The translations under genes were made by a program, and so were the position numbers. From Bradyrhizobium sp. SZCCHNS1050 (GTDB taxonomy: Bacteria; Pseudomonadota; Alphaproteobacteria; Rhizobiales; Xanthobacteraceae), in contig NZ_JAUETR010000001.1 of the NCBI RefSeq assembly GCF_032484785.1, forward strand, positions 1,302,001 to 1,366,000: DNA of 64,000 nucleotides, in the 5' to 3' direction. Positions within the stretch are counted from its first letter, which is position 1. Every line of letters starts with the position of its first letter. The notes under the pieces are model-generated. The model had not been told where the DNA came from. It saw only the letters and a list, made by a program, of their open reading frames with translations, and searched no databases. This document shows positions 1-64,000 of this stretch, piece by piece.

Positions 1-1
1 G

Positions 2-697
2 CCGGATTCGACCTTTGCCATTCTCGCGCAGAACGACGATTTCGGCCGCGACTATCTCGCCGGGCTGAAGGACGTGCTCGGCGAGCGCTTCGACAGCACG
101 GTGACCGTCGCAAGCTACGAGTCGACCGAGCCGACCATCGACTCGCAGATCGTGAAGCTGAAATCGACCGGCGCCGATGCGCTGATCATCGCCGCGACGC
201 CGAAATTCGCCGCGCAGGCGATCCGCAAGACCTTCGAGATCAACTGGCGGCCGCTGACGTTCCTGACCAACGTCTCGGTGTGGATGTCATCGGTCATGGA
301 GCCGGCGGGACTGGAGGCCGGCACCGGCATCATCTCGACAGCCTACGTCAAGGATCCGTTGGATCCCGCCTGGGCCAACGATGCCGGCGTCAAGGGCTGG
401 CGCGACTATATGGCGAAATACGTGCCCGACGGCGACATCCGCGATTCCAACTACGTCAACGGCTACAACAACGGCATGGTACTGGAGCAAGTGCTGAAGG
501 CGGCCGGCAACGATCTGTCGCGCGAGAGCATTTTGCGGCAGGCGCTGTCGATCAAGGATCTCGAACTGCCGATGCTGCTGCCGGGCATCAAGGTCAACAC
601 GTCAGAGACCGACCACCTCCCGGTCGAGCAGGTGCAGTTCATGCGTTTCACCGGCAAGCAGTGGGAGCGGTTCGGCGCGGTGCTGTCGACCAAGTAG
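2..697 (+). CDS. ABC transporter substrate-binding protein, branched-chain amino acid type (5' truncated)
   Basis: C-terminal 231 residues of a periplasmic type-1 binding protein (LivK/Peripla_BP_6 family) that would capture an amino acid or similar small ligand for an ABC importer. The reading frame is open from base 2, so the N-terminus and signal peptide lie before the window. The visible part keeps the family pattern: an alternating alpha/beta lobe beginning with an ILAQNDDFGRDY segment, the hinge region, and a C-terminal stretch that rates ligand-dependent helices (GYNNGMVLEQVLKAAG). No permease or ATPase gene follows; the next gene is unrelated, so its transporter partners, if any, are upstream or elsewhere. 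Ligand cannot be told. Confidence 0.85.
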   Translation, partial: PDSTFAILAQNDDFGRDYLAGLKDVLGERFDSTVTVASYESTEPTIDSQIVKLKSTGADALIIAATPKFAAQAIRKTFEINWRPLTFLTNVSVWMSSVMEPAGLEAGTGIISTAYVKDPLDPAWANDAGVKGWRDYMAKYVPDGDIRDSNYVNGYNNGMVLEQVLKAAGNDLSRESILRQALSIKDLELPMLLPGIKVNTSETDHLPVEQVQFMRFTGKQWERFGAVLSTK

Positions 698-1064
698 CGG
701 CGGCTGCTCCGTGGATCGTCGGCGCGGCTCCGCGCTGACGACAGGCGCATGCATGGGCTGGCACGGTATTGGAGGACGGCGCCTCTCTCTCGCCACGTAA
801 ACAAAATCGCAACAGTCGCCTGCGATGTTTCGTCGCAGGTCAACCGAAGTCGCAATCGGCGTCCGCATACATCCACATGTGGTCCCGCGCGCGACGGCGT
901 GATCCTCTGCTCACGGCCGGGGGAGCGGGCGGAGGCGGGCTCCTGCCCGGTTCTCACCGCAGGTCTCCTTGAAGCAGTCGCGGAGATGATCGCCGCGGGG
1001 GAACCGCCAACAAGGAAAAGAATACAGGTCCTCACCGCCCCAACGGGATCTTTTGAGGAAGAGC
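698..1064. other. Intergenic region, no gene seen
   Basis: About 370 bases between the binding protein and the TadG-like gene. Short open frames here have no ribosome-binding site or recognisable protein. I see no terminator hairpin with a T-run. A promoter for the downstream gene is expected but none can be assigned with confidence. Confidence 0.4.
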
Positions 1065-2627
1065 ATGACGGATATCAGCCGACCAGCGAGCCGGGCGAGC
1101 GCCGCCATCGCGCGCTTCTCCCGCGACAGCAAGGCCAATATCGCGGTCACATTCGCGCTGGCGCTGTTGCCGATTCTCACGGCGATCGGATGCGCGACCG
1201 ACTACTCCATGGCCATGCGCATGAAGATCAGGCTCCAGTCTGCGGCGGATGCCGCGAGCATCGCCTCGATCTCGGTCAACTCGGCAGGCTATACAGCGGC
1301 GATGGCGATGACGTCGGACGGAACCGTTACCGCCGGAGTCGCGGAGGCGGACAACATCTTCAAGGGCAACGCCTCTACCTTTCAAGGCTACACATTGACG
1401 TCCGAGACCAGCACCGTCACCAAGAGCGGGTCCACACTGACGTCGCAGGTGCAATTCACCGCCAACGTGCCGGCCACGTTCCTGACGGTGATCGGCTATC
1501 AGAATCTGACGGTCAGCGGCCAATCGTCCTCCTCCGTCACGTTGCCACTCTATCTCGACTTCTATTTGACGCTGGACGTCTCGGGCTCGATGGGCCTCCC
1601 GTCGACGTCGTCCGAAGCACAGCGCATGCAGGCCATCAGCCCGGACAACTACAGGCAATACCCCACGGGATGCACGCTGGCGTGCCATTTTTCGCCGCAG
1701 AATAGCGCTTGCACCGATTCAGGGACCCAGGGATATCCCACAAACAACTATTGCCTGGGCTATGCGATCTCGCGCGTCAGCCAGAGCGGTTACAAGAACC
1801 TGCTGACCACCAACAAGAACTACCCCATGGGCGTTCAACTGCCGTCGTCGATCGTGTCCGGCCTGCCGAACTCACTGTACAAGAACCTGGCGACCGTTGC
1901 GAACTGCCCGACCGATGGGACGGATGCGTGCATCCAGCTGCGGCTGGATGCCGTGGGCTATGCCGTGAACCAGCTGTTTGTCACGGCGAACAACACCAAG
2001 AAGGTCAACAACCAGTTCCGGATCGGGCTCTACCCCTTCATCCGATATCTCTATTCCTACTTTCCGCTCACCAGCAGCATCAACGGCTCGACGACGGATT
2101 CGACCACCATCAACTATGCGGCGGCCAACCTTGCGACGCTGCTCGACACCAACACCAACGCATCTCTCGGCTCGGGCGGAACGCATATCGACACGGCCCT
2201 GTCCAGCGTCAACAACCTGATCGTCAATGTCGGGAACGGCAGCGCCTCGACCAATACCCTGCCCTACGTGTTCCTGGTCACCGACGGCGCGCAAGACCCG
2301 CAAGTGAAGGGCGTGCCCAATGGCTCATGGTCCGGCAGCAATCATGCCACCGTGATCGATCCGAACACCTCCTGCACACCGCTGAAGAACCGCGGCATCA
2401 TCATCTCAGTTCTCTACATTCCCTATCAGGTGATCAATCCGGTGAACGCATCCTTCGCCGGTGACGAAGACGACTATGCCAACAGCAACATTCCTTCGAT
2501 TCCGCCGAGCCTGAAGGCCTGCGCCTCGCCGGGATTCTTCTATACGGCGAACACGCCCGCCGACATCACGTCGGCGCTGAACGCGATGTTCAATCATGCG
2601 GTGTCCGAGGCGCATCTGACGAGATAG
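1065..2627 (+). CDS. TadG-like pilus assembly protein with von Willebrand A domain
   Basis: Secreted or membrane-anchored 520-residue protein of the TadE/TadG family. Residues about 25-48 form one hydrophobic segment typical of the TadE-like N-terminus, preceded by basic residues. A von Willebrand A domain follows: the metal-ion adhesion motif DVSGSM starts at D171, and a second acidic position is in VTDGAQ near D407. Several cysteines in 210-235 could form disulphides outside the cytoplasm. The ATG at 1065 is preferred over an upstream TTG at 1053 because GAGGAA lies about 6 bases before it. No other tad/flp pilus genes are nearby, so it is an orphan member; role in pilus assembly or adhesion is inferred from family. 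Confidence 0.8.
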   Translation: MTDISRPASRASAAIARFSRDSKANIAVTFALALLPILTAIGCATDYSMAMRMKIRLQSAADAASIASISVNSAGYTAAMAMTSDGTVTAGVAEADNIFKGNASTFQGYTLTSETSTVTKSGSTLTSQVQFTANVPATFLTVIGYQNLTVSGQSSSSVTLPLYLDFYLTLDVSGSMGLPSTSSEAQRMQAISPDNYRQYPTGCTLACHFSPQNSACTDSGTQGYPTNNYCLGYAISRVSQSGYKNLLTTNKNYPMGVQLPSSIVSGLPNSLYKNLATVANCPTDGTDACIQLRLDAVGYAVNQLFVTANNTKKVNNQFRIGLYPFIRYLYSYFPLTSSINGSTTDSTTINYAAANLATLLDTNTNASLGSGGTHIDTALSSVNNLIVNVGNGSASTNTLPYVFLVTDGAQDPQVKGVPNGSWSGSNHATVIDPNTSCTPLKNRGIIISVLYIPYQVINPVNASFAGDEDDYANSNIPSIPPSLKACASPGFFYTANTPADITSALNAMFNHAVSEAHLTR

Positions 2628-2715
2628 AGCAGAGACAAGCCCAGGCTCGGCCGTTGGACTTTCGGCGCCGAAGGCGTAGACCTCTACCGTCGACCACGAA
2701 AGAGCCGCGGCGCCC

Positions 2716-3426
2716 ATGTCCGAGACTGATCCGCTCACGCTGAAATTTCGCTGTCCGAAGGAGCTGGAAGGCCTCATTCCGCAGCCGGTGCCGGCGCCGA
2801 TGGGCGTTCCCGACTGGGTCAAGACGATGCCGGCCACCGCGTTCAGCGCGCTCAACCAGGCCGAGGAGCAGACCGTCAAGCGCTGCCCGCCCTTCATCGA
2901 CGCGATGACGACGGGCTTCCTCATTCCGCTGATCTGCGATCTCACGGTCGAGGATGGCGGGATCAGCTGGGACAACGAGCTGCCGCCGGGCGGCGCGATC
3001 GATTTTCCGCGCTCGCCGATCAGCTTCCACGACGCCGCGCAGGTCACGGGCTCGCCGCTGTTCGAGGCCGACCGCTTCCTGCTCAAGTTTCACAATCTCT
3101 GGACGATCGAGGCGCCGGAGGGCTGGGCATTGCTGTTCACGCATCCCGTCAACCGCTTCGACCTGCCCTTCACCACCGTGACCGGCCTCGTCGACAGCGA
3201 CCGCTTTCACGATAGCTTCGTGCATTTTCCGGCGCATTGGCACGACACGTCGTTCCGCGGCGTGCTGCCAAAGGGTACGCCGGTCGCGCAATGCATTCCG
3301 GTGAAGCGGCAGGCCTGGACGATGCAGATCTCGGCCTTCACCGAAGAGGAAATCGCGGAGATTCACGAGGTGCGCGAGGCGCTGAAGCGCGAGACCGGCG
3401 TCTATCGCAAGCGGTTCAGGGCTTGA
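2716..3426 (+). CDS. Conserved hypothetical protein (236 aa)
   Basis: Soluble 236-residue protein with no signal peptide or membrane segment. It is rich in tryptophan, proline and phenylalanine, with segments such as FHNLWTIEAPEGWALLFTHP and a repeated pattern of beta strands. Codon use matches its neighbours, so it is a real gene. It may belong to the DUF6065 family but this was not confirmed. Its last codons overlap the end of the convergent TPR gene by 11 bases. Function unknown. Confidence 0.75.
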   Translation: MSETDPLTLKFRCPKELEGLIPQPVPAPMGVPDWVKTMPATAFSALNQAEEQTVKRCPPFIDAMTTGFLIPLICDLTVEDGGISWDNELPPGGAIDFPRSPISFHDAAQVTGSPLFEADRFLLKFHNLWTIEAPEGWALLFTHPVNRFDLPFTTVTGLVDSDRFHDSFVHFPAHWHDTSFRGVLPKGTPVAQCIPVKRQAWTMQISAFTEEEIAEIHEVREALKRETGVYRKRFRA

Positions 3427-4264
3427 GGGCGGCCGCGCCGTCGACCTGAAGGAACTTCGCCGCATCGCTCGGCCGGAAAAAGAAGCGGCCATGCGAGCTG
3501 ACGACCATCGTATAGGCCGCGCGGCTCAACAGATGCGGCCGGCCGCGCACCACCGTGCGCAGCGCCGCCTTGGCCCCGGCGCGGTCGCCCATCTCCATCA
3601 GGCACATCGCGAGGTTGGCGCGGGTCTGGGTGTCCTCGGGCCGCAGGCCGAGCGCATGGCGGTAGGTGCCTGCGGCCTCGGCATAGTCGCCGTCGAGGAA
3701 CTGCACCCAGGCGAGCTCGATCAGGATGTCGGGCCGTCCCGGCGCGGCCTCGCGCGCCGCCAACAGGTGCGTGCGGGCACGAACGCGGTCATTGGCCTGG
3801 AGAGAGAGGCGTCCGAGATCGAGCTGGAGGTCGACGCTGTCGGGTGACAGCGTCAGCGCCTCCTCGATCACGGCGATGGCGTCACCGAGCTGTCCCGACT
3901 TGGCAAGCCGCCCCGCCAGCTCCTGGAACGCCGGCAGAAAAGGCGGCCGCCGCGCCGCGGTCTTGCGCAGTAGGGCGATGCCATCAGCGGCGCGTCTGGA
4001 CTCGCACAAAGCGGCGCCGAGCAGCGTCTGGAGTTCCGGATCGCTGCCGCGCAACGCCGCCTTCTCGAGCGGCGCGATCGCTTCGTTCGCGCGCTGCTGG
4101 CCGAGCAGTGCATGGGCCTGGACGAGCAGCGCGGCGCGGTCGGTCCTGGCCGTGCGCAGAATCGAGGCGGCGATCTGCTCGGCGCGCGCGAACTGCCGCG
4201 CGCGCAGCGCGTGGATCGCTTCCTGCAGCGCCTGCGCCTGCTGATTTTTCCGCCGTTCACTCAC
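3416..4264 (-). CDS. Tetratricopeptide-repeat protein
   Basis: About 282-residue protein built of degenerate TPR helices: repeated A..L..G...EA motifs with spacing near 34 residues can be followed from the N-terminus to about residue 240 (for example ALTLSPDSVDLQLDLGRLSL and YRHALGLRPEDTQTRANLAM). TPR proteins are protein-interaction scaffolds; no catalytic domain, signal peptide or membrane segment is seen. The start is uncertain: a GTG at 4264 is used here, and a TTG at 4276 would add four residues. Converges with and slightly overlaps the upstream hypothetical gene. Confidence 0.8.
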   Translation of the reverse strand: MSERRKNQQAQALQEAIHALRARQFARAEQIAASILRTARTDRAALLVQAHALLGQQRANEAIAPLEKAALRGSDPELQTLLGAALCESRRAADGIALLRKTAARRPPFLPAFQELAGRLAKSGQLGDAIAVIEEALTLSPDSVDLQLDLGRLSLQANDRVRARTHLLAAREAAPGRPDILIELAWVQFLDGDYAEAAGTYRHALGLRPEDTQTRANLAMCLMEMGDRAGAKAALRTVVRGRPHLLSRAAYTMVVSSHGRFFFRPSDAAKFLQVDGAAALKP

Positions 4265-4337
4265 GTCTGCAGCCAAGCTCCGAGGAAGAGGTCGAGTCTA
4301 GCTAGCTCGCCGTCCCCGGGAGTGTCCAGCAGCACAC

Positions 4338-5285
4338 TCACCCGAACAGCGGCGTGCCCGGCACGAAGGCATCGAACGCGGCCCAGAACTGCGAGCGGTA
4401 GCGGTCCTGCTCCTGCAGGATCTCGTGCTTGGCACCGGCGATGACGAGATGCGAGCCGGCGCGCAGATGATAGGCGAACTCCTCGATCGCAGCCGTCGAC
4501 ACCACGGTGTCGCTGGAGGCCGCCAGCATCAGGATCGGCTGGCGGATCTGGGAGGGATAGGTCATGCCGCGGAAGGTCATCATCGCCGAGAACGCCGCGT
4601 CGGCCCAGGCGACCGTGGGCGAGGCGATGCCGAGCGTCGGATCTTCTTCGAGGATCGCGGCGTTGCGGGCATAGCGGACCGGATCGGACGTCAGAGGATT
4701 GTTGACGAACGGCGCCAGCCCGCTGATCTCGTCGTTGCCGCCCGGCACGTAGCGGCCGCCCTGTCCGGCGATGCGCATCGCCCGCAGCAACAGCCGCGCC
4801 GGCAGCGCGGTGCGGCTGTCCGGAAGGTCGATCATCGGCGCCGACAGCACGACGCGATCGAACCAGCGCTTGCCGGCATGCGCGAGCCGCAGCAGCACCG
4901 TGCCGCCCATCGAATGCGCCAGCGCGAAATAAGGCGGCGGACAATCCGGCAGCACGACTTGCGTGACGAAGGTCTCCACGTCGGTCTCGTAGTCGGAGAA
5001 CGAGCGCACATAGCCCTTGCGGGAATCGCGCAGGCGCCGCGACGAATGGCCCTGGCCGCGCCAGTCGATGATGGCGACCGCAAAGCCGCGATCGCGCAGA
5101 TCGCGCACCGTCTCGAAATACTTCTCGATCATCTCGCTGCGGCCGGTGAACACGCACACCGTGCCCTTGCGCCCGGCCGGCGGCGCCCAGCGCGCAAAGC
5201 GCAGCTCGGCGCCATCAGGGGTCTTGATGGTGCCGGCAGTGACGTTTTCGGGAACGGGATTGGCGGGAATCGAGACGAGCGTCAT
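4338..5285 (-). CDS. pldB: Alpha/beta hydrolase, lysophospholipase-like
   Basis: 315-residue serine hydrolase resembling PldB/monoglyceride lipase-type enzymes that cleave acyl esters of lysophospholipids or monoacylglycerols. The nucleophile elbow is AHSMGG with Ser125; the IIDWRGQGHS segment (residues 72-81) is the strand-turn typical of this family; a late Asp (AASSDTVVS) and His (AGAKHEIL) complete the triad. No signal peptide, so cytoplasmic or peripheral. The ATG at 5285 is chosen; an in-frame start at 5339 would add 18 poorly conserved-looking residues. Diverges from the small heat-shock gene, whose promoter lies in the 190-base gap. Exact substrate is inference. Confidence 0.8.
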   Translation of the reverse strand: MTLVSIPANPVPENVTAGTIKTPDGAELRFARWAPPAGRKGTVCVFTGRSEMIEKYFETVRDLRDRGFAVAIIDWRGQGHSSRRLRDSRKGYVRSFSDYETDVETFVTQVVLPDCPPPYFALAHSMGGTVLLRLAHAGKRWFDRVVLSAPMIDLPDSRTALPARLLLRAMRIAGQGGRYVPGGNDEISGLAPFVNNPLTSDPVRYARNAAILEEDPTLGIASPTVAWADAAFSAMMTFRGMTYPSQIRQPILMLAASSDTVVSTAAIEEFAYHLRAGSHLVIAGAKHEILQEQDRYRSQFWAAFDAFVPGTPLFG

Positions 5286-5360
5286 GAGGCGCCCATCGAA
5301 TAGGTGAAAGGCAGCGGGAATCAAGGGGTGGAACGGCAAAAAGAGCAGGTCTTGGGCGCC

Positions 5361-5388
5361 CTTGAAGGTCGAAACGTCCGGCCCATAT
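5361..5388 (+). promoter_or_regulatory. RpoH (sigma-32) promoter of the small heat-shock gene
   Basis: CTTGAA at 5361-5366, a 15-base spacer, then CCCATAT at 5382-5388. This matches the sigma-32 consensus (CTTGAA, CCCAT-T) closely. Transcription would start near 5394-5397, exactly where the first hairpin of the thermometer leader begins. Confidence 0.8.
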
Positions 5389-5393
5389 CGAGA

Positions 5394-5472
5394 TCGTGCA
5401 GGCCGCGTCAGGCTGCACGACAGCCCGGCCCGATGGCGGGCGGGTTAGCCAACAGTCGCTCAATGGAGGACT
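5394..5472 (+). promoter_or_regulatory. ROSE-type RNA thermometer in the hsp20 leader
   Basis: Three hairpins fill the leader. Hairpin 1: TCGTGCAG (5394-5401) pairs with CTGCACGA (5413-5420). Hairpin 2: GCCCG (5428-5432) pairs with CGGGC (5437-5441), extended by CCC/GGG across one bulge. Hairpin 3 hides the ribosome-binding site: AGTC-G-CTC (5454-5461) pairs with GAGGACT (5466-5472) around an AATG loop, with G5458 unpaired. The motif TCGCT opposite AGGA with an unpaired G is the signature of ROSE elements, known from Bradyrhizobium small heat-shock genes. Melting at heat-shock temperature would free GGAGGA (5465-5470). Folding was done by eye. Confidence 0.85.
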
Positions 5473-5478
5473 TTGACC

Positions 5479-5958
5479 ATGCGTACCTACGACCTCACCC
5501 CCTTCTATCGTTCCACCGTCGGTTTCGACCGTCTGTTCTCGCTGCTCGACCAGGCCACCGCCGAGCCCACCCCCGGCTATCCGCCCTACAACATCGAGCG
5601 CACCGGTGAGAACGCTTACCGCATCACCGTCGCCGTCTCCGGCTTTGGCAAGGATGAGCTCTCCCTCGTCGCGAAGGAAAACACGCTGACGATCAAGGGC
5701 GAGAAGGCCGCCAACGAGAACGGCAAAAAGGCCGAGGTGCTGTATCGCGGCATCGCCGCCCGGGCCTTCGAGCGCTCGTTCCAGCTCGCTGACCACGTGG
5801 TGGTGAAGAACGCCAGCCTCGAAAACGGCCTGCTCCACGTCGACCTCGTACGCGAGATTCCGGAAGCGAAGAAGCCCCGCTCGATTCCGATCTCGACCGG
5901 CGCGCAGGCCGCCGAGCAGCCGGTGATCGAAGGCTCGGCCGAGAAGGCCGCCGCCTAA
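5479..5958 (+). CDS. Small heat-shock protein, Hsp20/alpha-crystallin family
   Basis: 159-residue IbpA-type holdase that binds unfolding proteins during heat stress in the cytoplasm. The N-terminal MRTYDLTPFYRSTVGFDRLF is the IbpA/HspA class signature; the alpha-crystallin domain runs about 35-130 with the ENGLLHVDL segment, followed by a short C-terminal tail with an I-x-I motif (IPIS). Start ATG at 5479 has GGAGGA eight bases upstream; an in-frame TTG at 5473 lies inside the thermometer stem. Control is double: a sigma-32 promoter and a ROSE leader. The gene is monocistronic, closed by a strong terminator. Confidence 0.95.
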   Translation: MRTYDLTPFYRSTVGFDRLFSLLDQATAEPTPGYPPYNIERTGENAYRITVAVSGFGKDELSLVAKENTLTIKGEKAANENGKKAEVLYRGIAARAFERSFQLADHVVVKNASLENGLLHVDLVREIPEAKKPRSIPISTGAQAAEQPVIEGSAEKAAA

Positions 5959-5985
5959 CAGCACATCCTCATTCTGGAATAGGAG

Positions 5986-6011
5986 CGCCCCGGGCAACCG
6001 GGGCGTTTTTT
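5986..6011 (+). terminator. Rho-independent terminator of hsp20
   Basis: Perfect 8-bp GC stem CGCCCCGG (5986-5993) and CCGGGGCG (5998-6005) around a GCAA tetraloop, followed by six T (6006-6011). Confidence 0.95.
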
Positions 6012-6117
6012 CATGCCTTGCTGCAGTGCAGTCAAACGATCGTGACCACTGGTAACGGCCTGGTCTCAGCTCGCGAAGACGCCAATGATCGTCGTCAACC
6101 GGGCTTGGAGCCGTGAC

Positions 6118-6882
6118 ATGAACCTTCTTCGGACCCTCACCTGCGCCGCCGCGCTGCTGATCTCCGCAGGCGCCGCCCTCGCCGAGCCCGCGCAGCCGCC
6201 CAAGGTCCACAACGTCGTGCTGGTGCACGGCGCCTGGGCCGATGGCTCGAGCTGGGCCAAGGTCATCCCCTATCTGCAGGCGGCCGGCCTCAAGGTCACG
6301 GCCGTGCAGAATCCGCTGACCTCGCTGGCGGATTCTGCGGCCGCCACCCGCCGCGCCCTGGCCGAGCAGGATGGGCCGGCCGTGCTGGTCGGCCATTCCT
6401 GGGGTGGCACGGTCGTGAGCGAGGTCGGCACCGATCCAAAGGTCAGCGCGCTGGTCTATGTCGCGGCCCGGGCCCCCGATGCGGGCGAGGATTTCGTCAA
6501 GCTCGCCGGGCAATATCCGACACCGCCGGCACGCGCCGGCATCGTCGACCACGACGGCGAGACCAAGCTCAACGAGGACGCCTTCCTGAAGGACTTCGCC
6601 AATGGTGTCGATGCAACGACGGCGAAGGAGCTCTATGCGGTGCAATGGCCGACCGCGGCGACGATCTTCGGCAACCGCACCTCCCAGGCGGCGTGGCACG
6701 ACAAGCCGTCATTCTATGCGGTGTCGAAGCAGGACAAGACGATCGATCCGGATTTCGAGCGCTTCCTGGCCCACCGCATGAAGGCGACCACGATCGAGCT
6801 CGACGCCGGGCACCTGTCGCTGGTGTCGCATCCGAAGGAGATCGCTGATCTGATCCTGAAGGCCGCCGGTCAGCACGAGTAG
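6118..6882 (+). CDS. Exported alpha/beta hydrolase
   Basis: 254-residue alpha/beta hydrolase with an N-terminal signal peptide (hydrophobic residues 7-22, likely cleavage after ALA at 20-22), so probably periplasmic. HGAWADGS near residues 37-44 gives the oxyanion loop and GHSWGG holds the nucleophile Ser94; the catalytic His is in DAGHLSL near the C-terminus. The family resembles small esterase/methylesterase-like proteins (salicylate-binding-protein-2 type). ATG 6118 with GGAG upstream is preferred over an ATG at 6085, because it places the signal peptide at the very N-terminus. Substrate unknown. Confidence 0.8.
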   Translation: MNLLRTLTCAAALLISAGAALAEPAQPPKVHNVVLVHGAWADGSSWAKVIPYLQAAGLKVTAVQNPLTSLADSAAATRRALAEQDGPAVLVGHSWGGTVVSEVGTDPKVSALVYVAARAPDAGEDFVKLAGQYPTPPARAGIVDHDGETKLNEDAFLKDFANGVDATTAKELYAVQWPTAATIFGNRTSQAAWHDKPSFYAVSKQDKTIDPDFERFLAHRMKATTIELDAGHLSLVSHPKEIADLILKAAGQHE

Positions 6883-6931
6883 TGCGACCGATCGCGCTGG
6901 GATCTCATCGGCTGCTCCAAACGACCTGTCG

Positions 6932-6949
6932 TGCCCGCGAAAGCGGGCA
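6932..6949. repeat. Short intergenic palindrome
   Basis: TGCCCGC (6932-6938) and GCGGGCA (6943-6949) around GAAA, followed by ATCCAGG and, 50 bases on, CGAGGCCGGGCGATGACAGC. It resembles the arms of the palindromic units found elsewhere in the window and lies between two convergent genes, so it may also help termination. Confidence 0.5.
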
Positions 6950-7070
6950 TCCAGGTCGCCGCGGCAGTCGTGACTGACCGAGATGCCGGTGTTTACGAAA
7001 TCGCCCGGTCGAGGCCGGGCGATGACAGCTTTGGTGGTGGCAAGCGGCCGGGCAGACCGTCTGACTGCCT

Positions 7071-8024
7071 CTATTCCAAACCCTGTACAGCCGGCATCTT
7101 TGCCGTCGGCAGGATCTGGGGCACCGGCTTCGCCGTGGGCGCTGCGACGGAGCCCGTCGTCTGCGGCGCGGCCGCGGCCGATTGCACCGGCTTCGGCTCA
7201 GAGGGTTTTGCGTCTGAAGCCTTTGCGTCTGAAGCCTTGGCTTCTGAAGCCTTGGCTTCTGAAGGCTTGGCCTCTGAAGCCTTGGCCTCGGCCGGCTTGA
7301 TGTCCGCGGGGCTGGGCGCGACCGGCTTGACCGCCTCGGCCGGCTTCGGATTGAGCGCGGCGGTCTGCGGTGCCGGAGCACTCGGCCGTGCGGCAGGCGT
7401 CGGCACCTTCGGCTGGACCGGCACCGCGGTGGCAACGCGCGGCGCAGCCGGCATCGGCGGCACCAGGCGCGGATCGGCCCGGATCACGCTCGGCGGCGAC
7501 AGGCGGTCGAGGCCGCCGCGCGGGCTCGGCTCATAGCGCATCCGCTCGTACTCCTCGCCCCATTGGAACGCCGGCACGAAGCGGAGGATGCGGCCGGAGC
7601 GCGCATCGACCACGAGCTTGCCGTCCTCGCCCTGCCGATCGAGCACCGCCACGACCCAGACATTGCCGCGCTGGCGCGGTGCGCCGAGCGGCGAGAAACC
7701 GTTGTCGCGCAGAATCGCATAGACCTCATGCACCGGCAGGAACGCCGGTGCATAGCCATACTCCTGCTGGTAACCGTCCTGACGGTAGACCGGCGCCGGC
7801 GGCACATAGCGCTCGTCGCGGTAGCCGTAGTCAGGGCCCGGCCGATAGCCGTAACGCGGCGGCGGTGCGGGCACGACGGCCGGCGGCGGCAGGTCCGAAT
7901 AAGGCGTATCGAAATCGGAGACCACCGTGTAGGGCGCACGGACGCCCTGTGGCGGCAACGGCTCGGCCTGCGCGGCAAACGGCGCGATCAACGCGGCCGA
8001 GACGACTCCAACTAGCAACTTCAT
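7071..8024 (-). CDS. Exported protein with proline-rich region and Lys-Ala-Ser-Glu repeats
   Basis: 317-residue protein with a signal peptide (MKLLVGVVSAALIAPFAAQA). Residues 25-85 are rich in Pro and Tyr; 88-170 form a compact domain (VYAILRDNGFSPLGAPRQRG, then VVDARSGRILRFVP) that resembles the PepSY-like fold often seen in rhizobial periplasmic proteins. The C-terminal third is low-complexity Ala/Pro/Lys with a tract of five-residue repeats of the type AKASE. Function unknown; the layout suggests a periplasmic or cell-wall-spanning protein. Copy number of the repeat may vary between strains. Confidence 0.75.
   Translation of the reverse strand: MKLLVGVVSAALIAPFAAQAEPLPPQGVRAPYTVVSDFDTPYSDLPPPAVVPAPPPRYGYRPGPDYGYRDERYVPPAPVYRQDGYQQEYGYAPAFLPVHEVYAILRDNGFSPLGAPRQRGNVWVVAVLDRQGEDGKLVVDARSGRILRFVPAFQWGEEYERMRYEPSPRGGLDRLSPPSVIRADPRLVPPMPAAPRVATAVPVQPKVPTPAARPSAPAPQTAALNPKPAEAVKPVAPSPADIKPAEAKASEAKPSEAKASEAKASDAKASDAKPSEPKPVQSAAAAPQTTGSVAAPTAKPVPQILPTAKMPAVQGLE
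7195..7299. repeat. 15-bp coding tandem repeat
   Basis: About seven units of a 15-base repeat, most clearly GCCTTTGCGTCTGAA and GCCTTGGCTTCTGAA, encode AKASE/AKPSE/AKASD on the minus strand. Units differ mainly at single bases, so the array is recent and could change length by slippage without frameshift. Confidence 0.85.
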
Positions 8025-8304
8025 GGCTCAAAGCTCCTGCATGCCCCCGCACGTGAAGCTGTTCGCTTCTTCTCAAGTGCCGCGGAAGTTCTGCCGTGAT
8101 TCCGGCGGTCCTGGGTCGGCGAGAGGGCGGGATCGGGGCGTTAGGTTTCAAAATCGAGCGCGGCGCGTGATCGCCGGCCCGGCCGGATCGATCGGTCAGT
8201 GGCAGAAGCGGAAGATTTGCCGGGGAATGAGCGTGTGCGGCGCCCGGACCTCAGGACTCCGCAGTGCTTGTGTGATAGGTTAAAGTTTGGCATCTTGCGG
8301 TTTA

Positions 8305-8356
8305 GGACAGAAATGCTGTCTAAAATTTCGTTGCAAAGGTGACCGAGACTTTGCAA
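8305..8356. promoter_or_regulatory. Two palindromes upstream of gltB
   Basis: GACAG (8306-8310) and CTGTC (8316-8320), then TTGCAAAG (8331-8338) and CTTTGCAA (8349-8356) separated by 10 bases. Both lie in an AT-rich patch inside the 550-base gap before gltB. They look like regulator operators for the glutamate synthase promoter; the protein that binds is unknown. The rest of the gap (8025-8304 and 8357-8561) shows no gene. Confidence 0.45.
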
Positions 8357-8573
8357 TGATGTTACGGCGCCTGAGGGCGCTGCGACATGAACAGGCCGCG
8401 GTCGTCCAGCGGGGACATGGTCCCCCGGACACTGGCCTGAATTCTGCAAATGCGGCTCGCTGAGAAGGACGAGCGTTGGCTCCGGAGAGGGGCCCGCGCA
8501 GCGCCCGGGGTGCGCCGGACGGACTGTACCGGACTGTGGTGAAGGCCCTGACCAATAATTTATGGGGACGGAT

Positions 8574-13310
<4,737 letters not shown>

Positions 13311-13330
13311 GGCGCAGGCCACAACCAAGG

Positions 13331-13446
13331 CGTCATTGCGAGCGCAGCGACTTGTCCGCCGAAGCCCCTTGGGGCGTAGGCGGAAGCAATCCAGGGCCCA
13401 GGAGAAAGTCTGGATTGCTTCGTCGCTGACACTCCTCGCAATGACG
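13331..13446. repeat. Intergenic palindromic repeat, family A, copy 1
   Basis: Begins CGTCATTGCGAGCGCAGCGA and ends with the inverse TCGCAATGACGG; inside, AAGCAATCCAG and CTGGATTGCTT form a second inverted pair. The same ends and inner arms occur at 21238 and 42751. This copy carries an extra internal stretch (ACTTGTCCGCCGAAGCCCC). It lies between gltB and gltD. Confidence 0.85.
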
Positions 13447-13463
13447 GAGCGAATGAGAGACGG

Positions 13464-13558
13464 CGTCATTCCGGGGCGCGCGAAGCGCGAACCCGGAATC
13501 TCGCCCCACAACTTCGAGATTCCGGGTCCGGCGCTAACGCGCCGTCCCGGAATGACGG
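13464..13558. repeat. Intergenic palindromic repeat, family B
   Basis: CGTCATTCCGGGGCGCGCGA and the inverse CGTCCCGGAATGACGG bound a unit whose inner arms are ACCCGGAATCTC and GAGATTCCGGGT. Similar outer sequence but different core from family A, placed directly after it in the gltB-gltD gap. Confidence 0.8.
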
Positions 13559-13585
13559 AAACGATGACAAGGGACGTCGTAGGTC

Positions 13586-15034
13586 ATGGGCAAGGTCACA
13601 GGTTTTCTCGAAATCGAGCGGCACGATCGCAAGTACGCGCCGGTTGCCGAGCGTCTGAAGAACTTCAACGAGTTCGTGGTACCGCTCTCCGAGAAGGAGC
13701 TGCGCGACCAGGCGGCGCGCTGCATGAATTGCGGCATTCCCTATTGCCACGGCACCGGCTCGGCCGCGCCGGGCACCACCGGCTGTCCAGTCAACAACCA
13801 GATCCCGGACTGGAACGACCTCGTCTACAACGGCAATTGGGAAGAGGCGTCGCGAAATCTGCACTCGACCAACAACTTCCCCGAGTTCACGGGCCGCATC
13901 TGCCCGGCCCCGTGCGAGGCGTCGTGCACGCTGAACATCGACGACAATCCGGTGACCATCAAGACGATCGAATGCGCCATCGTCGACAAGGCCTGGGAGA
14001 ACGGCTGGCTGAAGCCGGAGCCGGCCGCTGTGAAAACCGGCAAGAAGATTGCGGTCGTCGGCGCCGGCCCCGCCGGCATGGCCTGCGCCCAGCAACTGGC
14101 GCGCGCCGGTCACGACGTCCATGTCTTTGAGAAGCACGCCAAGGCCGGCGGCCTGCTGCGCTATGGCATTCCCGACTTCAAGATGGAGAAGGGCATCATC
14201 GACCGCCGCATCACCCAGATGGAAGGCGAAGGCGTTACCTTCCACTATGGCGTCAATGTCGGCGGCAAGGACGGCCTCGATGCGACGTCGCTGCTGAAGG
14301 ATTACGACGCGGTGGCGCTGACCGGCGGCGCGGAAGCCCCGCGCGACCTGCCGATTCCCGGCCGCGATCTCACCGGTATCCATTACGCGATGGACTTCCT
14401 GCCGCAGCAGAACCGCCGAGTCGGCAACGAGCCCGTGAACGCGACCGACATCCTGGCCGGCGGCAAGCATGTCGTCGTGATCGGCGGCGGCGACACCGGC
14501 AGCGACTGCATCGGCACCTCGCTGCGCCAGGGCGCGCTGTCGGTGACCCAGCTCGAGATCATGCCGGCGCCGCCGGAGCGTGAGAACAAGGCGCTGACCT
14601 GGCCGAACTGGCCGCTGAAGATGCGGACGTCGTCGAGCCAGGCCGAAGGCGCGGCGCGCGAGTTCGCGGTGCTGACCCAGAAGTTCGAAGGCGAGAACGG
14701 CGCGGTCAAGAAGCTGCATTGCGTCCGCGTCGACGCGCAGTTCAAGCCGATTCCCGGCACCGAGTTCGTGCTCGCGGCCGATCTGGTGCTGCTGGCGATG
14801 GGCTTCGTCCATCCGGTGCATGAGGGCCTGCTCAAGAGCCTCGGCGTCGATCTCGACCCGCGCGGCAACGTCAAGGCCAACCTGACGGACTACCAGACCT
14901 CGCTGCCGAAGGTCTTCTCCGCCGGCGACATGCGCCGCGGCCAGTCCCTGGTGGTATGGGCGATCCGCGAGGGCCGCCTGTGCGCCCAGGCCGTCGACAA
15001 GTTCCTGATGGGCAAGACCGAGCTGCCGCGCTGA
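13586..15034 (+). CDS. gltD: Glutamate synthase small subunit
   Basis: 482-residue FAD- and iron-sulphur-containing subunit that takes electrons from NADPH and passes them to GltB. The N-terminal cysteine clusters are visible ([28 protein letters not shown]); the FAD-binding motif is [12 protein letters not shown] and the NADPH-binding motif [14 protein letters not shown]; the final [18 protein letters not shown] is typical of the family. Length is normal. The gltB-gltD distance (275 bases) is unusual and holds two palindromic repeats, so co-transcription is likely but mRNA processing or attenuation between the two is possible. Confidence 0.97.
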
Positions 15035-15123
15035 GCCGTGGCGTGAACACCCTGTTTCGCTAACTGGACGGGCTTGCACCGACTGTTGGGTCAAGATCGC
15101 ATCCAGTCAGCAGAACGTGAAAC

Positions 15124-15255
15124 AAAAAAGGGGTGGGGGCTTCCTCGACATGAATCTCCGCACGGCCTGAAGTGGCAGGTCAGGTCGACGGTCCATGATC
15201 GATCGGATGAGCGTCGAAGCGTCAGGGTCGACGTGTCACCGTGAAGCCCCCACCC
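15124..15255 (-). ncRNA. Possible structured small RNA with self-pairing ends
   Basis: GGGTGGGGGCTTC (15131-15143) is a perfect 13-bp inverse of GAAGCCCCCACCC (15243-15255). Read on the minus strand, the second arm is followed by six T (15129 to 15124), as in a terminator. Inner short stems are present (TCGACG with CGTCGA; CCTG with CAGG). No protein is encoded. Could be a small RNA whose ends pair, or simply a long palindromic repeat. It does not carry the conserved SRP RNA core. The rest of the gap 15256-15591 shows no gene. Confidence 0.35.
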
Positions 15256-15591
15256 GTTCTGGCCATCGGGCCAGCTCGGATGAGCCGCGCCTCGCGCGGC
15301 TCCGATGTCAGGCGGGATGAGGCCGCGTGCAGCGACAGCGGCCCGGCTCGGCAGCGGGCGTGCCTTCGAGGATTGCGCGCACCGCGAGCATCACGATGTC
15401 AGCCATGTGGACGGTCCCCACTGTTCGACGGCAGGACGCCGCGAGCCCCCTTGGTTCCCGCAACCTAAAGCTGCGACTCTTAAGATAAGCACAATGGCCG
15501 CGCCGGCATTCCATTCAAATGCAGTTCGCGCGTGATCATGTCCGCGCTGATCACGCGAATACGCGTTTTGACTCGCGTCATCGGAGAGTGA

Positions 15592-16407
15592 TCAGGCCTT
15601 GGTCCTTGCCCAGATGTCTTCGACCGGCACCGGCGGCGTCACCCGGAAGATCTCGTCGATGACGCGGCCGAGTTCGGCAGCGCTCTCGATCAAACGCTCC
15701 TCGACGACTTCGCCATCGCGCGCCTGCCGCTGATAGCGGCGGGTGACCAGCTTGTGACGTATGCCGGGCTCGACACGCTCCATCATCAGCGTATGCGTGG
15801 CCGGCACGTTCGGGCTGGTCGAGGTGTACCAGCTGCCGAGCACATAATCGGCATGGATCTGCGGCGCGAGGTCGAACGCATACATCATGCGCCAGCCCGT
15901 CGGCTGCTTCGCGCTGACCGTATAGAGCCCGTCCCACGTGCCGACGCGGAACGTTCCCATCGGCGTCTGCTGCTCGGGTCCGAGCTCGAGACGAATGGGC
16001 GCATCCATCATGCAGATGCCGAAGCCGACATCGACGAGATACGGGCGGCCATCGACCTCGACCAGCAGCATCATGTGCTGGCGCGGCCCGAGCGGATCTG
16101 ATGGCGCCGAGCGCCAGCGCACGCGACCCGTCAGGCCGGTGACCTCGAAGCCGACCGCTTCCAACACGGCCTGGAACAGCACGTTCTGCTCGAAGCAGTA
16201 GCCGCCGCGGCGGCCGAGCACGAGCTTCTGTTGCACGGATGGCAGGTCGACATGGACGGGACGGCCCATCAGCGGATCGAGCGCCTCGAACGGCAGCGCG
16301 TCGACATGCGCGGCCTGCAGCGCTGCGAGCGTCGACAGGTCGGGCGCGAGCGGCCCGCGATAGTCGATGCGGGCGAGATAGGAATCCAGCTGAAGCTCGC
16401 AGGCCAT
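15592..16407 (-). CDS. nat: Arylamine N-acetyltransferase (paralog 1)
   Basis: 271-residue cytoplasmic enzyme that moves an acetyl group from acetyl-CoA to arylamines or hydrazines through a cysteine intermediate. The triad is plain: Cys71 in RRGGYCFEQN, His111 in HMMLLVEV and Asp126 in VDVGFG. It is the second gene of a two-gene operon; the 15-base gap after the paralog upstream implies co-transcription. Length and triad spacing equal the paralog exactly, pointing to tandem duplication followed by divergence. Two NATs are also known in Mesorhizobium. Confidence 0.93.
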   Translation of the reverse strand: MACELQLDSYLARIDYRGPLAPDLSTLAALQAAHVDALPFEALDPLMGRPVHVDLPSVQQKLVLGRRGGYCFEQNVLFQAVLEAVGFEVTGLTGRVRWRSAPSDPLGPRQHMMLLVEVDGRPYLVDVGFGICMMDAPIRLELGPEQQTPMGTFRVGTWDGLYTVSAKQPTGWRMMYAFDLAPQIHADYVLGSWYTSTSPNVPATHTLMMERVEPGIRHKLVTRRYQRQARDGEVVEERLIESAAELGRVIDEIFRVTPPVPVEDIWARTKA

Positions 16408-16422
16408 CGCAACGCTTTCCCG

Positions 16423-17238
16423 TCAGCTCTCGATGCGCTTCCAGATCACATCGACGGGCACCGGCAGCGTGAGCCCGAACACCTCCTCGATGACGCTGCG
16501 CAGCGTCTCGGGCGTTTCGATGATCCGTTCGCTCCTCACCTCGCCATCGCGCGCTTCGATGACCAGGCGGCGATTGACCAGCTTGTAGCGCGCCTCACGC
16601 GTCAACCGCTCCAGGATCAGCATCGAGGTGAACGGCGTCAACGGGCTGGTCGAGGTGAACCAGTTGCCGAGCACATAGTCGGCATGAATCTGCGGCACCA
16701 GATCAAACACATACATCGTGCGCCAGCCGGCCGGCTGCTTCGCCGCGAGCCAATACAGCCCATCAGACAGCGTCAGACGGAACGTACCCATCGCGGTCGG
16801 CTGCTCGATGTCGGCAACCATCTGCAGCGGCGTATCGAGCAGGCAGGAGCCGAAACCGACATCGGCGAGATGAGGCCCCTCCGGCAGGTCCACCTTCAGC
16901 ATCATGTGCGTGCGCGGCGTCAGCGGCGCATCGGCATCGAGCCGCCAGCGCACCCGCGCCGAGAGCGGCGTCACCGCAAAGCCGATCGCCTGCAGCGCCG
17001 CTTTCAGCAGCGCATTCTGCTCGAAGCAATAGCCGCCGCGGCGGCCGTCGACGATCTTGGCCTGGACCGAGGCGAGATCGATGTTCACGGGCCGGCCGAG
17101 CAGCGGATCGATGCCTTCGAAGGCGATCGCATCGACATGGGCGGCCTGCAATCCGGCCAGCGTCTCGAGCGTCGGCGCCAGCGGCCCGCGATAGCCGATG
17201 CGCACGAGATATTTATCCAGATCGAATGCGCCCGGCAT
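16423..17238 (-). CDS. nat: Arylamine N-acetyltransferase (paralog 2)
   Basis: 271 residues, with Cys71, His111 and Asp126 at the same positions as the downstream paralog. ATG 17238 is chosen since AGGGAG lies nine bases upstream and the N-terminus then aligns residue for residue with the paralog; a longer frame reaches 17310 without support. The insert before the catalytic Asp differs (KVDLPEGPHLADVGFG versus VEVDGRPYLVDVGFG), which may alter acyl-CoA or amine choice. First gene of the nat pair; the HxlR gene upstream on the same strand is 88 bases away. Confidence 0.92.
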   Translation of the reverse strand: MPGAFDLDKYLVRIGYRGPLAPTLETLAGLQAAHVDAIAFEGIDPLLGRPVNIDLASVQAKIVDGRRGGYCFEQNALLKAALQAIGFAVTPLSARVRWRLDADAPLTPRTHMMLKVDLPEGPHLADVGFGSCLLDTPLQMVADIEQPTAMGTFRLTLSDGLYWLAAKQPAGWRTMYVFDLVPQIHADYVLGNWFTSTSPLTPFTSMLILERLTREARYKLVNRRLVIEARDGEVRSERIIETPETLRSVIEEVFGLTLPVPVDVIWKRIES

Positions 17239-17325
17239 CGGCTCTGCTCCCTGTCTCGGACGAGCCCATAGCACGACGCCGCCGTGCCCGGCCAGAACGG
17301 GACCGCGCACGTGCCCAAGCTCGGC

Positions 17326-17652
17326 TCATCCCGTCTGCCGGCTCCAGCGCTCGGCAAAGCGATGCAGCGGCAGGAAGGTCTCCAACAGCTCGCGCCCCAA
17401 TGGCGTCAGCTCGTAGCCGCTGTCGCCCAGCACGATGAAGCCCGCCTCGCGCAGCTCGTCCAGCCGCGCCTGCAACACGGTCGGCGAGGCCTCGTCGCAG
17501 GCCGCGCGCAGCGCCCGGGAGGTCAGGGCGTCGTCGCGCAGCTCCCAGACGATGCGCAGGCACCAGCGCCGGCCCAACAGATCGAGCAGCGCCATGACCG
17601 GCCGGCCCGAGCGCGAGCCGCGCACCCGGCGCGGTTGAACGTCTTTCGGCAC
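17326..17652 (-). CDS. HxlR-family transcriptional regulator
   Basis: 108-residue winged-helix DNA-binding protein. ALLDLLGRRWCLRIVWEL is the HxlR start helix, followed by the recognition region (ASPTVLQARLDELREAGFIV) and the wing (GYELTPLGREL). GTG 17652 is preferred as it has GGAGAG a few bases upstream; a TTG at 17676 is possible. Divergent from the carboxymuconolactone decarboxylase-like gene over an 85-base region with a double palindrome, so it most likely controls that gene and itself. The nat pair lies behind it on the same strand and may be co-regulated. Confidence 0.88.
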   Translation of the reverse strand: MPKDVQPRRVRGSRSGRPVMALLDLLGRRWCLRIVWELRDDALTSRALRAACDEASPTVLQARLDELREAGFIVLGDSGYELTPLGRELLETFLPLHRFAERWSRQTG

Positions 17653-17678
17653 GAAAACTCTCCAACAGCTTGCCAAGC

Positions 17679-17717
17679 GCTACGGAAAGCGTAGCATACC
17701 GCTACAGTAAATGTAGC
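17679..17717. promoter_or_regulatory. Double operator for the HxlR regulator
   Basis: Two copies of GCTAC-N7-GTAGC, at 17679-17695 and 17701-17717. The start-to-start distance is 22 bases, two helical turns, so two dimers would bind the same face of DNA. It sits between the divergent HxlR and carboxymuconolactone decarboxylase-like genes. Confidence 0.75.
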
Positions 17718-17737
17718 ACCGCACAGGAGGAACCGCC

Positions 17738-18280
17738 ATGCCCCGGATCGCCCCGCTGCAGCCGCCCTACCCGGCCGACATCCAGGCGCAATTCGACCAG
17801 ATCATGCGCGGGGCGCCGCCCTTGATGCTGTTCCGGGTGATGGCCGGCCATGCGCGCGCCTGGACCAAATTTCGCGGCGGCAGCCTGCTCGACCGCGGCC
17901 CGCTGTCCCTGCGTCAGCGCGAGATCGTCATCGATCGGACCTGCGCGCTGAATGCGTGCGAGTACGAATGGGGCGTGCACGTCCGCATCTTCGGCTCAGA
18001 CGCCGGCCTGACGGCGCAGCAGATCGACGCCACCGTGAATGCACCGGCCGACGCGGCGTGCTGGTCGGCCCCCGAACGGGCCCTGATCGCTGCGGTCGAT
18101 GCCTTGCACCAACGGTCGACCTTGAGCGACGACGAATTCGCCCGCCTCCGCCTGCATCATGATGAGGATCAGGTGCTGGAAATCATCCTGCTGTGCGGCT
18201 TCTATCGCACCGTGTCGTATGTCGCGAACGCACTGCAGCTGCCGCTGGAGGCCGATGCGGCACGATTCAACGCAGGCTGA
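17738..18280 (+). CDS. Carboxymuconolactone decarboxylase/AhpD-like protein
   Basis: 180-residue all-helical protein of the CMD family, whose members include gamma-carboxymuconolactone decarboxylase and peroxidase-like AhpD proteins. The motif CEYEWGVH carries a single Cys and the conserved His; the second Cys of AhpD-type redox pairs is not present in the usual CxxC form, so a hydrolase/decarboxylase-like or unknown role is more likely than disulphide reduction. AGGAGGA lies a few bases before ATG 17738. Divergent partner of the HxlR gene, so probably induced by an electrophile or aromatic signal. Confidence 0.85.
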   Translation: MPRIAPLQPPYPADIQAQFDQIMRGAPPLMLFRVMAGHARAWTKFRGGSLLDRGPLSLRQREIVIDRTCALNACEYEWGVHVRIFGSDAGLTAQQIDATVNAPADAACWSAPERALIAAVDALHQRSTLSDDEFARLRLHHDEDQVLEIILLCGFYRTVSYVANALQLPLEADAARFNAG

Positions 18281-18331
18281 CCGGTCTTCCCAAGCGCGCG
18301 GCAGCCGGGCGCCCGCAAACGACGCTTCGAG

Positions 18332-19333
18332 CTAGGCCACCCCGGCCCGCAACAGATCGTGCATGTGCAGGATGCCGACTGGCTTCAAGCCATCCGTCAC
18401 GATGAGCGTCGTGATCTTGGCGGAGTTCAGGATCTCCAGCGCCTCGGAGGCCAGCGCCTCGCGGCGCACGGTGCGCGGGTTCGCCGTCATGATCTCCTCG
18501 ACCGATGCGGACAACAGATCGGCGCGCATCTTCCGGCGGAGGTCGCCGTCGGTGATGATGCCGGCGACGTGACCACGAGCATCGACGATGACCACGCAGC
18601 CGAGCCCCTTGGCCGACATCTCGGCCAGCGCATCCGGCATGCCGGTGCCGAGCGGCTTCAGCGGCACCGCGTCGCCCGAGCGCATCAGGTCCGAGATGTG
18701 CTTGAGCATGGCGCCGAGCTTGCCGCCCGGATGGAAATTGGCGAATTCCAGCGCGGTGAAGCCGCGGCCTTCGAGCAGCGCGATCGCGAGCGCATCGCCG
18801 ATCGCGGCCTGCATCAGGGTCGAGGTGGTCGGCGCCAGATTGTGGGGGCAGGCCTCGCGCGCCTTCGGCAGCTCCAGCACGATGCGCGCCGCCTGCCCCA
18901 GCGACGATTGCGCATTCGAGGTGACCGCGATCAGCGGGATGGCGAAGCGCTTGGTATAGTTGACCAGCGTCTTCATCTCCGGCTGCTCGCCGGACCACGA
19001 CAGCGCGATGACGACGTCGTCGGAGGTGATCATGCCGAGATCGCCATGGCCGGCCTCGGCGGAATGCACGAAGAACGCGGGCGTGCCGGTCGAGGCGAGC
19101 GTGGCGGCCATCTTGCGGGCGACGTGGCCGGACTTGCCGAGACCGGTGAGGATCGCCCGGCCCTTCGCCTGGCGGATCAGTTCGACGGCGGCGGCGAAGG
19201 CCGCTCCCAGAGGTCCCGACAGCGCCGCGGAGATCGCGGCAATGCCGTTGCTGCCGGCATCGAGCGTGCGCAGTGCCGACTGGATATCTGCGTTGGCGGG
19301 AGCGGTGTCGGGCAACGGCTTCGATCTCGGCAT
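18332..19333 (-). CDS. kdsD: D-arabinose-5-phosphate isomerase (KdsD/KpsF)
   Basis: 333-residue enzyme interconverting ribulose-5-phosphate and arabinose-5-phosphate, the first step toward KDO for lipopolysaccharide or capsule. An SIS domain (residues about 45-180) carries LTGLGKSGHVARK, STGTPAFFVHSAEAGHGD and the EFANFHPGGKLG motif; two CBS domains follow (about 205-330, CVVIVDARGHVAGIITDGDL and TLIVTDGLKPVGILHMHDLL). ATG 19333 is used, with GGAAG upstream; TTG 19345 is an alternative. Divergent from an outer-membrane protein gene, consistent with envelope work. Confidence 0.94.
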   Translation of the reverse strand: MPRSKPLPDTAPANADIQSALRTLDAGSNGIAAISAALSGPLGAAFAAAVELIRQAKGRAILTGLGKSGHVARKMAATLASTGTPAFFVHSAEAGHGDLGMITSDDVVIALSWSGEQPEMKTLVNYTKRFAIPLIAVTSNAQSSLGQAARIVLELPKAREACPHNLAPTTSTLMQAAIGDALAIALLEGRGFTALEFANFHPGGKLGAMLKHISDLMRSGDAVPLKPLGTGMPDALAEMSAKGLGCVVIVDARGHVAGIITDGDLRRKMRADLLSASVEEIMTANPRTVRREALASEALEILNSAKITTLIVTDGLKPVGILHMHDLLRAGVA

Positions 19334-19503
19334 GCGGACTTCCAAGGCTGAACAGTCAGGCGCCGCTCTTTAGCATGGGTAAGGCAGCAAGGCGCCATCA
19401 ACAGCCCATTAACCATATTTGTTTTTACTCCCTTAACGACGCGGTTTGCCGGGCGGCGCGGGTGTCCCGACGACGCAATTGATTTTGTTGGAGTATTTTC
19501 ATC

Positions 19504-21222
19504 GTGGGGTGGAGGCCTGACAGCGGCCGCGCGAGGCGCGCGCGAAGGCGCGCGGTGTGGCGCGGCGCCTCCGCCGCATGCCTGCTGCTCGGCGCGCTCG
19601 GCCCCGATGCGGCGCACTCGCAGACCATCGACGTGTTCCGGCCGGTGCGCGACGGCTTCCTGGCTCCGCAGGACTCCCCGTTGCGGCGGACCGTGGTCAG
19701 CGGCCTGACCGATGCCGTCCCGACGCCAGGGCTGCCCGCGACGCCTGCGCCGACCAGCTCGGCCGCACGACGAAATCTGGTCCCCCTGCCCGGTGTACCC
19801 GCGGCCAGCGGCGCATCCGATGTCGGCTATGATTCGCTGAATCGCACCCGCAAGAAGCCGAGATACTATCCCGCCCAGGCGCGGCCCAAGCCGGCGCCGG
19901 GCCCCGGCACGCGGCCGTCCGGCGAGCTCACCGGCCAGTTGCGCCCGACCCTGCCGCCCTCGGCCTCCGCCAACCGGCAGCCGCTCCCGCCTGCCATGGC
20001 CGGCACCGTGCCCGGCCAGCCGCCGCGCAAGCGCCTCAGAATCGACGACGACCCGTTCGGCGCGGTCGGCGACTACGCCGGGCCGTTCCTGATCAAGGGC
20101 GCGGTGGAGCTCTCGGCCGGCTATGACAGCAACCCGGCCCGCCTCGCCAAGCCGCGCGGCATGCCGGCCTGGGTGATCGCGCCGGAATTCCTGGCGGTGT
20201 CGAACTGGGAGCGTCACGCCCTCGTCGCCGACCTGCGGGGCTCCTTCACCGGCTATGGCAGCACCCTGCCGGCTATCATGGATGGCGGCATCAATTCGGC
20301 GCCGACCACGCTCGACCGCCCCGACTTCACCGGCCATGTCGACGGCCGCCTCGACGTCAGCCGCGACACCTCGGTCGGCGCCCAGCTCCGGCTGCGTGCC
20401 GCGACCGACAATCCCGGCAGTCCCAGCGTGCAAGCTGGATTGGCGCGCTATCCGGTCTACACCACGCTCGGCACCACCGTCGGCATCGACCAGCGCTTCA
20501 ACCGGCTGCAGGTCTCGGCGGGCGCCACCGCCGATCGCACCAGCTATCAGCAGAGCAAGCTGACCGACGGCACGATGACGTCGAACGACGACCGCAACTA
20601 CAACCAGTTCGGCGGCATCGGCCGGGTGTCCTACGAGGTCATGCCCGGCCTGAAGCCGTTCGCCGAGATCCAGGGCGACAGCCGCGTGCACGACCAGCGG
20701 GTCGATCGCTCGGGCTATCAGCGCGACTCCTCGGGCGGCTATGCCAAGGCCGGCACCTCGTTCGAGTTCACCCGGCTCCTGACCGGCGAGGTCTCGATGG
20801 GCTATGCCACGCGCAGCTATGTCGACCCGCGGCTCAACCGGCTGCAGGGCTTCCTCACCACGGCCTCGCTGGTGTGGTCGGCGACGCCGCTGACCACCGC
20901 GCGGTTTCTCTCCGACACCCAGCTCGCAGAAACGACGGTGGCCGGCGCCTCCGGCGTGCTGGTGCGCACCTACACGGTGCAGGTCGACCACGATTTCCGC
21001 CGCTGGCTGACCGGCATCGGCAAGTTCAGCTTCGGCACGCTCGACTATCAGGGCTACGGCCGCAGCGACCGCACCTATTCGGCCGAAGGCAACCTCGTCT
21101 ACAAGATGTCGCGGAACGTCTGGGTCAAGGGCACGCTGCGCTACGACAAGCTGGATTCGAACATCACCGGCGCCGGTTCTTCCGGCACGGTGGTGATGGT
21201 CGGCGTGAGGCTGCAGAATTGA
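19504..21222 (+). CDS. Outer-membrane beta-barrel protein
   Basis: 572-residue protein. After a basic N-terminus and signal peptide (ACLLLGALGPDAAHSQ) comes a proline-rich periplasmic stretch (residues 45-175), then about 380 residues of alternating amphipathic strands ending in an aromatic-rich, Asn-terminated strand (VVMVGVRLQN), the pattern of BBP2-type barrels often linked to exopolysaccharide export. GTG 19504 follows TTGGAG by about 10 bases. The region before it is AT-rich (19400-19500) and is shared with the divergent kdsD promoter. Function is inferred from architecture only. Confidence 0.8.
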   Translation: MGWRPDSGRARRARRRAVWRGASAACLLLGALGPDAAHSQTIDVFRPVRDGFLAPQDSPLRRTVVSGLTDAVPTPGLPATPAPTSSAARRNLVPLPGVPAASGASDVGYDSLNRTRKKPRYYPAQARPKPAPGPGTRPSGELTGQLRPTLPPSASANRQPLPPAMAGTVPGQPPRKRLRIDDDPFGAVGDYAGPFLIKGAVELSAGYDSNPARLAKPRGMPAWVIAPEFLAVSNWERHALVADLRGSFTGYGSTLPAIMDGGINSAPTTLDRPDFTGHVDGRLDVSRDTSVGAQLRLRAATDNPGSPSVQAGLARYPVYTTLGTTVGIDQRFNRLQVSAGATADRTSYQQSKLTDGTMTSNDDRNYNQFGGIGRVSYEVMPGLKPFAEIQGDSRVHDQRVDRSGYQRDSSGGYAKAGTSFEFTRLLTGEVSMGYATRSYVDPRLNRLQGFLTTASLVWSATPLTTARFLSDTQLAETTVAGASGVLVRTYTVQVDHDFRRWLTGIGKFSFGTLDYQGYGRSDRTYSAEGNLVYKMSRNVWVKGTLRYDKLDSNITGAGSSGTVVMVGVRLQN

Positions 21223-21237
21223 ACCCAGCTCTCGCCC

Positions 21238-21319
21238 CGTCATTGCGAGGAGCGCAGCGACGAAGCAATCCAGGGTTTTGGAAACGACTCTGGATTGCTT
21301 CGCTGCGCTCGCAATGACG
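21238..21319. repeat. Intergenic palindromic repeat, family A, copy 2
   Basis: CGTCATTGCGAGGAGCGCAG at the start, GCTCGCAATGACGC at the end, and inner arms AAGCAATCCAG / CTGGATTGCTT. 82 bases; lies between convergent genes. Confidence 0.85.
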
Positions 21320-21360
21320 CGGTGGGGCTGTCGCTCAAAGCGGTCAACTCGCCCGCAGGA

Positions 21361-21807
21361 CTACGCGGCGGCCACCGTGAGCTGCGCGCCGTCCGCCTGC
21401 ACGATGCGGACGCGGCTGCCGGCCGGCGTGTCCGGGCCCGCCACGCGCCACACCGTGTCGTCGATACGCACGGTGCCGTTGCCACCGACGATCGGCTTCT
21501 CCAGGGTGAACTCGCGACCGACCAGGGCCGCCGAGCGGCGGTTGAGGAATGGATTGTCCTGCGACGGCGCCGCGCTCGCCCGCGCGAGGCGCCGCCACAG
21601 CGGCACGGCGGCGAGCGCGAACAGCGCGAACAGCAGGATCTGCAGTTGCCATCCCGGCGCAAACGCAAACGACAGCAGCCCGACCAGCAGCGCCGCGAGG
21701 CCCAGCCAGAACAGGAAGATGCCCGGCGCGAGCAGCTCCAGCGCCATCAGGATGATGCCGAAGATCAGCCAGTTCCAGGTGCCGAGCGTCACGAACATGT
21801 CGCTCAT
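21361..21807 (-). CDS. NfeD-family membrane protein
   Basis: 148-residue short NfeD protein: two close hydrophobic segments (residues about 12-32 and 36-66) and a C-terminal OB-fold domain (ALVGREFTLEKPIVGGNGTV, GSRVRIVQADG). NfeD proteins work with stomatin-like SPFH proteins in membrane microdomains and membrane protein quality control. Its ATG (21807) follows the stop of the SPFH gene by 17 bases with GGGGAGGA upstream, so the two form an operon. Confidence 0.9.
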   Translation of the reverse strand: MSDMFVTLGTWNWLIFGIILMALELLAPGIFLFWLGLAALLVGLLSFAFAPGWQLQILLFALFALAAVPLWRRLARASAAPSQDNPFLNRRSAALVGREFTLEKPIVGGNGTVRIDDTVWRVAGPDTPAGSRVRIVQADGAQLTVAAA

Positions 21808-21824
21808 CAGTGTCCTCCCCTGCG

Positions 21825-22829
21825 TCAAGCCTGCGGCGGCGTCGGCGGTTTCGGCGCCGTCCCCGCTGACGGCACCGAGCCGCCGCGGCGCGCGGCTGCC
21901 ACGGCCGAAGCCGCGCTCTCGCCGAACGTCGCCTTGGCGATCTCGCCGATGCCGGCGAGCGAGGCCAGCATGCCCGTCGCCTCCAGCGGCAGCATGATCA
22001 CCTTCTGGTTCGGCGAGTCGGCGAGCTGGCCGAACGCCTTGATGTACTTGTCGGCGATGAAGTAGTTGAGCGCGGCGACGTCGCCCTTGGAGATCGCGTC
22101 CGACACCATCTGCGTCGCCTTGGCCTCGGCCTCCGCGGCGCGCTCGCGCGCCTGGGCATCGAGAAAGGCCGATTCGCGGCGGCCCTCGGCCTGCAGGATC
22201 TGGCTCTGCTTGGCGCCTTCCGCGCGCAGGATCTCCGACTGCCGCTGGCCCTCGGCCTGCAGGATGTCGGCGCGCTTGACGCGCTCGGCCTTCATCTGCC
22301 GGCCCATCGCCTCGACCAGATCGGCTGGCGGCACGATGTCCTTGATCTCGATGCGGTTGACCTTGAGGCCCCATGGCGACACCGCGGCGTCGACGACGCG
22401 CAGCAGCCGCTCGTTGATCTCGTCGCGATGCGACAGCACCTGGTCGAGATCCATCGCGCCCATCACCGAGCGGATGTTGGTCATGGTCAGCGTGACGATC
22501 GCCTGGTTGAGGTTCGACACCTCGTAGCTCGCCTTGGCGGCGTCGAACACCTGGTAGAAGGCGACGCCGTCGACCGTCACGGTGGCGTTGTCCTTGGTGA
22601 TGACCTCCTGCTCGGGGATGTCGATCACCTGCTCCATCATGTTGATCTTGCGCCCGATGCGATCGAAGAAGGGCACGATGATGTTGAGGCCCGGCGACAA
22701 GGTGCGGGTGTATTTGCCGAACCGTTCGACGGTCCAGTCGAACCCCTGTGGCACGGTCTTCACGCCGGAATACAGCGTGAAGATGACCAGCAGCACCAGC
22801 GCTATGGCGAAAATGTCGAAACCGCTCAT
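21825..22829 (-). CDS. SPFH/Band-7 (stomatin/paraslipin-like) protein
   Basis: 334-residue membrane-anchored scaffold protein. One N-terminal hydrophobic segment (residues 5-20) precedes the SPFH domain (residues 25-185, [21 protein letters not shown]) and a long Ala/Glu-rich coiled coil (about 190-260, repeats of ILQAEG/ILRAEG). ATG 22829 has TTGGAGGA upstream; a longer frame to 22883 is not needed. Paired with NfeD directly downstream, the classic partner. Resembles QmcA/paraslipins. Confidence 0.93.
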
Positions 22830-23032
22830 GGATCCTCCAAGGGAGGAGACGATCGTCCCCTCACCAGCCTCTGCAGCCATCACAATCTAGGGATTACTGC
22901 ATGATTTGGTCGGGGGTCCGCTAGGCGCGGTTCAGGAAAGTATTTTCGACGGGCGGCCGGCCGTCCGCCTTGCGCCGGCGGGCGGCTCACCTAGCGGGCC
23001 GGCAATACCGCCGACGGCTCAGAGCCAGCCGT

Positions 23033-24085
23033 TTACAACCAGCCCTGCAGCTCGCGCAGCACGAGCTGCCGCAGCACCTCCATGCCGGGCGCGCTGTCGT
23101 TCAGGCACGGTACGGCGGAGAATTCCTCGCCGCCATTGTGCTTGAAGATCTCGCAATTCTCACCGGAGATCTCCTCCAGCGTCTCCAGGCAGTCGGCGGC
23201 AAAGCCCGGCATCACCACGGCGATGCGCTTGACGCCGTCCTTGGCGAGCTTCTCGATGGTCTTGTCGGTATAGGGCTGCAGCCACTCCGAGAAGCCGAAG
23301 CGCGACTGGAAGGTCAGCAGCAGCTTGGTGTCGTCCATGCCGAGCCGCTTGCGCAGCAGCTCGGTGGTGGCGACGCACTGCTCGCGATAGGGATCGCCCT
23401 TGTCGACATATTCCTTGGGCATGCCGTGGAACGAGGCCACGATCAGCTCGGGCTTGTACGCCAGCGTCTTCAGATGATCCTCGATCGAAACGGCCAGCGC
23501 CTCGATGTAGAAGTCGTCGTTGTAATAAGGCGGCGTCACCCGCAGCGTCGGCTGCGCGCGCAGCTCGGTCAGCACGCGGAACGCCTCGTCGCACACGGTC
23601 GCCGAGGTCGCGGCTGAATATTGCGGATAGAGCGGCACCACCAGGATGCGGTCGCAGCCCTGGGCCATGAGACCATCGACGCCAGCCTTGATCGACGGAT
23701 TGCCGTAGCGCATCGCCCAGTCGACGATGACGTGGCTGCGGTCGGCCAGGCTCGCGGCCAGCTTCTCGCTCTGCGCGCGGGTGATCGTCTTCAGCGGCGA
23801 TTCGTTCTTCTCGGTGTTCCAGATCGACTGGTAGTCTTTCGCCTTCTTGCGCGGCCGGACATTGAGGATGATCCCGTTGAGGATGATCTTCCACAACAGG
23901 CCCTGGTCCTCGATGACGCGGCGGTCGGACAGGAACTCCTTCAGATACACCCGCACGCCGGCGGCGTCGGCCGTATCCGGCGTCCCGAGATTGACCAGCA
24001 GCACGCCGACGCGGGACGTGCTCGCGGCCGGCAACGGCCTGACGTCGACAGGCCTGGCATTGTCCAGAGAGATGGCGGCGGTCAT
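23033..24085 (-). CDS. hemH: Ferrochelatase
   Basis: 350-residue enzyme inserting ferrous iron into protoporphyrin IX, the last step of heme synthesis. Motifs: GVLLVNLGTPD at the start of the domain, PLYPQYSAATSA, the catalytic-region SFHGMPKEYVDKGDPY with its His, FQSRFGFSEWLQPY and PGFAADCLETLEEI. The N-terminus is uncertain: ATG 24085 gives the usual length, while ATGs at 24133 and 24151 would add 16 or 22 residues; none has a clear ribosome-binding site. Single gene. Confidence 0.95.
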   Translation of the reverse strand: MTAAISLDNARPVDVRPLPAASTSRVGVLLVNLGTPDTADAAGVRVYLKEFLSDRRVIEDQGLLWKIILNGIILNVRPRKKAKDYQSIWNTEKNESPLKTITRAQSEKLAASLADRSHVIVDWAMRYGNPSIKAGVDGLMAQGCDRILVVPLYPQYSAATSATVCDEAFRVLTELRAQPTLRVTPPYYNDDFYIEALAVSIEDHLKTLAYKPELIVASFHGMPKEYVDKGDPYREQCVATTELLRKRLGMDDTKLLLTFQSRFGFSEWLQPYTDKTIEKLAKDGVKRIAVVMPGFAADCLETLEEISGENCEIFKHNGGEEFSAVPCLNDSAPGMEVLRQLVLRELQGWL

Positions 24086-24180
24086 GATGCCCGTGACTGC
24101 TGAAGGGCGTGGCTTGGCGGCTTGTTTCGACATTGTCAAGATAAGGGCCATTTCACTGTTGTCATCGGGCTGGAGGAGCC

Positions 24181-24588
24181 ATGACGATTGCCGAATTGTG
24201 CATTTTCGCCAGCGTAATGCTCTATCTCTTAACGATCGTGCCGGCGAAATGGATCAGCGTCGACGGTGGCGGGCGCTATGACAACGCCCGGCCGCGAGAT
24301 CCCGCCTTCTACGCCGGCGGCATCCGCGAGCGGGCGCTGGGCGCCCATCAGAACGGCATCGAGGCGTTCCCGTTCTTTGCCGCGGCGGTGCTGCTGGCCG
24401 AGTTCCGCGGCGCGCCGCAGAACCTGATCAACGAGCTGTCGGTGCTGTTCGTGATCGTGCGCACCGCCTATGTGCTGACCTACGTGGGCAACCGGCCGTC
24501 GCTGCGCTCGATCCTGTGGGCGATCGGGTTCCTGATCACCGTCGCGATCTTCTTCCTGCCCCTGCTGCGCCAATACCTGCCGGTTTGA
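24181..24588 (+). CDS. MAPEG-family membrane protein
   Basis: 135-residue integral membrane protein with four hydrophobic segments, of the MAPEG family (glutathione-linked and eicosanoid enzymes in eukaryotes). The family motif ERALGAHQNGIEAFPFFAAAVLLA is present. CTGGAGGAGCC lies directly before ATG 24181. Bacterial members are poorly characterised; glutathione conjugation is a possible role. The distance to shc (214 bases) suggests a separate transcript. Confidence 0.85.
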   Translation: MTIAELCIFASVMLYLLTIVPAKWISVDGGGRYDNARPRDPAFYAGGIRERALGAHQNGIEAFPFFAAAVLLAEFRGAPQNLINELSVLFVIVRTAYVLTYVGNRPSLRSILWAIGFLITVAIFFLPLLRQYLPV

Positions 24589-24802
24589 GTGGGCCCAGTT
24601 TCCGGGCGTGAGAAGCGTCACATCTCCATGCCCATCCGGATGCTAACCAAAACGGCCATGCGGCCTCCGTCTGTACGCCATTCGTTTCTCCTTTGATCCG
24701 GTCTGCTGCGGCCAGTTGATTGGATTTGACGGCGAAATTCCCTATAGGGCGGAGTGAATTGGACTGCCGCAGCGGCACTGTGAGGCCGCCAGAGGGATCG
24801 TG

Positions 24803-26857
24803 ATGACTTTGACCAGCTCGGCCCCCGCGCGCGCGCCGCGCGACCCGGGAAATTACCAGACCGCCCTGCAATCGACGGTGCGGGCGGCCGCGGACTGGCT
24901 GATCGCCAACCAGAAGCCCGACGGTCATTGGGTCGGCCGCGCCGAATCCAACGCCTGCATGGAGGCGCAATGGTGCCTGGCGCTGTGGTTCATGGGGCTC
25001 GAGGAGCATCCGCTGCGCAAGCGCCTGGGCCAGTCGCTGCTCGACAGCCAGCGCCCGGACGGCGCCTGGCAGGTCTATTTCGGCGCCCCCAATGGCGACA
25101 TCAACGCGACCGTCGAGGCCTATGCCGCGCTGCGCTCGCTCGGCTTCCGCGACGACGAGCCGCCGGTGCGCCGCGCCCGCGAATGGATCGAAGCCAAGGG
25201 GGGCCTGCGCAACATTCGCGTGTTCACGCGCTATTGGCTGGCGCTGATCGGCGAATGGCCGTGGGAGAAGACCCCCAACATCCCGCCCGAGGTGATCTGG
25301 TTTCCGCTCTGGTTTCCGTTCTCGATCTACAATTTCGCGCAATGGGCACGCGCAACCCTGATGCCGATCGCGGTGCTGTCGGCGCGGCGGCCGAGCCGGC
25401 CGCTGCCGCTCGAGAACCGGCTGGACGCGTTGTTTCCGCATGGGCGCAACGCGTTCGACTACGAGCTGCCGGTCAAGGCCAATGCCGGCGGCTGGGACAA
25501 GTTCTTCCGCGGCGCCGACAAGGTGCTGCATGCCCTGCAGAACCTCGGCAACAAGCTCAATCTCGGCCTGTTCCGCCCGGCGGCGACCAGCCGCGTGCTG
25601 GAATGGATGATCCGCCACCAGGATTTCGACGGCGCCTGGGGCGGCATCCAGCCGCCCTGGATCTACGGCCTGATGGCGCTCTACGCCGAGGGCTATCCGC
25701 TCAATCATCCCGTTCTCGCCAAGGGCCTCGATGCCCTGAACGATCCCGGCTGGCGAGTCGATGTCGGCGACGCCACCTACATCCAGGCGACCAACAGTCC
25801 AGTGTGGGACACGATCCTGACCCTGCTCGCCTTCGACGATGCCGGCGTGCTCGGCGATTACCCCGAGGCCGTCGACAAGGCGGTCAATTGGGTGCTCGAC
25901 CGCCAGGTCCGCGTGCCCGGCGACTGGTCGATGAAGCTGCCGCACGTCAAGCCCGGCGGCTGGGCGTTCGAATACGCCAACAACTATTATCCCGACACGG
26001 ACGACACCGCCGTGGCGCTGATCGCGCTGGCGCCGCTGCGCCGTGATCCGAAGTGGCAGGCCAAGGGCATCGACGAGGCGATTCAGCTCGGCGTCGACTG
26101 GCTGATCGGCATGCAGAGCGAGGGCGGCGGCTGGGGCGCGTTCGACAAGGACAACAACCAGAAGATCCTGACCAGGATCCCGTTCTGCGACTACGGCGAG
26201 GCGCTCGATCCGCCGTCGGTCGACGTCACCGCCCACATCGTCGAGGCGTTCGGCAAGCTCGGCATCTCGCGCAATCATCCCGCCATGGTGCGCGCGCTCG
26301 ACTACATCCGACGGGAGCAGGAGCCGAGCGGCCCGTGGTTCGGCCGCTGGGGCGTCAACTACGTCTACGGCACCGGCGCGGTGCTGCCGGCGCTGGCCGC
26401 GATCGGCGAGGACATGACGCAACCCTATATCGGCCGCGCCTGCGACTGGCTCGTCGCGCATCAGCAGCCGGACGGCGGCTGGGGCGAGAGCTGCGCCTCC
26501 TACATGGATGTCAGCGCGGTCGGCCGCGGCACCACCACGGCGTCACAGACGGCGTGGGCGCTGATGGCCCTGCTCGCCGCCAACCGTCCGCAGGACAAGG
26601 AGGCGATCGAGCGCGGCTGCATGTGGCTGGTCGAGCGCCAGTCGGCCGGCACCTGGGACGAGCCGGAATTCACCGGCACCGGCTTCCCCGGCTATGGCGT
26701 CGGCCAGACCATCAAGCTGACCGATCCCTCTTTGCAGGAGCGGCTGATGCAGGGCCCGGAGCTGTCCCGCGCCTTCATGCTCCGCTACGGCATGTACCGC
26801 CACTACTTCCCGCTGATGGCCTTGGGCCGCGCGCTGCGGCCGCAGGGGCATGGGTAG
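24803..26857 (+). CDS. shc: Squalene-hopene cyclase
   Basis: 684-residue monotopic membrane enzyme converting squalene to hopene/diplopterol for hopanoid membrane lipids. The catalytic acid motif PDTDDTAVA is intact, and several QW repeats are visible (QKPDGHWVG, QRPDGAWQV, QDFDGAWGG, QPDGGWGES). Length is normal. ATG 24803 preferred, GTG 24800 adjacent. The usual hpn genes (squalene synthases, hpnH) do not follow; an IS element is 70 bases downstream, so the gene is a stand-alone or separated member of the pathway here. Confidence 0.97.
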   Translation: MTLTSSAPARAPRDPGNYQTALQSTVRAAADWLIANQKPDGHWVGRAESNACMEAQWCLALWFMGLEEHPLRKRLGQSLLDSQRPDGAWQVYFGAPNGDINATVEAYAALRSLGFRDDEPPVRRAREWIEAKGGLRNIRVFTRYWLALIGEWPWEKTPNIPPEVIWFPLWFPFSIYNFAQWARATLMPIAVLSARRPSRPLPLENRLDALFPHGRNAFDYELPVKANAGGWDKFFRGADKVLHALQNLGNKLNLGLFRPAATSRVLEWMIRHQDFDGAWGGIQPPWIYGLMALYAEGYPLNHPVLAKGLDALNDPGWRVDVGDATYIQATNSPVWDTILTLLAFDDAGVLGDYPEAVDKAVNWVLDRQVRVPGDWSMKLPHVKPGGWAFEYANNYYPDTDDTAVALIALAPLRRDPKWQAKGIDEAIQLGVDWLIGMQSEGGGWGAFDKDNNQKILTRIPFCDYGEALDPPSVDVTAHIVEAFGKLGISRNHPAMVRALDYIRREQEPSGPWFGRWGVNYVYGTGAVLPALAAIGEDMTQPYIGRACDWLVAHQQPDGGWGESCASYMDVSAVGRGTTTASQTAWALMALLAANRPQDKEAIERGCMWLVERQSAGTWDEPEFTGTGFPGYGVGQTIKLTDPSLQERLMQGPELSRAFMLRYGMYRHYFPLMALGRALRPQGHG

Positions 26858-26934
26858 GCGCGATTAGCAGCACGCCATCTTGGAAGCTGCAAGCCACGCC
26901 CACCGCTGTCGTCCCGGGCTTGACCCGGCAACTG

Positions 26935-27876
26935 TTATGTTGATGGAGTGATCGCATAAGGTTTTCGGTCGCGCATCATGGCATTCAGGATGGTTAGAAG
27001 CTTCCTGGCGACGGCGATGAGGGCGAGCTTGGCGGGTTTACCGGCTTGGCGCAGACGGTTGTAAAAGATCTTGAAGCGATCGGCGCGGCGGACGGCGTTG
27101 AGGGCGGCCATGTAGAGGGCGTCGCGGACACGCTTCCGGCCGCCGCCGATCTTGCGCTTGCCACGATACGCCCCGCTATCGCGATTGAAGGGAGCCAGGC
27201 CCGCAAGAGCGGCTACCTCCTTTGGCCCGAGATGGCCGAGTTCCGGCATCTGGGTGATGAGTTGCATGCAGGCGACGGGTCCCACACCGGGCACGGAGCG
27301 CATCAGCTGTGCCTGCTCCGCAAGCACCGGCTCGGCTTTGATGAGCGCGTTGATCTCGGCCTCGATCTCGACGATCTCGTCATTGAGGACCTCGATCAGG
27401 CGGCTGATGCGTTCGGCCATGGCGCGGTCCTCGGCCTCGCTGCGGCGGTTCTTTTCCTGGGCGCGCATGGCAACCAGTTGATCCCGCCGTTTTGCAAGCC
27501 TGGCGAGGGCGCTTTGGGCAGGCGTCATGGCCTGCTCGGTGGCTGGCTGCATGGCGCGCCCAAAGGCTGCCAGCGTTCGCGCGTCGATCGGATCGGTCTT
27601 GGCGAGTTGGCCGCTGGCGCGGGCGAAATCGCGAGCTCGAGCCGGGTTGATCCGCGCAAAGCGGATGCCCGCCCGACGCAGGGCCTCGCGCAGTTCGAGG
27701 TCGTAGACACCCGTGGCCTCAAAGACCACCAGAACATCGCATCCCCAACGCGCCACCAGCTGTGTGATGGCCTGTGGCCCGTTGGCGATGCGCTCCGGCG
27801 CCCCCACGGCTTCATCAAAAATATCGAGATAGGGTTTGCAAACGTCGATTCCGACGCAACGAAAAGGTACGATCAC
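26935..27876 (-). CDS. IS110-family transposase/recombinase
   Basis: 313-residue RNA-guided recombinase of the IS110 family. The N-terminal RuvC-like domain keeps the DEDD tetrad: Asp11 (GIDVCK), Glu53 (VVFEATG), Asp95 and Asp98 (KTDPIDART). A coiled-coil linker spans about 140-190 and the C-terminal Tnp_20 domain (from SVPGVGPVACMQLITQMPEL) holds the serine in FNRDSGAYRGKR expected to attack DNA. GTG 27876 is the start; the frame is intact and full length, so the element may be active. The donor loop of the predicted bridge RNA ends just before the start codon. Confidence 0.95.
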   Translation of the reverse strand: MIVPFRCVGIDVCKPYLDIFDEAVGAPERIANGPQAITQLVARWGCDVLVVFEATGVYDLELREALRRAGIRFARINPARARDFARASGQLAKTDPIDARTLAAFGRAMQPATEQAMTPAQSALARLAKRRDQLVAMRAQEKNRRSEAEDRAMAERISRLIEVLNDEIVEIEAEINALIKAEPVLAEQAQLMRSVPGVGPVACMQLITQMPELGHLGPKEVAALAGLAPFNRDSGAYRGKRKIGGGRKRVRDALYMAALNAVRRADRFKIFYNRLRQAGKPAKLALIAVARKLLTILNAMMRDRKPYAITPST

Positions 27877-27880
27877 GGTG

Positions 27881-28006
27881 CCTGTCCCTGTGATGCGAGG
27901 TCTGTTGGCGCAGCCTCGTGCAACTGTTCAGGTTGATAAATGGAACGGGCGGGAGACCGAGCCGGCTCACGGCGTCTAGCGCCAAGGACCCAACGGCTTC
28001 CCGCCC
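27881..28006 (-). ncRNA. Predicted bridge RNA of the IS110 element
   Basis: Two hairpins with internal loops in the non-coding 5' end. Target loop: outer stem 27999-28006/27947-27954, inner stem 27994-27998/27960-27964, cap 27980-27983/27971-27974. On the minus strand one side reads TGGGTCC (27992-27986), identical to the left target half; the other reads TGAGCCGG (27969-27962), matching the inverse of the right target half at 7 of 8 bases. Donor loop: stem 27929-27932/27881-27884, cap 27914-27918/27896-27900; one side AACAGTTG (27928-27921) equals the IS 3' end, the other CACAGG (27892-27887) is the inverse of core plus IS 5' end. Pairing logic follows published IS110 bridge RNAs; the fold is by eye. 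Confidence 0.75.
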
Positions 28007-28252
28007 ACCATCATCATGGCAGACTTTCCAGACACAGGGACCCATAACTACCGGGAGTGGTTTGAGGCAGGCGCGTAGTTGGCAGTTCGCCCACCACCAC
28101 GGCCGCGGAGTATGGGTCCCGGGTCAAGCCCGGGACGACACTTGTTGTGCCATCGTGGCCACTCCACCACTGTCATGCCCCGCGCAGCCGGGTTCATCCA
28201 TTCCGCCGGAACAGAAATGGAGGCCGACAAGCGGCGGCTCAGCCTGATCCGA

Positions 28253-29407
28253 TCAGAAGCAGGTGGTGCGCTCGGCCGCCATGTAGCCGAGCAGCAGGCC
28301 GGCGCCGAACAGCAGCACGAGGCCGGCGGCACCGAATTCGAGGCCGCGCATGATCAGTGCGCCGCCGCCCTCGCGGCCGGCGCTGAGTCGGCGGGCGACG
28401 TCCTTGGCGGCGACGGCGAGCACCGCGATGGTCGCGACCGTCACGGCGGTGCCGAGCCCCATCACGAACGTCGCGGCGACGCCGGCCCAGAACAGGCCCT
28501 GCGCCAGCGCGAACACCAGCACCAGGATCGCGCCCGAGCACGGCCGGATGCCGGCGGCGAAGATCGCCTGGAAGCCGCGCTGCCAGCCGCCGGGTCCGGC
28601 GAGCTCGCTCGGCGCCGGGCCGTGGGAATGGCCGCAGCCGCAATCGTCGCCATGGACGTGATCATGATGGACGTGATCATGCGCCACCGCATGAGCATGA
28701 TCGTGGCTATGATGATCGTGTCCATGATGGTCATGACCGTGGTGATCATGGTGATGCTCACGATGCTGGTGATCATGCGCGTGGCCATGATCATGGGCTG
28801 ACTGCGCCACGGCAGCCGCGGGCGCGCCAGCGAGCGCCAGAGCCGGCGCCGCCGGCTGCCAGGTGCGCAGGAACGCCGCGCCCTTGACCCAGACCAGGCG
28901 CGCGCCGAGCAGCGCGATCAGGCCGTAGCTCGCGATCTCCACCACCTTCTCGGCGCTGCACATGCTGGCCGCGGTGGCGTTGAGCAGCACGGCGCCGATC
29001 CCGACGATGGCGACCGCGACCAGCGCCTGCATCAGGCCCGAGGCGAACGACAGCACGATGCCGCGCTTCGCCGTCTCCTGGTTGGCGACGAGATAGGACG
29101 CGATCACCGCCTTGCCGTGGCCGGGGCCCGCAGCATGAAAGATGCCGTAGGCGAACGAGATCGCCAGCAGCCACCACACCGCCGAGCCATCTTGCTTGGC
29201 CGAGCGGATCGCCCCCGACATCTGCCGGTAGAACTCCGACTGCTTCGCGAGCAGCCAGCCGACGATGCCGCCGACCTGTGGCTCCGCCGGTGCGCCGAAC
29301 GGCGATTTGGCGAGCAGCACATGCGAGGCGGCGTCGGCGGCAACGAGCACAGCGACGATCGCGGCGCAGGTAAGGAGCGGTCGAGCGGAGCTGGGGCGAG
29401 GTGTCAT
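28253..29407 (-). CDS. Nickel/cobalt transporter, NicO/RcnA family, with His-rich loop
   Basis: 384-residue inner-membrane protein with about seven membrane segments. HAAGPGHGKAVIASYLVANQ is the NicO/HoxN-type signature and GIRPCSGAILVLVFALAQG the second conserved segment. A cytoplasmic or periplasmic loop at about residues 205-265 contains more than 25 histidines in HDH/HGHDHH pairs plus DDCGCGHSHG, a likely metal-sensing or buffering region. RcnA-type members export nickel and cobalt; import cannot be excluded. ATG 29407 overlaps the stop of the DUF1007 gene as ATGA; an ATG at 29413 is two codons earlier. Translationally coupled operon of three genes. Confidence 0.88.
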   Translation of the reverse strand: MTPRPSSARPLLTCAAIVAVLVAADAASHVLLAKSPFGAPAEPQVGGIVGWLLAKQSEFYRQMSGAIRSAKQDGSAVWWLLAISFAYGIFHAAGPGHGKAVIASYLVANQETAKRGIVLSFASGLMQALVAVAIVGIGAVLLNATAASMCSAEKVVEIASYGLIALLGARLVWVKGAAFLRTWQPAAPALALAGAPAAAVAQSAHDHGHAHDHQHREHHHDHHGHDHHGHDHHSHDHAHAVAHDHVHHDHVHGDDCGCGHSHGPAPSELAGPGGWQRGFQAIFAAGIRPCSGAILVLVFALAQGLFWAGVAATFVMGLGTAVTVATIAVLAVAAKDVARRLSAGREGGGALIMRGLEFGAAGLVLLFGAGLLLGYMAAERTTCF

Positions 29408-30048
29408 GGACATTCCACTGAGATCTTGTTGGCGAAATTCATTCCGAAATTGGCGTTCGCCCCGCCGCTCAGGAATGTCTGTTCGTTCATGGTCTGCGCG
29501 ACGGAGCCGCCGTCGCTCGGTCTCACCAGGCCGAACTTGCAGCCCGAGGGAGCGCTGACCAGCGTGACGGGATCCTTCTCCGCCATCTGGAAATCGATGA
29601 AATAGCTGGGATCGTAGACCTCGACCTGGAGCTGCTTCGGCTTCACCGGCGCCTTCAGCGGCAGGGTGAAGTGCAGGGTCAGCTTGGTGTCCTTGTATTC
29701 GAGGTAATAGTCGACGGGGTCCTCGAGCTTCTGCTTGCGCCCGTCGGCCTTGAGGAAGGTGAAGTAGGCATATTCCTTCAGCGACTCGGCGTTGGTCTGC
29801 GCCAGCGGCGCCAGCTCCTCGCGGGTGTAGACGCCCTTCTGCTTGGTCTCGAGGCCCTGCAGCGCATAGGTCGCGAACATGTCGTCGAAGGTCCAGGCGT
29901 GCCGCACGCCGGTCACCGAGCCATCGGCCGCATAGAGCAGCTGGCTGGTCGCGGTGACCCAGACATGCGGATGGGCGCTCGCCGCGCTCGCGCCGAGCAC
30001 GAGCGTCAGCGCAGCGAGGACGAACCGGACCAGCGCCATCCCCTTCAT
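29404..30048 (-). CDS. DUF1007-family exported protein
   Basis: 214-residue protein with a signal peptide (ALVRFVLAALTLVLGASAASA) and a mature start HPHVWV, a typical amino-terminal metal site of DUF1007 proteins, which often accompany NicO-type nickel/cobalt or zinc transporters. It is probably a periplasmic metal-delivery or sensing partner of the following transporter. ATG 30048 lies one base after the stop of the M3 peptidase gene; the next ATG (30039) would shorten the N-region. Confidence 0.88.
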   Translation of the reverse strand: MKGMALVRFVLAALTLVLGASAASAHPHVWVTATSQLLYAADGSVTGVRHAWTFDDMFATYALQGLETKQKGVYTREELAPLAQTNAESLKEYAYFTFLKADGRKQKLEDPVDYYLEYKDTKLTLHFTLPLKAPVKPKQLQVEVYDPSYFIDFQMAEKDPVTLVSAPSGCKFGLVRPSDGGSVAQTMNEQTFLSGGANANFGMNFANKISVECP

Positions 30049-30049
30049 C

Positions 30050-32131
30050 TCAAGCCGCCTTGGCAACGTCGAGCAGGCCGCGCCGGCGCAGCAGCGCGTC
30101 GGGCTCGGGCTCGCGGCCGCGGAAGGCGATGTAGGCCGCTTCCGGATCGACCGAGCCGCCGGAGGCGTAGACATTGTCGTGGAGCCGCTTGGCGACCGCC
30201 GGGTCGAAGATGTTGCCGGCTTCCTCGAAGGCGCCGAAGGCATCCGCATCCATCACCTCCGACCACATGTAGCTGTAATAGCCCGCCGCATAATGGTCTC
30301 CCGAGAAGATGTGGCCGAATTGGGTCGGCCGGTGGCGCAGCGCGATCTCGGGCGGCATGCCGATCTTCTCCATCTCGGCCTTTTCGAAGGCGCGAACATC
30401 CTTGGAGGCCGCCGCCGGCTGGGTGTGGAACTCGAGGTCGATCAGCGCCGAGGAGACGAACTCGACGGTGGCAAAGCCCTGGTTGAAGCGGCGCGCGGCC
30501 AGGAAGCGGTCGAGCAGGTCCTGCGGCAGCGGCTCGCCCGTCTGGTAGTGGCGCGCGAAGGTTTGCAGCACCTCGGGACGCTCCTGCCAGTGCTCGTAGA
30601 GCTGCGACGGCAGCTCGACGAAGTCGGTGAACACCGCAGTGCCCGACAGCGACGGATAGGTCACGTTGGACAGGATGCCGTGCAGGCCGTGGCCGAACTC
30701 GTGGAACAGCGTGCGGGCATCGTCCGGCGACAGCAGCGACGGCTGTCCGTCGGCCCCCTTGGCGAAGTTGCAGACGTTGATGATCAAGGGCGCGGTGTCG
30801 CCGTCGAGCTTCTGCTGGTCGCGCAGCGAGGTCATCCAGGCGCCGGAGCGCTTCGACGAGCGGGCAAAGTAGTCGCCATAGAACAGCGCCTTGTGGCGGC
30901 CTCCCGCGTCCTTGATCTCCCAGACCCGGACGTCCGGATGCCAGACCGGGATGTCCTTGCGCTCGGCGAAGGTGATGCCGAACAGCCGGGTGGCGCAATC
31001 GAAGGCGGCCGCGATCATGTTGTCGAGCGAGAGATACGGCTTGATCGCGGCGTCGTCGAAGTTGGCCTTCGCCTGGCGCAGCTTCTCGGCGTAATAGCGC
31101 CAGTCCCAGGCCTCGAGCTTGAAGTTGCCGCCCTCCGCCGTGATCATCTCCTGCAGTTGATCGCGATCGGCCAGCGCCTTGGCGCGCGCCGGCTTCCAGA
31201 CGCGCTCCAGCAGCCCGCGCACGGCCTCCGGCGTCTTCGCCATGGAATCCTCGAGGCGATAGGCGGCGAAGTTGGGAAAGCCCATGATCCTGGCGGCCTG
31301 CTCGCGCAAGGACAGGATCTCGCCGATGACGGCGTTGTTGTCGTTGGAATTGCCATTGTCGCCCCGCGCGGTGAAGGCCTTGAACACCTTCTCGCGCAGG
31401 TCGCGCCTGCCTGAGCTCTGCAGGAACGGCTCGACCGACGAGCGCGACAGGGTCACGATCGCCTTGCCGGGCATGCCGCGCTCATCCGCCGCAGCCTTGG
31501 CGGCAGCCACGAAGCTCTCGGACAGGCCGGCGCGGTCGTCCTCGCCGAGCTCGAGGTACCAGTCCTGCTCGTCGCCGAGCACGTGATGGCTGAAGGTGGT
31601 GCCGAGCTGGGCGAGCTTCTCGTTGATCTCGGCCATCCGCACCTTGTCGTCGTCCGAGAGGCCGGCGCCGGCACGGCGGAAGCGGGTGTAGGTGCGCTCC
31701 AGCAGCCGCTGCTCCTCGCCGGTGAGCTTGAGGTCCTTGCGATTGTCGTAGAGCAGCGCGATGCGGCCAAACAGCACGGCATTCATCATGATCGGGTTCC
31801 AGTGCCGCGCCATCCGCAGCGACACGTCCTTGTCGATCTCCAGAATCGCCGGGTTGGAATGCGCCGACACCAGATCGTAGAAGACAGCCGCGACCTTCGA
31901 CAGCAGCTTGCCCGAGCGCTCCAGCGCCGTGATGGTGTTGGCGAAGTCCGGCTCGGCCGGATCATGGGTAATCGCGGTGATTTCGGCGGCGTGGTCGGCG
32001 AAGGCGCGCTCGAAGGCCGGCAGGAAGTGCTCGGGTTTGATCGCGTCGAAGGGCGGTGTCTGGTGCGGGGTCTCCCAGGCCACGAGCAGCGGATTGGTCT
32101 GGGCGTCGATCACAGCGGTGGTGTCTGACAT
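30050..32131 (-). CDS. M3-family oligopeptidase (oligopeptidase A/Dcp type)
   Basis: 693-residue cytoplasmic zinc metallopeptidase degrading short peptides. The active site HEFGH has His477, Glu478 and His481, with the third ligand Glu in FTDFVELPSQLYEHW. Length and the whole-helical character fit PrlC/Dcp. It is the first gene of a three-gene run with the DUF1007 protein and NicO transporter, with a one-base gap; the link between peptidase and metal transport is unexplained, though the enzyme is itself metal-dependent. ATG 32131 opens the gene. Confidence 0.92.
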   Translation of the reverse strand: MSDTTAVIDAQTNPLLVAWETPHQTPPFDAIKPEHFLPAFERAFADHAAEITAITHDPAEPDFANTITALERSGKLLSKVAAVFYDLVSAHSNPAILEIDKDVSLRMARHWNPIMMNAVLFGRIALLYDNRKDLKLTGEEQRLLERTYTRFRRAGAGLSDDDKVRMAEINEKLAQLGTTFSHHVLGDEQDWYLELGEDDRAGLSESFVAAAKAAADERGMPGKAIVTLSRSSVEPFLQSSGRRDLREKVFKAFTARGDNGNSNDNNAVIGEILSLREQAARIMGFPNFAAYRLEDSMAKTPEAVRGLLERVWKPARAKALADRDQLQEMITAEGGNFKLEAWDWRYYAEKLRQAKANFDDAAIKPYLSLDNMIAAAFDCATRLFGITFAERKDIPVWHPDVRVWEIKDAGGRHKALFYGDYFARSSKRSGAWMTSLRDQQKLDGDTAPLIINVCNFAKGADGQPSLLSPDDARTLFHEFGHGLHGILSNVTYPSLSGTAVFTDFVELPSQLYEHWQERPEVLQTFARHYQTGEPLPQDLLDRFLAARRFNQGFATVEFVSSALIDLEFHTQPAAASKDVRAFEKAEMEKIGMPPEIALRHRPTQFGHIFSGDHYAAGYYSYMWSEVMDADAFGAFEEAGNIFDPAVAKRLHDNVYASGGSVDPEAAYIAFRGREPEPDALLRRRGLLDVAKAA

Positions 32132-32263
32132 CGGCTGGGGTCCGTCCTCTCCCGGAAGTTCGATGCGCCCCTCATATCATGGAGCTGGCTCTTTTTGGGT
32201 CATTTCCCCTTGAAGGGCCGGGCCTTTTCGGAGAGATTGCGGCCCGCAACAGGACCCTGGACC

Positions 32264-32524
32264 ATGAACGCAGAGACCACCTCCAAAGCCGGCCGCCAGA
32301 TCGCCTGGCCGACCGTGATCACCGTCATCTCGGCGGCGATCCTGATCGGTGCCGAAGTGTTCGGTGCGGCCTTCGCCGGCGGCTGGGCGCTCGCGATTCT
32401 GTTCGGGCTCGGCGATGGCGGCGCGCACATCGTTCAGGCCGTGCTGTTCGCGATCGGCGTGTTCGTGATGATCGGCTTCATCCGCGGCGCGCAGCGCATC
32501 GAGCCGTTCACCAGGCGCGCGTGA
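32264..32524 (+). CDS. Small membrane protein (86 aa)
   Basis: 86 residues with two hydrophobic segments (about 14-46 and 53-73) rich in Gly and Ala; predicted inner-membrane protein of unknown function. ATG 32264 is used with AGGA about nine bases upstream; a frame opening at 32195 would add 23 residues lacking membrane-protein character. Codon use fits the genome. Confidence 0.65.
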   Translation: MNAETTSKAGRQIAWPTVITVISAAILIGAEVFGAAFAGGWALAILFGLGDGGAHIVQAVLFAIGVFVMIGFIRGAQRIEPFTRRA

Positions 32525-32699
32525 ACAGCGTAAAAACACTGTCCTGCAAGCGTGAGCGCGTTACGAAAGTTTAAGCTCGCTTAACGTTCGTTCAGACATC
32601 AGCGCGGCATGTGTGTCGCGTAAGCACAGATTAGGGAAATCTTTCCCGGCGCCCAAAAATTCCTTGCGAACGAAATTCAAAACGCTTATTTCCGCTTCT

Positions 32700-33195
32700 G
32701 CCCAATTTCGCACGTGCCTGTGGTCGTGTGTCAGTCGGTAGGTATCCGGACAAGAGGCCGGACAGCCGCCAAGGGATGAGGAACCGAGGGGCCCTCGGAT
32801 CGTTGCGATCAAGATCACCATGATCGAGATCGTCATGCTCCAGAGCCCAGCATCTCTCTCAAGAGATGCCGCTGAAGGTCACCCCATCTTTTGCAACCGT
32901 GACTGGCAGCCGGAGGCGAACCGGCGCACCCCGCTCTCAACGGGGGACGCGACTTAAAGCAACGACGGATCGGGCTTTTTTGGTCTCTACCGGCAGTCCA
33001 AAGCCGGCGCGGGCTACTGAAAAGGCTTGTCCTTCATTGCCAGGTGTGCGGGCGGGAAATTCCCAACCAATCCACGGCAGCACAATTCGGCTACGGGTTC
33101 GAGGTTTTGTCGCCTTTCCATCGGGCGGCAACGCCAAGGCACCCGTGTCGGGATCATTTTGAACGGGTCTCCGTCGCTGGGGCCGTTTGGAGGGT
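32700..33195 (+). ncRNA. Structured leader upstream of ornithine decarboxylase (speF-type candidate)
   Basis: A 670-base gap with no gene precedes the decarboxylase. It contains ordered hairpins: CCGAG/CTCGG (32784-32798), CATCTCT/AGAGATG around CTCA (32851-32868), CCCCG/CGGGG (32929-32945) followed by GGGC and six T (to about 32979). Alphaproteobacterial ornithine decarboxylase genes are known to carry the long speF leader RNA (Rfam), so this is a probable member. A covariance-model match was not run. The stretch 32525-32700 is AT-rich and likely holds the promoter. Confidence 0.45.
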
Positions 33196-33198
33196 GCT

Positions 33199-34341
33199 AT
33201 GACCGAACGTATCCGGGAATTCCTGCGCAACCGCCGCGAGGAAGGTCTGGACCACGAGCCCTGTCTCGTCGTCGACCTCGAGATCGTGCGCGACAACTAC
33301 ATGAGCTTCGCTCGCGCGCTGCCGGACAGCCGCGTGTTCTATGCGGTCAAGGCCAACCCGGCGCCGGAAGTGCTGTCGCTGCTCGCCTCGCTCGGCTCCT
33401 CCTTCGACACGGCGACGGTCGCCGAGATCGAGATGGCGCTGGCCGCCGGCGCGACGCCTGACCGCATCTCCTATGGCAACACCATCAAGAAGGAGCGGGA
33501 CATCGCGCGCGCTTATGCGCTCGGCATCCGCCTGTTCGCGGTCGACTGCGCCGCCGAGGTCGAGAAGATCGCGCGCGCAGCGCCCGGCGCCAAGGTGTTC
33601 TGCCGCATCCTGTACGATTGCGCCGGCGCCGAATGGCCCCTGTCGCGCAAGTTCGGCTGCGATCCGGAGATGGCTGTGGAAGTGCTGGACCTGGCCAAGC
33701 GGCTGGGCCTGGAGCCGTGCGGCATCTCGTTCCATGTCGGCTCGCAGCAGCGCAAGGTGAAGGCGTGGGACCGCGCGCTGGCGATGGCCTCGACGGTGTT
33801 CCGCGACTGCGCCGAGCGCGGCATCAACCTGACCATGGTCAACATGGGCGGGGGCTTCCCGACCAAGTACCTGAAGGACGTGCCGCCGGTCGTGCAGTAC
33901 GGCCGCTCGATCTTCCGCGCGCTGCGCAAGCATTTCGGCAACCAGATCCCGGAGACGATCATCGAGCCGGGCCGTGGCATGGTCGGCAACGCGGGGATCA
34001 TCGAGTCGGAAGTGGTGCTGATCTCGAAGAAGAGCGACGAGGACGAGCTGCGCTGGGTCTATCTCGACATCGGCAAGTTCGGCGGCCTCGCCGAGACGAT
34101 GGACGAGTCGATCCGCTACGCGATCCGCACCCCGCATGAGGGCGCGGAGATGACCCCGTGCGTGCTCGCCGGCCCGACCTGCGATTCGGCCGACGTGATG
34201 TACGAGAAGCTGCCGTATCCGCTGCCGGTGACGCTCTCGATCGGCGACAAGGTGCTGATCGAGGGGACCGGGGCCTATACGTCGACCTATGCGTCGGTGG
34301 CCTTCAACGGCATCCCCCCGCTGAAGACCTATCACATCTGA
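33199..34341 (+). CDS. Ornithine/lysine decarboxylase, fold III, PLP-dependent
   Basis: 380-residue alanine-racemase-fold decarboxylase making putrescine (or cadaverine). PLP is bound by Lys51 in FYAVKANP; other signatures are the HVGSQQ motif, the phosphate-binding Gly loop MGGGFPTKY, EPGRGMVGNAG and the catalytic Cys328 in GPTCDSAD. ATG 33199 has GGAGGG (33188-33193) upstream. Homospermidine synthase lies 1.5 kb downstream on the same strand, so the two supply homospermidine, the usual rhizobial polyamine. A long structured leader precedes the gene. Confidence 0.93.
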   Translation: MTERIREFLRNRREEGLDHEPCLVVDLEIVRDNYMSFARALPDSRVFYAVKANPAPEVLSLLASLGSSFDTATVAEIEMALAAGATPDRISYGNTIKKERDIARAYALGIRLFAVDCAAEVEKIARAAPGAKVFCRILYDCAGAEWPLSRKFGCDPEMAVEVLDLAKRLGLEPCGISFHVGSQQRKVKAWDRALAMASTVFRDCAERGINLTMVNMGGGFPTKYLKDVPPVVQYGRSIFRALRKHFGNQIPETIIEPGRGMVGNAGIIESEVVLISKKSDEDELRWVYLDIGKFGGLAETMDESIRYAIRTPHEGAEMTPCVLAGPTCDSADVMYEKLPYPLPVTLSIGDKVLIEGTGAYTSTYASVAFNGIPPLKTYHI

Positions 34342-34386
34342 TCCGGCGGCCCTCGCCCGCGCGCGGGTGAGACGGGCAAGAGCCTC

Positions 34387-34433
34387 GGGTGGGGCTTTCC
34401 CCACCCCGACCCTCCCCCGCAAGCGGGGGAGGG
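34387..34433. repeat. Two adjacent GC-rich hairpins after the decarboxylase
   Basis: GGGTGGGG/CCCCACCC around CTTT (34387-34406), then CCCTCCCCCGC/GCGGGGGAGGG around AA (34410-34433). Likely stops or stabilises transcripts of the upstream gene; also looks like a repeated intergenic unit. No T-run follows. Confidence 0.6.
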
Positions 34434-34517
34434 AGCGATAGATCGTCACCTTCAACCTGACATCACGTGTTTGCGCGCGGGCGAAGGCTTGCCGCGCAGG
34501 CCGGGGACTGACGTGCC

Positions 34518-35111
34518 ATGACCGCTTTTCGCATCCCTTCGACTGCGCCCTCTCGGACTGCCGCTCCGTTCGTGATCCGCAGCGAACGGGCCTCCGACGT
34601 CGCAGCGCGCGAGACGCTGCTCGACCTGTGCTTTGGCGAGAATCGCCATGAGCGCACCTGCCAGCGCCTGCGCGACGGACGCGCGCCCGCCGCGGGCCTC
34701 GCTTTGTCGGCGGTGCGCGGCGGCGCGCTGGTGGGAACGCTGCGGTTGTGGCACGTCAGCGCCGGCGGACGCGACGCGCTGATGCTGGGGCCGCTGGCGG
34801 TCGCGGCCGAGGCGCGCCGTCTCGGCGTTGGCGCTGCACTGATGAATGCCGCGCTGATGATCGCGGCGTCGCGCGGCCATGGCGCCGTGATCCTGCTCGG
34901 CGATGCGCCCTATTACGCCCGCTTCGGCTTCTCGGTCGCGCAGACCGCCGCGCTGGAGCTGCCCGGCCCGTTCGAACGCGCGCGGCTGCTCGGGCTCGAG
35001 CTGGTCGAAGGCGCGCTGGACGGCGCGTCGGGCATGATCGTCGCGACCGGCGCTGCCGAACGCAAGGCCCGCCGCTCGCGTCGCGAGCGGCCGCTGCGAT
35101 GCGCAGCGTGA
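34518..35111 (+). CDS. GNAT-family N-acetyltransferase
   Basis: 197-residue acetyl-CoA-dependent acetyltransferase. The acetyl-CoA pyrophosphate loop is LGVGAALMNAALMIA after LGPLAVAAEARR; the YYARFGFS segment is the usual GNAT strand-turn end, close to YhbS-like proteins. Placed between the decarboxylase and homospermidine synthase, a role in polyamine acetylation is conceivable but not shown. Ribosome-binding site is weak. Confidence 0.85.
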   Translation: MTAFRIPSTAPSRTAAPFVIRSERASDVAARETLLDLCFGENRHERTCQRLRDGRAPAAGLALSAVRGGALVGTLRLWHVSAGGRDALMLGPLAVAAEARRLGVGAALMNAALMIAASRGHGAVILLGDAPYYARFGFSVAQTAALELPGPFERARLLGLELVEGALDGASGMIVATGAAERKARRSRRERPLRCAA

Positions 35112-35260
35112 AGACCAGGGCGGCGACAGCGCCGCAGCGGCGGACACTGCTGCCGACGCTCCTGCTGATCCTGCTCGGGATCATGATCGTCCGCGACATC
35201 GTGGTCAGGCGCTGGTCCAGCACGCCGCCCGCCGGACCTGACGTCACCCACCCGCGTTAG
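35099..35260 (+). CDS. Small single-pass membrane protein (53 aa)
   Basis: 53 residues starting at ATG 35099, overlapping the end of the acetyltransferase gene by 13 bases in another frame. A basic N-terminus precedes one hydrophobic helix (LLPTLLLILLGIMIVRDIVV) and a short polar tail. The overlap suggests translational coupling. No known family; could be a real small protein or a chance frame, the helix argues for real. Confidence 0.5.
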   Translation: MRSVKTRAATAPQRRTLLPTLLLILLGIMIVRDIVVRRWSSTPPAGPDVTHPR

Positions 35261-35357
35261 GCATGCCGGCAGGCCGCGTCCTGCCCGCCCCGCCAGGGGT
35301 TGCGCAGGTGCAGCAAAAGCTCTTTAACCCCCGAAAAATCCCCCCACGAGGTCCGCC

Positions 35358-35747
35358 ATGTCCCGCCGCCTGATCTCTACCGGATCACCGTTCGAGAAGA
35401 CCGCCGGTTACAGCCGCGCCGTCATCGATGGCGACTTCGCCTTCGTCGCCGGCACCACCGGCTATGACTACACCACCATGACGATGCCGGCCGATGTCAC
35501 GAGCCAGTCACGCAACTGCTTCAAGACCATCGCCGCTGCCCTGCAGGAGGGCGGCTTCGAGATGGCCGATATCGTCCGCGCGACCTACTACCTGACCGAC
35601 GTCAACGACGCCGATGCCCATTTTGCGGTCTGCGGCGAAGTCCTCGGCGACATCCGCCCCGCCGCAACGCTGCTGGTCGTCGCGGCGCTGCTCAAGCCGG
35701 AGATGAAGGTGGAAATCGAAGTCACCGCCAAGCGCCGCAGCCGCTAA
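35358..35747 (+). CDS. RidA/YjgF-family protein
   Basis: 129-residue member of the RidA family, which hydrolyses reactive enamine/imine intermediates from PLP enzymes. The arginine that binds the carboxylate is in DIVRATYYLTDV and the GDIRPAATLLVV segment is typical of the C-terminus. GAGG lies before ATG 35358. Neighbours include a PLP decarboxylase, which fits a damage-control role, but this subgroup is not the archetypal RidA clade. Confidence 0.88.
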   Translation: MSRRLISTGSPFEKTAGYSRAVIDGDFAFVAGTTGYDYTTMTMPADVTSQSRNCFKTIAAALQEGGFEMADIVRATYYLTDVNDADAHFAVCGEVLGDIRPAATLLVVAALLKPEMKVEIEVTAKRRSR

Positions 35748-35820
35748 CGCGGCGCGGCATCCGAGGGCGGCGCGCCGCCTGAATCCATCCATCCCACGCA
35801 CCTTTCGCGGAGAACCATTC

Positions 35821-37245
35821 ATGAGCTCGCAGATCCACGCGAAGATCACCGGCCCCATCGTGATGATCGGCTTCGGCTCGATCGGCAAGGGCACCCTGCC
35901 CCTGATCGAACGCCATTTCGACTACGACAAGAGCCGCTTCGTCATCATCGATCCGCATGACGACGGCGCGCTGGCGAAGAAGCATGGCGTCCGCTTCATC
36001 CAGCAGGGCGTGACCCGCGACAATTACCGCGAGCTGCTGGTGCCGCTGCTCACCGAAGGCGGCGGCCAGGGCTTCTGCGTGAACCTGTCGGTCGACACCT
36101 CCTCGGTCGACCTCATGACCATGTGCCGCGAGATCGGCGCGCTCTACATCGACACCGTGGTCGAGCCGTGGGCCGGCTTCTATTTCGACAAGCAGATGGG
36201 CGTCGAGCAGCGCTCCAACTACGCGCTGCGCGAGACGCTGTTGGCTGCCCGCCGCAAAAGCCCCGGCGGCACCACCGCCGTCTCGACCTGCGGCGCCAAT
36301 CCCGGCATGGTGTCCTGGTTCGTCAAGCAGGCGCTGCTCGACATCGCCAAGGACACCAACACCGAGATCGTCGAGCCGAAGAGCCGCGAGGGCTGGGCGC
36401 AGCTGATGCAGAAGCTCGGCGTCAAGGGCGTCCACATCGCCGAGCGCGACACGCAGCGCTCGAAGAATCCGAAGCCGATGGACGTGTTCGTCAACACCTG
36501 GTCGGTCGAGGGCTTCGTCTCGGAGGGCATGCAGCCGGCCGAGCTCGGCTGGGGCACGCACGAGACATGGATGCCGGAGAACGGCCGCCGCCACAGCGAA
36601 GGCTGCGGTGCCGCGATCTATCTGCTGCAGCCGGGCGCCAATACCCGCGTGCGCTCGTGGTGTCCGACGCCGGGCGCGCAATACGGCTTCCTGGTGACCC
36701 ACAATGAGTCGATCTCGATCGCCGACTACTACACCGTGCGCGACGGCGACAAGGTGGTGTACCGCCCGACCTGCCACTACGCCTATCACCCGGCCAATGA
36801 CGCGGTGCTGTCGCTGCACGAGATCTTCGGCGCCACCGGCAAGATGCAGGGAAAGTGGCACATCCTCGACGAGAACGAGATCGTCGACGGCATCGACGAA
36901 CTCGGCGTGCTGCTCTACGGCCACGGCAAGAACGCCTATTGGTACGGCTCGCAGCTCTCGATCGAGGAGACCCGCCGCATCGCGCCGTACCAGAACGCGA
37001 CCGGCATGCAGGTGTCATCCGCCGTGCTCGCCGGCATGGTGTGGGCGCTGGAAAACCCGACCGCCGGCATCGTCGAGGCCGACGAGATGGACTTCCGCCG
37101 CTGCCTGGAGATCCAGTCGCCCTATCTCGGCCCGGTGAAGGGCTACTACACGGATTGGACCCCGCTGAACGACCGCCCGGGGCTTTTCCCGGAGGATATC
37201 GACACGTCGGATCCCTGGCAGTTCCGCAACATCCTGGTGCGGTGA
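35821..37245 (+). CDS. hss: Homospermidine synthase
   Basis: 474-residue NAD-dependent enzyme joining two putrescines into homospermidine. The N-terminal Rossmann motif is IGFGSIGKGTLPLI (residues about 16-29); VSTCGANPGMVSWFVKQALL and GWGTHETWMPENGRRH are characteristic blocks of bacterial HSS. Length is normal. It uses the product of the ornithine decarboxylase encoded 1.5 kb upstream. Genes between (acetyltransferase, RidA) share the strand, but gaps of 70-100 bases leave open whether all are one transcript. Confidence 0.96.
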   Translation: MSSQIHAKITGPIVMIGFGSIGKGTLPLIERHFDYDKSRFVIIDPHDDGALAKKHGVRFIQQGVTRDNYRELLVPLLTEGGGQGFCVNLSVDTSSVDLMTMCREIGALYIDTVVEPWAGFYFDKQMGVEQRSNYALRETLLAARRKSPGGTTAVSTCGANPGMVSWFVKQALLDIAKDTNTEIVEPKSREGWAQLMQKLGVKGVHIAERDTQRSKNPKPMDVFVNTWSVEGFVSEGMQPAELGWGTHETWMPENGRRHSEGCGAAIYLLQPGANTRVRSWCPTPGAQYGFLVTHNESISIADYYTVRDGDKVVYRPTCHYAYHPANDAVLSLHEIFGATGKMQGKWHILDENEIVDGIDELGVLLYGHGKNAYWYGSQLSIEETRRIAPYQNATGMQVSSAVLAGMVWALENPTAGIVEADEMDFRRCLEIQSPYLGPVKGYYTDWTPLNDRPGLFPEDIDTSDPWQFRNILVR

Positions 37246-37270
37246 CTGGCTGGGCCGCACTCCCTCCTCC

Positions 37271-37353
37271 GTCATGGCTGGGCTTGACCCGGCCATCCAC
37301 GAAGCCGCGCAGTTGAACGACGTGGATGCCCGGGGCAAGCCCCGGGCATGACG
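37271..37353. repeat. Intergenic palindromic repeat (family C-like)
   Basis: GTCATGGCTGGGCTTGACCC at the start pairs with GGGGCAAGCCCCGGGCATGAC at the end through imperfect arms, with inner GGCCATCCAC / GTGGATGCCC. Lies between convergent genes. Confidence 0.7.
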
Positions 37354-37404
37354 ACGTGGAAGCAGCACGCGAACTCTCTCGCGCTCTGCCGTTGCTACAG
37401 CGAG

Positions 37405-37725
37405 CTACTTCCGCTCCATCGTCGGCGCGACCTTCTCGGCCGGGGCCGGCGGCAGCGCCGGCTCGGCGCCTTCCTTTTGAGCTTCCACGTCAGGGCGCGC
37501 GGGCTCTGGCGCCGGCGTCGTCGGGCGCGTGCCGCCGGGCTTGGACTCGGCCGGGGTCGCTGACGGTTCAGGCGAGGCCGAGGGCGTCGCCTGCGCAACC
37601 TGGTCGAGGTGATTGGCCTTGATCTCGGTCAGCGAGACCACGGCCACGAGCACGCCGAGGACGAACAGGCCCGCCGCCAGCAGCATGTCCCGGCGCAACG
37701 TCTGTTTACTGTTGATCGAGGCCAT
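37405..37725 (-). CDS. Small membrane-anchored proline-rich protein
   Basis: 106 residues: a basic N-terminus, one membrane helix (residues 14-31, MLLAAGLFVLGVLVAVVSL), and an exported-looking tail made of Pro, Ala, Glu, Ser and Thr without fold. Function unknown. The gene lies 84 bases downstream of the WD40 gene on the same strand and could be the end of that operon. Confidence 0.6.
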   Translation of the reverse strand: MASINSKQTLRRDMLLAAGLFVLGVLVAVVSLTEIKANHLDQVAQATPSASPEPSATPAESKPGGTRPTTPAPEPARPDVEAQKEGAEPALPPAPAEKVAPTMERK

Positions 37726-37808
37726 GGCTTGTCATCCGCATCCTACGTGTGCGGAACAACGGTCACGCGCCTGCGAGGTTCCATCGGGGTCTGCGTCCCA
37801 GTGCTTCA

Positions 37809-38828
37809 TCAGAGCCGCAGCAGCCCGGCCTCGCCACTTTCATCGGAGAAAGCGAGCCACGTTCCCGCAGCATTCCAGCCCAGCGCCACGATCGGCGGCG
37901 TCTCGTTCCGCCGCACCAGGATCTCGGCGCCGTCCTGCATCCGCACCATCAGCACGGTGCCGTCCTCGTAGCCGCAGGCCAGGATGTCCTGCTTGGGATG
38001 GCAGGCGACCGCGGTGACCTTGGCCTTCATCGGCGCCAGCATCGCCGGCTCCTTGCCCATCGGGCCGTCCTTGCCGACGAACGGCCAGAGGATGACCATG
38101 TCGGCACCCGAGGTCGCCAGGAAGCGTCCGCCGCTGCCCCAGGACATCGACTTCACCCGCGAGGGGTAACCGGTCATCCGCATGTGCCGGCTATCAGCGA
38201 GCCGCCAGCCATGCAGCGCCGGCTCGTGCATCGCGGTGACCAGGAACTTGTTGTCCGGGCTGAAGGTGACGGCGTGATGCGAGCCGGCCCAGCCGAGGAA
38301 TTCCGGCTCGCCCGCCATGTTCGGAAACCACAAGGTGGCGCCGTTGTAATGCGCGATCGCAAGCCGCAGGCCCTTCGGCGCGAACGCCAACCCGCCCGCG
38401 GTCGAGGGCACCTCGAGCGACTTCTCCTCGCCCTTGGGCTGACGCACGAACGCGGTCTTGCCGACCGACCAGGCGATCGCACCGTCCGGATGAAGGGCAA
38501 CGTTGTCGATCCAGCGCCGCTTCGGATCGGTCACGAGCACGCTCACGCTGCCCGCCTTGTCGAGCGACGAGACCTTGCCGTCATCGCCGCCGATCAGGAT
38601 GCGCGATCCGTCCGACACCGCGGACAGGATGCCGCCGCCGGTGACATCCACCTTGCTGATCTCGCCGTCGCCGTCGACGACAGCGACACTCTCCTCGGTG
38701 CCGACGAAGGCGGCGCGATCGCCGAGATAGTGCACGGCCGTGACGGCCATGCCGAGCGAGACCGGCTTCACCTTGTCGGTGACGGAGACGATCGATGCGG
38801 CCTCGCCGCCCTGGTCGAACGACGTCAT
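37809..38828 (-). CDS. WD40-repeat protein coupled to the COG0523 GTPase
   Basis: 339-residue beta-propeller protein; about seven blades can be followed (VTAVHYLGDRAAFVGTEESV, VSSLDKAG, HHAVTFSPDNKFLVTAMHEPALHGW, VKSMSWGSGGRFLATSGADMVILWPF, VTAVACHPKQDILACGYEDGTVLMVRM). No signal peptide, so cytoplasmic. Its ATG (38828) shares a base with the GTPase stop (TGATG), showing strict translational coupling. A propeller encoded with a zinc metallochaperone GTPase suggests a partner or client platform; this is inference. Confidence 0.85.
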   Translation of the reverse strand: MTSFDQGGEAASIVSVTDKVKPVSLGMAVTAVHYLGDRAAFVGTEESVAVVDGDGEISKVDVTGGGILSAVSDGSRILIGGDDGKVSSLDKAGSVSVLVTDPKRRWIDNVALHPDGAIAWSVGKTAFVRQPKGEEKSLEVPSTAGGLAFAPKGLRLAIAHYNGATLWFPNMAGEPEFLGWAGSHHAVTFSPDNKFLVTAMHEPALHGWRLADSRHMRMTGYPSRVKSMSWGSGGRFLATSGADMVILWPFVGKDGPMGKEPAMLAPMKAKVTAVACHPKQDILACGYEDGTVLMVRMQDGAEILVRRNETPPIVALGWNAAGTWLAFSDESGEAGLLRL

Positions 38829-39868
38829 CAGGTCACGATGCAGCGTTCGAAGCCTTCGCGGATGGCGTCTTCCGGCAGCTCGCGGCCGATGAAGACGACG
38901 CGGCTCTGGCGCGCCTCGTCGGGCTTCCACTTCCGCTGGTGATCGCCTTCGAGCATCATGTGCACGCCCTGGAAGACGTAGCGGTCGTCATCGTCCTGGA
39001 ACGACAGGATGCCCTTGGAGCGCAGGATCTTGCCGCCCTCGGTCTGCACCAGGTTCTGCAGCCACGGCATGAATTTCGACGGATCGAGCGGCTTGTCGGA
39101 GCGCAGCGACAGCGACTGCATCTCCTCGTCGTGATAGTGCTTCAGGCCGTGATCGTGATGATGATGGTGATCATGGCCGTGGTCGTGATCATGGTGGTGA
39201 TGATCGTGATCGTCGCCCGCTTCGAGGAATTGCGGCTCGATCTCCAGAATGCGGTCGAGATCGAACGCGCCGCGCTCCAGCACATCCGCGATCGCGATCT
39301 GACAGCGCTCGGTGCGATGCAGCTTTGCATAGGGGTTGATGGCGCGGATACGCGCCTCGACCTCGGCGAGCTCCGGCTTGGTGACGAGGTCGGTCTTGTT
39401 GAGCACGATGACGTCGGCAAACGCGATCTGGTTCTTCGCCTCCGGCGCATCCTTGAGCCGGTCCGAGAGCCACTTCGCGTCGGCCACCGTCACGACCGCG
39501 TCGAGCCGCGCGTTCTTCTGCACGTCCTCGTCGACGAAGAAGGTCTGCGCCACCGGCGCCGGATCGGCGAGCCCCGTGGTCTCGACGATGATCGCGTCGA
39601 ACTTGCCCTTGCGGCGCATCAGGCCGGAGATGATGCGCACGAGATCGCCGCGCACGGTGCAGCAGATGCAGCCATTGTTCATCTCGAACACTTCCTCATC
39701 GGCGCCGACGATGAGGTCGTTGTCGATGCCTATCTCGCCGAATTCGTTGACGATGACGGCGTACTTCTTGCCGTGGTCTTCCGAGAGGATGCGGTTCAGA
39801 AGCGTGGTCTTGCCGGCCCCGAGATAGCCGGTCAGGACCGTCACTGGTGTCTTGCTCGCGTCGGACAT
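38828..39868 (-). CDS. COG0523 (CobW/ZNG1-type) GTPase metallochaperone
   Basis: 346-residue G3E GTPase. Walker A is GYLGAGKTT (residues 14-22), the metal site is GCICC (Cys67, Cys69, Cys70) and the guanine-binding motif NKTD follows near residue 155. A His-rich loop of alternating HDH runs lies at about 215-240. These proteins deliver zinc or other metals to client enzymes. The upstream zinc ABC operon is 70 bases away on the same strand, which argues for zinc. ATG 39868 with CGGAG upstream is used; GTG 39874 is possible. Confidence 0.93.
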   Translation of the reverse strand: MSDASKTPVTVLTGYLGAGKTTLLNRILSEDHGKKYAVIVNEFGEIGIDNDLIVGADEEVFEMNNGCICCTVRGDLVRIISGLMRRKGKFDAIIVETTGLADPAPVAQTFFVDEDVQKNARLDAVVTVADAKWLSDRLKDAPEAKNQIAFADVIVLNKTDLVTKPELAEVEARIRAINPYAKLHRTERCQIAIADVLERGAFDLDRILEIEPQFLEAGDDHDHHHHDHDHGHDHHHHHDHGLKHYHDEEMQSLSLRSDKPLDPSKFMPWLQNLVQTEGGKILRSKGILSFQDDDDRYVFQGVHMMLEGDHQRKWKPDEARQSRVVFIGRELPEDAIREGFERCIVT

Positions 39869-39938
39869 GCTCACTCCGAAAACCTCAGATCGCGTCGAAA
39901 ATGGCTCAAAAGCGCACTACCGCGAGGGCTCGAGAACC

Positions 39939-40820
39939 CTAACGGACCAGCGCGCTCGTCAGAGCCCTTATATTGTGCCGGACCATGGCAATGTAAGTGG
40001 GAACGGGCCCCTTTTCCTCGCTCAGGGCATCGGAATACAGCGTGCCGCCGATCTTCGCGCCGGTCTCGGCGGCGATCCGGCCGACCAGCCGGTCGTCGTT
40101 GAAATTCTCCAGGAAGACGGCCGGAATCCCGGCCTTTTTCACTTGGCGGATGATCTCGGCAACGTCGCGGGCCGACGGCTCGGTCTCGGTGGAGACGCCG
40201 AGCGGGGCGATGAACTGGACGCCATAGGCATCGGCGAAATAACCGAAGGCGTCATGGGTCGAGATCACCTTGCGCCGCTCGGCCGGGATCTTGTCGATCT
40301 CGGCGCGGACCTCGCGGTCGAGCGCATCGAGCTCGCCGAGATAGCGTTCCGCATTGGCCTTGAAGACCTCCGCGTCTGCGGGGGCGGCCGCGACCAGCGC
40401 ATCGCGGATGTTCTTCACATAGACCTTGGCATTGCCGACCGACTGCCAGGCATGCGGATCGGCATCCGAGCCGCGCTTGCGTGGGGTGATGCCCTGGGTG
40501 GCGACGACGATCGGCGCTTTGCTGCCGGAGGCCTGCTGCAACCGCGGCAGCCAGCCCTCCAGCCCGAGGCCGTTGACGATCAGGAGCTGCGCGGCGCCGA
40601 CATCCTTCGCATCATGCGGCGTCGGCGTGTAGACGTGCACGTCGCTGTCCGGCCCGACCAGCGAGGCGACACTGACCTTGTCGCCGCCGACCTGGCGGGC
40701 GAAATCGGCGAGGATCGAGAAGCTGGTGACGACCTTCAGCCGGGTCTCGGCCGATGCGGGGACAATCAGAACAAGGCCAAACAACAGGCTCAGCGCGGAC
40801 AACAGGCGTTTCATGGGCAT
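39939..40820 (-). CDS. znuA: Zinc/manganese-type ABC transporter, substrate-binding protein
   Basis: 293-residue periplasmic binding protein of cluster A-I with signal peptide (LLSALSLLFGLVLIVPASA). Family blocks: VVTSFSILADFARQVGG, VGPDSDVHVYTPTPHDAKD with a metal-ligand His, DADPHAWQSV, STHDAFGYFADAYG and the final Asp/Glu region. It lacks the long His-rich loop of typical ZnuA; in this operon the His-rich segment is on a separate small protein. ATG 40820 lies five bases after the permease stop. Zinc is favoured over manganese by the operator and the GTPase neighbour. Confidence 0.9.
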   Translation of the reverse strand: MPMKRLLSALSLLFGLVLIVPASAETRLKVVTSFSILADFARQVGGDKVSVASLVGPDSDVHVYTPTPHDAKDVGAAQLLIVNGLGLEGWLPRLQQASGSKAPIVVATQGITPRKRGSDADPHAWQSVGNAKVYVKNIRDALVAAAPADAEVFKANAERYLGELDALDREVRAEIDKIPAERRKVISTHDAFGYFADAYGVQFIAPLGVSTETEPSARDVAEIIRQVKKAGIPAVFLENFNDDRLVGRIAAETGAKIGGTLYSDALSEEKGPVPTYIAMVRHNIRALTSALVR

Positions 40821-40825
40821 CGACT

Positions 40826-41694
40826 TCAGGCTTCGAGGTGGCGTCCCGGAAACAGTTGCGGAAGCACGCCGCCCACGCGTCCGAACAGCACCGAGGCGAG
40901 ATAGAGCAAGGACGCGACCAGGATGATCGCAGGCCCCGAGGGAATGCGGGTCTGGAACGACAGCACCAGCCCGACATAGCCGGAGACGATCGCAGAGGCG
41001 ACCGCGATGCAGATCATCGGCGTGACGTCGCGCGACCAGAACCGGGCGATCCCCGCCGGCAGGATCATCAGGCCGACCGCGAGCAAGGTGCCGAGCGCCT
41101 GGAAGCCGTTGACGAGGTTGACGACGATCAGGGCGAGGAAGATCAGATGCGCCGGCGCGCCCGCCCGGCTCACGGTGCGCAGGAACAAGGGATCGACGCT
41201 CTCGACGACCAGCGGGCGGTAGATCACGGCGAGCACGACGAGCGTGATGGTGGCGTTGGTCGCGACCATCAGCAAGGTCGGGTCGTCCATCGCCAGGATG
41301 TTGCCGAACAGCACGTGCAAGAGATCGACGTTGGTGCCCTTGACCGAGACGATGGTGACGCCGATCGCCAGTGACGCCAGATAGAAGGTCGCGAGCGACG
41401 CGTCCTCCTTCAACCCGGTCGAGCGCGAGACGAGGCCCGATAGCAGCGCCACGGCAAAGCCGGCGATCAGGCCGCCGGTCGTCATCGCAAACAAATTGAG
41501 ACCCGACAGCAGGAAACCGATCGCCGCGCCGGGAAGAATCGCATGTGCCATGGCGTCGCCGACCAGGCTCATGCGCCTGAGCATCAGGAAGACGCCGATC
41601 GGTCCGGAGCCGAGCGACAGCGCGATGACCGCGGCGAGCGCGCGGCGCATGAACTCGAAATCCGAGAACGGAGCGAACAGCACCTCGCGCAGCA

Positions 41695-41698
<4 letters not shown>
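40826..41698 (-). CDS. znuB: Zinc-type ABC transporter permease
   Basis: 290-residue membrane protein of the ABC-3 family with eight to nine hydrophobic segments; motif GDAMAHAILPGAAIGFLL is the family signature. ATG 41698 overlaps the ATPase stop (ATGATG), so it is translationally coupled. Works with the adjacent ATPase and binding protein for high-affinity uptake of a divalent metal, most likely zinc. Confidence 0.92.
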
Positions 41699-42455
<757 letters not shown>

Positions 42456-42459
<4 letters not shown>

Positions 42460-42668
42460 CGCATCGCCAGCCAGACGATCAGCCAGAGCACCGCGCTCGC
42501 CGCCAGCGCCGCGCCGAGCCGCGTCGTCACCGGCATGCGCAGGATCGACCACGGCGCCGGCTGCGCCGGATGCGGCGCCGCGGGACCGTGGCTGTGGGCA
42601 TGACCGTGACCATGGCTGTACCCGTGCGCATGCGAATGGCCGTGGCTATCGAGGGCAGACTGCGTCAT
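42456..42668 (-). CDS. Small His-rich membrane protein leading the zinc operon
   Basis: 70 residues: ten-odd histidines in HGHSHAHGYSHGHGHAHSHG (residues 9-28) followed by one C-terminal membrane helix (LGAALAASAVLWLIVWLAM). The order suggests a membrane-anchored metal-binding tether, perhaps holding zinc for the binding protein, which itself lacks a His loop. It overlaps znuC and is the first gene after the operator. The ATG at 42668 is only eight bases from the palindrome and has no ribosome-binding site, so the message may be leaderless. Confidence 0.75.
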
Positions 42669-42675
42669 TTCGTCA

Positions 42676-42696
42676 TGATGTTACATTATAACATCA
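42676..42696. promoter_or_regulatory. Zur-like operator of the zinc operon
   Basis: TGATGTTA (42676-42683) and TAACATCA (42689-42696), perfect 8-bp arms around CATTA. This form (ATGTTA...TAACAT) resembles rhizobial Zur boxes. On the minus strand it contains TTATAAT, a likely -10 element, so binding would block RNA polymerase directly. Confidence 0.75.
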
Positions 42697-42750
42697 CCGC
42701 TGTCCACCGCAGGCGGGGCGTTTGTGGCATCGGAGGTCGTGGTTCTCACC

Positions 42751-42832
42751 CCGTCATTGCGAGCGCAGCGAAGCAATCCAGGCTGCCCAAGCGGAGGGAT
42801 TCTGGATTGCTTCGCTGCGCTCGCAATGACGG
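42751..42832. repeat. Intergenic palindromic repeat, family A, copy 3
   Basis: CCGTCATTGCGAGCGCAGCG to GCTCGCAATGACGG, with inner AAGCAATCCAG / CTGGATTGCTT arms as in the other two copies. 82 bases, between crcB and the zinc operon promoter. Confidence 0.88.
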
Positions 42833-42864
42833 CGGAGACAGACCGCCTCCCGTCAACCAGCGCG

Positions 42865-43251
42865 TCAGCTGAAATACCGCACCAGCGCCAGGCCGGCGAA
42901 CAGGCCGGCGATCGAGATCCCCACCGACCCCAGCACGTAGACCGCAGCCAGTCCCAACGCGCCCCGCTCATACAGCAGCGCGGTGTCGAGCGAGAACGCC
43001 GAGAACGTGGTGTAGCCGCCAAGAATGCCGGTCATCAGGAACAGCCGCCAATGCTGGGGCGCGCCGCCCTTGAAGGCGAGATACCCGGCGATCAGACCCA
43101 TCACGGTGGAGCCGGTGATGTTGATGATGAAGGTGCCGTACGGGAAGTCCGTCCCGAATGCCTTGGCGCTGGCCATGTTGATCGCGTGCCGTAGCGAGGC
43201 GCCGCAGCCGCCGCCGAAGAAGACGAGAAGAAATCCGACCAGTTGATTCAC
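42865..43251 (-). CDS. crcB: Fluoride channel CrcB/Fluc
   Basis: 128-residue four-helix inner-membrane protein that dimerises in antiparallel fashion to export fluoride. Signatures: GGGCGASLRHAIN, FIINITGS (with the conserved Asn) and TGILGGYTTFSAFS with the Phe box. GTG 43251 start with AAGG upstream. No fluoride riboswitch could be recognised in the 175-base gap before it, most of which is occupied by the sodB terminator. Confidence 0.93.
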   Translation of the reverse strand: MNQLVGFLLVFFGGGCGASLRHAINMASAKAFGTDFPYGTFIINITGSTVMGLIAGYLAFKGGAPQHWRLFLMTGILGGYTTFSAFSLDTALLYERGALGLAAVYVLGSVGISIAGLFAGLALVRYFS

Positions 43252-43373
43252 GGGACCTTACCTGCAGACCGCATCGAGAGACGGAATGCCCTGCCCTCGT
43301 CGCGAATGGAGCAAAACTCTTGCCGCAAGGGCGCCGCTCTTGCAAGGATCGCCCTCGTCAAAAGCCTTGCCAT

Positions 43374-43404
43374 GAAAAAGGGCGGCGAGCCGAAGCCGCC
43401 GCCC
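43374..43404 (-). terminator. Rho-independent terminator of sodB
   Basis: GGGCGGCG (43380-43387) pairs with CGCCGCCC (43397-43404); on the minus strand the stem is followed by five T (43379-43375). Confidence 0.9.
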
Positions 43405-43427
43405 TGGTCACTTGCTTGCGTCAGCGA

Positions 43428-44027
43428 TCAGATCGCCTTGCCGTAGAGCTCGTCGACGTAATCCCAGTTGATCAGGTTCTCGACGAACGCCTTCAGATAG
43501 TCGGGACGGCGGTTGCGATAGTCGATGTAGTAGGAGTGCTCCCAGACGTCGCAGCCGAGGATCGGGGTCGCGCCGTGCACCAGCGGGTTCTCGCCGTTCG
43601 GGGTCTTGGAGATTTCGAGCTTGCCGTTCTTGACCGAGAGCCAGCACCAGCCCGAGCCGAACTGGCCGACGCCGGCGGCCGCGAAGTCGGCCTTGAACTT
43701 CTCGAAGCCGCCGAGATCCTCGTCGATCTTCTTCTCGAGCCGGCCGGGCAGCTTGGAGCCGCCGCCGTTCGGCTTCATCCAGGACCAGAAATGGATGTGG
43801 TTGAAATGCTGGCCGGCATTGTTGAACACGGCGGGGTTCTTGCCGAACGAGCCCTTGACGATCTCCTCGAGGGACTTGCCTTCGAATTCGGTCCCCTTGA
43901 TCGCATTGTTGCCGTTGGTCACATAGGCCTGGTGATGCTTGTCGTGGTGGTACTCGAGCGTCTCCTTGGACATGTAGGGGCCGAGGGCTTCATAGGCGTA
44001 AGGCAGGGGGGGAAGCGTAAAGGTCAT
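43428..44027 (-). CDS. sodB: Superoxide dismutase, Fe/Mn type
   Basis: 199-residue cytoplasmic enzyme converting superoxide to oxygen and peroxide. The metal ligands are visible: His in LEYHHDKHHQAYV, His in FNHIHFWSWM, and Asp/His in DVWEHSYYIDYRNRRPDYL. GCDVWEHSYY favours the Fe or cambialistic group, but metal choice cannot be settled. Single gene with its own terminator. Confidence 0.95.
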   Translation of the reverse strand: MTFTLPPLPYAYEALGPYMSKETLEYHHDKHHQAYVTNGNNAIKGTEFEGKSLEEIVKGSFGKNPAVFNNAGQHFNHIHFWSWMKPNGGGSKLPGRLEKKIDEDLGGFEKFKADFAAAGVGQFGSGWCWLSVKNGKLEISKTPNGENPLVHGATPILGCDVWEHSYYIDYRNRRPDYLKAFVENLINWDYVDELYGKAI

Positions 44028-44131
44028 GGGGGCGGTTCCGCAACTTGTGGAAGACGGGATTTAACGGGACCTTCTTATAGAAGGTTCCGCAGTCCTAAAC
44101 ACTGTGATTCTGGAAAAAGCGAGCCGTTTTG

Positions 44132-44665
44132 ATGAGCATCGAAATCGAGGTCCTGAATGGCGACGCCTCCTGGCCGCTGGTGAAGCCGCTGTACGACGCG
44201 ATCTGGCCGCCCGAGGTGGTCGCGAGCTTACCCTGGGCAGGTATCACTTTTGCGCATGCCGATCTGCGCGTGCTGGTGCAAGACGAGAGTGGCGACCTGC
44301 TCTGCCACGTCGGCATCTATCGCCGCCTGGTGAAATGGAACGGGCAGAACGTCAACATCGGCGGCATCGGCGGCGTTTTGACGCGCGCGGACGTGCGCAA
44401 TCGTGGCCTGGCCACCGTGGGACTCAACGCCGCGATCCAGACCCTGCGGCACGAAGACTCGATCAACTACGCCGTGCTGTTCTGCGCGCCGGATCGCATC
44501 GCCTTCTACGGCGCAAGGGGCTTCATCCCGTTCGACGGCGACGTCTACGCCGAGCAGCCCGACCAGGGCCGCATCCGCTTCGACACGCTGTCTGCGCTCG
44601 TGCACGACGTCAAGCGCACTGCGCCGACCCGCGGCACCATCGACCTCTGCGGATTGCCGTGGTGA
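44132..44665 (+). CDS. GNAT-type acyltransferase
   Basis: 177-residue acyltransferase; the acetyl-CoA loop is RNRGLATVGLNAAIQTL and the strand before it GGIGGVLTRADV. Its layout (ADLRVLVQDE..HVGIYRRLVKWNG..) recalls NodA-like N-acyltransferases more than ordinary GNATs, though it is not NodA itself. ATG 44132 is used; the start is supported only by a purine-rich GAAAAAGCGAG upstream. No operon partner. Confidence 0.75.
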   Translation: MSIEIEVLNGDASWPLVKPLYDAIWPPEVVASLPWAGITFAHADLRVLVQDESGDLLCHVGIYRRLVKWNGQNVNIGGIGGVLTRADVRNRGLATVGLNAAIQTLRHEDSINYAVLFCAPDRIAFYGARGFIPFDGDVYAEQPDQGRIRFDTLSALVHDVKRTAPTRGTIDLCGLPW

Positions 44666-44679
44666 GGCCGCTCTCCCCT

Positions 44680-44822
44680 GTCGTCCCGGACAAGCGCGCG
44701 GTACGCGCGCGCAGATCCGGGACGACCTACCCCCAGGCAGACGTTTGAGGCACGCTGGTCATGGCACTTTGCCCATGATGTCCGCTGCGGAGGATGGGTC
44801 CCCGCTCGAGGCCGGGACGACA
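44680..44822. repeat. Two intergenic palindrome units (family C-like)
   Basis: GTCGTCCCGGA...TCCGGGACGAC (44680-44726) is one full short palindrome; GGATGGGTCCCCGCTCGAGG followed by CCGGGACGAC (44792-44822) is a second arm of the same family. Part of a one-kilobase stretch (44666-45700) without a credible gene. Confidence 0.65.
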
Positions 44823-45146
44823 GCGGATCACATGGCCCGTATTCCGAAAAAAATAATTCTCTTGCGTTTTTCAAGAAATCATGCTTGTATCCCGGCATCC
44901 CGCCTCACCGCAGAGGGGCGTAGCGCGCGATCGTCACGACACGCGAGGTGGGGATGCGATGGCCGCGTTGCTGCCGCAGCATGCTTATCGGCGTGCGGAC
45001 GAACGGTAGCACGCGGACGTGAAGTCGCAGCGTCCTGACACCCCGAAGCTGGTGTCAACCTGGCGCAATGCTCACGCATGGCGCTGGGGATGGTGGCCAA
45101 CAAGCCCGGCGCACCAGGGAGACTGCGTATAAGCGTGAAGACCGTC

Positions 45147-45250
45147 GCGCAGGGAATGCCGGTTGAATCGGCTTTGCCTGTGGTACCTGCCGCCTGCATT
45201 CTTTTCGCAGGCGGGCCATGGGTGAGGCCTTCACCCGGCATTCCCTGCGC
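45147..45250. repeat. Nested palindromic element
   Basis: GCGCAGGGAATGCCGG (45147-45162) is perfectly inverted at 45235-45250. Inside, CCGCCTGC (45190-45197) is inverted at 45207-45214, and GGGTGA is inverted as TCACCC near 45220-45236. The flanks, including GGTGGCCAACAAGCCCGGCG before it, have the look of a repeat common in Bradyrhizobium genomes. A multi-hairpin mobile palindrome or a structured RNA is possible. Confidence 0.6.
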
Positions 45251-45360
45251 CCTCTGCATTTCGAGAGGGACGGACTGATCGCAGACCTCGGGCGCGATGC
45301 GCCGCGAGACTGCAAAGCCATGTCCATCGCTGTTTGAACCGTGAAACCGCCTCACCCGCC

Positions 45361-45517
45361 GTCGTCGTCCCGGACAAGCCGTGACGCGCGCCAGCGCGGC
45401 ATGGCGCCGATCCAGGACCCATACGCGGCGGCGACGCGAGATGCGAAAAGCCAATCGCCGGCGCGTTTCGAACCGCTCCCTGGGGGTATGGATCCCGGTT
45501 CAAGGGCCGGGACGACA
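45361..45517. repeat. Intergenic palindrome unit before the DUF2147 gene
   Basis: GTCGTCCCGGACAAGCCGTG near 45361 and its imperfect inverse GGTTCAAGGGCCGGGACGAC ending at 45517, with inner arms CAGGACCCATACG / GGTATGGATCC. Same family as the units at 26908 and 44680. Confidence 0.65.
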
Positions 45518-45700
45518 GCCGAGTTTGTTGCCGCAATCAAAACCATTTCCCGGCACATGCATGAGACAACCGAACAAGGAATTGAGACGGCTCGGCAGCC
45601 ATGCACCTGATCGTGATGATCCCGCTTTGGACAACCGCTCCTCTGCGATTGCAACTGCGCCGTTTGCTGTTATGGAAACGCGGCTTCAACGGGGGGTAAG

Positions 45701-46135
45701 ATGATTTGGAAATTGCGTTTGGCTGGTCTTGCGCTGGCGACCGTCGTGATGGCGCAGCCCGCTTTGGCCGCCGATGATCCGACCGGCACCTGGCTGACCC
45801 AGGCGGGCGACGCCAGGATCAAGGTCGCCAAATGCGGCGCCAATCTCTGCGGCACCGTCGTGTGGCTGAAGGAGCCGATGGACACCGACACCGGCAAGCC
45901 GGCCGTCGACAACAAGAATCCCAATCGCGCGCTGGCCAACCGCCCGATCATCGGCCTGCAATTGTTCGAAGGCGTTCACTCGGAGGGGCCGAATAAATGG
46001 TCCGGCAAGATCTACAACGCCGATGACGGCCAGAGCTACACCAGCCACATCTCCGTCTCCGGCCCGGATACGCTGAAGGTGGAAGGCTGCGTCGGATCGC
46101 TGTGCGGCGGCGAGACCTGGACCCGCGCGCGCTGA
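45701..46135 (+). CDS. DUF2147-family exported protein
   Basis: 144-residue protein with signal peptide (LAGLALATVVMAQPALAAD) and a DUF2147 domain: GTWLTQAGDARIKVAKCGANLCGTVVWL, then IYNADDGQSYTSHISV and LKVEGCVGSLCGGETWTR. Two cysteine pairs likely form disulphides in the periplasm. It is a small beta-barrel, lipocalin-like fold of unknown function. A GGGGGG run before ATG 45701 serves as ribosome-binding site. Confidence 0.88.
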   Translation: MIWKLRLAGLALATVVMAQPALAADDPTGTWLTQAGDARIKVAKCGANLCGTVVWLKEPMDTDTGKPAVDNKNPNRALANRPIIGLQLFEGVHSEGPNKWSGKIYNADDGQSYTSHISVSGPDTLKVEGCVGSLCGGETWTRAR

Positions 46136-46141
46136 TCACTC

Positions 46142-47290
46142 TCAGGCGACCGCGGCCTTCAACGCGGTCGCAGCCGATGCGTAGCCGCCTCGCGCGCCGT
46201 CGATGAAGTGGACGTGATCCGGCCGGATCGCGGACGGCGTGAAGCAGGTCATCATCGCGGCATCTTGCCGATGCAGCCCGTAGCGGACGATGCCGCGCGA
46301 AGCCGCCGCGCCGAGCCGGCGCTCCAGCTCCTGCGCGAGCTCGTCGGTGCAGTCGAGGATCATGCGCAGCGCATCGTCATATTTGCGGAAGTCGGAATTC
46401 TCGACCACCTGCTGCTTGTAGAGATCCGGCACGAAGCCGCCGATGCTGATGTTGAACCGCATCACGGCATAGACGAACAGCGTACGTCCGAGCACGCGGG
46501 CCCAGCGCGACAACAGCGGTCCGCGCGCGGCGCGGACCTCGTAGCCAAATCCCTGCGGCGGCCATCGCAACGCCGGCGCGCCGGCCGGCACCGGCCGCCC
46601 GGCATCGGGGCTGCGCTCGGTGAGGGTGATGATCTCCTCGATCACCTTGCGATAGGCCTGCGCATCCGCGCCGGGAGCCGGCAGCACCAGCACCGACAGG
46701 ATGACCCCGCGCGCCGCCGGAATCTCCTCGAAGCGGCACGAGAGTCCGGACAGATCGGGCTGCGCACCGGACGGCGCCGGGGGAATCGCGAACTCGCCCC
46801 GCTTCATCGCGGCCTCGGCCCAGCCCACTCCGCCGCCCGCGAACATCGCATAGGACAGATTGGCCGACGGACCGTAGCGCGCCACGCGGACATCGAGCCC
46901 CTGCGCGCGGATCGCCGTCACGGGCACCAGCGCGACGCGCATCGCGAGAGCGAGATCCTCCCTGACCCAGGTCGCGGTGGCGGCAAGGGCTTCGCGCGCG
47001 GCCGCTTCGTCATCCGGGCTGACGGCGAAGCTGGCGCCGTCACCGCCGAACACGAACGGGAATTCGCGCCCCTCCAAGGCATTGGTGACCGCGGCGATGA
47101 CCGCCGCCCCGGCCATGTTGACCGCCTTGTAGCGCCTGTCGGCGATCGCCTTGGTCGACTCGACGATGTCGGCCGTGCCGATCAGCCAGTCGTCCGGCAC
47201 CGGCTGGTAGAGCTGCGGCTCCATCAGGCGCGCGAAGCCGCGAAACACCGGGATCGAGGCATAGTAGTCCGCAGCACTGGTCTTCGACAT
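46142..47290 (-). CDS. DUF3095-family protein
   Basis: 382-residue cytoplasmic protein of the DUF3095 family. IGTADIVESTKAIADRRYKAVNMAGAAVIAAV followed by FVFGGDGASFAV looks like the metal-binding and GGDD-type strands of a nucleotide cyclase/GGDEF fold (the pattern DIVEST...GGDGA), suggesting a remote cyclase. No such activity is established. ATG 47290 is chosen; a frame to 47347 adds residues without support. Convergent with the DUF2147 gene. Confidence 0.75.
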   Translation of the reverse strand: MSKTSAADYYASIPVFRGFARLMEPQLYQPVPDDWLIGTADIVESTKAIADRRYKAVNMAGAAVIAAVTNALEGREFPFVFGGDGASFAVSPDDEAAAREALAATATWVREDLALAMRVALVPVTAIRAQGLDVRVARYGPSANLSYAMFAGGGVGWAEAAMKRGEFAIPPAPSGAQPDLSGLSCRFEEIPAARGVILSVLVLPAPGADAQAYRKVIEEIITLTERSPDAGRPVPAGAPALRWPPQGFGYEVRAARGPLLSRWARVLGRTLFVYAVMRFNISIGGFVPDLYKQQVVENSDFRKYDDALRMILDCTDELAQELERRLGAAASRGIVRYGLHRQDAAMMTCFTPSAIRPDHVHFIDGARGGYASAATALKAAVA

Positions 47291-47442
47291 CGAGAGGCAT
47301 CCATCCGGGGTGCGCGTCCAATGAGGAGCTACGTTCCTTCCTGTCAAGCGGGTTCAGGCAGCGATATTCGGCAACGGACGTGTCGCCAGGCTTGCGCCGC
47401 GTTATCGTTCTGTCGGGCTCGACGTGCTACCCTTTCACCATC

Positions 47443-48243
47443 ATGGCCGACTCCTCCCCCGTTCCACAACTCGCCGCCCGCGCGCTCCAGATCGCGGACC
47501 GCATCAATACCGCCGGCTTCGAAGGCCAGGTGCTGTCGGCGACGCCGCTTGCGGTCCGCATCGGCGAGACGGGAGTCGCCGTGGTCTTCCGCTACGGCGT
47601 CGTCGTCTTCATCGGCCTGTCGGTGGCCGAGGAGATCAACTTCCTCGACCGGCTGAGCGCGCGGCTGTTCGGCCCGATCGCCCCCCACGAGGAAGAGACG
47701 GCCAAGGTCCAGGTCGCGCGCGAATCCGACGAGCCGATCCCGGTCGGCGGCCCGGTCCTGGTCAAGGAATTGTCGCTGGAGCGGCTGCTCATCGTCGCCG
47801 ATGCGCTGGCGAAGAGCGTCGTGCTCGGCCGCAGCGAGCGCGAGATCGCCAACGTGTTCGACACCATCGAGCCGTTCGCGCGCGAGCTGGCGATGCTGGG
47901 ACGAACATCGAAGAGCCGGGTGGCGATGCTCAAGCTGCTCGGCGAGGCGCTGCTGGTGCAGCACCGCGTCTCCGGCCGCGTGGCCGTCGGCGAAAAGCCG
48001 GACGTGTTGTGGGACCGGCCAGATCTGGAGCGGCTCTATGCGCGGCTCGAGGACGAGTATGAGCTGAAAGAGCGCGAGGACACCCTCAACCGCAAGCTCG
48101 CGGTGATCGCCGAGACGGCGACCACGCTCGCCGACATCATCGACACCAAGCGCTCGCTGCGGCTCGAGGTCATCGTCGTCATCCTGATCGCCTGCGAGAT
48201 CGTGCTCGGCTTCTATGAGATCTTCGCCCGCGGCGGGCACTGA
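47443..48243 (+). CDS. RMD1/YagE-family (DUF155) membrane protein
   Basis: 266-residue DUF155 protein. The N-terminal domain is soluble; a charged helical segment (RLYARLEDEYELKEREDTLNRKLAVI) leads to one C-terminal membrane helix (LEVIVVILIACEIVLGFYEIF), the architecture of yeast RMD1/RMND1 and bacterial YagE. Mitochondrial relatives support translation at the inner membrane; bacterial role unknown. ATG 47443 has no obvious ribosome-binding site, and a start at 47380 is possible. Confidence 0.85.
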   Translation: MADSSPVPQLAARALQIADRINTAGFEGQVLSATPLAVRIGETGVAVVFRYGVVVFIGLSVAEEINFLDRLSARLFGPIAPHEEETAKVQVARESDEPIPVGGPVLVKELSLERLLIVADALAKSVVLGRSEREIANVFDTIEPFARELAMLGRTSKSRVAMLKLLGEALLVQHRVSGRVAVGEKPDVLWDRPDLERLYARLEDEYELKEREDTLNRKLAVIAETATTLADIIDTKRSLRLEVIVVILIACEIVLGFYEIFARGGH

Positions 48244-48456
48244 CGATGGAGCTGCCGCACGCCTGACGACTGACGGCGCTGCATTCAGCGATGGTTCAGG
48301 CGCGACATGGAACTTTCGCATGGGCGCGATGAGCGATGCAGGGGATATCGAACCATGACGTGGGTGGGGAGCTTGCCACGGCCGCCGGCGGCCGGCAGCC
48401 ACGAGGTGTGGCGAGCGCCCCGCCGCCGGTGCGGCGATGCTGGTCCGGCAATGCCG

Positions 48457-49173
48457 TCACACCAGCGCCCTGACGTTCCAGGTCGCATGACGGACCCCGG
48501 CGAGCTTCGCCAGCTCGGACACGACGCGGTCGAGATCGACCGTATCGACCGCGAGCGGCACCAGCGTCGCGACGATCTCGACGATGTCCTCGGAGCGATA
48601 GACGACCTCGGTCTCCCGCACCGGGTATTTGGCCGCCTCCAGCCGCTCGTCGAGCGCCTCGCGCAGCTCGGCGGCGCGCAGCCCGTCGGTGGTCAGGACG
48701 ATCTCGTAGTGCGCCTCCGACGTCTGCGCATTGAGCGGGATGCGATCGATCGCGTTGACCAGCGGCCGCAGCAGCGTGTTGCCGGCCAGCACGAACACGG
48801 TCAGCGCCACCGATTGCGCGATCAGGTCGGCGCCGGCGCAGGCGCCGACCGCGGCGGACGCCCACAGCGTCGCCGCGGTGTTGAGCCCGCGGACGTTCAT
48901 GCCCTCCTTCATGATCGTGCCGGCGCCGAGGAAGCCGATGCCCGACACCACATAGGCGATGATCCGCACCGCGCCGTCGGCGCCGGTCAGGCGGTTGCCG
49001 AGATCGACGAAGGCGGCCGCGCCGACGGCGACCAGCACGTTGGTGCGCAGGCCGGCGCTGCGCTGCCGGTATTGCCGCTCGGCGCCGATCAGCGTGGCCA
49101 GCACGAAAGCTGCGAACAGGCTGACGAGCGTGTCGAGGAAATCATAGACTTGGAAAGTGTGGAGGAATCGCAT
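48457..49173 (-). CDS. MgtC/SapB-family membrane protein
   Basis: 238-residue inner-membrane protein: four to five N-terminal helices with the MgtC signature (LIGAERQYRQRSAGLRTNVLVAVGAAAF, GIGFLGAGTIMKEG, GLNTAATLWASAAVGA) and a C-terminal ACT-like cytoplasmic domain (about 150-238). MgtC proteins modulate membrane ATPase activity and magnesium/acid adaptation. ATG 49173 is used over an upstream start at 49239. A FixK/FNR-type box lies 110 bases upstream, shared with the divergent gene. Confidence 0.88.
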   Translation of the reverse strand: MRFLHTFQVYDFLDTLVSLFAAFVLATLIGAERQYRQRSAGLRTNVLVAVGAAAFVDLGNRLTGADGAVRIIAYVVSGIGFLGAGTIMKEGMNVRGLNTAATLWASAAVGACAGADLIAQSVALTVFVLAGNTLLRPLVNAIDRIPLNAQTSEAHYEIVLTTDGLRAAELREALDERLEAAKYPVRETEVVYRSEDIVEIVATLVPLAVDTVDLDRVVSELAKLAGVRHATWNVRALV

Positions 49174-49283
49174 GGGTTTGCTGACTGTCTGCAGTATTAA
49201 GCTCCGTGGCCTGCCTGGCAGCAGCGACACGCGTGGCATCCGGCGGCGGAACCGCCGCGAGAGGCCGCTTTCTTAGGACGTCC

Positions 49284-49297
49284 TTGATCGAAATCAA
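49284..49297. promoter_or_regulatory. FNR/FixK box 1
   Basis: TTGAT-CGAA-ATCAA, a perfect anaerobic-regulator palindrome between mgtC-like and ribbon-helix-helix genes. The usual -41.5 placement predicts transcription of the rightward gene from about 49332. Confidence 0.75.
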
Positions 49298-49344
49298 ATC
49301 CCAGTCCCTCCCGCATACTTTAGGCTGATATGATCAACAGGCAG

Positions 49345-49737
49345 ATGACGTCCGGCAAACACATGACGCCATTCTCCGACGTCCGCAGGGATCACAGCCC
49401 GGCCGTCCGGCTGGGACATGATGCGGTGAGTGCGGTAAAGCTGTCCCAGGAGCTCACCGCCGAGATCGACGCCTGGGCGGAGGCTCACCAGATGACACGC
49501 TCCGACGCCATCGGCCAGTTGCTCACGATCGGCCTGCATGCATCGCGGCCGGCAGCAGCCGGGCAGCCCACGTCACGGGATCCCGTCGCCATCGAGCAGA
49601 ATGCGATCCGGCTGATCGATCGGATGCTCGATCCGAGCCTGTCGGCCGAGGAGCGCCAGCGGCGGATCCGCCGCCTGATCGAAGGTCCTGCGGAATTTGC
49701 CAACGAACGGATCGACCTGCCGCGGCATCCGGGCTGA
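49345..49737 (+). CDS. Ribbon-helix-helix-like protein
   Basis: 130-residue protein with an N-terminal CopG/ribbon-helix-helix pattern: VSAVKLSQELTAEIDAWAEAHQMTRSDAIGQLLTIGL, a strand followed by two helices. The rest is helical and charged (IRLIDRMLDPSLSAEERQRRIRRLI). ATG 49345 is preferred over 49330 because the FixK box predicts transcription starting at about 49332. Probably a DNA-binding regulator; target unknown. Convergent with the metal ATPase gene, 10 bases apart. Confidence 0.7.
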   Translation: MTSGKHMTPFSDVRRDHSPAVRLGHDAVSAVKLSQELTAEIDAWAEAHQMTRSDAIGQLLTIGLHASRPAAAGQPTSRDPVAIEQNAIRLIDRMLDPSLSAEERQRRIRRLIEGPAEFANERIDLPRHPG

Positions 49738-49747
49738 CGCGAACGGT

Positions 49748-52042
49748 TCAGGCGGCCGAGCGCGCCACCACGGCCTCATAGATGTCGTCCTCCTGCGCCG
49801 TGTGCATGCGCACCAGCGTTTCGATCGCCTCGATCACCCGTTGCGCATCGCGGATCAGATAGCGGTCCACATGCTCGGACGGCAGATCCTCGACCAGCCG
49901 GCCGAGCAGGCGCGCCAGATGCAGGATCTCGCGATGCGCCCGGCTCATCGCCGACAGGCCATGGCTCTCCTGCAGGAGCCGCGCGAGCTTCGGATAGACC
50001 GAGCCTTCGTCGTCGCGCTCATGCGCCACGACCTTGTCCTGCACCACGCCGTTTGCCTCCATGATCAGCGCCACGGCGCCGTCCGGCGAGGCTTCGTCGA
50101 GCGCATCGACGATCGAGCGCAGGCGGTCGAGGCCGCGCAGCAGCGCCTGGTGATCATGCCTGAGCCCTCGGCCGTCTTCGGCCGTGATCCGGCCGGCCTT
50201 GCTGCGTCCAGCCGGGAACAGAGCGCGGAGCGCGTTCAGGATGACGGCGACGTCGATGGCCTCCTGGACCAGGGCCGCAGGTACCGGCTGCAGCAGCCCG
50301 AAGGCGGCGGCCCCCATCGCGACGAACGACAGGCCCATGCCGGCGAAGATGCTCTCCAGGGCGACGCGTCGGGCGCGCTGGGCGATCACGATCGCCTCGC
50401 CGACCCGATCGAGCCGATCGGCCAGAATGACCACGTCGGCGGCTTCCGACGAGGCGCTGGCGCCGCGGGCGCCGAGCGCGATGCCGACGTCGGCGCAGGC
50501 CAGCGCCGGGGCGTCGTTGATGCCGTCGCCGACCATGATGGTGGGATGCAGCCGCTGCTCGCTCCTGACCGCCTCCACCTTGTCGGAGGGGACACGGTCC
50601 GCCAGCACGGCGTCGAGGTCGAGCGCCGCGCCGATCGCCTGCGCGGCCGCGGCGCGGTCCCCGGTCACCATGACCATGCGCGCGATGCCGGCCTCGCGCA
50701 GCCAGCGGATCGCCCGCGGCGTATCCGCGCGCAGCTCGTCCGCCAGCAGCAGCGCCCCGATCGGGCGCCCCTCGACGGCGACGAAGACGATCAGGGCCGA
50801 ACGCCACGACGCCCGGCGGATCGCGCGCGCCGCCCAAGCCGGCGGCGTGCGGCTGCCGAGCACGAGGTCGCGCGAGCCGGCCATCACAGGGCGGCCATCG
50901 ATCAGCCCTTCGAGGCCCGAGCCCATCGTCTCCCTGACCTGTTCGGGCACCTTCAGCTTCAGCCCGCGGGCCTGGCCGGCCTGAACGATCGCGTGCGCCA
51001 CCACGTGGTGCGAGGCCTGCTCGAGCGATGCGCAGAGCAGCAGGACCGCATCGGCGTCCTCGCCCGGTGCCGCGTCGACCGAGAGCAGCCGCGCGCCGCC
51101 GACGGTCAGCGTGCCCGTCTTGTCGAACAGCACGGTATGGGCACGCGCGAGCGCCTCGAGCTTGCCGCCGCCTTTGACCAGAATGCCGCTTCGGGCCGCC
51201 TGCGCCACACCCGCAATGAAAGCGACGGGTGCGGCGAGAATCAGCGGGCACGGCGTTGCCGCCACCAGCACGGCAAGACTCCGGATCAGATCGCCCGAGG
51301 CCAAATAGGCGGCTCCCGCAATAGCGAGGCTTACGGGCAGGAAGATCAGCGCGTAGCGGTCGGCAAGCCGCACGAACGGCGCTTTCGCGGTCTGGGCCGT
51401 CGTCACCAGCTTGACGATGCCGGCATAGGTGCTTTCGCCCGCGGTCGCCGTGACGGCCATTTCGAACGTGTCGCCGGCGTTCACAGATCCCGACAGGATC
51501 GCCATCCCGCGCGTCTTCATCACCGGGATGGGCTCGCCCGTGAGCGCCGACTCGTCGACGACGGCGATGGTTGTTTCGACCATACCGTCGACCGGGACGA
51601 TCTCGCCGGCGCGGACCATCAGGCGATCACCGACCGCGACGCTGGCGATCGGAACGTTGTCGATCTCGTCGCCACGACGGCGATGCGCCTCGCGGGGCGC
51701 GCGATCGACCAACGCGCGCAGATCGTGCTCGGCGCGGGCGACGGCAATGTCCTCCAGCACGTTGCCGCCGGAATACATCAGCGCCACGACAGCGCCGGCC
51801 AGCGGCTCGCCGAGGATGATCGCCGCGCTCATCGACACCAGCGCGATCGCGTCGACGCCGATGCGGCCGGCCAGGAAATCGCGGACGATCGAGACGATCA
51901 GCCCCAGGATGACAGGAACGGTCGAGGCCGTGAACGCGATCCCGGCAAGATCGGGGCGACCGAGCACATGCGCGAGGCCGCCCGCGGCGAGGCCCGCGAT
52001 TGCGATTGCGACGAGGGTCCACCGCAGAATGCGCTCGAACAT
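49748..52042 (-). CDS. nia: P1B-5 metal-transporting ATPase with C-terminal hemerythrin domain (Nia-type)
   Basis: 764-residue P-type ATPase. Six or so membrane helices; the metal-pathway motif is TPCPL with Cys265, the phosphorylated Asp307 is in DKTGTLT, and TGD, GDGINDAPAL and the A-domain TGEP are intact. There is no N-terminal heavy-metal-binding domain. Residues about 625-760 form a hemerythrin-like domain (HDHQALL, HERDDEGSVYP, HREILHLA, HTAQEDDIYEA). TPC plus hemerythrin defines the P1B-5 group, of which Sinorhizobium Nia exports iron/nickel in nodules. A FixK-type box stands at the right distance upstream. Confidence 0.92.
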   Translation of the reverse strand: MFERILRWTLVAIAIAGLAAGGLAHVLGRPDLAGIAFTASTVPVILGLIVSIVRDFLAGRIGVDAIALVSMSAAIILGEPLAGAVVALMYSGGNVLEDIAVARAEHDLRALVDRAPREAHRRRGDEIDNVPIASVAVGDRLMVRAGEIVPVDGMVETTIAVVDESALTGEPIPVMKTRGMAILSGSVNAGDTFEMAVTATAGESTYAGIVKLVTTAQTAKAPFVRLADRYALIFLPVSLAIAGAAYLASGDLIRSLAVLVAATPCPLILAAPVAFIAGVAQAARSGILVKGGGKLEALARAHTVLFDKTGTLTVGGARLLSVDAAPGEDADAVLLLCASLEQASHHVVAHAIVQAGQARGLKLKVPEQVRETMGSGLEGLIDGRPVMAGSRDLVLGSRTPPAWAARAIRRASWRSALIVFVAVEGRPIGALLLADELRADTPRAIRWLREAGIARMVMVTGDRAAAAQAIGAALDLDAVLADRVPSDKVEAVRSEQRLHPTIMVGDGINDAPALACADVGIALGARGASASSEAADVVILADRLDRVGEAIVIAQRARRVALESIFAGMGLSFVAMGAAAFGLLQPVPAALVQEAIDVAVILNALRALFPAGRSKAGRITAEDGRGLRHDHQALLRGLDRLRSIVDALDEASPDGAVALIMEANGVVQDKVVAHERDDEGSVYPKLARLLQESHGLSAMSRAHREILHLARLLGRLVEDLPSEHVDRYLIRDAQRVIEAIETLVRMHTAQEDDIYEAVVARSAA

Positions 52043-52096
52043 GGATACCGGTTCCGGATTGCGTCGGCACTATCGCTGCTGCCGCCCGTCGGACGC

Positions 52097-52110
52097 TTGA
52101 GCGAAATCAA
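52097..52110 (-). promoter_or_regulatory. FNR/FixK box 2, for the P1B-5 ATPase
   Basis: TTGAG-CGAA-ATCAA; fits the FixK2 form TTGA-N6-TCAA. Its centre (52103.5) predicts a minus-strand start near 52062, 20 bases before the ATPase ATG. Confidence 0.65.
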
Positions 52111-52141
52111 CGGCGAGAGCGACCGATCGCCGCAAATGGCC

Positions 52142-52873
52142 TCAGGCGGTATTGCCTGCGTCGACCGTCAGCACGGTGCCGCTGACATTGCGCCCGCCGT
52201 CGCCGAGCAGGAATTCAACCATCGCCGCCACGTCATCGGTTTCCGGCAGCCGCCGCAACGCGCTCCGGCCGGCGATGCGCCGCTGCTGCTCCTCGTCCAT
52301 GCTCTGCGTCAGCTCGGTGGCGATGAAGCCCGGCGCGATCGCGTTCACGGTGATGCCGACCTTGCCGACCTCGCGCGCCAGCGAGCGCGTGAAGCCGTTG
52401 GCGGCCGCCTTGGTCGCGCCGTAGACGGACAGGCCGTTGTAGCCGGTAGAGGCGATGATCGAGGAGATGTTGATCACCCGCCCCTCGCCCGCGGCCATCA
52501 TGTGGCGAACGACGTATTTCGTCAGGATCATCGGCGCCAGCACGTTGAGCCGCACCAGCGCCTCGATCTCCGAATTGTGCATGGTCGCGAGCAGGCCCTC
52601 GGTGCCGAGACCGGCATTGTTGACGAGACCATAGAGCGGACCGAACTCGTCGCGCACCGACTTCACGAAGGCCGGTAGTTCATCAACGATGCTGAGGTCG
52701 CAGGCGCGGAAATGAATGCCGGCGCTGCTGGCGCTGAACTCGGCCATCGCGGCGCGCAGTTCGTCGCTCTCCCGGCGGGCCACCGCGATGACGTCATAGC
52801 CCGCTCCCGCGAGCCTGCGCGCGATGGCGAGCCCGATGCCACGGCTGCCGCCGGTGACGAGAACATTATGCAT
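52142..52873 (-). CDS. Short-chain dehydrogenase/reductase, FabG-like
   Basis: 243-residue classical SDR. Cofactor motif TGGSRGIG (residues 7-14), NNAG, catalytic Ser in INISSIIAS, and YGATK for the Tyr-Lys pair. PGFIATELT is typical of 3-oxoacyl-ACP reductases. Its ATG overlaps the last codons of the upstream AMP-dependent enzyme by eight bases, so it is tightly coupled. It would reduce a keto-acyl intermediate carried on the cluster's ACP. Confidence 0.9.
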   Translation of the reverse strand: MHNVLVTGGSRGIGLAIARRLAGAGYDVIAVARRESDELRAAMAEFSASSAGIHFRACDLSIVDELPAFVKSVRDEFGPLYGLVNNAGLGTEGLLATMHNSEIEALVRLNVLAPMILTKYVVRHMMAAGEGRVINISSIIASTGYNGLSVYGATKAAANGFTRSLAREVGKVGITVNAIAPGFIATELTQSMDEEQQRRIAGRSALRRLPETDDVAAMVEFLLGDGGRNVSGTVLTVDAGNTA

Positions 52874-54254
52874 CGGCGCGCGCCAGCTTGCCGGCCGGAG
52901 TGACGTCGAGCGCTGGCACGACGCGGATCATCGCCGGCACCTTGTGGGCCGCGAGACGCGCGCGACACGCGGCGAGGATCTCATTGCGGACCGTCTCACT
53001 CCGCGCCGGATCGGCATCCGCCGTCAGCACGACCTCGGCGACGACGATGCCGCCGGTGATCGGGCTGCGTCGCGACTTGGCGCGCGACATCCGCACCTCG
53101 GGATGGCCATTGATCACGGCTTCGATCTCTTCGGGATGGACCTTGAGCCCGCCGACATTGATGATGCCGTTGCGGCGTCCGACGAAGTAGTAGCGATCGC
53201 AGCGCTGCTCGACCATGTCACCGGTGTCGACATAACCATCCGTGTCGGTCAGGGCAGCGGCAGAGCGTCCGACATAGGCGTGCGCGGCGCGCTTGGAGCG
53301 GATGCGCAGCGAGCCGTCGACGACCTTCATGTCGACGGCCCCGCGGCCCTCGCCGAGCAGCGTCGCAGGAAAACCCTCCAGCCCATCATTGACCGCGAAG
53401 CCGACGCCGGCCTCCGTCGAGGCGTAGGCATGACCGATCGAAGCGTCGGGAAATGCCTGCTTCAATCCGTCGAGCACGGCCTGGTCGGCGATCTCGCCGG
53501 AGAGACGCACATAGCGCGGCGCAAAGCCTTCCATCGACCCACTCATCAGCAGCTTGCGCCAATGCGACGGCGTTCCGGACATGTGAGTGACGCCGCGCGC
53601 GTTGAGACGCGCGATGTGGTCCGCGAGCCCCTCGCCGGGATCCGACAGCACCATCGAGCCGCCGCCGACGATGGCGCGCAGGAAGATCTGCAGACCGCCA
53701 TAGCGACGGATGTCGTAGAAGGTCGCCCACACCGGCATGGCTTCGCCAGGACCCGGACGGTCGCCGATGATCGCGCCGCACAGGCCATCCAGAGTATGCC
53801 CGACAATCTTCGGCACGCCCGATGTGCCTGATGTCAGCATCAGCCATTCGGTGGCGCGCACCGTCTGCACCACCACGGCAGAAGGCTGCGGCAGGGCGAC
53901 CTCGATCACGAGATCGACGCCGCAGGCGTCGAAACGCTGGACCTCATCGGTCACGATGGCGTCGATGTCAGCATCGGCGATGATGCTGGCGAGATGCTTG
54001 CCCTTGAGATCCGGCGGACACAACAACAGGCGCCGTGCGACGCCGTCGATCTCGATCAGCGCGAGGCCGGCGAGCAACTGGCCGGAGGTCACCAGCAGCA
54101 CCGAACGTCCGTTGAGCTCTTCGCTGCGGCCGCCAAGGCAGCTTCCACGCGACAGCTCGGCGAGCGATAGGACGTGACGCGGATCGGAGATCGTCCGCTC
54201 GGTCAGCGCCGCCCCGAGATGGTCGCGAAGGGCGAAGATCTCACGCGGGGACAT
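52866..54254 (-). CDS. AMP-dependent acyl/aryl-activating enzyme (short form)
   Basis: 462-residue member of the acyl-adenylate family, shorter than usual because the N-terminal subdomain is reduced. The P-loop MLTSGTSGVPKIV, the YASTEAGVGF A5-like motif, DTGDMVEQ and the C-terminal hinge/Lys (INVGGLKVHPEEIE, PAGKLARADA) are present. It probably loads an acid onto the ACP encoded directly upstream, whose gene it overlaps by 14 bases. ATG 54254 (with GGGG nine bases upstream) is preferred to 54260. Substrate unknown. Confidence 0.85.
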   Translation of the reverse strand: MSPREIFALRDHLGAALTERTISDPRHVLSLAELSRGSCLGGRSEELNGRSVLLVTSGQLLAGLALIEIDGVARRLLLCPPDLKGKHLASIIADADIDAIVTDEVQRFDACGVDLVIEVALPQPSAVVVQTVRATEWLMLTSGTSGVPKIVGHTLDGLCGAIIGDRPGPGEAMPVWATFYDIRRYGGLQIFLRAIVGGGSMVLSDPGEGLADHIARLNARGVTHMSGTPSHWRKLLMSGSMEGFAPRYVRLSGEIADQAVLDGLKQAFPDASIGHAYASTEAGVGFAVNDGLEGFPATLLGEGRGAVDMKVVDGSLRIRSKRAAHAYVGRSAAALTDTDGYVDTGDMVEQRCDRYYFVGRRNGIINVGGLKVHPEEIEAVINGHPEVRMSRAKSRRSPITGGIVVAEVVLTADADPARSETVRNEILAACRARLAAHKVPAMIRVVPALDVTPAGKLARADA

Positions 54255-54486
54255 TCTCATAGGCCCCGATGAAGTCGCCTATCGTGTTGGGGAACGTCAC
54301 ATCCTCGGACAGGGTGAACGGATCGACGCCGAGATCGTCCTCGAGACGGGCGACCAGGATGGCGAAAGCGAGCGAGTCGAAGCCGGTCTCGTGCAACGTC
54401 AGCTCGTCGGTCAGCGGCGGCAGCTTGACCTTCTGCTCGTCCGCAATCTGCTTGATCGCTGCAATGATTCTTAACCGTACCGACAT
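54241..54486 (-). CDS. Acyl carrier protein
   Basis: 81-residue carrier protein with the phosphopantetheine Ser38 in GFDSLAFA. Acidic helix II-like region follows (ILVARLEDDLGVDPF). It is distinct from the housekeeping AcpP sequence (no ELGADSLD motif), so it is a dedicated carrier for this cluster. Overlaps the AMP-dependent enzyme downstream. Confidence 0.9.
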   Translation of the reverse strand: MSVRLRIIAAIKQIADEQKVKLPPLTDELTLHETGFDSLAFAILVARLEDDLGVDPFTLSEDVTFPNTIGDFIGAYENVPA

Positions 54487-54613
54487 GGGCCAATCCGCTC
54501 ACTGTTCAAACGATGAAACCGATCATAGGGCGAGAAGGTGAAGGAAGCCGGACTTGCCAGCCATCTTTCGGGACCGTTGGTAAATACCCATCATGGCCTA
54601 TGATTAAAATCAT

Positions 54614-56419
54614 CTACAAACGAACCTCGCCGGCGAGGATCCGCGCATGGAGATCCTGATCGAGCGGGAAATATGCATCGGTCGCGGCGTCGCGCACGTA
54701 GAGTGGCTCGTGCACGATCGACGGATCGAAGCCGTCGCGCATCAGTTCCTGCTTCTTCTGCTTGAATGTTTCGGTCGACTGCAGCGACGACGTGATGCGG
54801 AGCGCCACCGGCCGCGCATAGGGCGGCAATCGGCGGGCAAGTTCTAGAGAGAGGCGATCGAGATCGAAGCTGTCGCCGACGACAAGCGCAGCCATGCCGG
54901 CGCGTCCGTCCCTGCCGGGCACGACGACACCATAGGTCGATGCTTCCAACACGCCGGGACATTGCAGGATCGCCTCGTTCACCTCGCTGGTCGCGACGTT
55001 CTCGCCCTTCCAGCGGAAGGTGTCGCCGAGACGATCGACGAAATAGAAGAAGCCCTGGTCGTCCTGGCGCATCAGGTCACCGGTGCGGAACCAGGCATCG
55101 CCCTTGGCGAAGACGTCGCGCAGGATCTTCTTCTCGGTCTCGCCCGTATCGGTATAGCCTTCGAAGCGGCCGCCTCGCTGGTCCGCCGTACCGATGCGGC
55201 CAATGGCCTCGCCGATCTCGCCGCGCGCGCAGACCAGGCACCGCCCGTCAGCTCCGCGCAAGGGTGCACGCTGGTCGGCATCCAGCTTGATGATTTCGGC
55301 GGGAAAGCGATGCGCAAGCAGCGACGGCACGCGCCCGATCGATCCCACCCTGCCCTCGACATTGTAGAGTGAGAAGTTGCCTTCGGTCGCGGCATAGAAT
55401 TCCAGCACCTGGGGAATGCCGAAGCGCGCTTGGAACGCCTCCCAGACGTCGCCGCGCATTCCGTTGCCGCAGGCGAGCCGCAGCCGATGGGCGCGGTCGA
55501 AATCGGACGGCGCGGCGGCCAGCAGGTAGCGGCAGAGCTCGCCGATATATTGCACCAGCGTGCAATCGTGACGGACGATGTCGCGCCAGAAATTGCTCGC
55601 CGAGAATTTCTCGGCGAGCACCGCCGCACCGCCGGCGCGCAGCATGCTGCAGGGCGCGACGATGCCGCCGACGGAATGATAGACCGGCAGACAGTCATAG
55701 AGGCGATCGTCGGGACCTGCGCCGGTGAGGCCGGCAAACCAGCCGCCCCAGTTCATGATGCGGCGATGGCTGATGCTGGCGGCCTTGGGCAGGCCCGTCG
55801 TGCCGGAGGTGTAGATCAGCAGCGCGCGGTCGTCGATCGTCACGGCGCGGCGCTCGGTTGCGTCGAGCGCGTGCGTATCGATCGCGGCGATCGCGACGTC
55901 GAGATCGCCGCCGTCGGCAACCCAGACACGCGGCCCGCCCGCGATCACCGGCGCAACCTCCGTATAGGCTTCGTAGAAGTCCTTGGCGGCGATCACATGA
56001 ACTGGCCGGGCCACGTTCATGCAATGCGCGAGCGACGGTCCGATCAGATTGGTGTTGATGAGCGCAACCGTGCCGCCGACGCGGCTGATCCCAAGCCAGG
56101 CGGCCAGGTAGTCGGGCCGGCTCGGCATCATCAAAGCGACCGTGTGACCAGGCCCGATGCCGTTGGCCAGCGCCCAGCGGGCGTATCGGTTGATGCGCGC
56201 AGACAGGGCAGAATAGCTCAGCGTCTCGCGATCAGAGACCAGCGCCGGCCGTTCGGGCTGCTTCGCAGCCCAGTCGTCCACCACGTCGGCGAAAAGCCGC
56301 GCCGGCTCTGCCTCGATGCGCGAGGTCAGCTCGATCGCCTTCAGCCAGATCTTCGCCGCCGACGGCTTCCGAGGGGCCGTGCTGAGTTCCACAGATCGAT
56401 CCGACTGCCCGGAGTTCAT
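54614..56419 (-). CDS. Long-chain acyl-CoA synthetase, FATP/VLCS type
   Basis: 601-residue acyl-CoA synthetase. The AMP loop is IYTSGTTGLPKAA; YAATEGNFSLYN and DTFRWKGENVATSEV are hallmarks of the fatty-acid-transport-protein/very-long-chain class. ATG 56419 with GAGGG upstream is used; GTG 56431 is possible. It lies 128 bases upstream of the ACP gene on the same strand, and may supply acyl-CoA to the same pathway. The gap contains ATGAT-TAAA-ATCAT, a weak FNR-like palindrome. Confidence 0.9.
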   Translation of the reverse strand: MNSGQSDRSVELSTAPRKPSAAKIWLKAIELTSRIEAEPARLFADVVDDWAAKQPERPALVSDRETLSYSALSARINRYARWALANGIGPGHTVALMMPSRPDYLAAWLGISRVGGTVALINTNLIGPSLAHCMNVARPVHVIAAKDFYEAYTEVAPVIAGGPRVWVADGGDLDVAIAAIDTHALDATERRAVTIDDRALLIYTSGTTGLPKAASISHRRIMNWGGWFAGLTGAGPDDRLYDCLPVYHSVGGIVAPCSMLRAGGAAVLAEKFSASNFWRDIVRHDCTLVQYIGELCRYLLAAAPSDFDRAHRLRLACGNGMRGDVWEAFQARFGIPQVLEFYAATEGNFSLYNVEGRVGSIGRVPSLLAHRFPAEIIKLDADQRAPLRGADGRCLVCARGEIGEAIGRIGTADQRGGRFEGYTDTGETEKKILRDVFAKGDAWFRTGDLMRQDDQGFFYFVDRLGDTFRWKGENVATSEVNEAILQCPGVLEASTYGVVVPGRDGRAGMAALVVGDSFDLDRLSLELARRLPPYARPVALRITSSLQSTETFKQKKQELMRDGFDPSIVHEPLYVRDAATDAYFPLDQDLHARILAGEVRL

Positions 56420-56595
56420 GAACGCCCTCACCCCAATTCGGCGTGCTTATAGGCCGGGTGGCCTGACCGGCCGTTAATCGGGAGGGTTAACCGGCCGAGA
56501 GTGCGTCGCTGTTGATGCGAATGCGATCCTTTACGAAGTTCTCGGAAATGCCGGTTAGCGTACCGCTCCCAGAACATGCCAACGCGAAGGCCGGC

Positions 56596-57582
56596 ATGCC
56601 CAAGGACACGATGACACGACGCGCCTTGCTGCGCTGCGCCGCCTGGAGCAGCGTTGCAGCCATGACTTCGACCACGGCGTTCGCCGGAGTTGATGCGCCC
56701 TATCCGGCTCAGCCCGTCACCTGGGTCATTCCGTTTGCCCCGGGCGGAGCCACCGGCCGGCTGTCGCTCTTGATCTGCGACCGGCTGACCCGCCGACTGG
56801 GCCAGCCCTTCGTGCTCGATCACCGGCCGGGTGCGGGCGGCGCGACCGCCACCAAGAGCGTCGCGAGCGCCGCGCCGGACGGCTACACGATCCTTGCGAC
56901 CTCGACCGCCAACGTCATTACGGCCTCGACCGACGGCTCGCCCGGCGCCGAGGGCGATCTCATCCCCGTCGCCGGCATGGCGCGCATGCCGCTGCTGCTG
57001 CTGGTCAGCCGGCAGCTGCCGGTCGAGACGCTGCCGGAATTCCTGGCCTATGCGAAGGCCAACCCGGGCAAGCTCAGCGTCGGCTCCGCCGGTCCTGGCA
57101 CCGTCCAGCTGCTGTCGGCCGAGCTGTTCCGGACCCTCGGCGGCATCACCTGGTCAGTCGTGCATTATCGTGGCTCGGGGCCTGCCCTGACCGACCTCGC
57201 CTCCGGCCATATCCACGCGATGTTCGACAACGCCGCTTCCGCCGTCGACCTCCTGCGCAGCGGCAAGGTCCGGGCGCTGGCCGTCACGACGCGCGAGCAC
57301 GCCGCCGCCTTCCCCGATCTGCCGCCGGTCGCCGACGTGCTGCCGGCGTTCGAAACCTCCGGCTTCTATGGCGTCGCGGTGCCGCACGGCACGCCGAAAG
57401 CCATCGTCGAGCTGCTCAACCGCGAGATCAACGCCGCGCTGGCCGATCCCGACATCAGCAGGCAGTTCGCGGAGGTCGGCGCCACGCCGCTCACCGGCGA
57501 CGTCGGCGTCTATGCCGCGACCTACCGCGCCGAGATCATGCACTGGCGCAAGCTGGTCCCGCAGGTGAGCGCGAAGAACTGA
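56596..57582 (+). CDS. Bug/TctC-family periplasmic solute-binding protein
   Basis: 328-residue binding protein of tripartite tricarboxylate transporters. The signal (TRRALLRCAAWSSVAAMTSTTAFA) has a twin-arginine-like RR. Mature features: YPAQPVTWVIPFAPGGATGR, VLDHRPGAGGATATKSV, and the GSAGPGTVQLLSAELF block. No TctA/TctB genes are nearby, which is common for Bug proteins. ATG 56596 with AAGG upstream is chosen; ATGs at 56515 and 56611 are alternatives. Ligand is probably a carboxylate. Confidence 0.9.
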   Translation: MPKDTMTRRALLRCAAWSSVAAMTSTTAFAGVDAPYPAQPVTWVIPFAPGGATGRLSLLICDRLTRRLGQPFVLDHRPGAGGATATKSVASAAPDGYTILATSTANVITASTDGSPGAEGDLIPVAGMARMPLLLLVSRQLPVETLPEFLAYAKANPGKLSVGSAGPGTVQLLSAELFRTLGGITWSVVHYRGSGPALTDLASGHIHAMFDNAASAVDLLRSGKVRALAVTTREHAAAFPDLPPVADVLPAFETSGFYGVAVPHGTPKAIVELLNREINAALADPDISRQFAEVGATPLTGDVGVYAATYRAEIMHWRKLVPQVSAKN

Positions 57583-57608
57583 CCTCCGCGCCCGGCGACC
57601 CGCCTGCC

Positions 57609-59480
57609 TCAGGCCCCCGCGACGCCCAGCAGTACCAGCCGGTTGAGACGGGCCGCGAAGGCGGCCGGATCCTCCGGCAGTTCGCCGTCGAGGATCTGCG
57701 CCTGTTCGAGCAGCAGGAACGACAGATCGTCGACCTTGGCCTTGTCGGCGGCGGCCTTGGCGACCGCCACGACCAGCGGATGGCGCAGATTGATCTCGAG
57801 GATCGGCTTGGTGCGCGCCCCGCGCGCCTGCTGCGACAGGATGCGCTCCAGCTCGCGATCCGGACCATGGCTGCCGGCCACCAGGCACGACGCGCTGGTG
57901 GTAAGCCGGGTCGAGACCTTCACGTCGGTGACGTGGTCGCCGAGGCTCGCCTTGATCAACGCGATCGTGTTGGCTTCGTCGGCCGCCGGCTGCGCCTCGT
58001 CCGCTTGCGTCGGCTCGGTTACCGGGATCGGGTCGAAATTGATGTCGCCCTGGCTCAGCGACTTCAGCGGCTTGCCGTCGAACTCCAGCCGTGCCGAGGT
58101 CCAGAACGCATCGACCGGATCGGTGAGGAGCAGCACTTCGACGCCGCGCGCCTTGGCGGCCTCGAGCCGCGGATTGGACTTCAGCCGCTCGATGCTGTCA
58201 CCAACCAGGAAATAGATCTCGGTCTGGTTCTCCTTGAGACCCTCGACATATTGCTTCAGCGATCGCCGCTCGCCCGATGTCGTGGTGAAGCGCGACAGCG
58301 CCAGCAGCTTGTCGCGGCGCTCGAAATCCTCGTACAGGCCTTCCTTGATCACGGCGCCGAACGAATCCCAGATCTTGTCGAAGTTTTCGGCATCCTTGTC
58401 GGCGAGCTGCTCCAGCTCGCCGATCACGCGCGTGGTCACGGCCTTGCGGATCTGCGCCAGCTGCGGATTGTTCTGCAGCATCTCGCGCGACAAATTGAGC
58501 GGCAGGTCCTCGCTGTCGATCACTCCGCGGATGAAGCGCAGATAGGCCGGCATCAGGTCGGCGTCATCGGTGATGAAGACGCGGCGAACATAGAGCTTGA
58601 CCTTGCCCTTGCGCGCCGGCTCGAACAGGTCGAACGGCTTGGTCGACGGCGCGAACAGCAGCACCGCGTAGGAATAGCGGCCCTCGGCCCGGTAGTGCAG
58701 CGTCATCGCCGGCTCGTCGAACGCGTGCGCAATCGACTTGTAGGCCTTGCTGTAGTCCTCGGACGTCAGCTCGGACTTCGAGCGCTGCCACAGCGCGCTG
58801 GCGGAGTTGATCTGGCGCGGCTCGCCCTCCTCCGGCACCAGCATGATCGGAAACTGGATGTTGTCGGAATAGGCGGTGACGATGCGCTCGATCTCATAGG
58901 TTTCGAGATATTTCTTGGCGTCGTCCTTGAGGTGCAGCACGATCTCGGTGCCGCGCGTCACCCGCTTGGCATCCTCCTCGGACGCGGGCGCCACCTCGAA
59001 GCCGGCGCCGCCCGACGAGGTCCACGTCCAGACCTCGCTGCCGCCGGCACGGCGGCTGATCACGACGATGCGGTCGGCGACCATGAAGGCCGAGTAGAAG
59101 CCGACGCCGAACTGGCCGATCAGGCCGGTGCCGTCCTTGGCCTCGGCCAGCTTCTGCACGAACGCCTTGGTGCCGGAGCGGGCGATGGTGCCGAGATGGT
59201 CGATCAGTTCCTGGCGCTCCATGCCGATGCCGCTGTCGGCGATGGTCAGCGCATCAGCGGCCTTGTTCGGGATGATGCGGATCTGCGGCGCCTCGCCCTC
59301 GCCGATCAGGTCGGGTCTGGCGATCGCCTCGTAACGCAGCTTGTCACAGGCGTCCGAGGCGTTCGAAATCAGCTCGCGCAGGAAAATGTCGGTCTCGGAG
59401 TAGACCGAATGCACCATCAGATGGAGCAGCTCGGAGACTTCGGCCTGGAAGGAATGGCTAACGGTGGCGGTGTCGGTCAT
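57609..59480 (-). CDS. htpG: Molecular chaperone HtpG (Hsp90)
   Basis: 623-residue ATP-dependent chaperone. The GHKL ATP site is intact: [38 protein letters not shown]; the middle domain contains the [19 protein letters not shown] motif and the C-terminal dimerisation domain is full length. ATG 59480 is used; ATG 59498 would add six residues. A sigma-32-like promoter is proposed upstream, consistent with heat-shock control. Confidence 0.96.
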
Positions 59481-59524
59481 CGTCGTACGTTGGCCCATGC
59501 TATCAGGGGTGGAGAGAGACCGTC

Positions 59525-59553
59525 GATATAGCGCGGCGGCGGCACCGATCAAG
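59525..59553 (-). promoter_or_regulatory. Possible RpoH promoter of htpG
   Basis: On the minus strand CTTGAT (59553-59548), a 16-base spacer and CTATATC (59531-59525). Matches the -35 well and the -10 only partly. It overlaps the end of the marR-type gene. Confidence 0.4.
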
Positions 59554-60067
59554 CCTTTCGGCCGGGGGGATCATCGAGCGATCGTTCGGCGGCCGCGAGC
59601 AGCTTGTCGATGACCGTGTCGAGGGTCGCGATCTCGGCGGCCGAAAGCACGCTGAGCAGCTCGGCCTCGCGCGCCAGCGCATGGGGCACGATTCTGCGGT
59701 ACAGCGCCCGCCCGGCGGCCGTCAGCGCCACGATCCGCTCGCGGCCGTCCTCGGGATCGCGGCTGCGGCTGACGATCCCGCGCGCCTCCAGACTCTGCAT
59801 GGCGCGGCTGACGTTCATCTTGTCGAGCGTCGTCAGCCGGCCGATCTGCTTGGTCGGCAATTGCGGCTGCTCGCCCAGCGCCGCCAAGATGCGCCATTCC
59901 TGGCGCGACAGCGCGAACCTGTCGCCGTAGACCTCCGCCACCGCCAGCGACACCTGCTCGGCGAGCCGGGCCAGCCGGTAGGGAAAATAGCGCTGCAATC
60001 GGAGCTCGCGCTCCGTGGCCGCCTCGCCCTGCTTGCGGTCCCGCATGTCGCTGGCCAGCTTCGTCAT
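59549..60067 (-). CDS. MarR-family transcriptional regulator
   Basis: 172-residue winged-helix regulator: [67 protein letters not shown] spans the whole domain, with the DPEDGRER wing. MarR proteins respond to phenolics. ATG 60067 has AGAGGA upstream. It is divergent from the VOC/monooxygenase genes; palindromes at 60119-60132 (CCGAT/ATCGG) and 60136-60159 (GATCTGG/CCAGATC) in the 140-base gap are candidate operators. Confidence 0.9.
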
Positions 60068-60133
60068 CGCGTCCTCTGCCCTCGTCCGTTCCGGGCGCTC
60101 GCCCCTGGCGACCTCAATCCGATCCCAATCGGG

Positions 60134-60147
60134 TTGATCTGGATCAA
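60134..60147 (+). promoter_or_regulatory. FNR/FixK box 3, for the VOC gene
   Basis: TTGAT-CTGG-ATCAA, perfect. Centre 60140.5 predicts a start near 60182, 26 bases before the VOC ATG. It overlaps the candidate MarR operator, so oxygen and an aromatic signal may be combined. Confidence 0.75.
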
Positions 60148-60207
60148 GGCGACCAGATCGTATCATCCGTTACCATCTTGCCAACCACGAACATGGGAGG
60201 AGAAGAC

Positions 60208-60750
60208 ATGCAGATCGAGAAGATCCATCACGTCGCCTATCGCTGCGTCGACGCCAAGGCCACGGTCGAGTTCTACAAGAAGGTCCTCAACATGGACCTG
60301 CTCGGCGCCATCGCCGAGGACAAGGTGCCCTCGACCAAGGCGCCCGATCCGTACATGCACATCTTCCTGGATGCGGGAAACGGCAACATCCTCGCCTTCT
60401 TCGAGCTGCCGAACTCGCCGCCGATGGGCCGCGATCCGAACACCCCGGAATGGACCCAGCACATCGCCTTCCAGGTCAAGGACATGGAGGAGCTGGAAGA
60501 AGCCAAGGCGCGCGCCGAGGCCGCCGGCCTCGACGTCGTCGGGATCACCGACCACACCATCTTCAAGTCGATCTATTTCCATGATCCGAGCGGCCATCGG
60601 CTGGAGATCGCGGCCTGGACTGCAACGCCCGAGCAGATCGCGCGGATGAAGTCGGTCGCCCACGCCATGGTCGACGAATGGGCGACCACCAAGAAGCCGC
60701 CGCGGCACACCGCCTGGATGCACGAGAAGGAATTCGCAGGCAGCGACTGA
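60208..60750 (+). CDS. VOC-family (glyoxalase/extradiol dioxygenase-like) protein
   Basis: 180-residue metalloenzyme of the vicinal-oxygen-chelate superfamily. His in IHHVAYRCVD, Glu in ILAFFELPNS, His in QHIAFQVKD and Glu in DPSGHRLEIAAW are the usual four metal positions. ATG 60208 has GGGAGGAG upstream. With the flavin monooxygenase 50 bases downstream it forms an operon probably for aromatic-ring processing; ring cleavage or isomerisation are both possible. Confidence 0.88.
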   Translation: MQIEKIHHVAYRCVDAKATVEFYKKVLNMDLLGAIAEDKVPSTKAPDPYMHIFLDAGNGNILAFFELPNSPPMGRDPNTPEWTQHIAFQVKDMEELEEAKARAEAAGLDVVGITDHTIFKSIYFHDPSGHRLEIAAWTATPEQIARMKSVAHAMVDEWATTKKPPRHTAWMHEKEFAGSD

Positions 60751-60801
60751 GCGATTGCTCGTCCCGACAGTCCCGACCGCAACGCGCCAGGCGAGGCAGC
60801 C

Positions 60802-62439
60802 ATGAGCAACTATGTCTATCCGCGATTTCCCTATGTCTGCTCGGTAGAGCAGCGCAGCGGCGAGACCCGCCGCCATCCGATCGTCGTGATCGGCGCCGGG
60901 CCGATCGGCCTGACGGCGGCGCTCGATCTCGCCGCCCGCGGCCAGCCGGTGGTCGTGCTCGACGACAACGACACCGTCAGCATCGGCTCTCGCGCCGTGT
61001 GCTACGCCAAGCGCCCGCTCGAGATCTGGGATCGGCTCGGCTGCGCCGCGCCGATGGTGGAAAAGGGCGTGAGCTGGAACATCGGCAAGGTGTTCTTCCG
61101 CGACCAGCTCTCTTATCAATTCGATTTGCTGCCCGAGCCCGACCATCGCTGGCCGGCAATGATCAACCTGCAACAATACTATCTCGAGGAGATTCTGGTC
61201 GATGCCTGCAACAGGACTCCGCTGATCGATCTGCGCTGGAAGCATCGGCTCGTCAGCCTCAAGCAGACCGACGACTTCGCGCAGCTCGCGGTGGAGACGC
61301 CGGACGGCATCTTCACCATGGAGGCGCAGTGGGTGATCGCCTGCGACGGCGCCAATTCCGATACGCGGCGCATGGTCGGCGCCGAGTTCACGGGCCAGTT
61401 CTTTCAGGACCGCTTCCTGATCGCCGACGTCAGGATGAAGGCGGAGTTTCCGACCGAGCGCTGGTTCTGGTTCGATCCGCCGTTCCATCCGGGGCAGTCG
61501 GTGCTGCTGCATCGCCAGTCCGACAACATCTGGCGCATCGACTTCCAGCTCGGCTGGGACGCCAATCCGGACGAGGAGAAGAAGCCCGAGCGCGTGATCC
61601 CGCGCATCCGGGCCATGCTCGGCGAGAGCACCGAATTTGAGCTCGAATGGGTGTCGATCTATCAGTTCGCCTGCCGCCGGATCGACAATTTCCGTCACGG
61701 CCGCGTCCTCTTCGCGGGCGACGCGGCGCACCAGGTGTCGCCGTTCGGCGCCCGCGGCGCCAACACCGGCGTGCAGGACATCGACAACCTCGCCTGGAAG
61801 CTGGCAATGGTGCTGCGCGGCGAGGCGCCGGAGAGCCTGATCGACAGCTATCACGAGGAGCGCGCCTTTGCCGCCGACGACAACATCCTGAACTCGACGC
61901 GCGCGACCGATTTCATCACGCCGAAGACGCAAGCGAGTCGCCTTTACCGCGACGCCGTGCTCGACCTCGCACAGAACCACAGCTTTGCGCGGCCGCTGGT
62001 CAACAGCGGCCGGCTGTCGACGCCGACGCCCTATGTCGCGTCGTCGTTGAACACGCCTGACGGCGGCAGCGTCCCCGGCGCGATGGCGCCTGGCACCAAT
62101 GCCGCCGATGCGCCGGTGACGATCGCGGGCGAGCCCGGCTGGTTGCTGAACTGTCTCGGCTCCGGCTTCACCGTGGTCACGTTCGACCCCGCCGTGACGG
62201 CCGAGCAGCTCACCATCGACGGCATCACGGCGCAGGTGATCGTCGTCGGTCGCGACATCGCCGATGCCACGGGCCTGCTCGCGGCACGATACGGCGCCTC
62301 GCCCGGCACGACCTATCTGTTCCGTCCCGATCAATATGTCACCGCCCGCTGGCCGCAGTTCGACGGGGACGCGATCACGGACGCGGTCCGGCGCGCCTGC
62401 GGCAGGCGCGGCGCGGTCCAGCAGGAGCTTGCAGCATGA
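60802..62439 (+). CDS. FAD-dependent aromatic monooxygenase (MhpA/PheA-like)
   Basis: 545-residue class-A flavoprotein hydroxylase. FAD motif VVIGAGPIGLTAALDLA with GxGxxG at 31-36, the DG motif in VIACDGANSDTRR, and the second FAD motif FAGDAAHQVSPFGARGANTG near residue 306; C-terminal thioredoxin-like domain from about 400. Hydroxylates a phenolic acid such as 3-(3-hydroxyphenyl)propionate-like compounds with NAD(P)H and oxygen. The MarR gene and VOC neighbour fit aromatic breakdown. Stop overlaps the start of the DUF2783 gene. Confidence 0.9.
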   Translation: MSNYVYPRFPYVCSVEQRSGETRRHPIVVIGAGPIGLTAALDLAARGQPVVVLDDNDTVSIGSRAVCYAKRPLEIWDRLGCAAPMVEKGVSWNIGKVFFRDQLSYQFDLLPEPDHRWPAMINLQQYYLEEILVDACNRTPLIDLRWKHRLVSLKQTDDFAQLAVETPDGIFTMEAQWVIACDGANSDTRRMVGAEFTGQFFQDRFLIADVRMKAEFPTERWFWFDPPFHPGQSVLLHRQSDNIWRIDFQLGWDANPDEEKKPERVIPRIRAMLGESTEFELEWVSIYQFACRRIDNFRHGRVLFAGDAAHQVSPFGARGANTGVQDIDNLAWKLAMVLRGEAPESLIDSYHEERAFAADDNILNSTRATDFITPKTQASRLYRDAVLDLAQNHSFARPLVNSGRLSTPTPYVASSLNTPDGGSVPGAMAPGTNAADAPVTIAGEPGWLLNCLGSGFTVVTFDPAVTAEQLTIDGITAQVIVVGRDIADATGLLAARYGASPGTTYLFRPDQYVTARWPQFDGDAITDAVRRACGRRGAVQQELAA

Positions 62440-62630
62440 GCCTGACCCTAACCCCGAACATCAGCGATCCCGACGACTTCTATGCCGAGCTGATCGGCGG
62501 CCAGCGCGACCTCGGCGAGGACGAGGCGCTGCGCATGAACGCCAGGCTGGTGCTGCTGCTCGCCAACCATATCGGTGACCGGGCGATCCTGAGCGAGGCG
62601 ATCCGGCTGGCAAGGTCGCCCGCCGGCTGA
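62436..62630 (+). CDS. DUF2783-family small protein
   Basis: 64-residue DUF2783 protein (DPDDFYAELIGGQRDLGEDEALRMNARLVLLLANHIGD), all helical. Overlaps the monooxygenase gene by four bases (ATGA), strictly coupled. DUF2783 genes regularly follow this type of monooxygenase, so it may be a subunit or regulator of the hydroxylase; no function is established. Confidence 0.88.
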   Translation: MSLTLTPNISDPDDFYAELIGGQRDLGEDEALRMNARLVLLLANHIGDRAILSEAIRLARSPAG

Positions 62631-62664
62631 CGCAGGCCGCAACACGTCACATCGGCAGCCGGCT

Positions 62665-62678
62665 TTGATCCGGATCAA
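62665..62678 (+). promoter_or_regulatory. FNR/FixK box 4
   Basis: TTGAT-CCGG-ATCAA, perfect and extended by further pairs (GGCT/AGCC). Predicts a start near 62713, leaving a leader of about 165 bases before the membrane protein gene. Confidence 0.7.
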
Positions 62679-62796
62679 AGCCGTTTCTCCGCATTTTGCG
62701 GCAGACAGAGAGACCAGCCGGCGAGTCGTGCGCCGGCGCAGAGTCCGCTCGCCTGCGCACATTGCGGCTCCCGATCCGATCCCGGTCGGTTTCATT

Positions 62797-62817
62797 GTGA
62801 CAACATCATAATGTCAC
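62797..62817. promoter_or_regulatory. Palindrome in the leader of the membrane-protein gene
   Basis: GTGACA (62797-62802) and TGTCAC (62812-62817) with nine bases between. Could be an operator of a second promoter or an mRNA hairpin 60 bases before the start codon. Confidence 0.4.
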
Positions 62818-62877
62818 GCCACATTCACCGAGGCCCTTTACGTCTTCGCCTCGTTCCACAACGGCACGGGGATTCGC

Positions 62878-63528
62878 ATGTCGCGCTACTACAAGACGCT
62901 GCAGACGCAGCGCTTCGACGACTATCGCTACTATCATCAGAGCCGGATCAATCAGACGCTGCACCTGGTCAGCGCCGTGATCTTCCTCCTGTGCTATGCG
63001 CTGCTGTTCAAGGATCCGGCGATGGCCGGCCTGGTCGGCTGGCTCGCGATGCTGACGCGGCAGACCGGGCACTTCTTCTTCGAACCGAACGGCTATGACC
63101 ACGTCAACGGCGTCAGCAACGACTACAAGGAGGCGGTCAAGGTCGGCTACAATCAGACCCGCAAGATCGTGCTGCTGACGGTGTGGGGCCTGGTGCCGGC
63201 GGCGCTGTTCGCGTTTCCGACGCTGTTCGGCCTGTTCGCCGAGCCGACCGGCCGGATGGACTTCGTCCGCCACGTCGGCCTGCTCTGGCTCGCGGTCGGC
63301 ATCGGCGGCGGCCTGTTTCGCGTCATCCAGCTGTTTGCAATGCAGGATGTCTCGACGGGCCTGATCTGGGCCTTCAAGGTGCTGACCGACCCGTTCCACA
63401 ATATCGCGCTGTATTGGAAGTCGCCGCTGGCGCTGCTGCGCGGCGAGTTGATCGATCCGACCATCAAGGACGCCTCGCATTGGGGCGCCGCCGAGGACGA
63501 GGCCGAAGAAGCTGCGCATCTCACCTGA
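62878..63528 (+). CDS. Membrane protein of unknown function (216 aa)
   Basis: 216 residues with four hydrophobic segments (about 27-45, 49-60, 98-120, 133-152). The region HQSRINQTLHLVSAVIFLL...GWLAMLTRQTGHFFFEPNGYDHVNG has the N..H...GW...GH.F.E arrangement reminiscent of Mpo1-like (DUF962) fatty-acid dioxygenases, but the match is weak. C-terminal tail is acidic. Preceded by a FixK/FNR box, so probably raised at low oxygen. Start ATG 62878; no strong ribosome-binding site. Confidence 0.7.
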   Translation: MSRYYKTLQTQRFDDYRYYHQSRINQTLHLVSAVIFLLCYALLFKDPAMAGLVGWLAMLTRQTGHFFFEPNGYDHVNGVSNDYKEAVKVGYNQTRKIVLLTVWGLVPAALFAFPTLFGLFAEPTGRMDFVRHVGLLWLAVGIGGGLFRVIQLFAMQDVSTGLIWAFKVLTDPFHNIALYWKSPLALLRGELIDPTIKDASHWGAAEDEAEEAAHLT

Positions 63529-63654
63529 TCGCGAGTTCCCGCCGCCGGCCGATCCTGCGGCGGGAGTCCTCGAACAGACGGGCTGCAACAACATGGAACA
63601 ACTCTCCTACTGCGCCGTTGCGGGCTTAGTGCTGGTGGCCTTCAGGAGCTTTCC

Positions 63655-64000
63655 ATGTGTGACTACAGCCTCCATACTGTTGCTTCCCGTGACGCCAAGA
63701 CTGCCGACGTGCTGGTCTCCTGTCGATTTCCCGGCACGGAGACCCGCGGCTTCTGCACCAAGGACGACCCGTTGACCGCCGTCTGCCTGCGGCCGGGCAC
63801 GGAGCTCGCCTTCGAAGACGATGTCCGCATCAAGGGCTTCTTCTTCCGGCGCAAGGTCGGCGCCCATCTCGCCCGCTTCCGGCAGGTCGACACCAACAAG
63901 CCGACCGAACATCACGATGCGCTCGAATTCTCCAATGGCCGAATCGTCAAGGTCACCGACCTCGCCACCGGCCAGCGCGCCCGCGTGCTGCAGATGCCGG
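63655..64000 (+). CDS. Hypothetical protein (3' truncated)
   Basis: First 115 codons of a gene that runs off the window. AGGAG lies eight bases before ATG 63655. The sequence (CDYSLHTVASRDAKTADVLV, then TRGFCTKDDPLTAVCLRPGTELAFEDDV) has no signal peptide or known domain that I recognise. Codon usage is normal. Function unknown. Confidence 0.75.
   Translation, partial: MCDYSLHTVASRDAKTADVLVSCRFPGTETRGFCTKDDPLTAVCLRPGTELAFEDDVRIKGFFFRRKVGAHLARFRQVDTNKPTEHHDALEFSNGRIVKVTDLATGQRARVLQMP

Follow-up and report, generated by a model that had tools for sequence, protein, structure and literature searches.

The window analysed here, a stretch of 64,000 nucleotides from Bradyrhizobium sp. SZCCHNS1050, carries on its minus strand an insertion sequence whose body, TGTG...GTTG, occupies positions 26929–28036 (1,108 bp without core letters), between an open reading frame at 24800–26857, which by eye we take to be squalene-hopene-cyclase-like, and another at 28253–29413. 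Read directly along the minus strand, the layout of the locus is TATGGGTC-CC|TGTGTCTGG...AACATAACAGTTG|CC-GGGTCAAG; in other words, the body starts with TGTGTCTGG, finishes with AACATAACAGTTG and abuts the dinucleotide CC on both sides (28037–28038 at the left junction and 26927–26928 at the right, minus strand). The left target half-site, TATGGGTC in minus-strand reading, lies at 28039–28046 in the tail arm of a REP repeat, and the right half-site, beginning GGGTCAAG, runs on into the rest of the REP arm at 26911–26926. A search with 29 letters of the left end, allowing up to three mismatches, returns six copies in the same genome, all six with the same ends and length, and three copies are identical in a base-by-base comparison with the window copy. 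Of 195 Bradyrhizobium genomes, 80 give a DNA match to the element (E ≤ 0.001), mostly short, and 13 hold it at full length. An orthologous empty site was sought in 12 relatives, where the squalene-hopene-cyclase end was not found at the searched loci.

The recombinase gene (26935–27876, minus strand) encodes 313 amino acids from a GTG start, and its stop codon, at 26937–26935, lies 6 bp short of 26929, where the IS ends, and overlaps the left donor half-site there. The protein has the Pfam domains PF01548 and PF02371 (DEDD_Tnp_IS110 and Transposase_20), is related to the recombinases of known structure from ISCro4 (9t56, E = 2.2e-32) and IS621 (8wt6, E = 1.1e-31), and contains the equivalents of D11, E60, D102, D105 and S241 of IS621. 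On the evidence of its sequence the element is a member of the IS110 group, as its domains, its DEDD and serine residues, the structured RNA upstream of the gene, the order and strand sense of the RNA loops and the shared core all indicate. Elements of the IS1111 group have long subterminal inverted repeats and carry their guide RNA at the right end, 3' of the gene, whereas here the RNA lies upstream of it.

This RNA is a bridge RNA with a modelled extent of 130 nt (27880–28009, minus strand), in which a target-binding stem-loop (27944–28009) is followed by a donor-binding stem-loop (27881–27932), both on the minus strand and both derived from the folding of 17 elements and from covariation. 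The initial annotation had proposed folding as a check, and the outcome divides: a simple single-strand fold of 27850–28060 is weak alone (z = -1.75), and its minimum-energy form pairs guide letters mutually and with the element's 5' end, whereas a covariance model built here places the RNA clearly. At Rfam gathering scores no bridge RNA family matched anywhere in the window. Given the weak fold statistic and the lack of an Rfam family, the case for the RNA rests on comparison. Across the 17 elements, the window's included, the target and donor stem-loops are similar in outline, save that the donor loops of two (L049 and L142) differ. The covariance model, R1, has a hand-written structure and was made from 16 of these elements, and its hit in the window, at 27880–28009 on the minus strand (155.5 bits, E about 3e-33), is to that extent a hit on a training member. 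At E ≤ 1e-3 R1 matches 66 of 85 loci, or 56 of 75 once the 10 training loci are removed, the 56 including the near copy L046.

Covariation was scored on 51 loci picked for good R1 scores, 46 of which matched at E ≤ 1e-7. In the alignment of these 46 sequences, which was fitted to the structure and so favours it, 93.9% of cells are paired and 25 of the 30 pairs show compensatory change in both partners; the score for covariation is 0.526 as against 0.205 for shuffled alignments (0 of 500 shuffles), and it falls to 0.05–0.11 when the partners are slid. The conservation of the loops among related elements, on which the initial annotation had staked its reading, is thus upheld. Unconstrained folding of the starting alignment with RNAalifold recovered the apical stems, the donor stem and part of the outer target stem, the last with two sub-groups one base apart. 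In that fold some letters of the left guides were moreover paired with letters of the right guides, which is not so in the hand-written structure. No 5' stem-loop of the kind in IS621 is evident, and R1 gave no match to the IS621 copy (L205) at E values up to 10, such that the IS621 bridge RNA is missed by the model.

Within the two loops, fixed-register extraction yields four minus-strand guides. For the left target the guide is UUGGGUC followed by the core letters CU (27985–27993), of which the U would stand opposite a bottom-strand G as a wobble. The right target guide is UGAGCC with the core complement GG (27962–27969) and is 8/8 to copy L032. In the donor loop, the left guide is AACAGUUG, the same as the IS 3' end (27921–27928), and the right guide is CACAGG, the inverse of the core CC plus TGTG (27887–27892). 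As DNA, the region reads TGGGTCC (27992–27986), TGAGCCGG (27969–27962), AACAGTTG (27928–27921) and CACAGG (27892–27887). When the 160-nt region was shuffled 20,000 times with dinucleotides preserved, these four words turned up in 497, 2,374, 43 and 1,573 of the shuffles, respectively, and all four in order in none.

The initial annotation had claimed just such a complete guide set, and its four half-site matches are all present: TGGGTCC is the left target, the donor loop can be read directly as the IS 3' end and as the inverse of core plus 5' end, and the order of target loop, donor loop and gene, together with the strand sense, is that published for IS621. Its count of 7/8 for TGAGCCGG against the inverse of the right half-site stands for the window copy but does not describe the guide, as the right site CCGGCTCA of a sister copy (G000:C1:2369962) matches it at 8/8; in other words, the mismatch belongs to the window copy.

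The correspondence between guide and site extends to related elements. In a fixed-column test, 38 of 46 rows had readable ends; L146 and L150 were set aside and the out-of-register L050 was kept, giving n = 36. The left target guide scores 5.00 of 7 against its own site and 2.78 against swapped sites, and the right target guide 4.56 of 6 against 1.94 (0 of 20,000 permutations in both cases), values which kinship among the sequences can inflate. For the CC-core elements alone (n = 11, again without L146 and L150) the left guide gives 5.73 against 4.16 swapped (0/20,000) and the right guide 4.45 against 3.60 (7/20,000). A looser first test of the right site in the CC group, with n = 11 including L146 and L150, had shown no difference between own and swapped sites (4.73 and 4.70; 11,078/20,000), and it was replaced by the fixed register because in GC-rich sequence a short word finds a match nearly everywhere. 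The left donor guide agrees with the IS end at 0.97–1.00 per position, largely by construction, since the ends were located through the same match. Beyond CCGG the right-target match is loose: RT position 6 agrees in 0.19 of elements, and the own-genome copies L035 and L036 match at 6/8.

Moreover, guide and site vary jointly. Where the window has GGGTC, the corresponding letters are GGATC in L139, GGATT in G423 (4/4 fetched copies) and GGGCC in G391 (5/5 fetched), and in G313 the site is GTGCAC in four of five fetched copies, the fifth, L196, lying at TTTGCCT-CC despite a GTGCAC guide; the guide letters quoted for these last three groups come from L140, L141 and L142. Several of the altered sites resemble, from their flanks by eye, one arm of the REP of the host, with host-specific letters, although the G313 sites were not recognised as REP. 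Relatives with a CT core behave likewise at unrelated sites; L053, for instance, has the site CTCATC-CT-GAGGAG and the guides CUCAUC and UUCCUC.

It could be argued that the upstream structure is a mere 5' leader which controls translation of the transposase, the guide matches being incidental. The RNA does stop at the start codon with its donor loop over the likely ribosome-binding site, and for another IS110 element, ISPpu9, the available text of PMC8450116 describes a 5'-UTR structure that likely includes the ribosome-binding site and lowers translation. A leader, however, need match neither a target nor the ends of an element, and the tracking of each element's own site by its guide letters (0/20,000 swaps) and the four matches in order (0/20,000 shuffles) make this a very unlikely account of the region. 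A leader role and a guide role can nevertheless coexist.

The identity of the core follows from the copies and from the uninterrupted repeats. All six own copies (6/6) have the flanks TATGGGTC-CC | ... | CC-GG, and a pattern search finds 19 uninterrupted repeats starting TATGGGTCC, of which 18 contain TATGGGTCCCGG and one TATGGGTCCAGG. CC is the only dinucleotide common to both junctions and the empty site, and is therefore the core. Among relatives, 140 candidate loci were collected (some fetched twice, for example L001, L031 and L117), of which 94 were parsed and 46 were unparsed or dropped for unclear ends. The parser accepted an element only if its two ends had the same core and TGT followed the left one, such that other designs would be missed, and within these bounds the 94 loci, duplicates included, have the core CT in 55 cases and CC in 39. 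Two of the dropped loci have GC (L076) and AC (L107) as right-hand core, with the left end unconfirmed in both. The guides agree with the DNA: the core letters of the right target and right donor guides (RTG and RDG) are complementary to CC in 11/11 CC elements and to CT in 25/25 CT elements (n = 36), the second core letter of the left target guide being looser (in the CC group CC in nine and CT in two, in the CT group several letters).

The CC core might still be thought a reading artefact, with exchange in a different register within the C run and a true core that is CT-like, inasmuch as the CCC of the target makes the position of a two-letter core ambiguous from one junction and the left target guide of the window has CU at the core. 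This is less probable still than the leader account, since the GG is preceded by CCC, no more and no less, in 18 of 19 empty REPs, there is no T at that place in either junction, and RTG and RDG carry GG, not AG, in every one of the 11 CC elements. The core CC/GG, in place of CT, which the initial annotation had read from the window, is thus borne out at both junctions, in the empty repeats and in the guides.

A maximum-likelihood tree was built from 87 recombinases (16 CC, 40 CT, 2 ambiguous and 29 unlabelled). A single branch in it, with support of 99/96 and present in 99% of bootstrap trees, separates the 16 CC rows from all the others; the midpoint root serves for drawing only. As the other labelled rows are all CT, save the two ambiguous ones, a single change from CT to CC in the history of the clade would be the simplest account. 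According to the available text of PMC11208158, the T at the second core position is ‘almost invariant’ in IS621 and in orthologues related to it, a main-chain contact of G63 being the explanation given. The element described here, with its CC core, falls outside that description of IS621 orthologues. The glycine equivalent to G63 is conserved in the CC enzymes, which must therefore accommodate a C at the second core place. Clade-wide differences lie close by: at the place of IS621 Val82 there is an Arg in 16/16 CC rows and in 2/40 CT rows (L145 and L097), and at the place of Met66 an Asp in 15/16 CC rows and 0/40 CT rows; the Arg at the equivalent of position 82 is a lead rather than a determinant.

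Two related elements, L146 and L150, which were excluded from the core and tree counts, have a CC core at both ends in the DNA together with AG in the right target guide and UG in the right donor guide, leaving the second core letter unmatched. Their recombinases have Arg82 and Asp66 like those of the CC clade.

A survey of sites covered 33 copies from 14 Bradyrhizobium genomes, including the own genome, limited to fetched copies with both ends readable; the best two or five matches in each relative genome were scored, such that copies per genome are a lower bound and more are possible. TGGGTC stands left of the core in 29 of the 33 and CCGG at the right in 32. The departures from TGGGTC are L041 and L044 (TGGATC), L009 (TGGGGC) and L046, in which both sides differ. 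A pattern-recognised REP holds 30 of the 33 copies, L043, L046 and L009 lying outside, and in none of the 33 is the CGTC arm of the repeat at the left. In this regard, the target is, by an assignment of our own, the CGTC-type REP of Bradyrhizobium, with a CGTC head and a CCA-like tail, and what the guides read is a linear stretch in one arm of it, the palindrome itself not being needed. That the recombinase instead recognises REP hairpins through protein–DNA contacts, without RNA guidance, would suit the 30 of 33 copies in REP-like repeats but is the least probable explanation of all, given the empty CGTC arm (0/33), though GTC-CC-GG is also offered there, the three copies outside pattern-recognised REP, and the altered guides that go with altered sites in relatives, one of them at GTGCAC-CC-GG.

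The initial annotation had named insertion of other copies at dissimilar sites as the finding that would tell against it; the sites prove alike, with TGGGTC in 6/6 own copies as well as in the great part of the survey. Its phrase that the element ‘targets palindromes’ was, by contrast, too strong, in view of the linear reading of a REP arm, the three copies outside any pattern-recognised REP and the relative at GTGCAC.

The CGTC REPs in these Bradyrhizobium genomes are recurrent landing sites of an IS110 element, and a second, intact unit, TATGGGTCCCGGGTCAAGCCCGGGACGAC at 28111–28139 (plus strand), stands as an unused target next door, ~70 bp past the element in the window. The near copy L046 (in G183, at the same place as L004) has the flanks GAGGT-CC and CC-GC, unlike the guides, and represents either an off-target insertion or an assembly rearrangement.

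Some elements also lie close to bridge-RNA sequence. The left flank of L197, one of the four G313 copies at GTGCAC, is itself bridge-RNA guide sequence, and in L146 (1225–1400 and 2395–2560), as in L197, elements are in, or are left-flanked by, the letters of a bridge-RNA left target guide. Because the left guide equals the top strand of the target, a bridge-RNA gene can itself resemble a target, and one may speculate that the poor match at the second core letter seen in many left guides might serve as a safeguard against self-targeting.

Taken as a whole, the ends of the element, its core, the RNA structure, the covariation of guide and site and the conserved catalytic residues, all of them read from the DNA, point with high confidence to an IS110-group bridge-recombinase element that would use a circle, a bridge RNA, recognition by two loops and strand exchange at CC for insertion into a REP arm. 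By analogy with IS621, excision as a circle would join the ends as AACAGTTG-CC-TGTG. The joined ends are spanned by TTGCCT-17-CATGAT, found by script from its resemblance to the promoter consensus, and the predicted promoter, the -10-like box of which is CATGAT at 28013–28018 (minus strand; likewise assigned from consensus resemblance only), would be whole only in the circle. From this box to the start of the modelled RNA is 3 nt, and to the strong stem 6 nt; room for a 5' stem-loop ahead of the target loop would hinge on the true transcription start. An RNA of ~130 nt would then be transcribed ahead of the recombinase gene and be bound by the recombinase. Its first loop would engage the target, the left guide on the bottom strand of TGGGTC and the right guide on the top strand of CC-GGCTCA, and its second loop the element's own junction, through the left guide AACAGTTG and the right guide CACAGG. 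The DEDD/Ser recombinase would swap strands at the CC core, and the element would be placed in the tail arm of CGTC-type REP repeats.

Putative handshake letters can be assigned by analogy with IS621, as set out in the available text of PMC11208158. In the target loop a C (27961, minus strand) would pair with donor G7, and in the donor loop GA (27885–27886, minus strand) would pair with the TC before the core of the target. The GA follows the right donor guide in 35 of 36 elements, and the C follows the right target guide, opposite a donor G, in 35 of 36; being almost invariant, these letters provide no test of handshake pairing. In four elements the donor end is ACGGATA and so does not finish in G. 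Two of them (L154 and L164) carry a T at the position following the right target guide where C is usual, in line with a prediction from handshake pairing; for L158 and L166, the remaining pair, placement of the guide was not clear.

The GA would pair with the TC before the window core, yet it is constant even among elements with other target letters, probably because AGGGA, or AAGGA, at this place doubles as a Shine-Dalgarno sequence. In the window, AGGGA (27885–27889, minus strand) lies 8 nt ahead of the GTG as the likely Shine-Dalgarno of the recombinase gene, and overlaps both the right donor guide and the handshake letters. Of 44 elements, which are related and some closely so, 38 have AGGA or GGGA at the close of the right donor guide and its handshake letters, followed after 6–10 nt by a start codon in frame, the six exceptions being L107, L109, L145, L146, L147 and L150. 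IS621 has CAAG-GT with an ATG 10 nt on, but in a Pantoea relative the distance is 29 nt and the purine-rich site is a separate one, for which reason the overlap of guide and Shine-Dalgarno would not be universal. The coincidence of donor-loop letters with the likely Shine-Dalgarno is apparently new, nothing on such an overlap having been found in the available text of the bridge-RNA and seekRNA papers cited here. We propose, tentatively and as a possibility against which the odds presently lie, that the letters which read the core and make the handshake are at once the Shine-Dalgarno of the recombinase, such that folding of the bridge RNA competes with recombinase synthesis and the choice of core is limited. 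If so, cores would be restricted to letters that preserve a Shine-Dalgarno (CT giving AAGGA and CC giving AGGGA), and translation, in addition to structure, would help to explain why the parsed cores are CT or CC.

Among known systems the closest comparison is with IS621 (PMC11208160 and PMC11208158, in their available text), which shares the recombinase with DEDD RuvC and serine Tnp domains, an RNA in the left non-coding end before the gene, a target loop followed by a donor loop, left guides equal to the top strand with right guides inverse, insertion in REP, a putative junction promoter and putative handshake letters. It differs in its CT core, as against CC here, in its host and REP, in a recombinase related at E 1.1e-31, and in an RNA of 177 nt with a 5' stem-loop, as against about 130 nt with none evident. 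The seekRNA of ISEc21, according to the accessible part of PMC11187229, is likewise an upstream non-coding guide RNA which matches both target strands, with a circle that has a junction promoter and with natural redirection in its relative ISMch6; unlike the present element, and by description alone, ISEc21 uses a linear site in IS3-family genes, with insertion reported to occur without duplicated target bases. ISPpu9/ISPpu10, ISRm19 and ISPa11 (PMC1525189 and PMC8450116, available text) are also IS110 elements at a conserved place in host REP repeats, a likeness of description rather than of guides, and their hosts are Pseudomonas and Sinorhizobium. As for the target, its CGTC head and CCA-like tail, in Bradyrhizobium, are by our own assignment those of the CGTC-tagged REPs of Alphaproteobacteria described in the available text of PMC3733652; the same text finds CGTC repeats to be without association with transposase genes, save for a few fortuitous cases, whereas in the present genomes a bridge-RNA element inserts into them.

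The suggestion in the initial annotation that the guide set may be undescribed holds only in part. Bridge RNAs are common in the IS110 group, having been predicted in 85.7% of the IS110-group elements of ISfinder (PMC11208160, available text), and, as far as the accessible text of each source goes, IS110 bridge RNAs (PMC11208160), targeting of REP by IS110 elements (PMC1525189) and natural redirection (PMC11187229) are already published. What is apparently new is a single well-supported clade, set among relatives with a CT core, in which the DNA and the guides alike have a CC core. No description of the element or of a CC-core clade was found in the literature covered, the search having stopped short of ISfinder, preprints, most subscription papers, figures and supplements.

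Bridge recombinases are under development as RNA-programmed tools for the insertion, inversion and excision of DNA, and the two-letter core limits the sites at which they can be used. Published reprogramming of the IS621 core, in the portion of that work available, altered the first letter only (AT, GT and TT). A CC clade with matching guides and defined protein differences allows a direct test of what determines the second core letter, and offers ready-made enzymes of a different core. Moreover, the clade displays natural retargeting, with guides and sites that vary jointly among GGGTC, GGATC, GGATT and GGGCC and with the unrelated GTGCAC in one relative. Outside the element, the sole Rfam match at gathering score in the window is a speF leader (RF00518) at 32988–33146 on the plus strand, with 48.6 bits against a threshold of 37.
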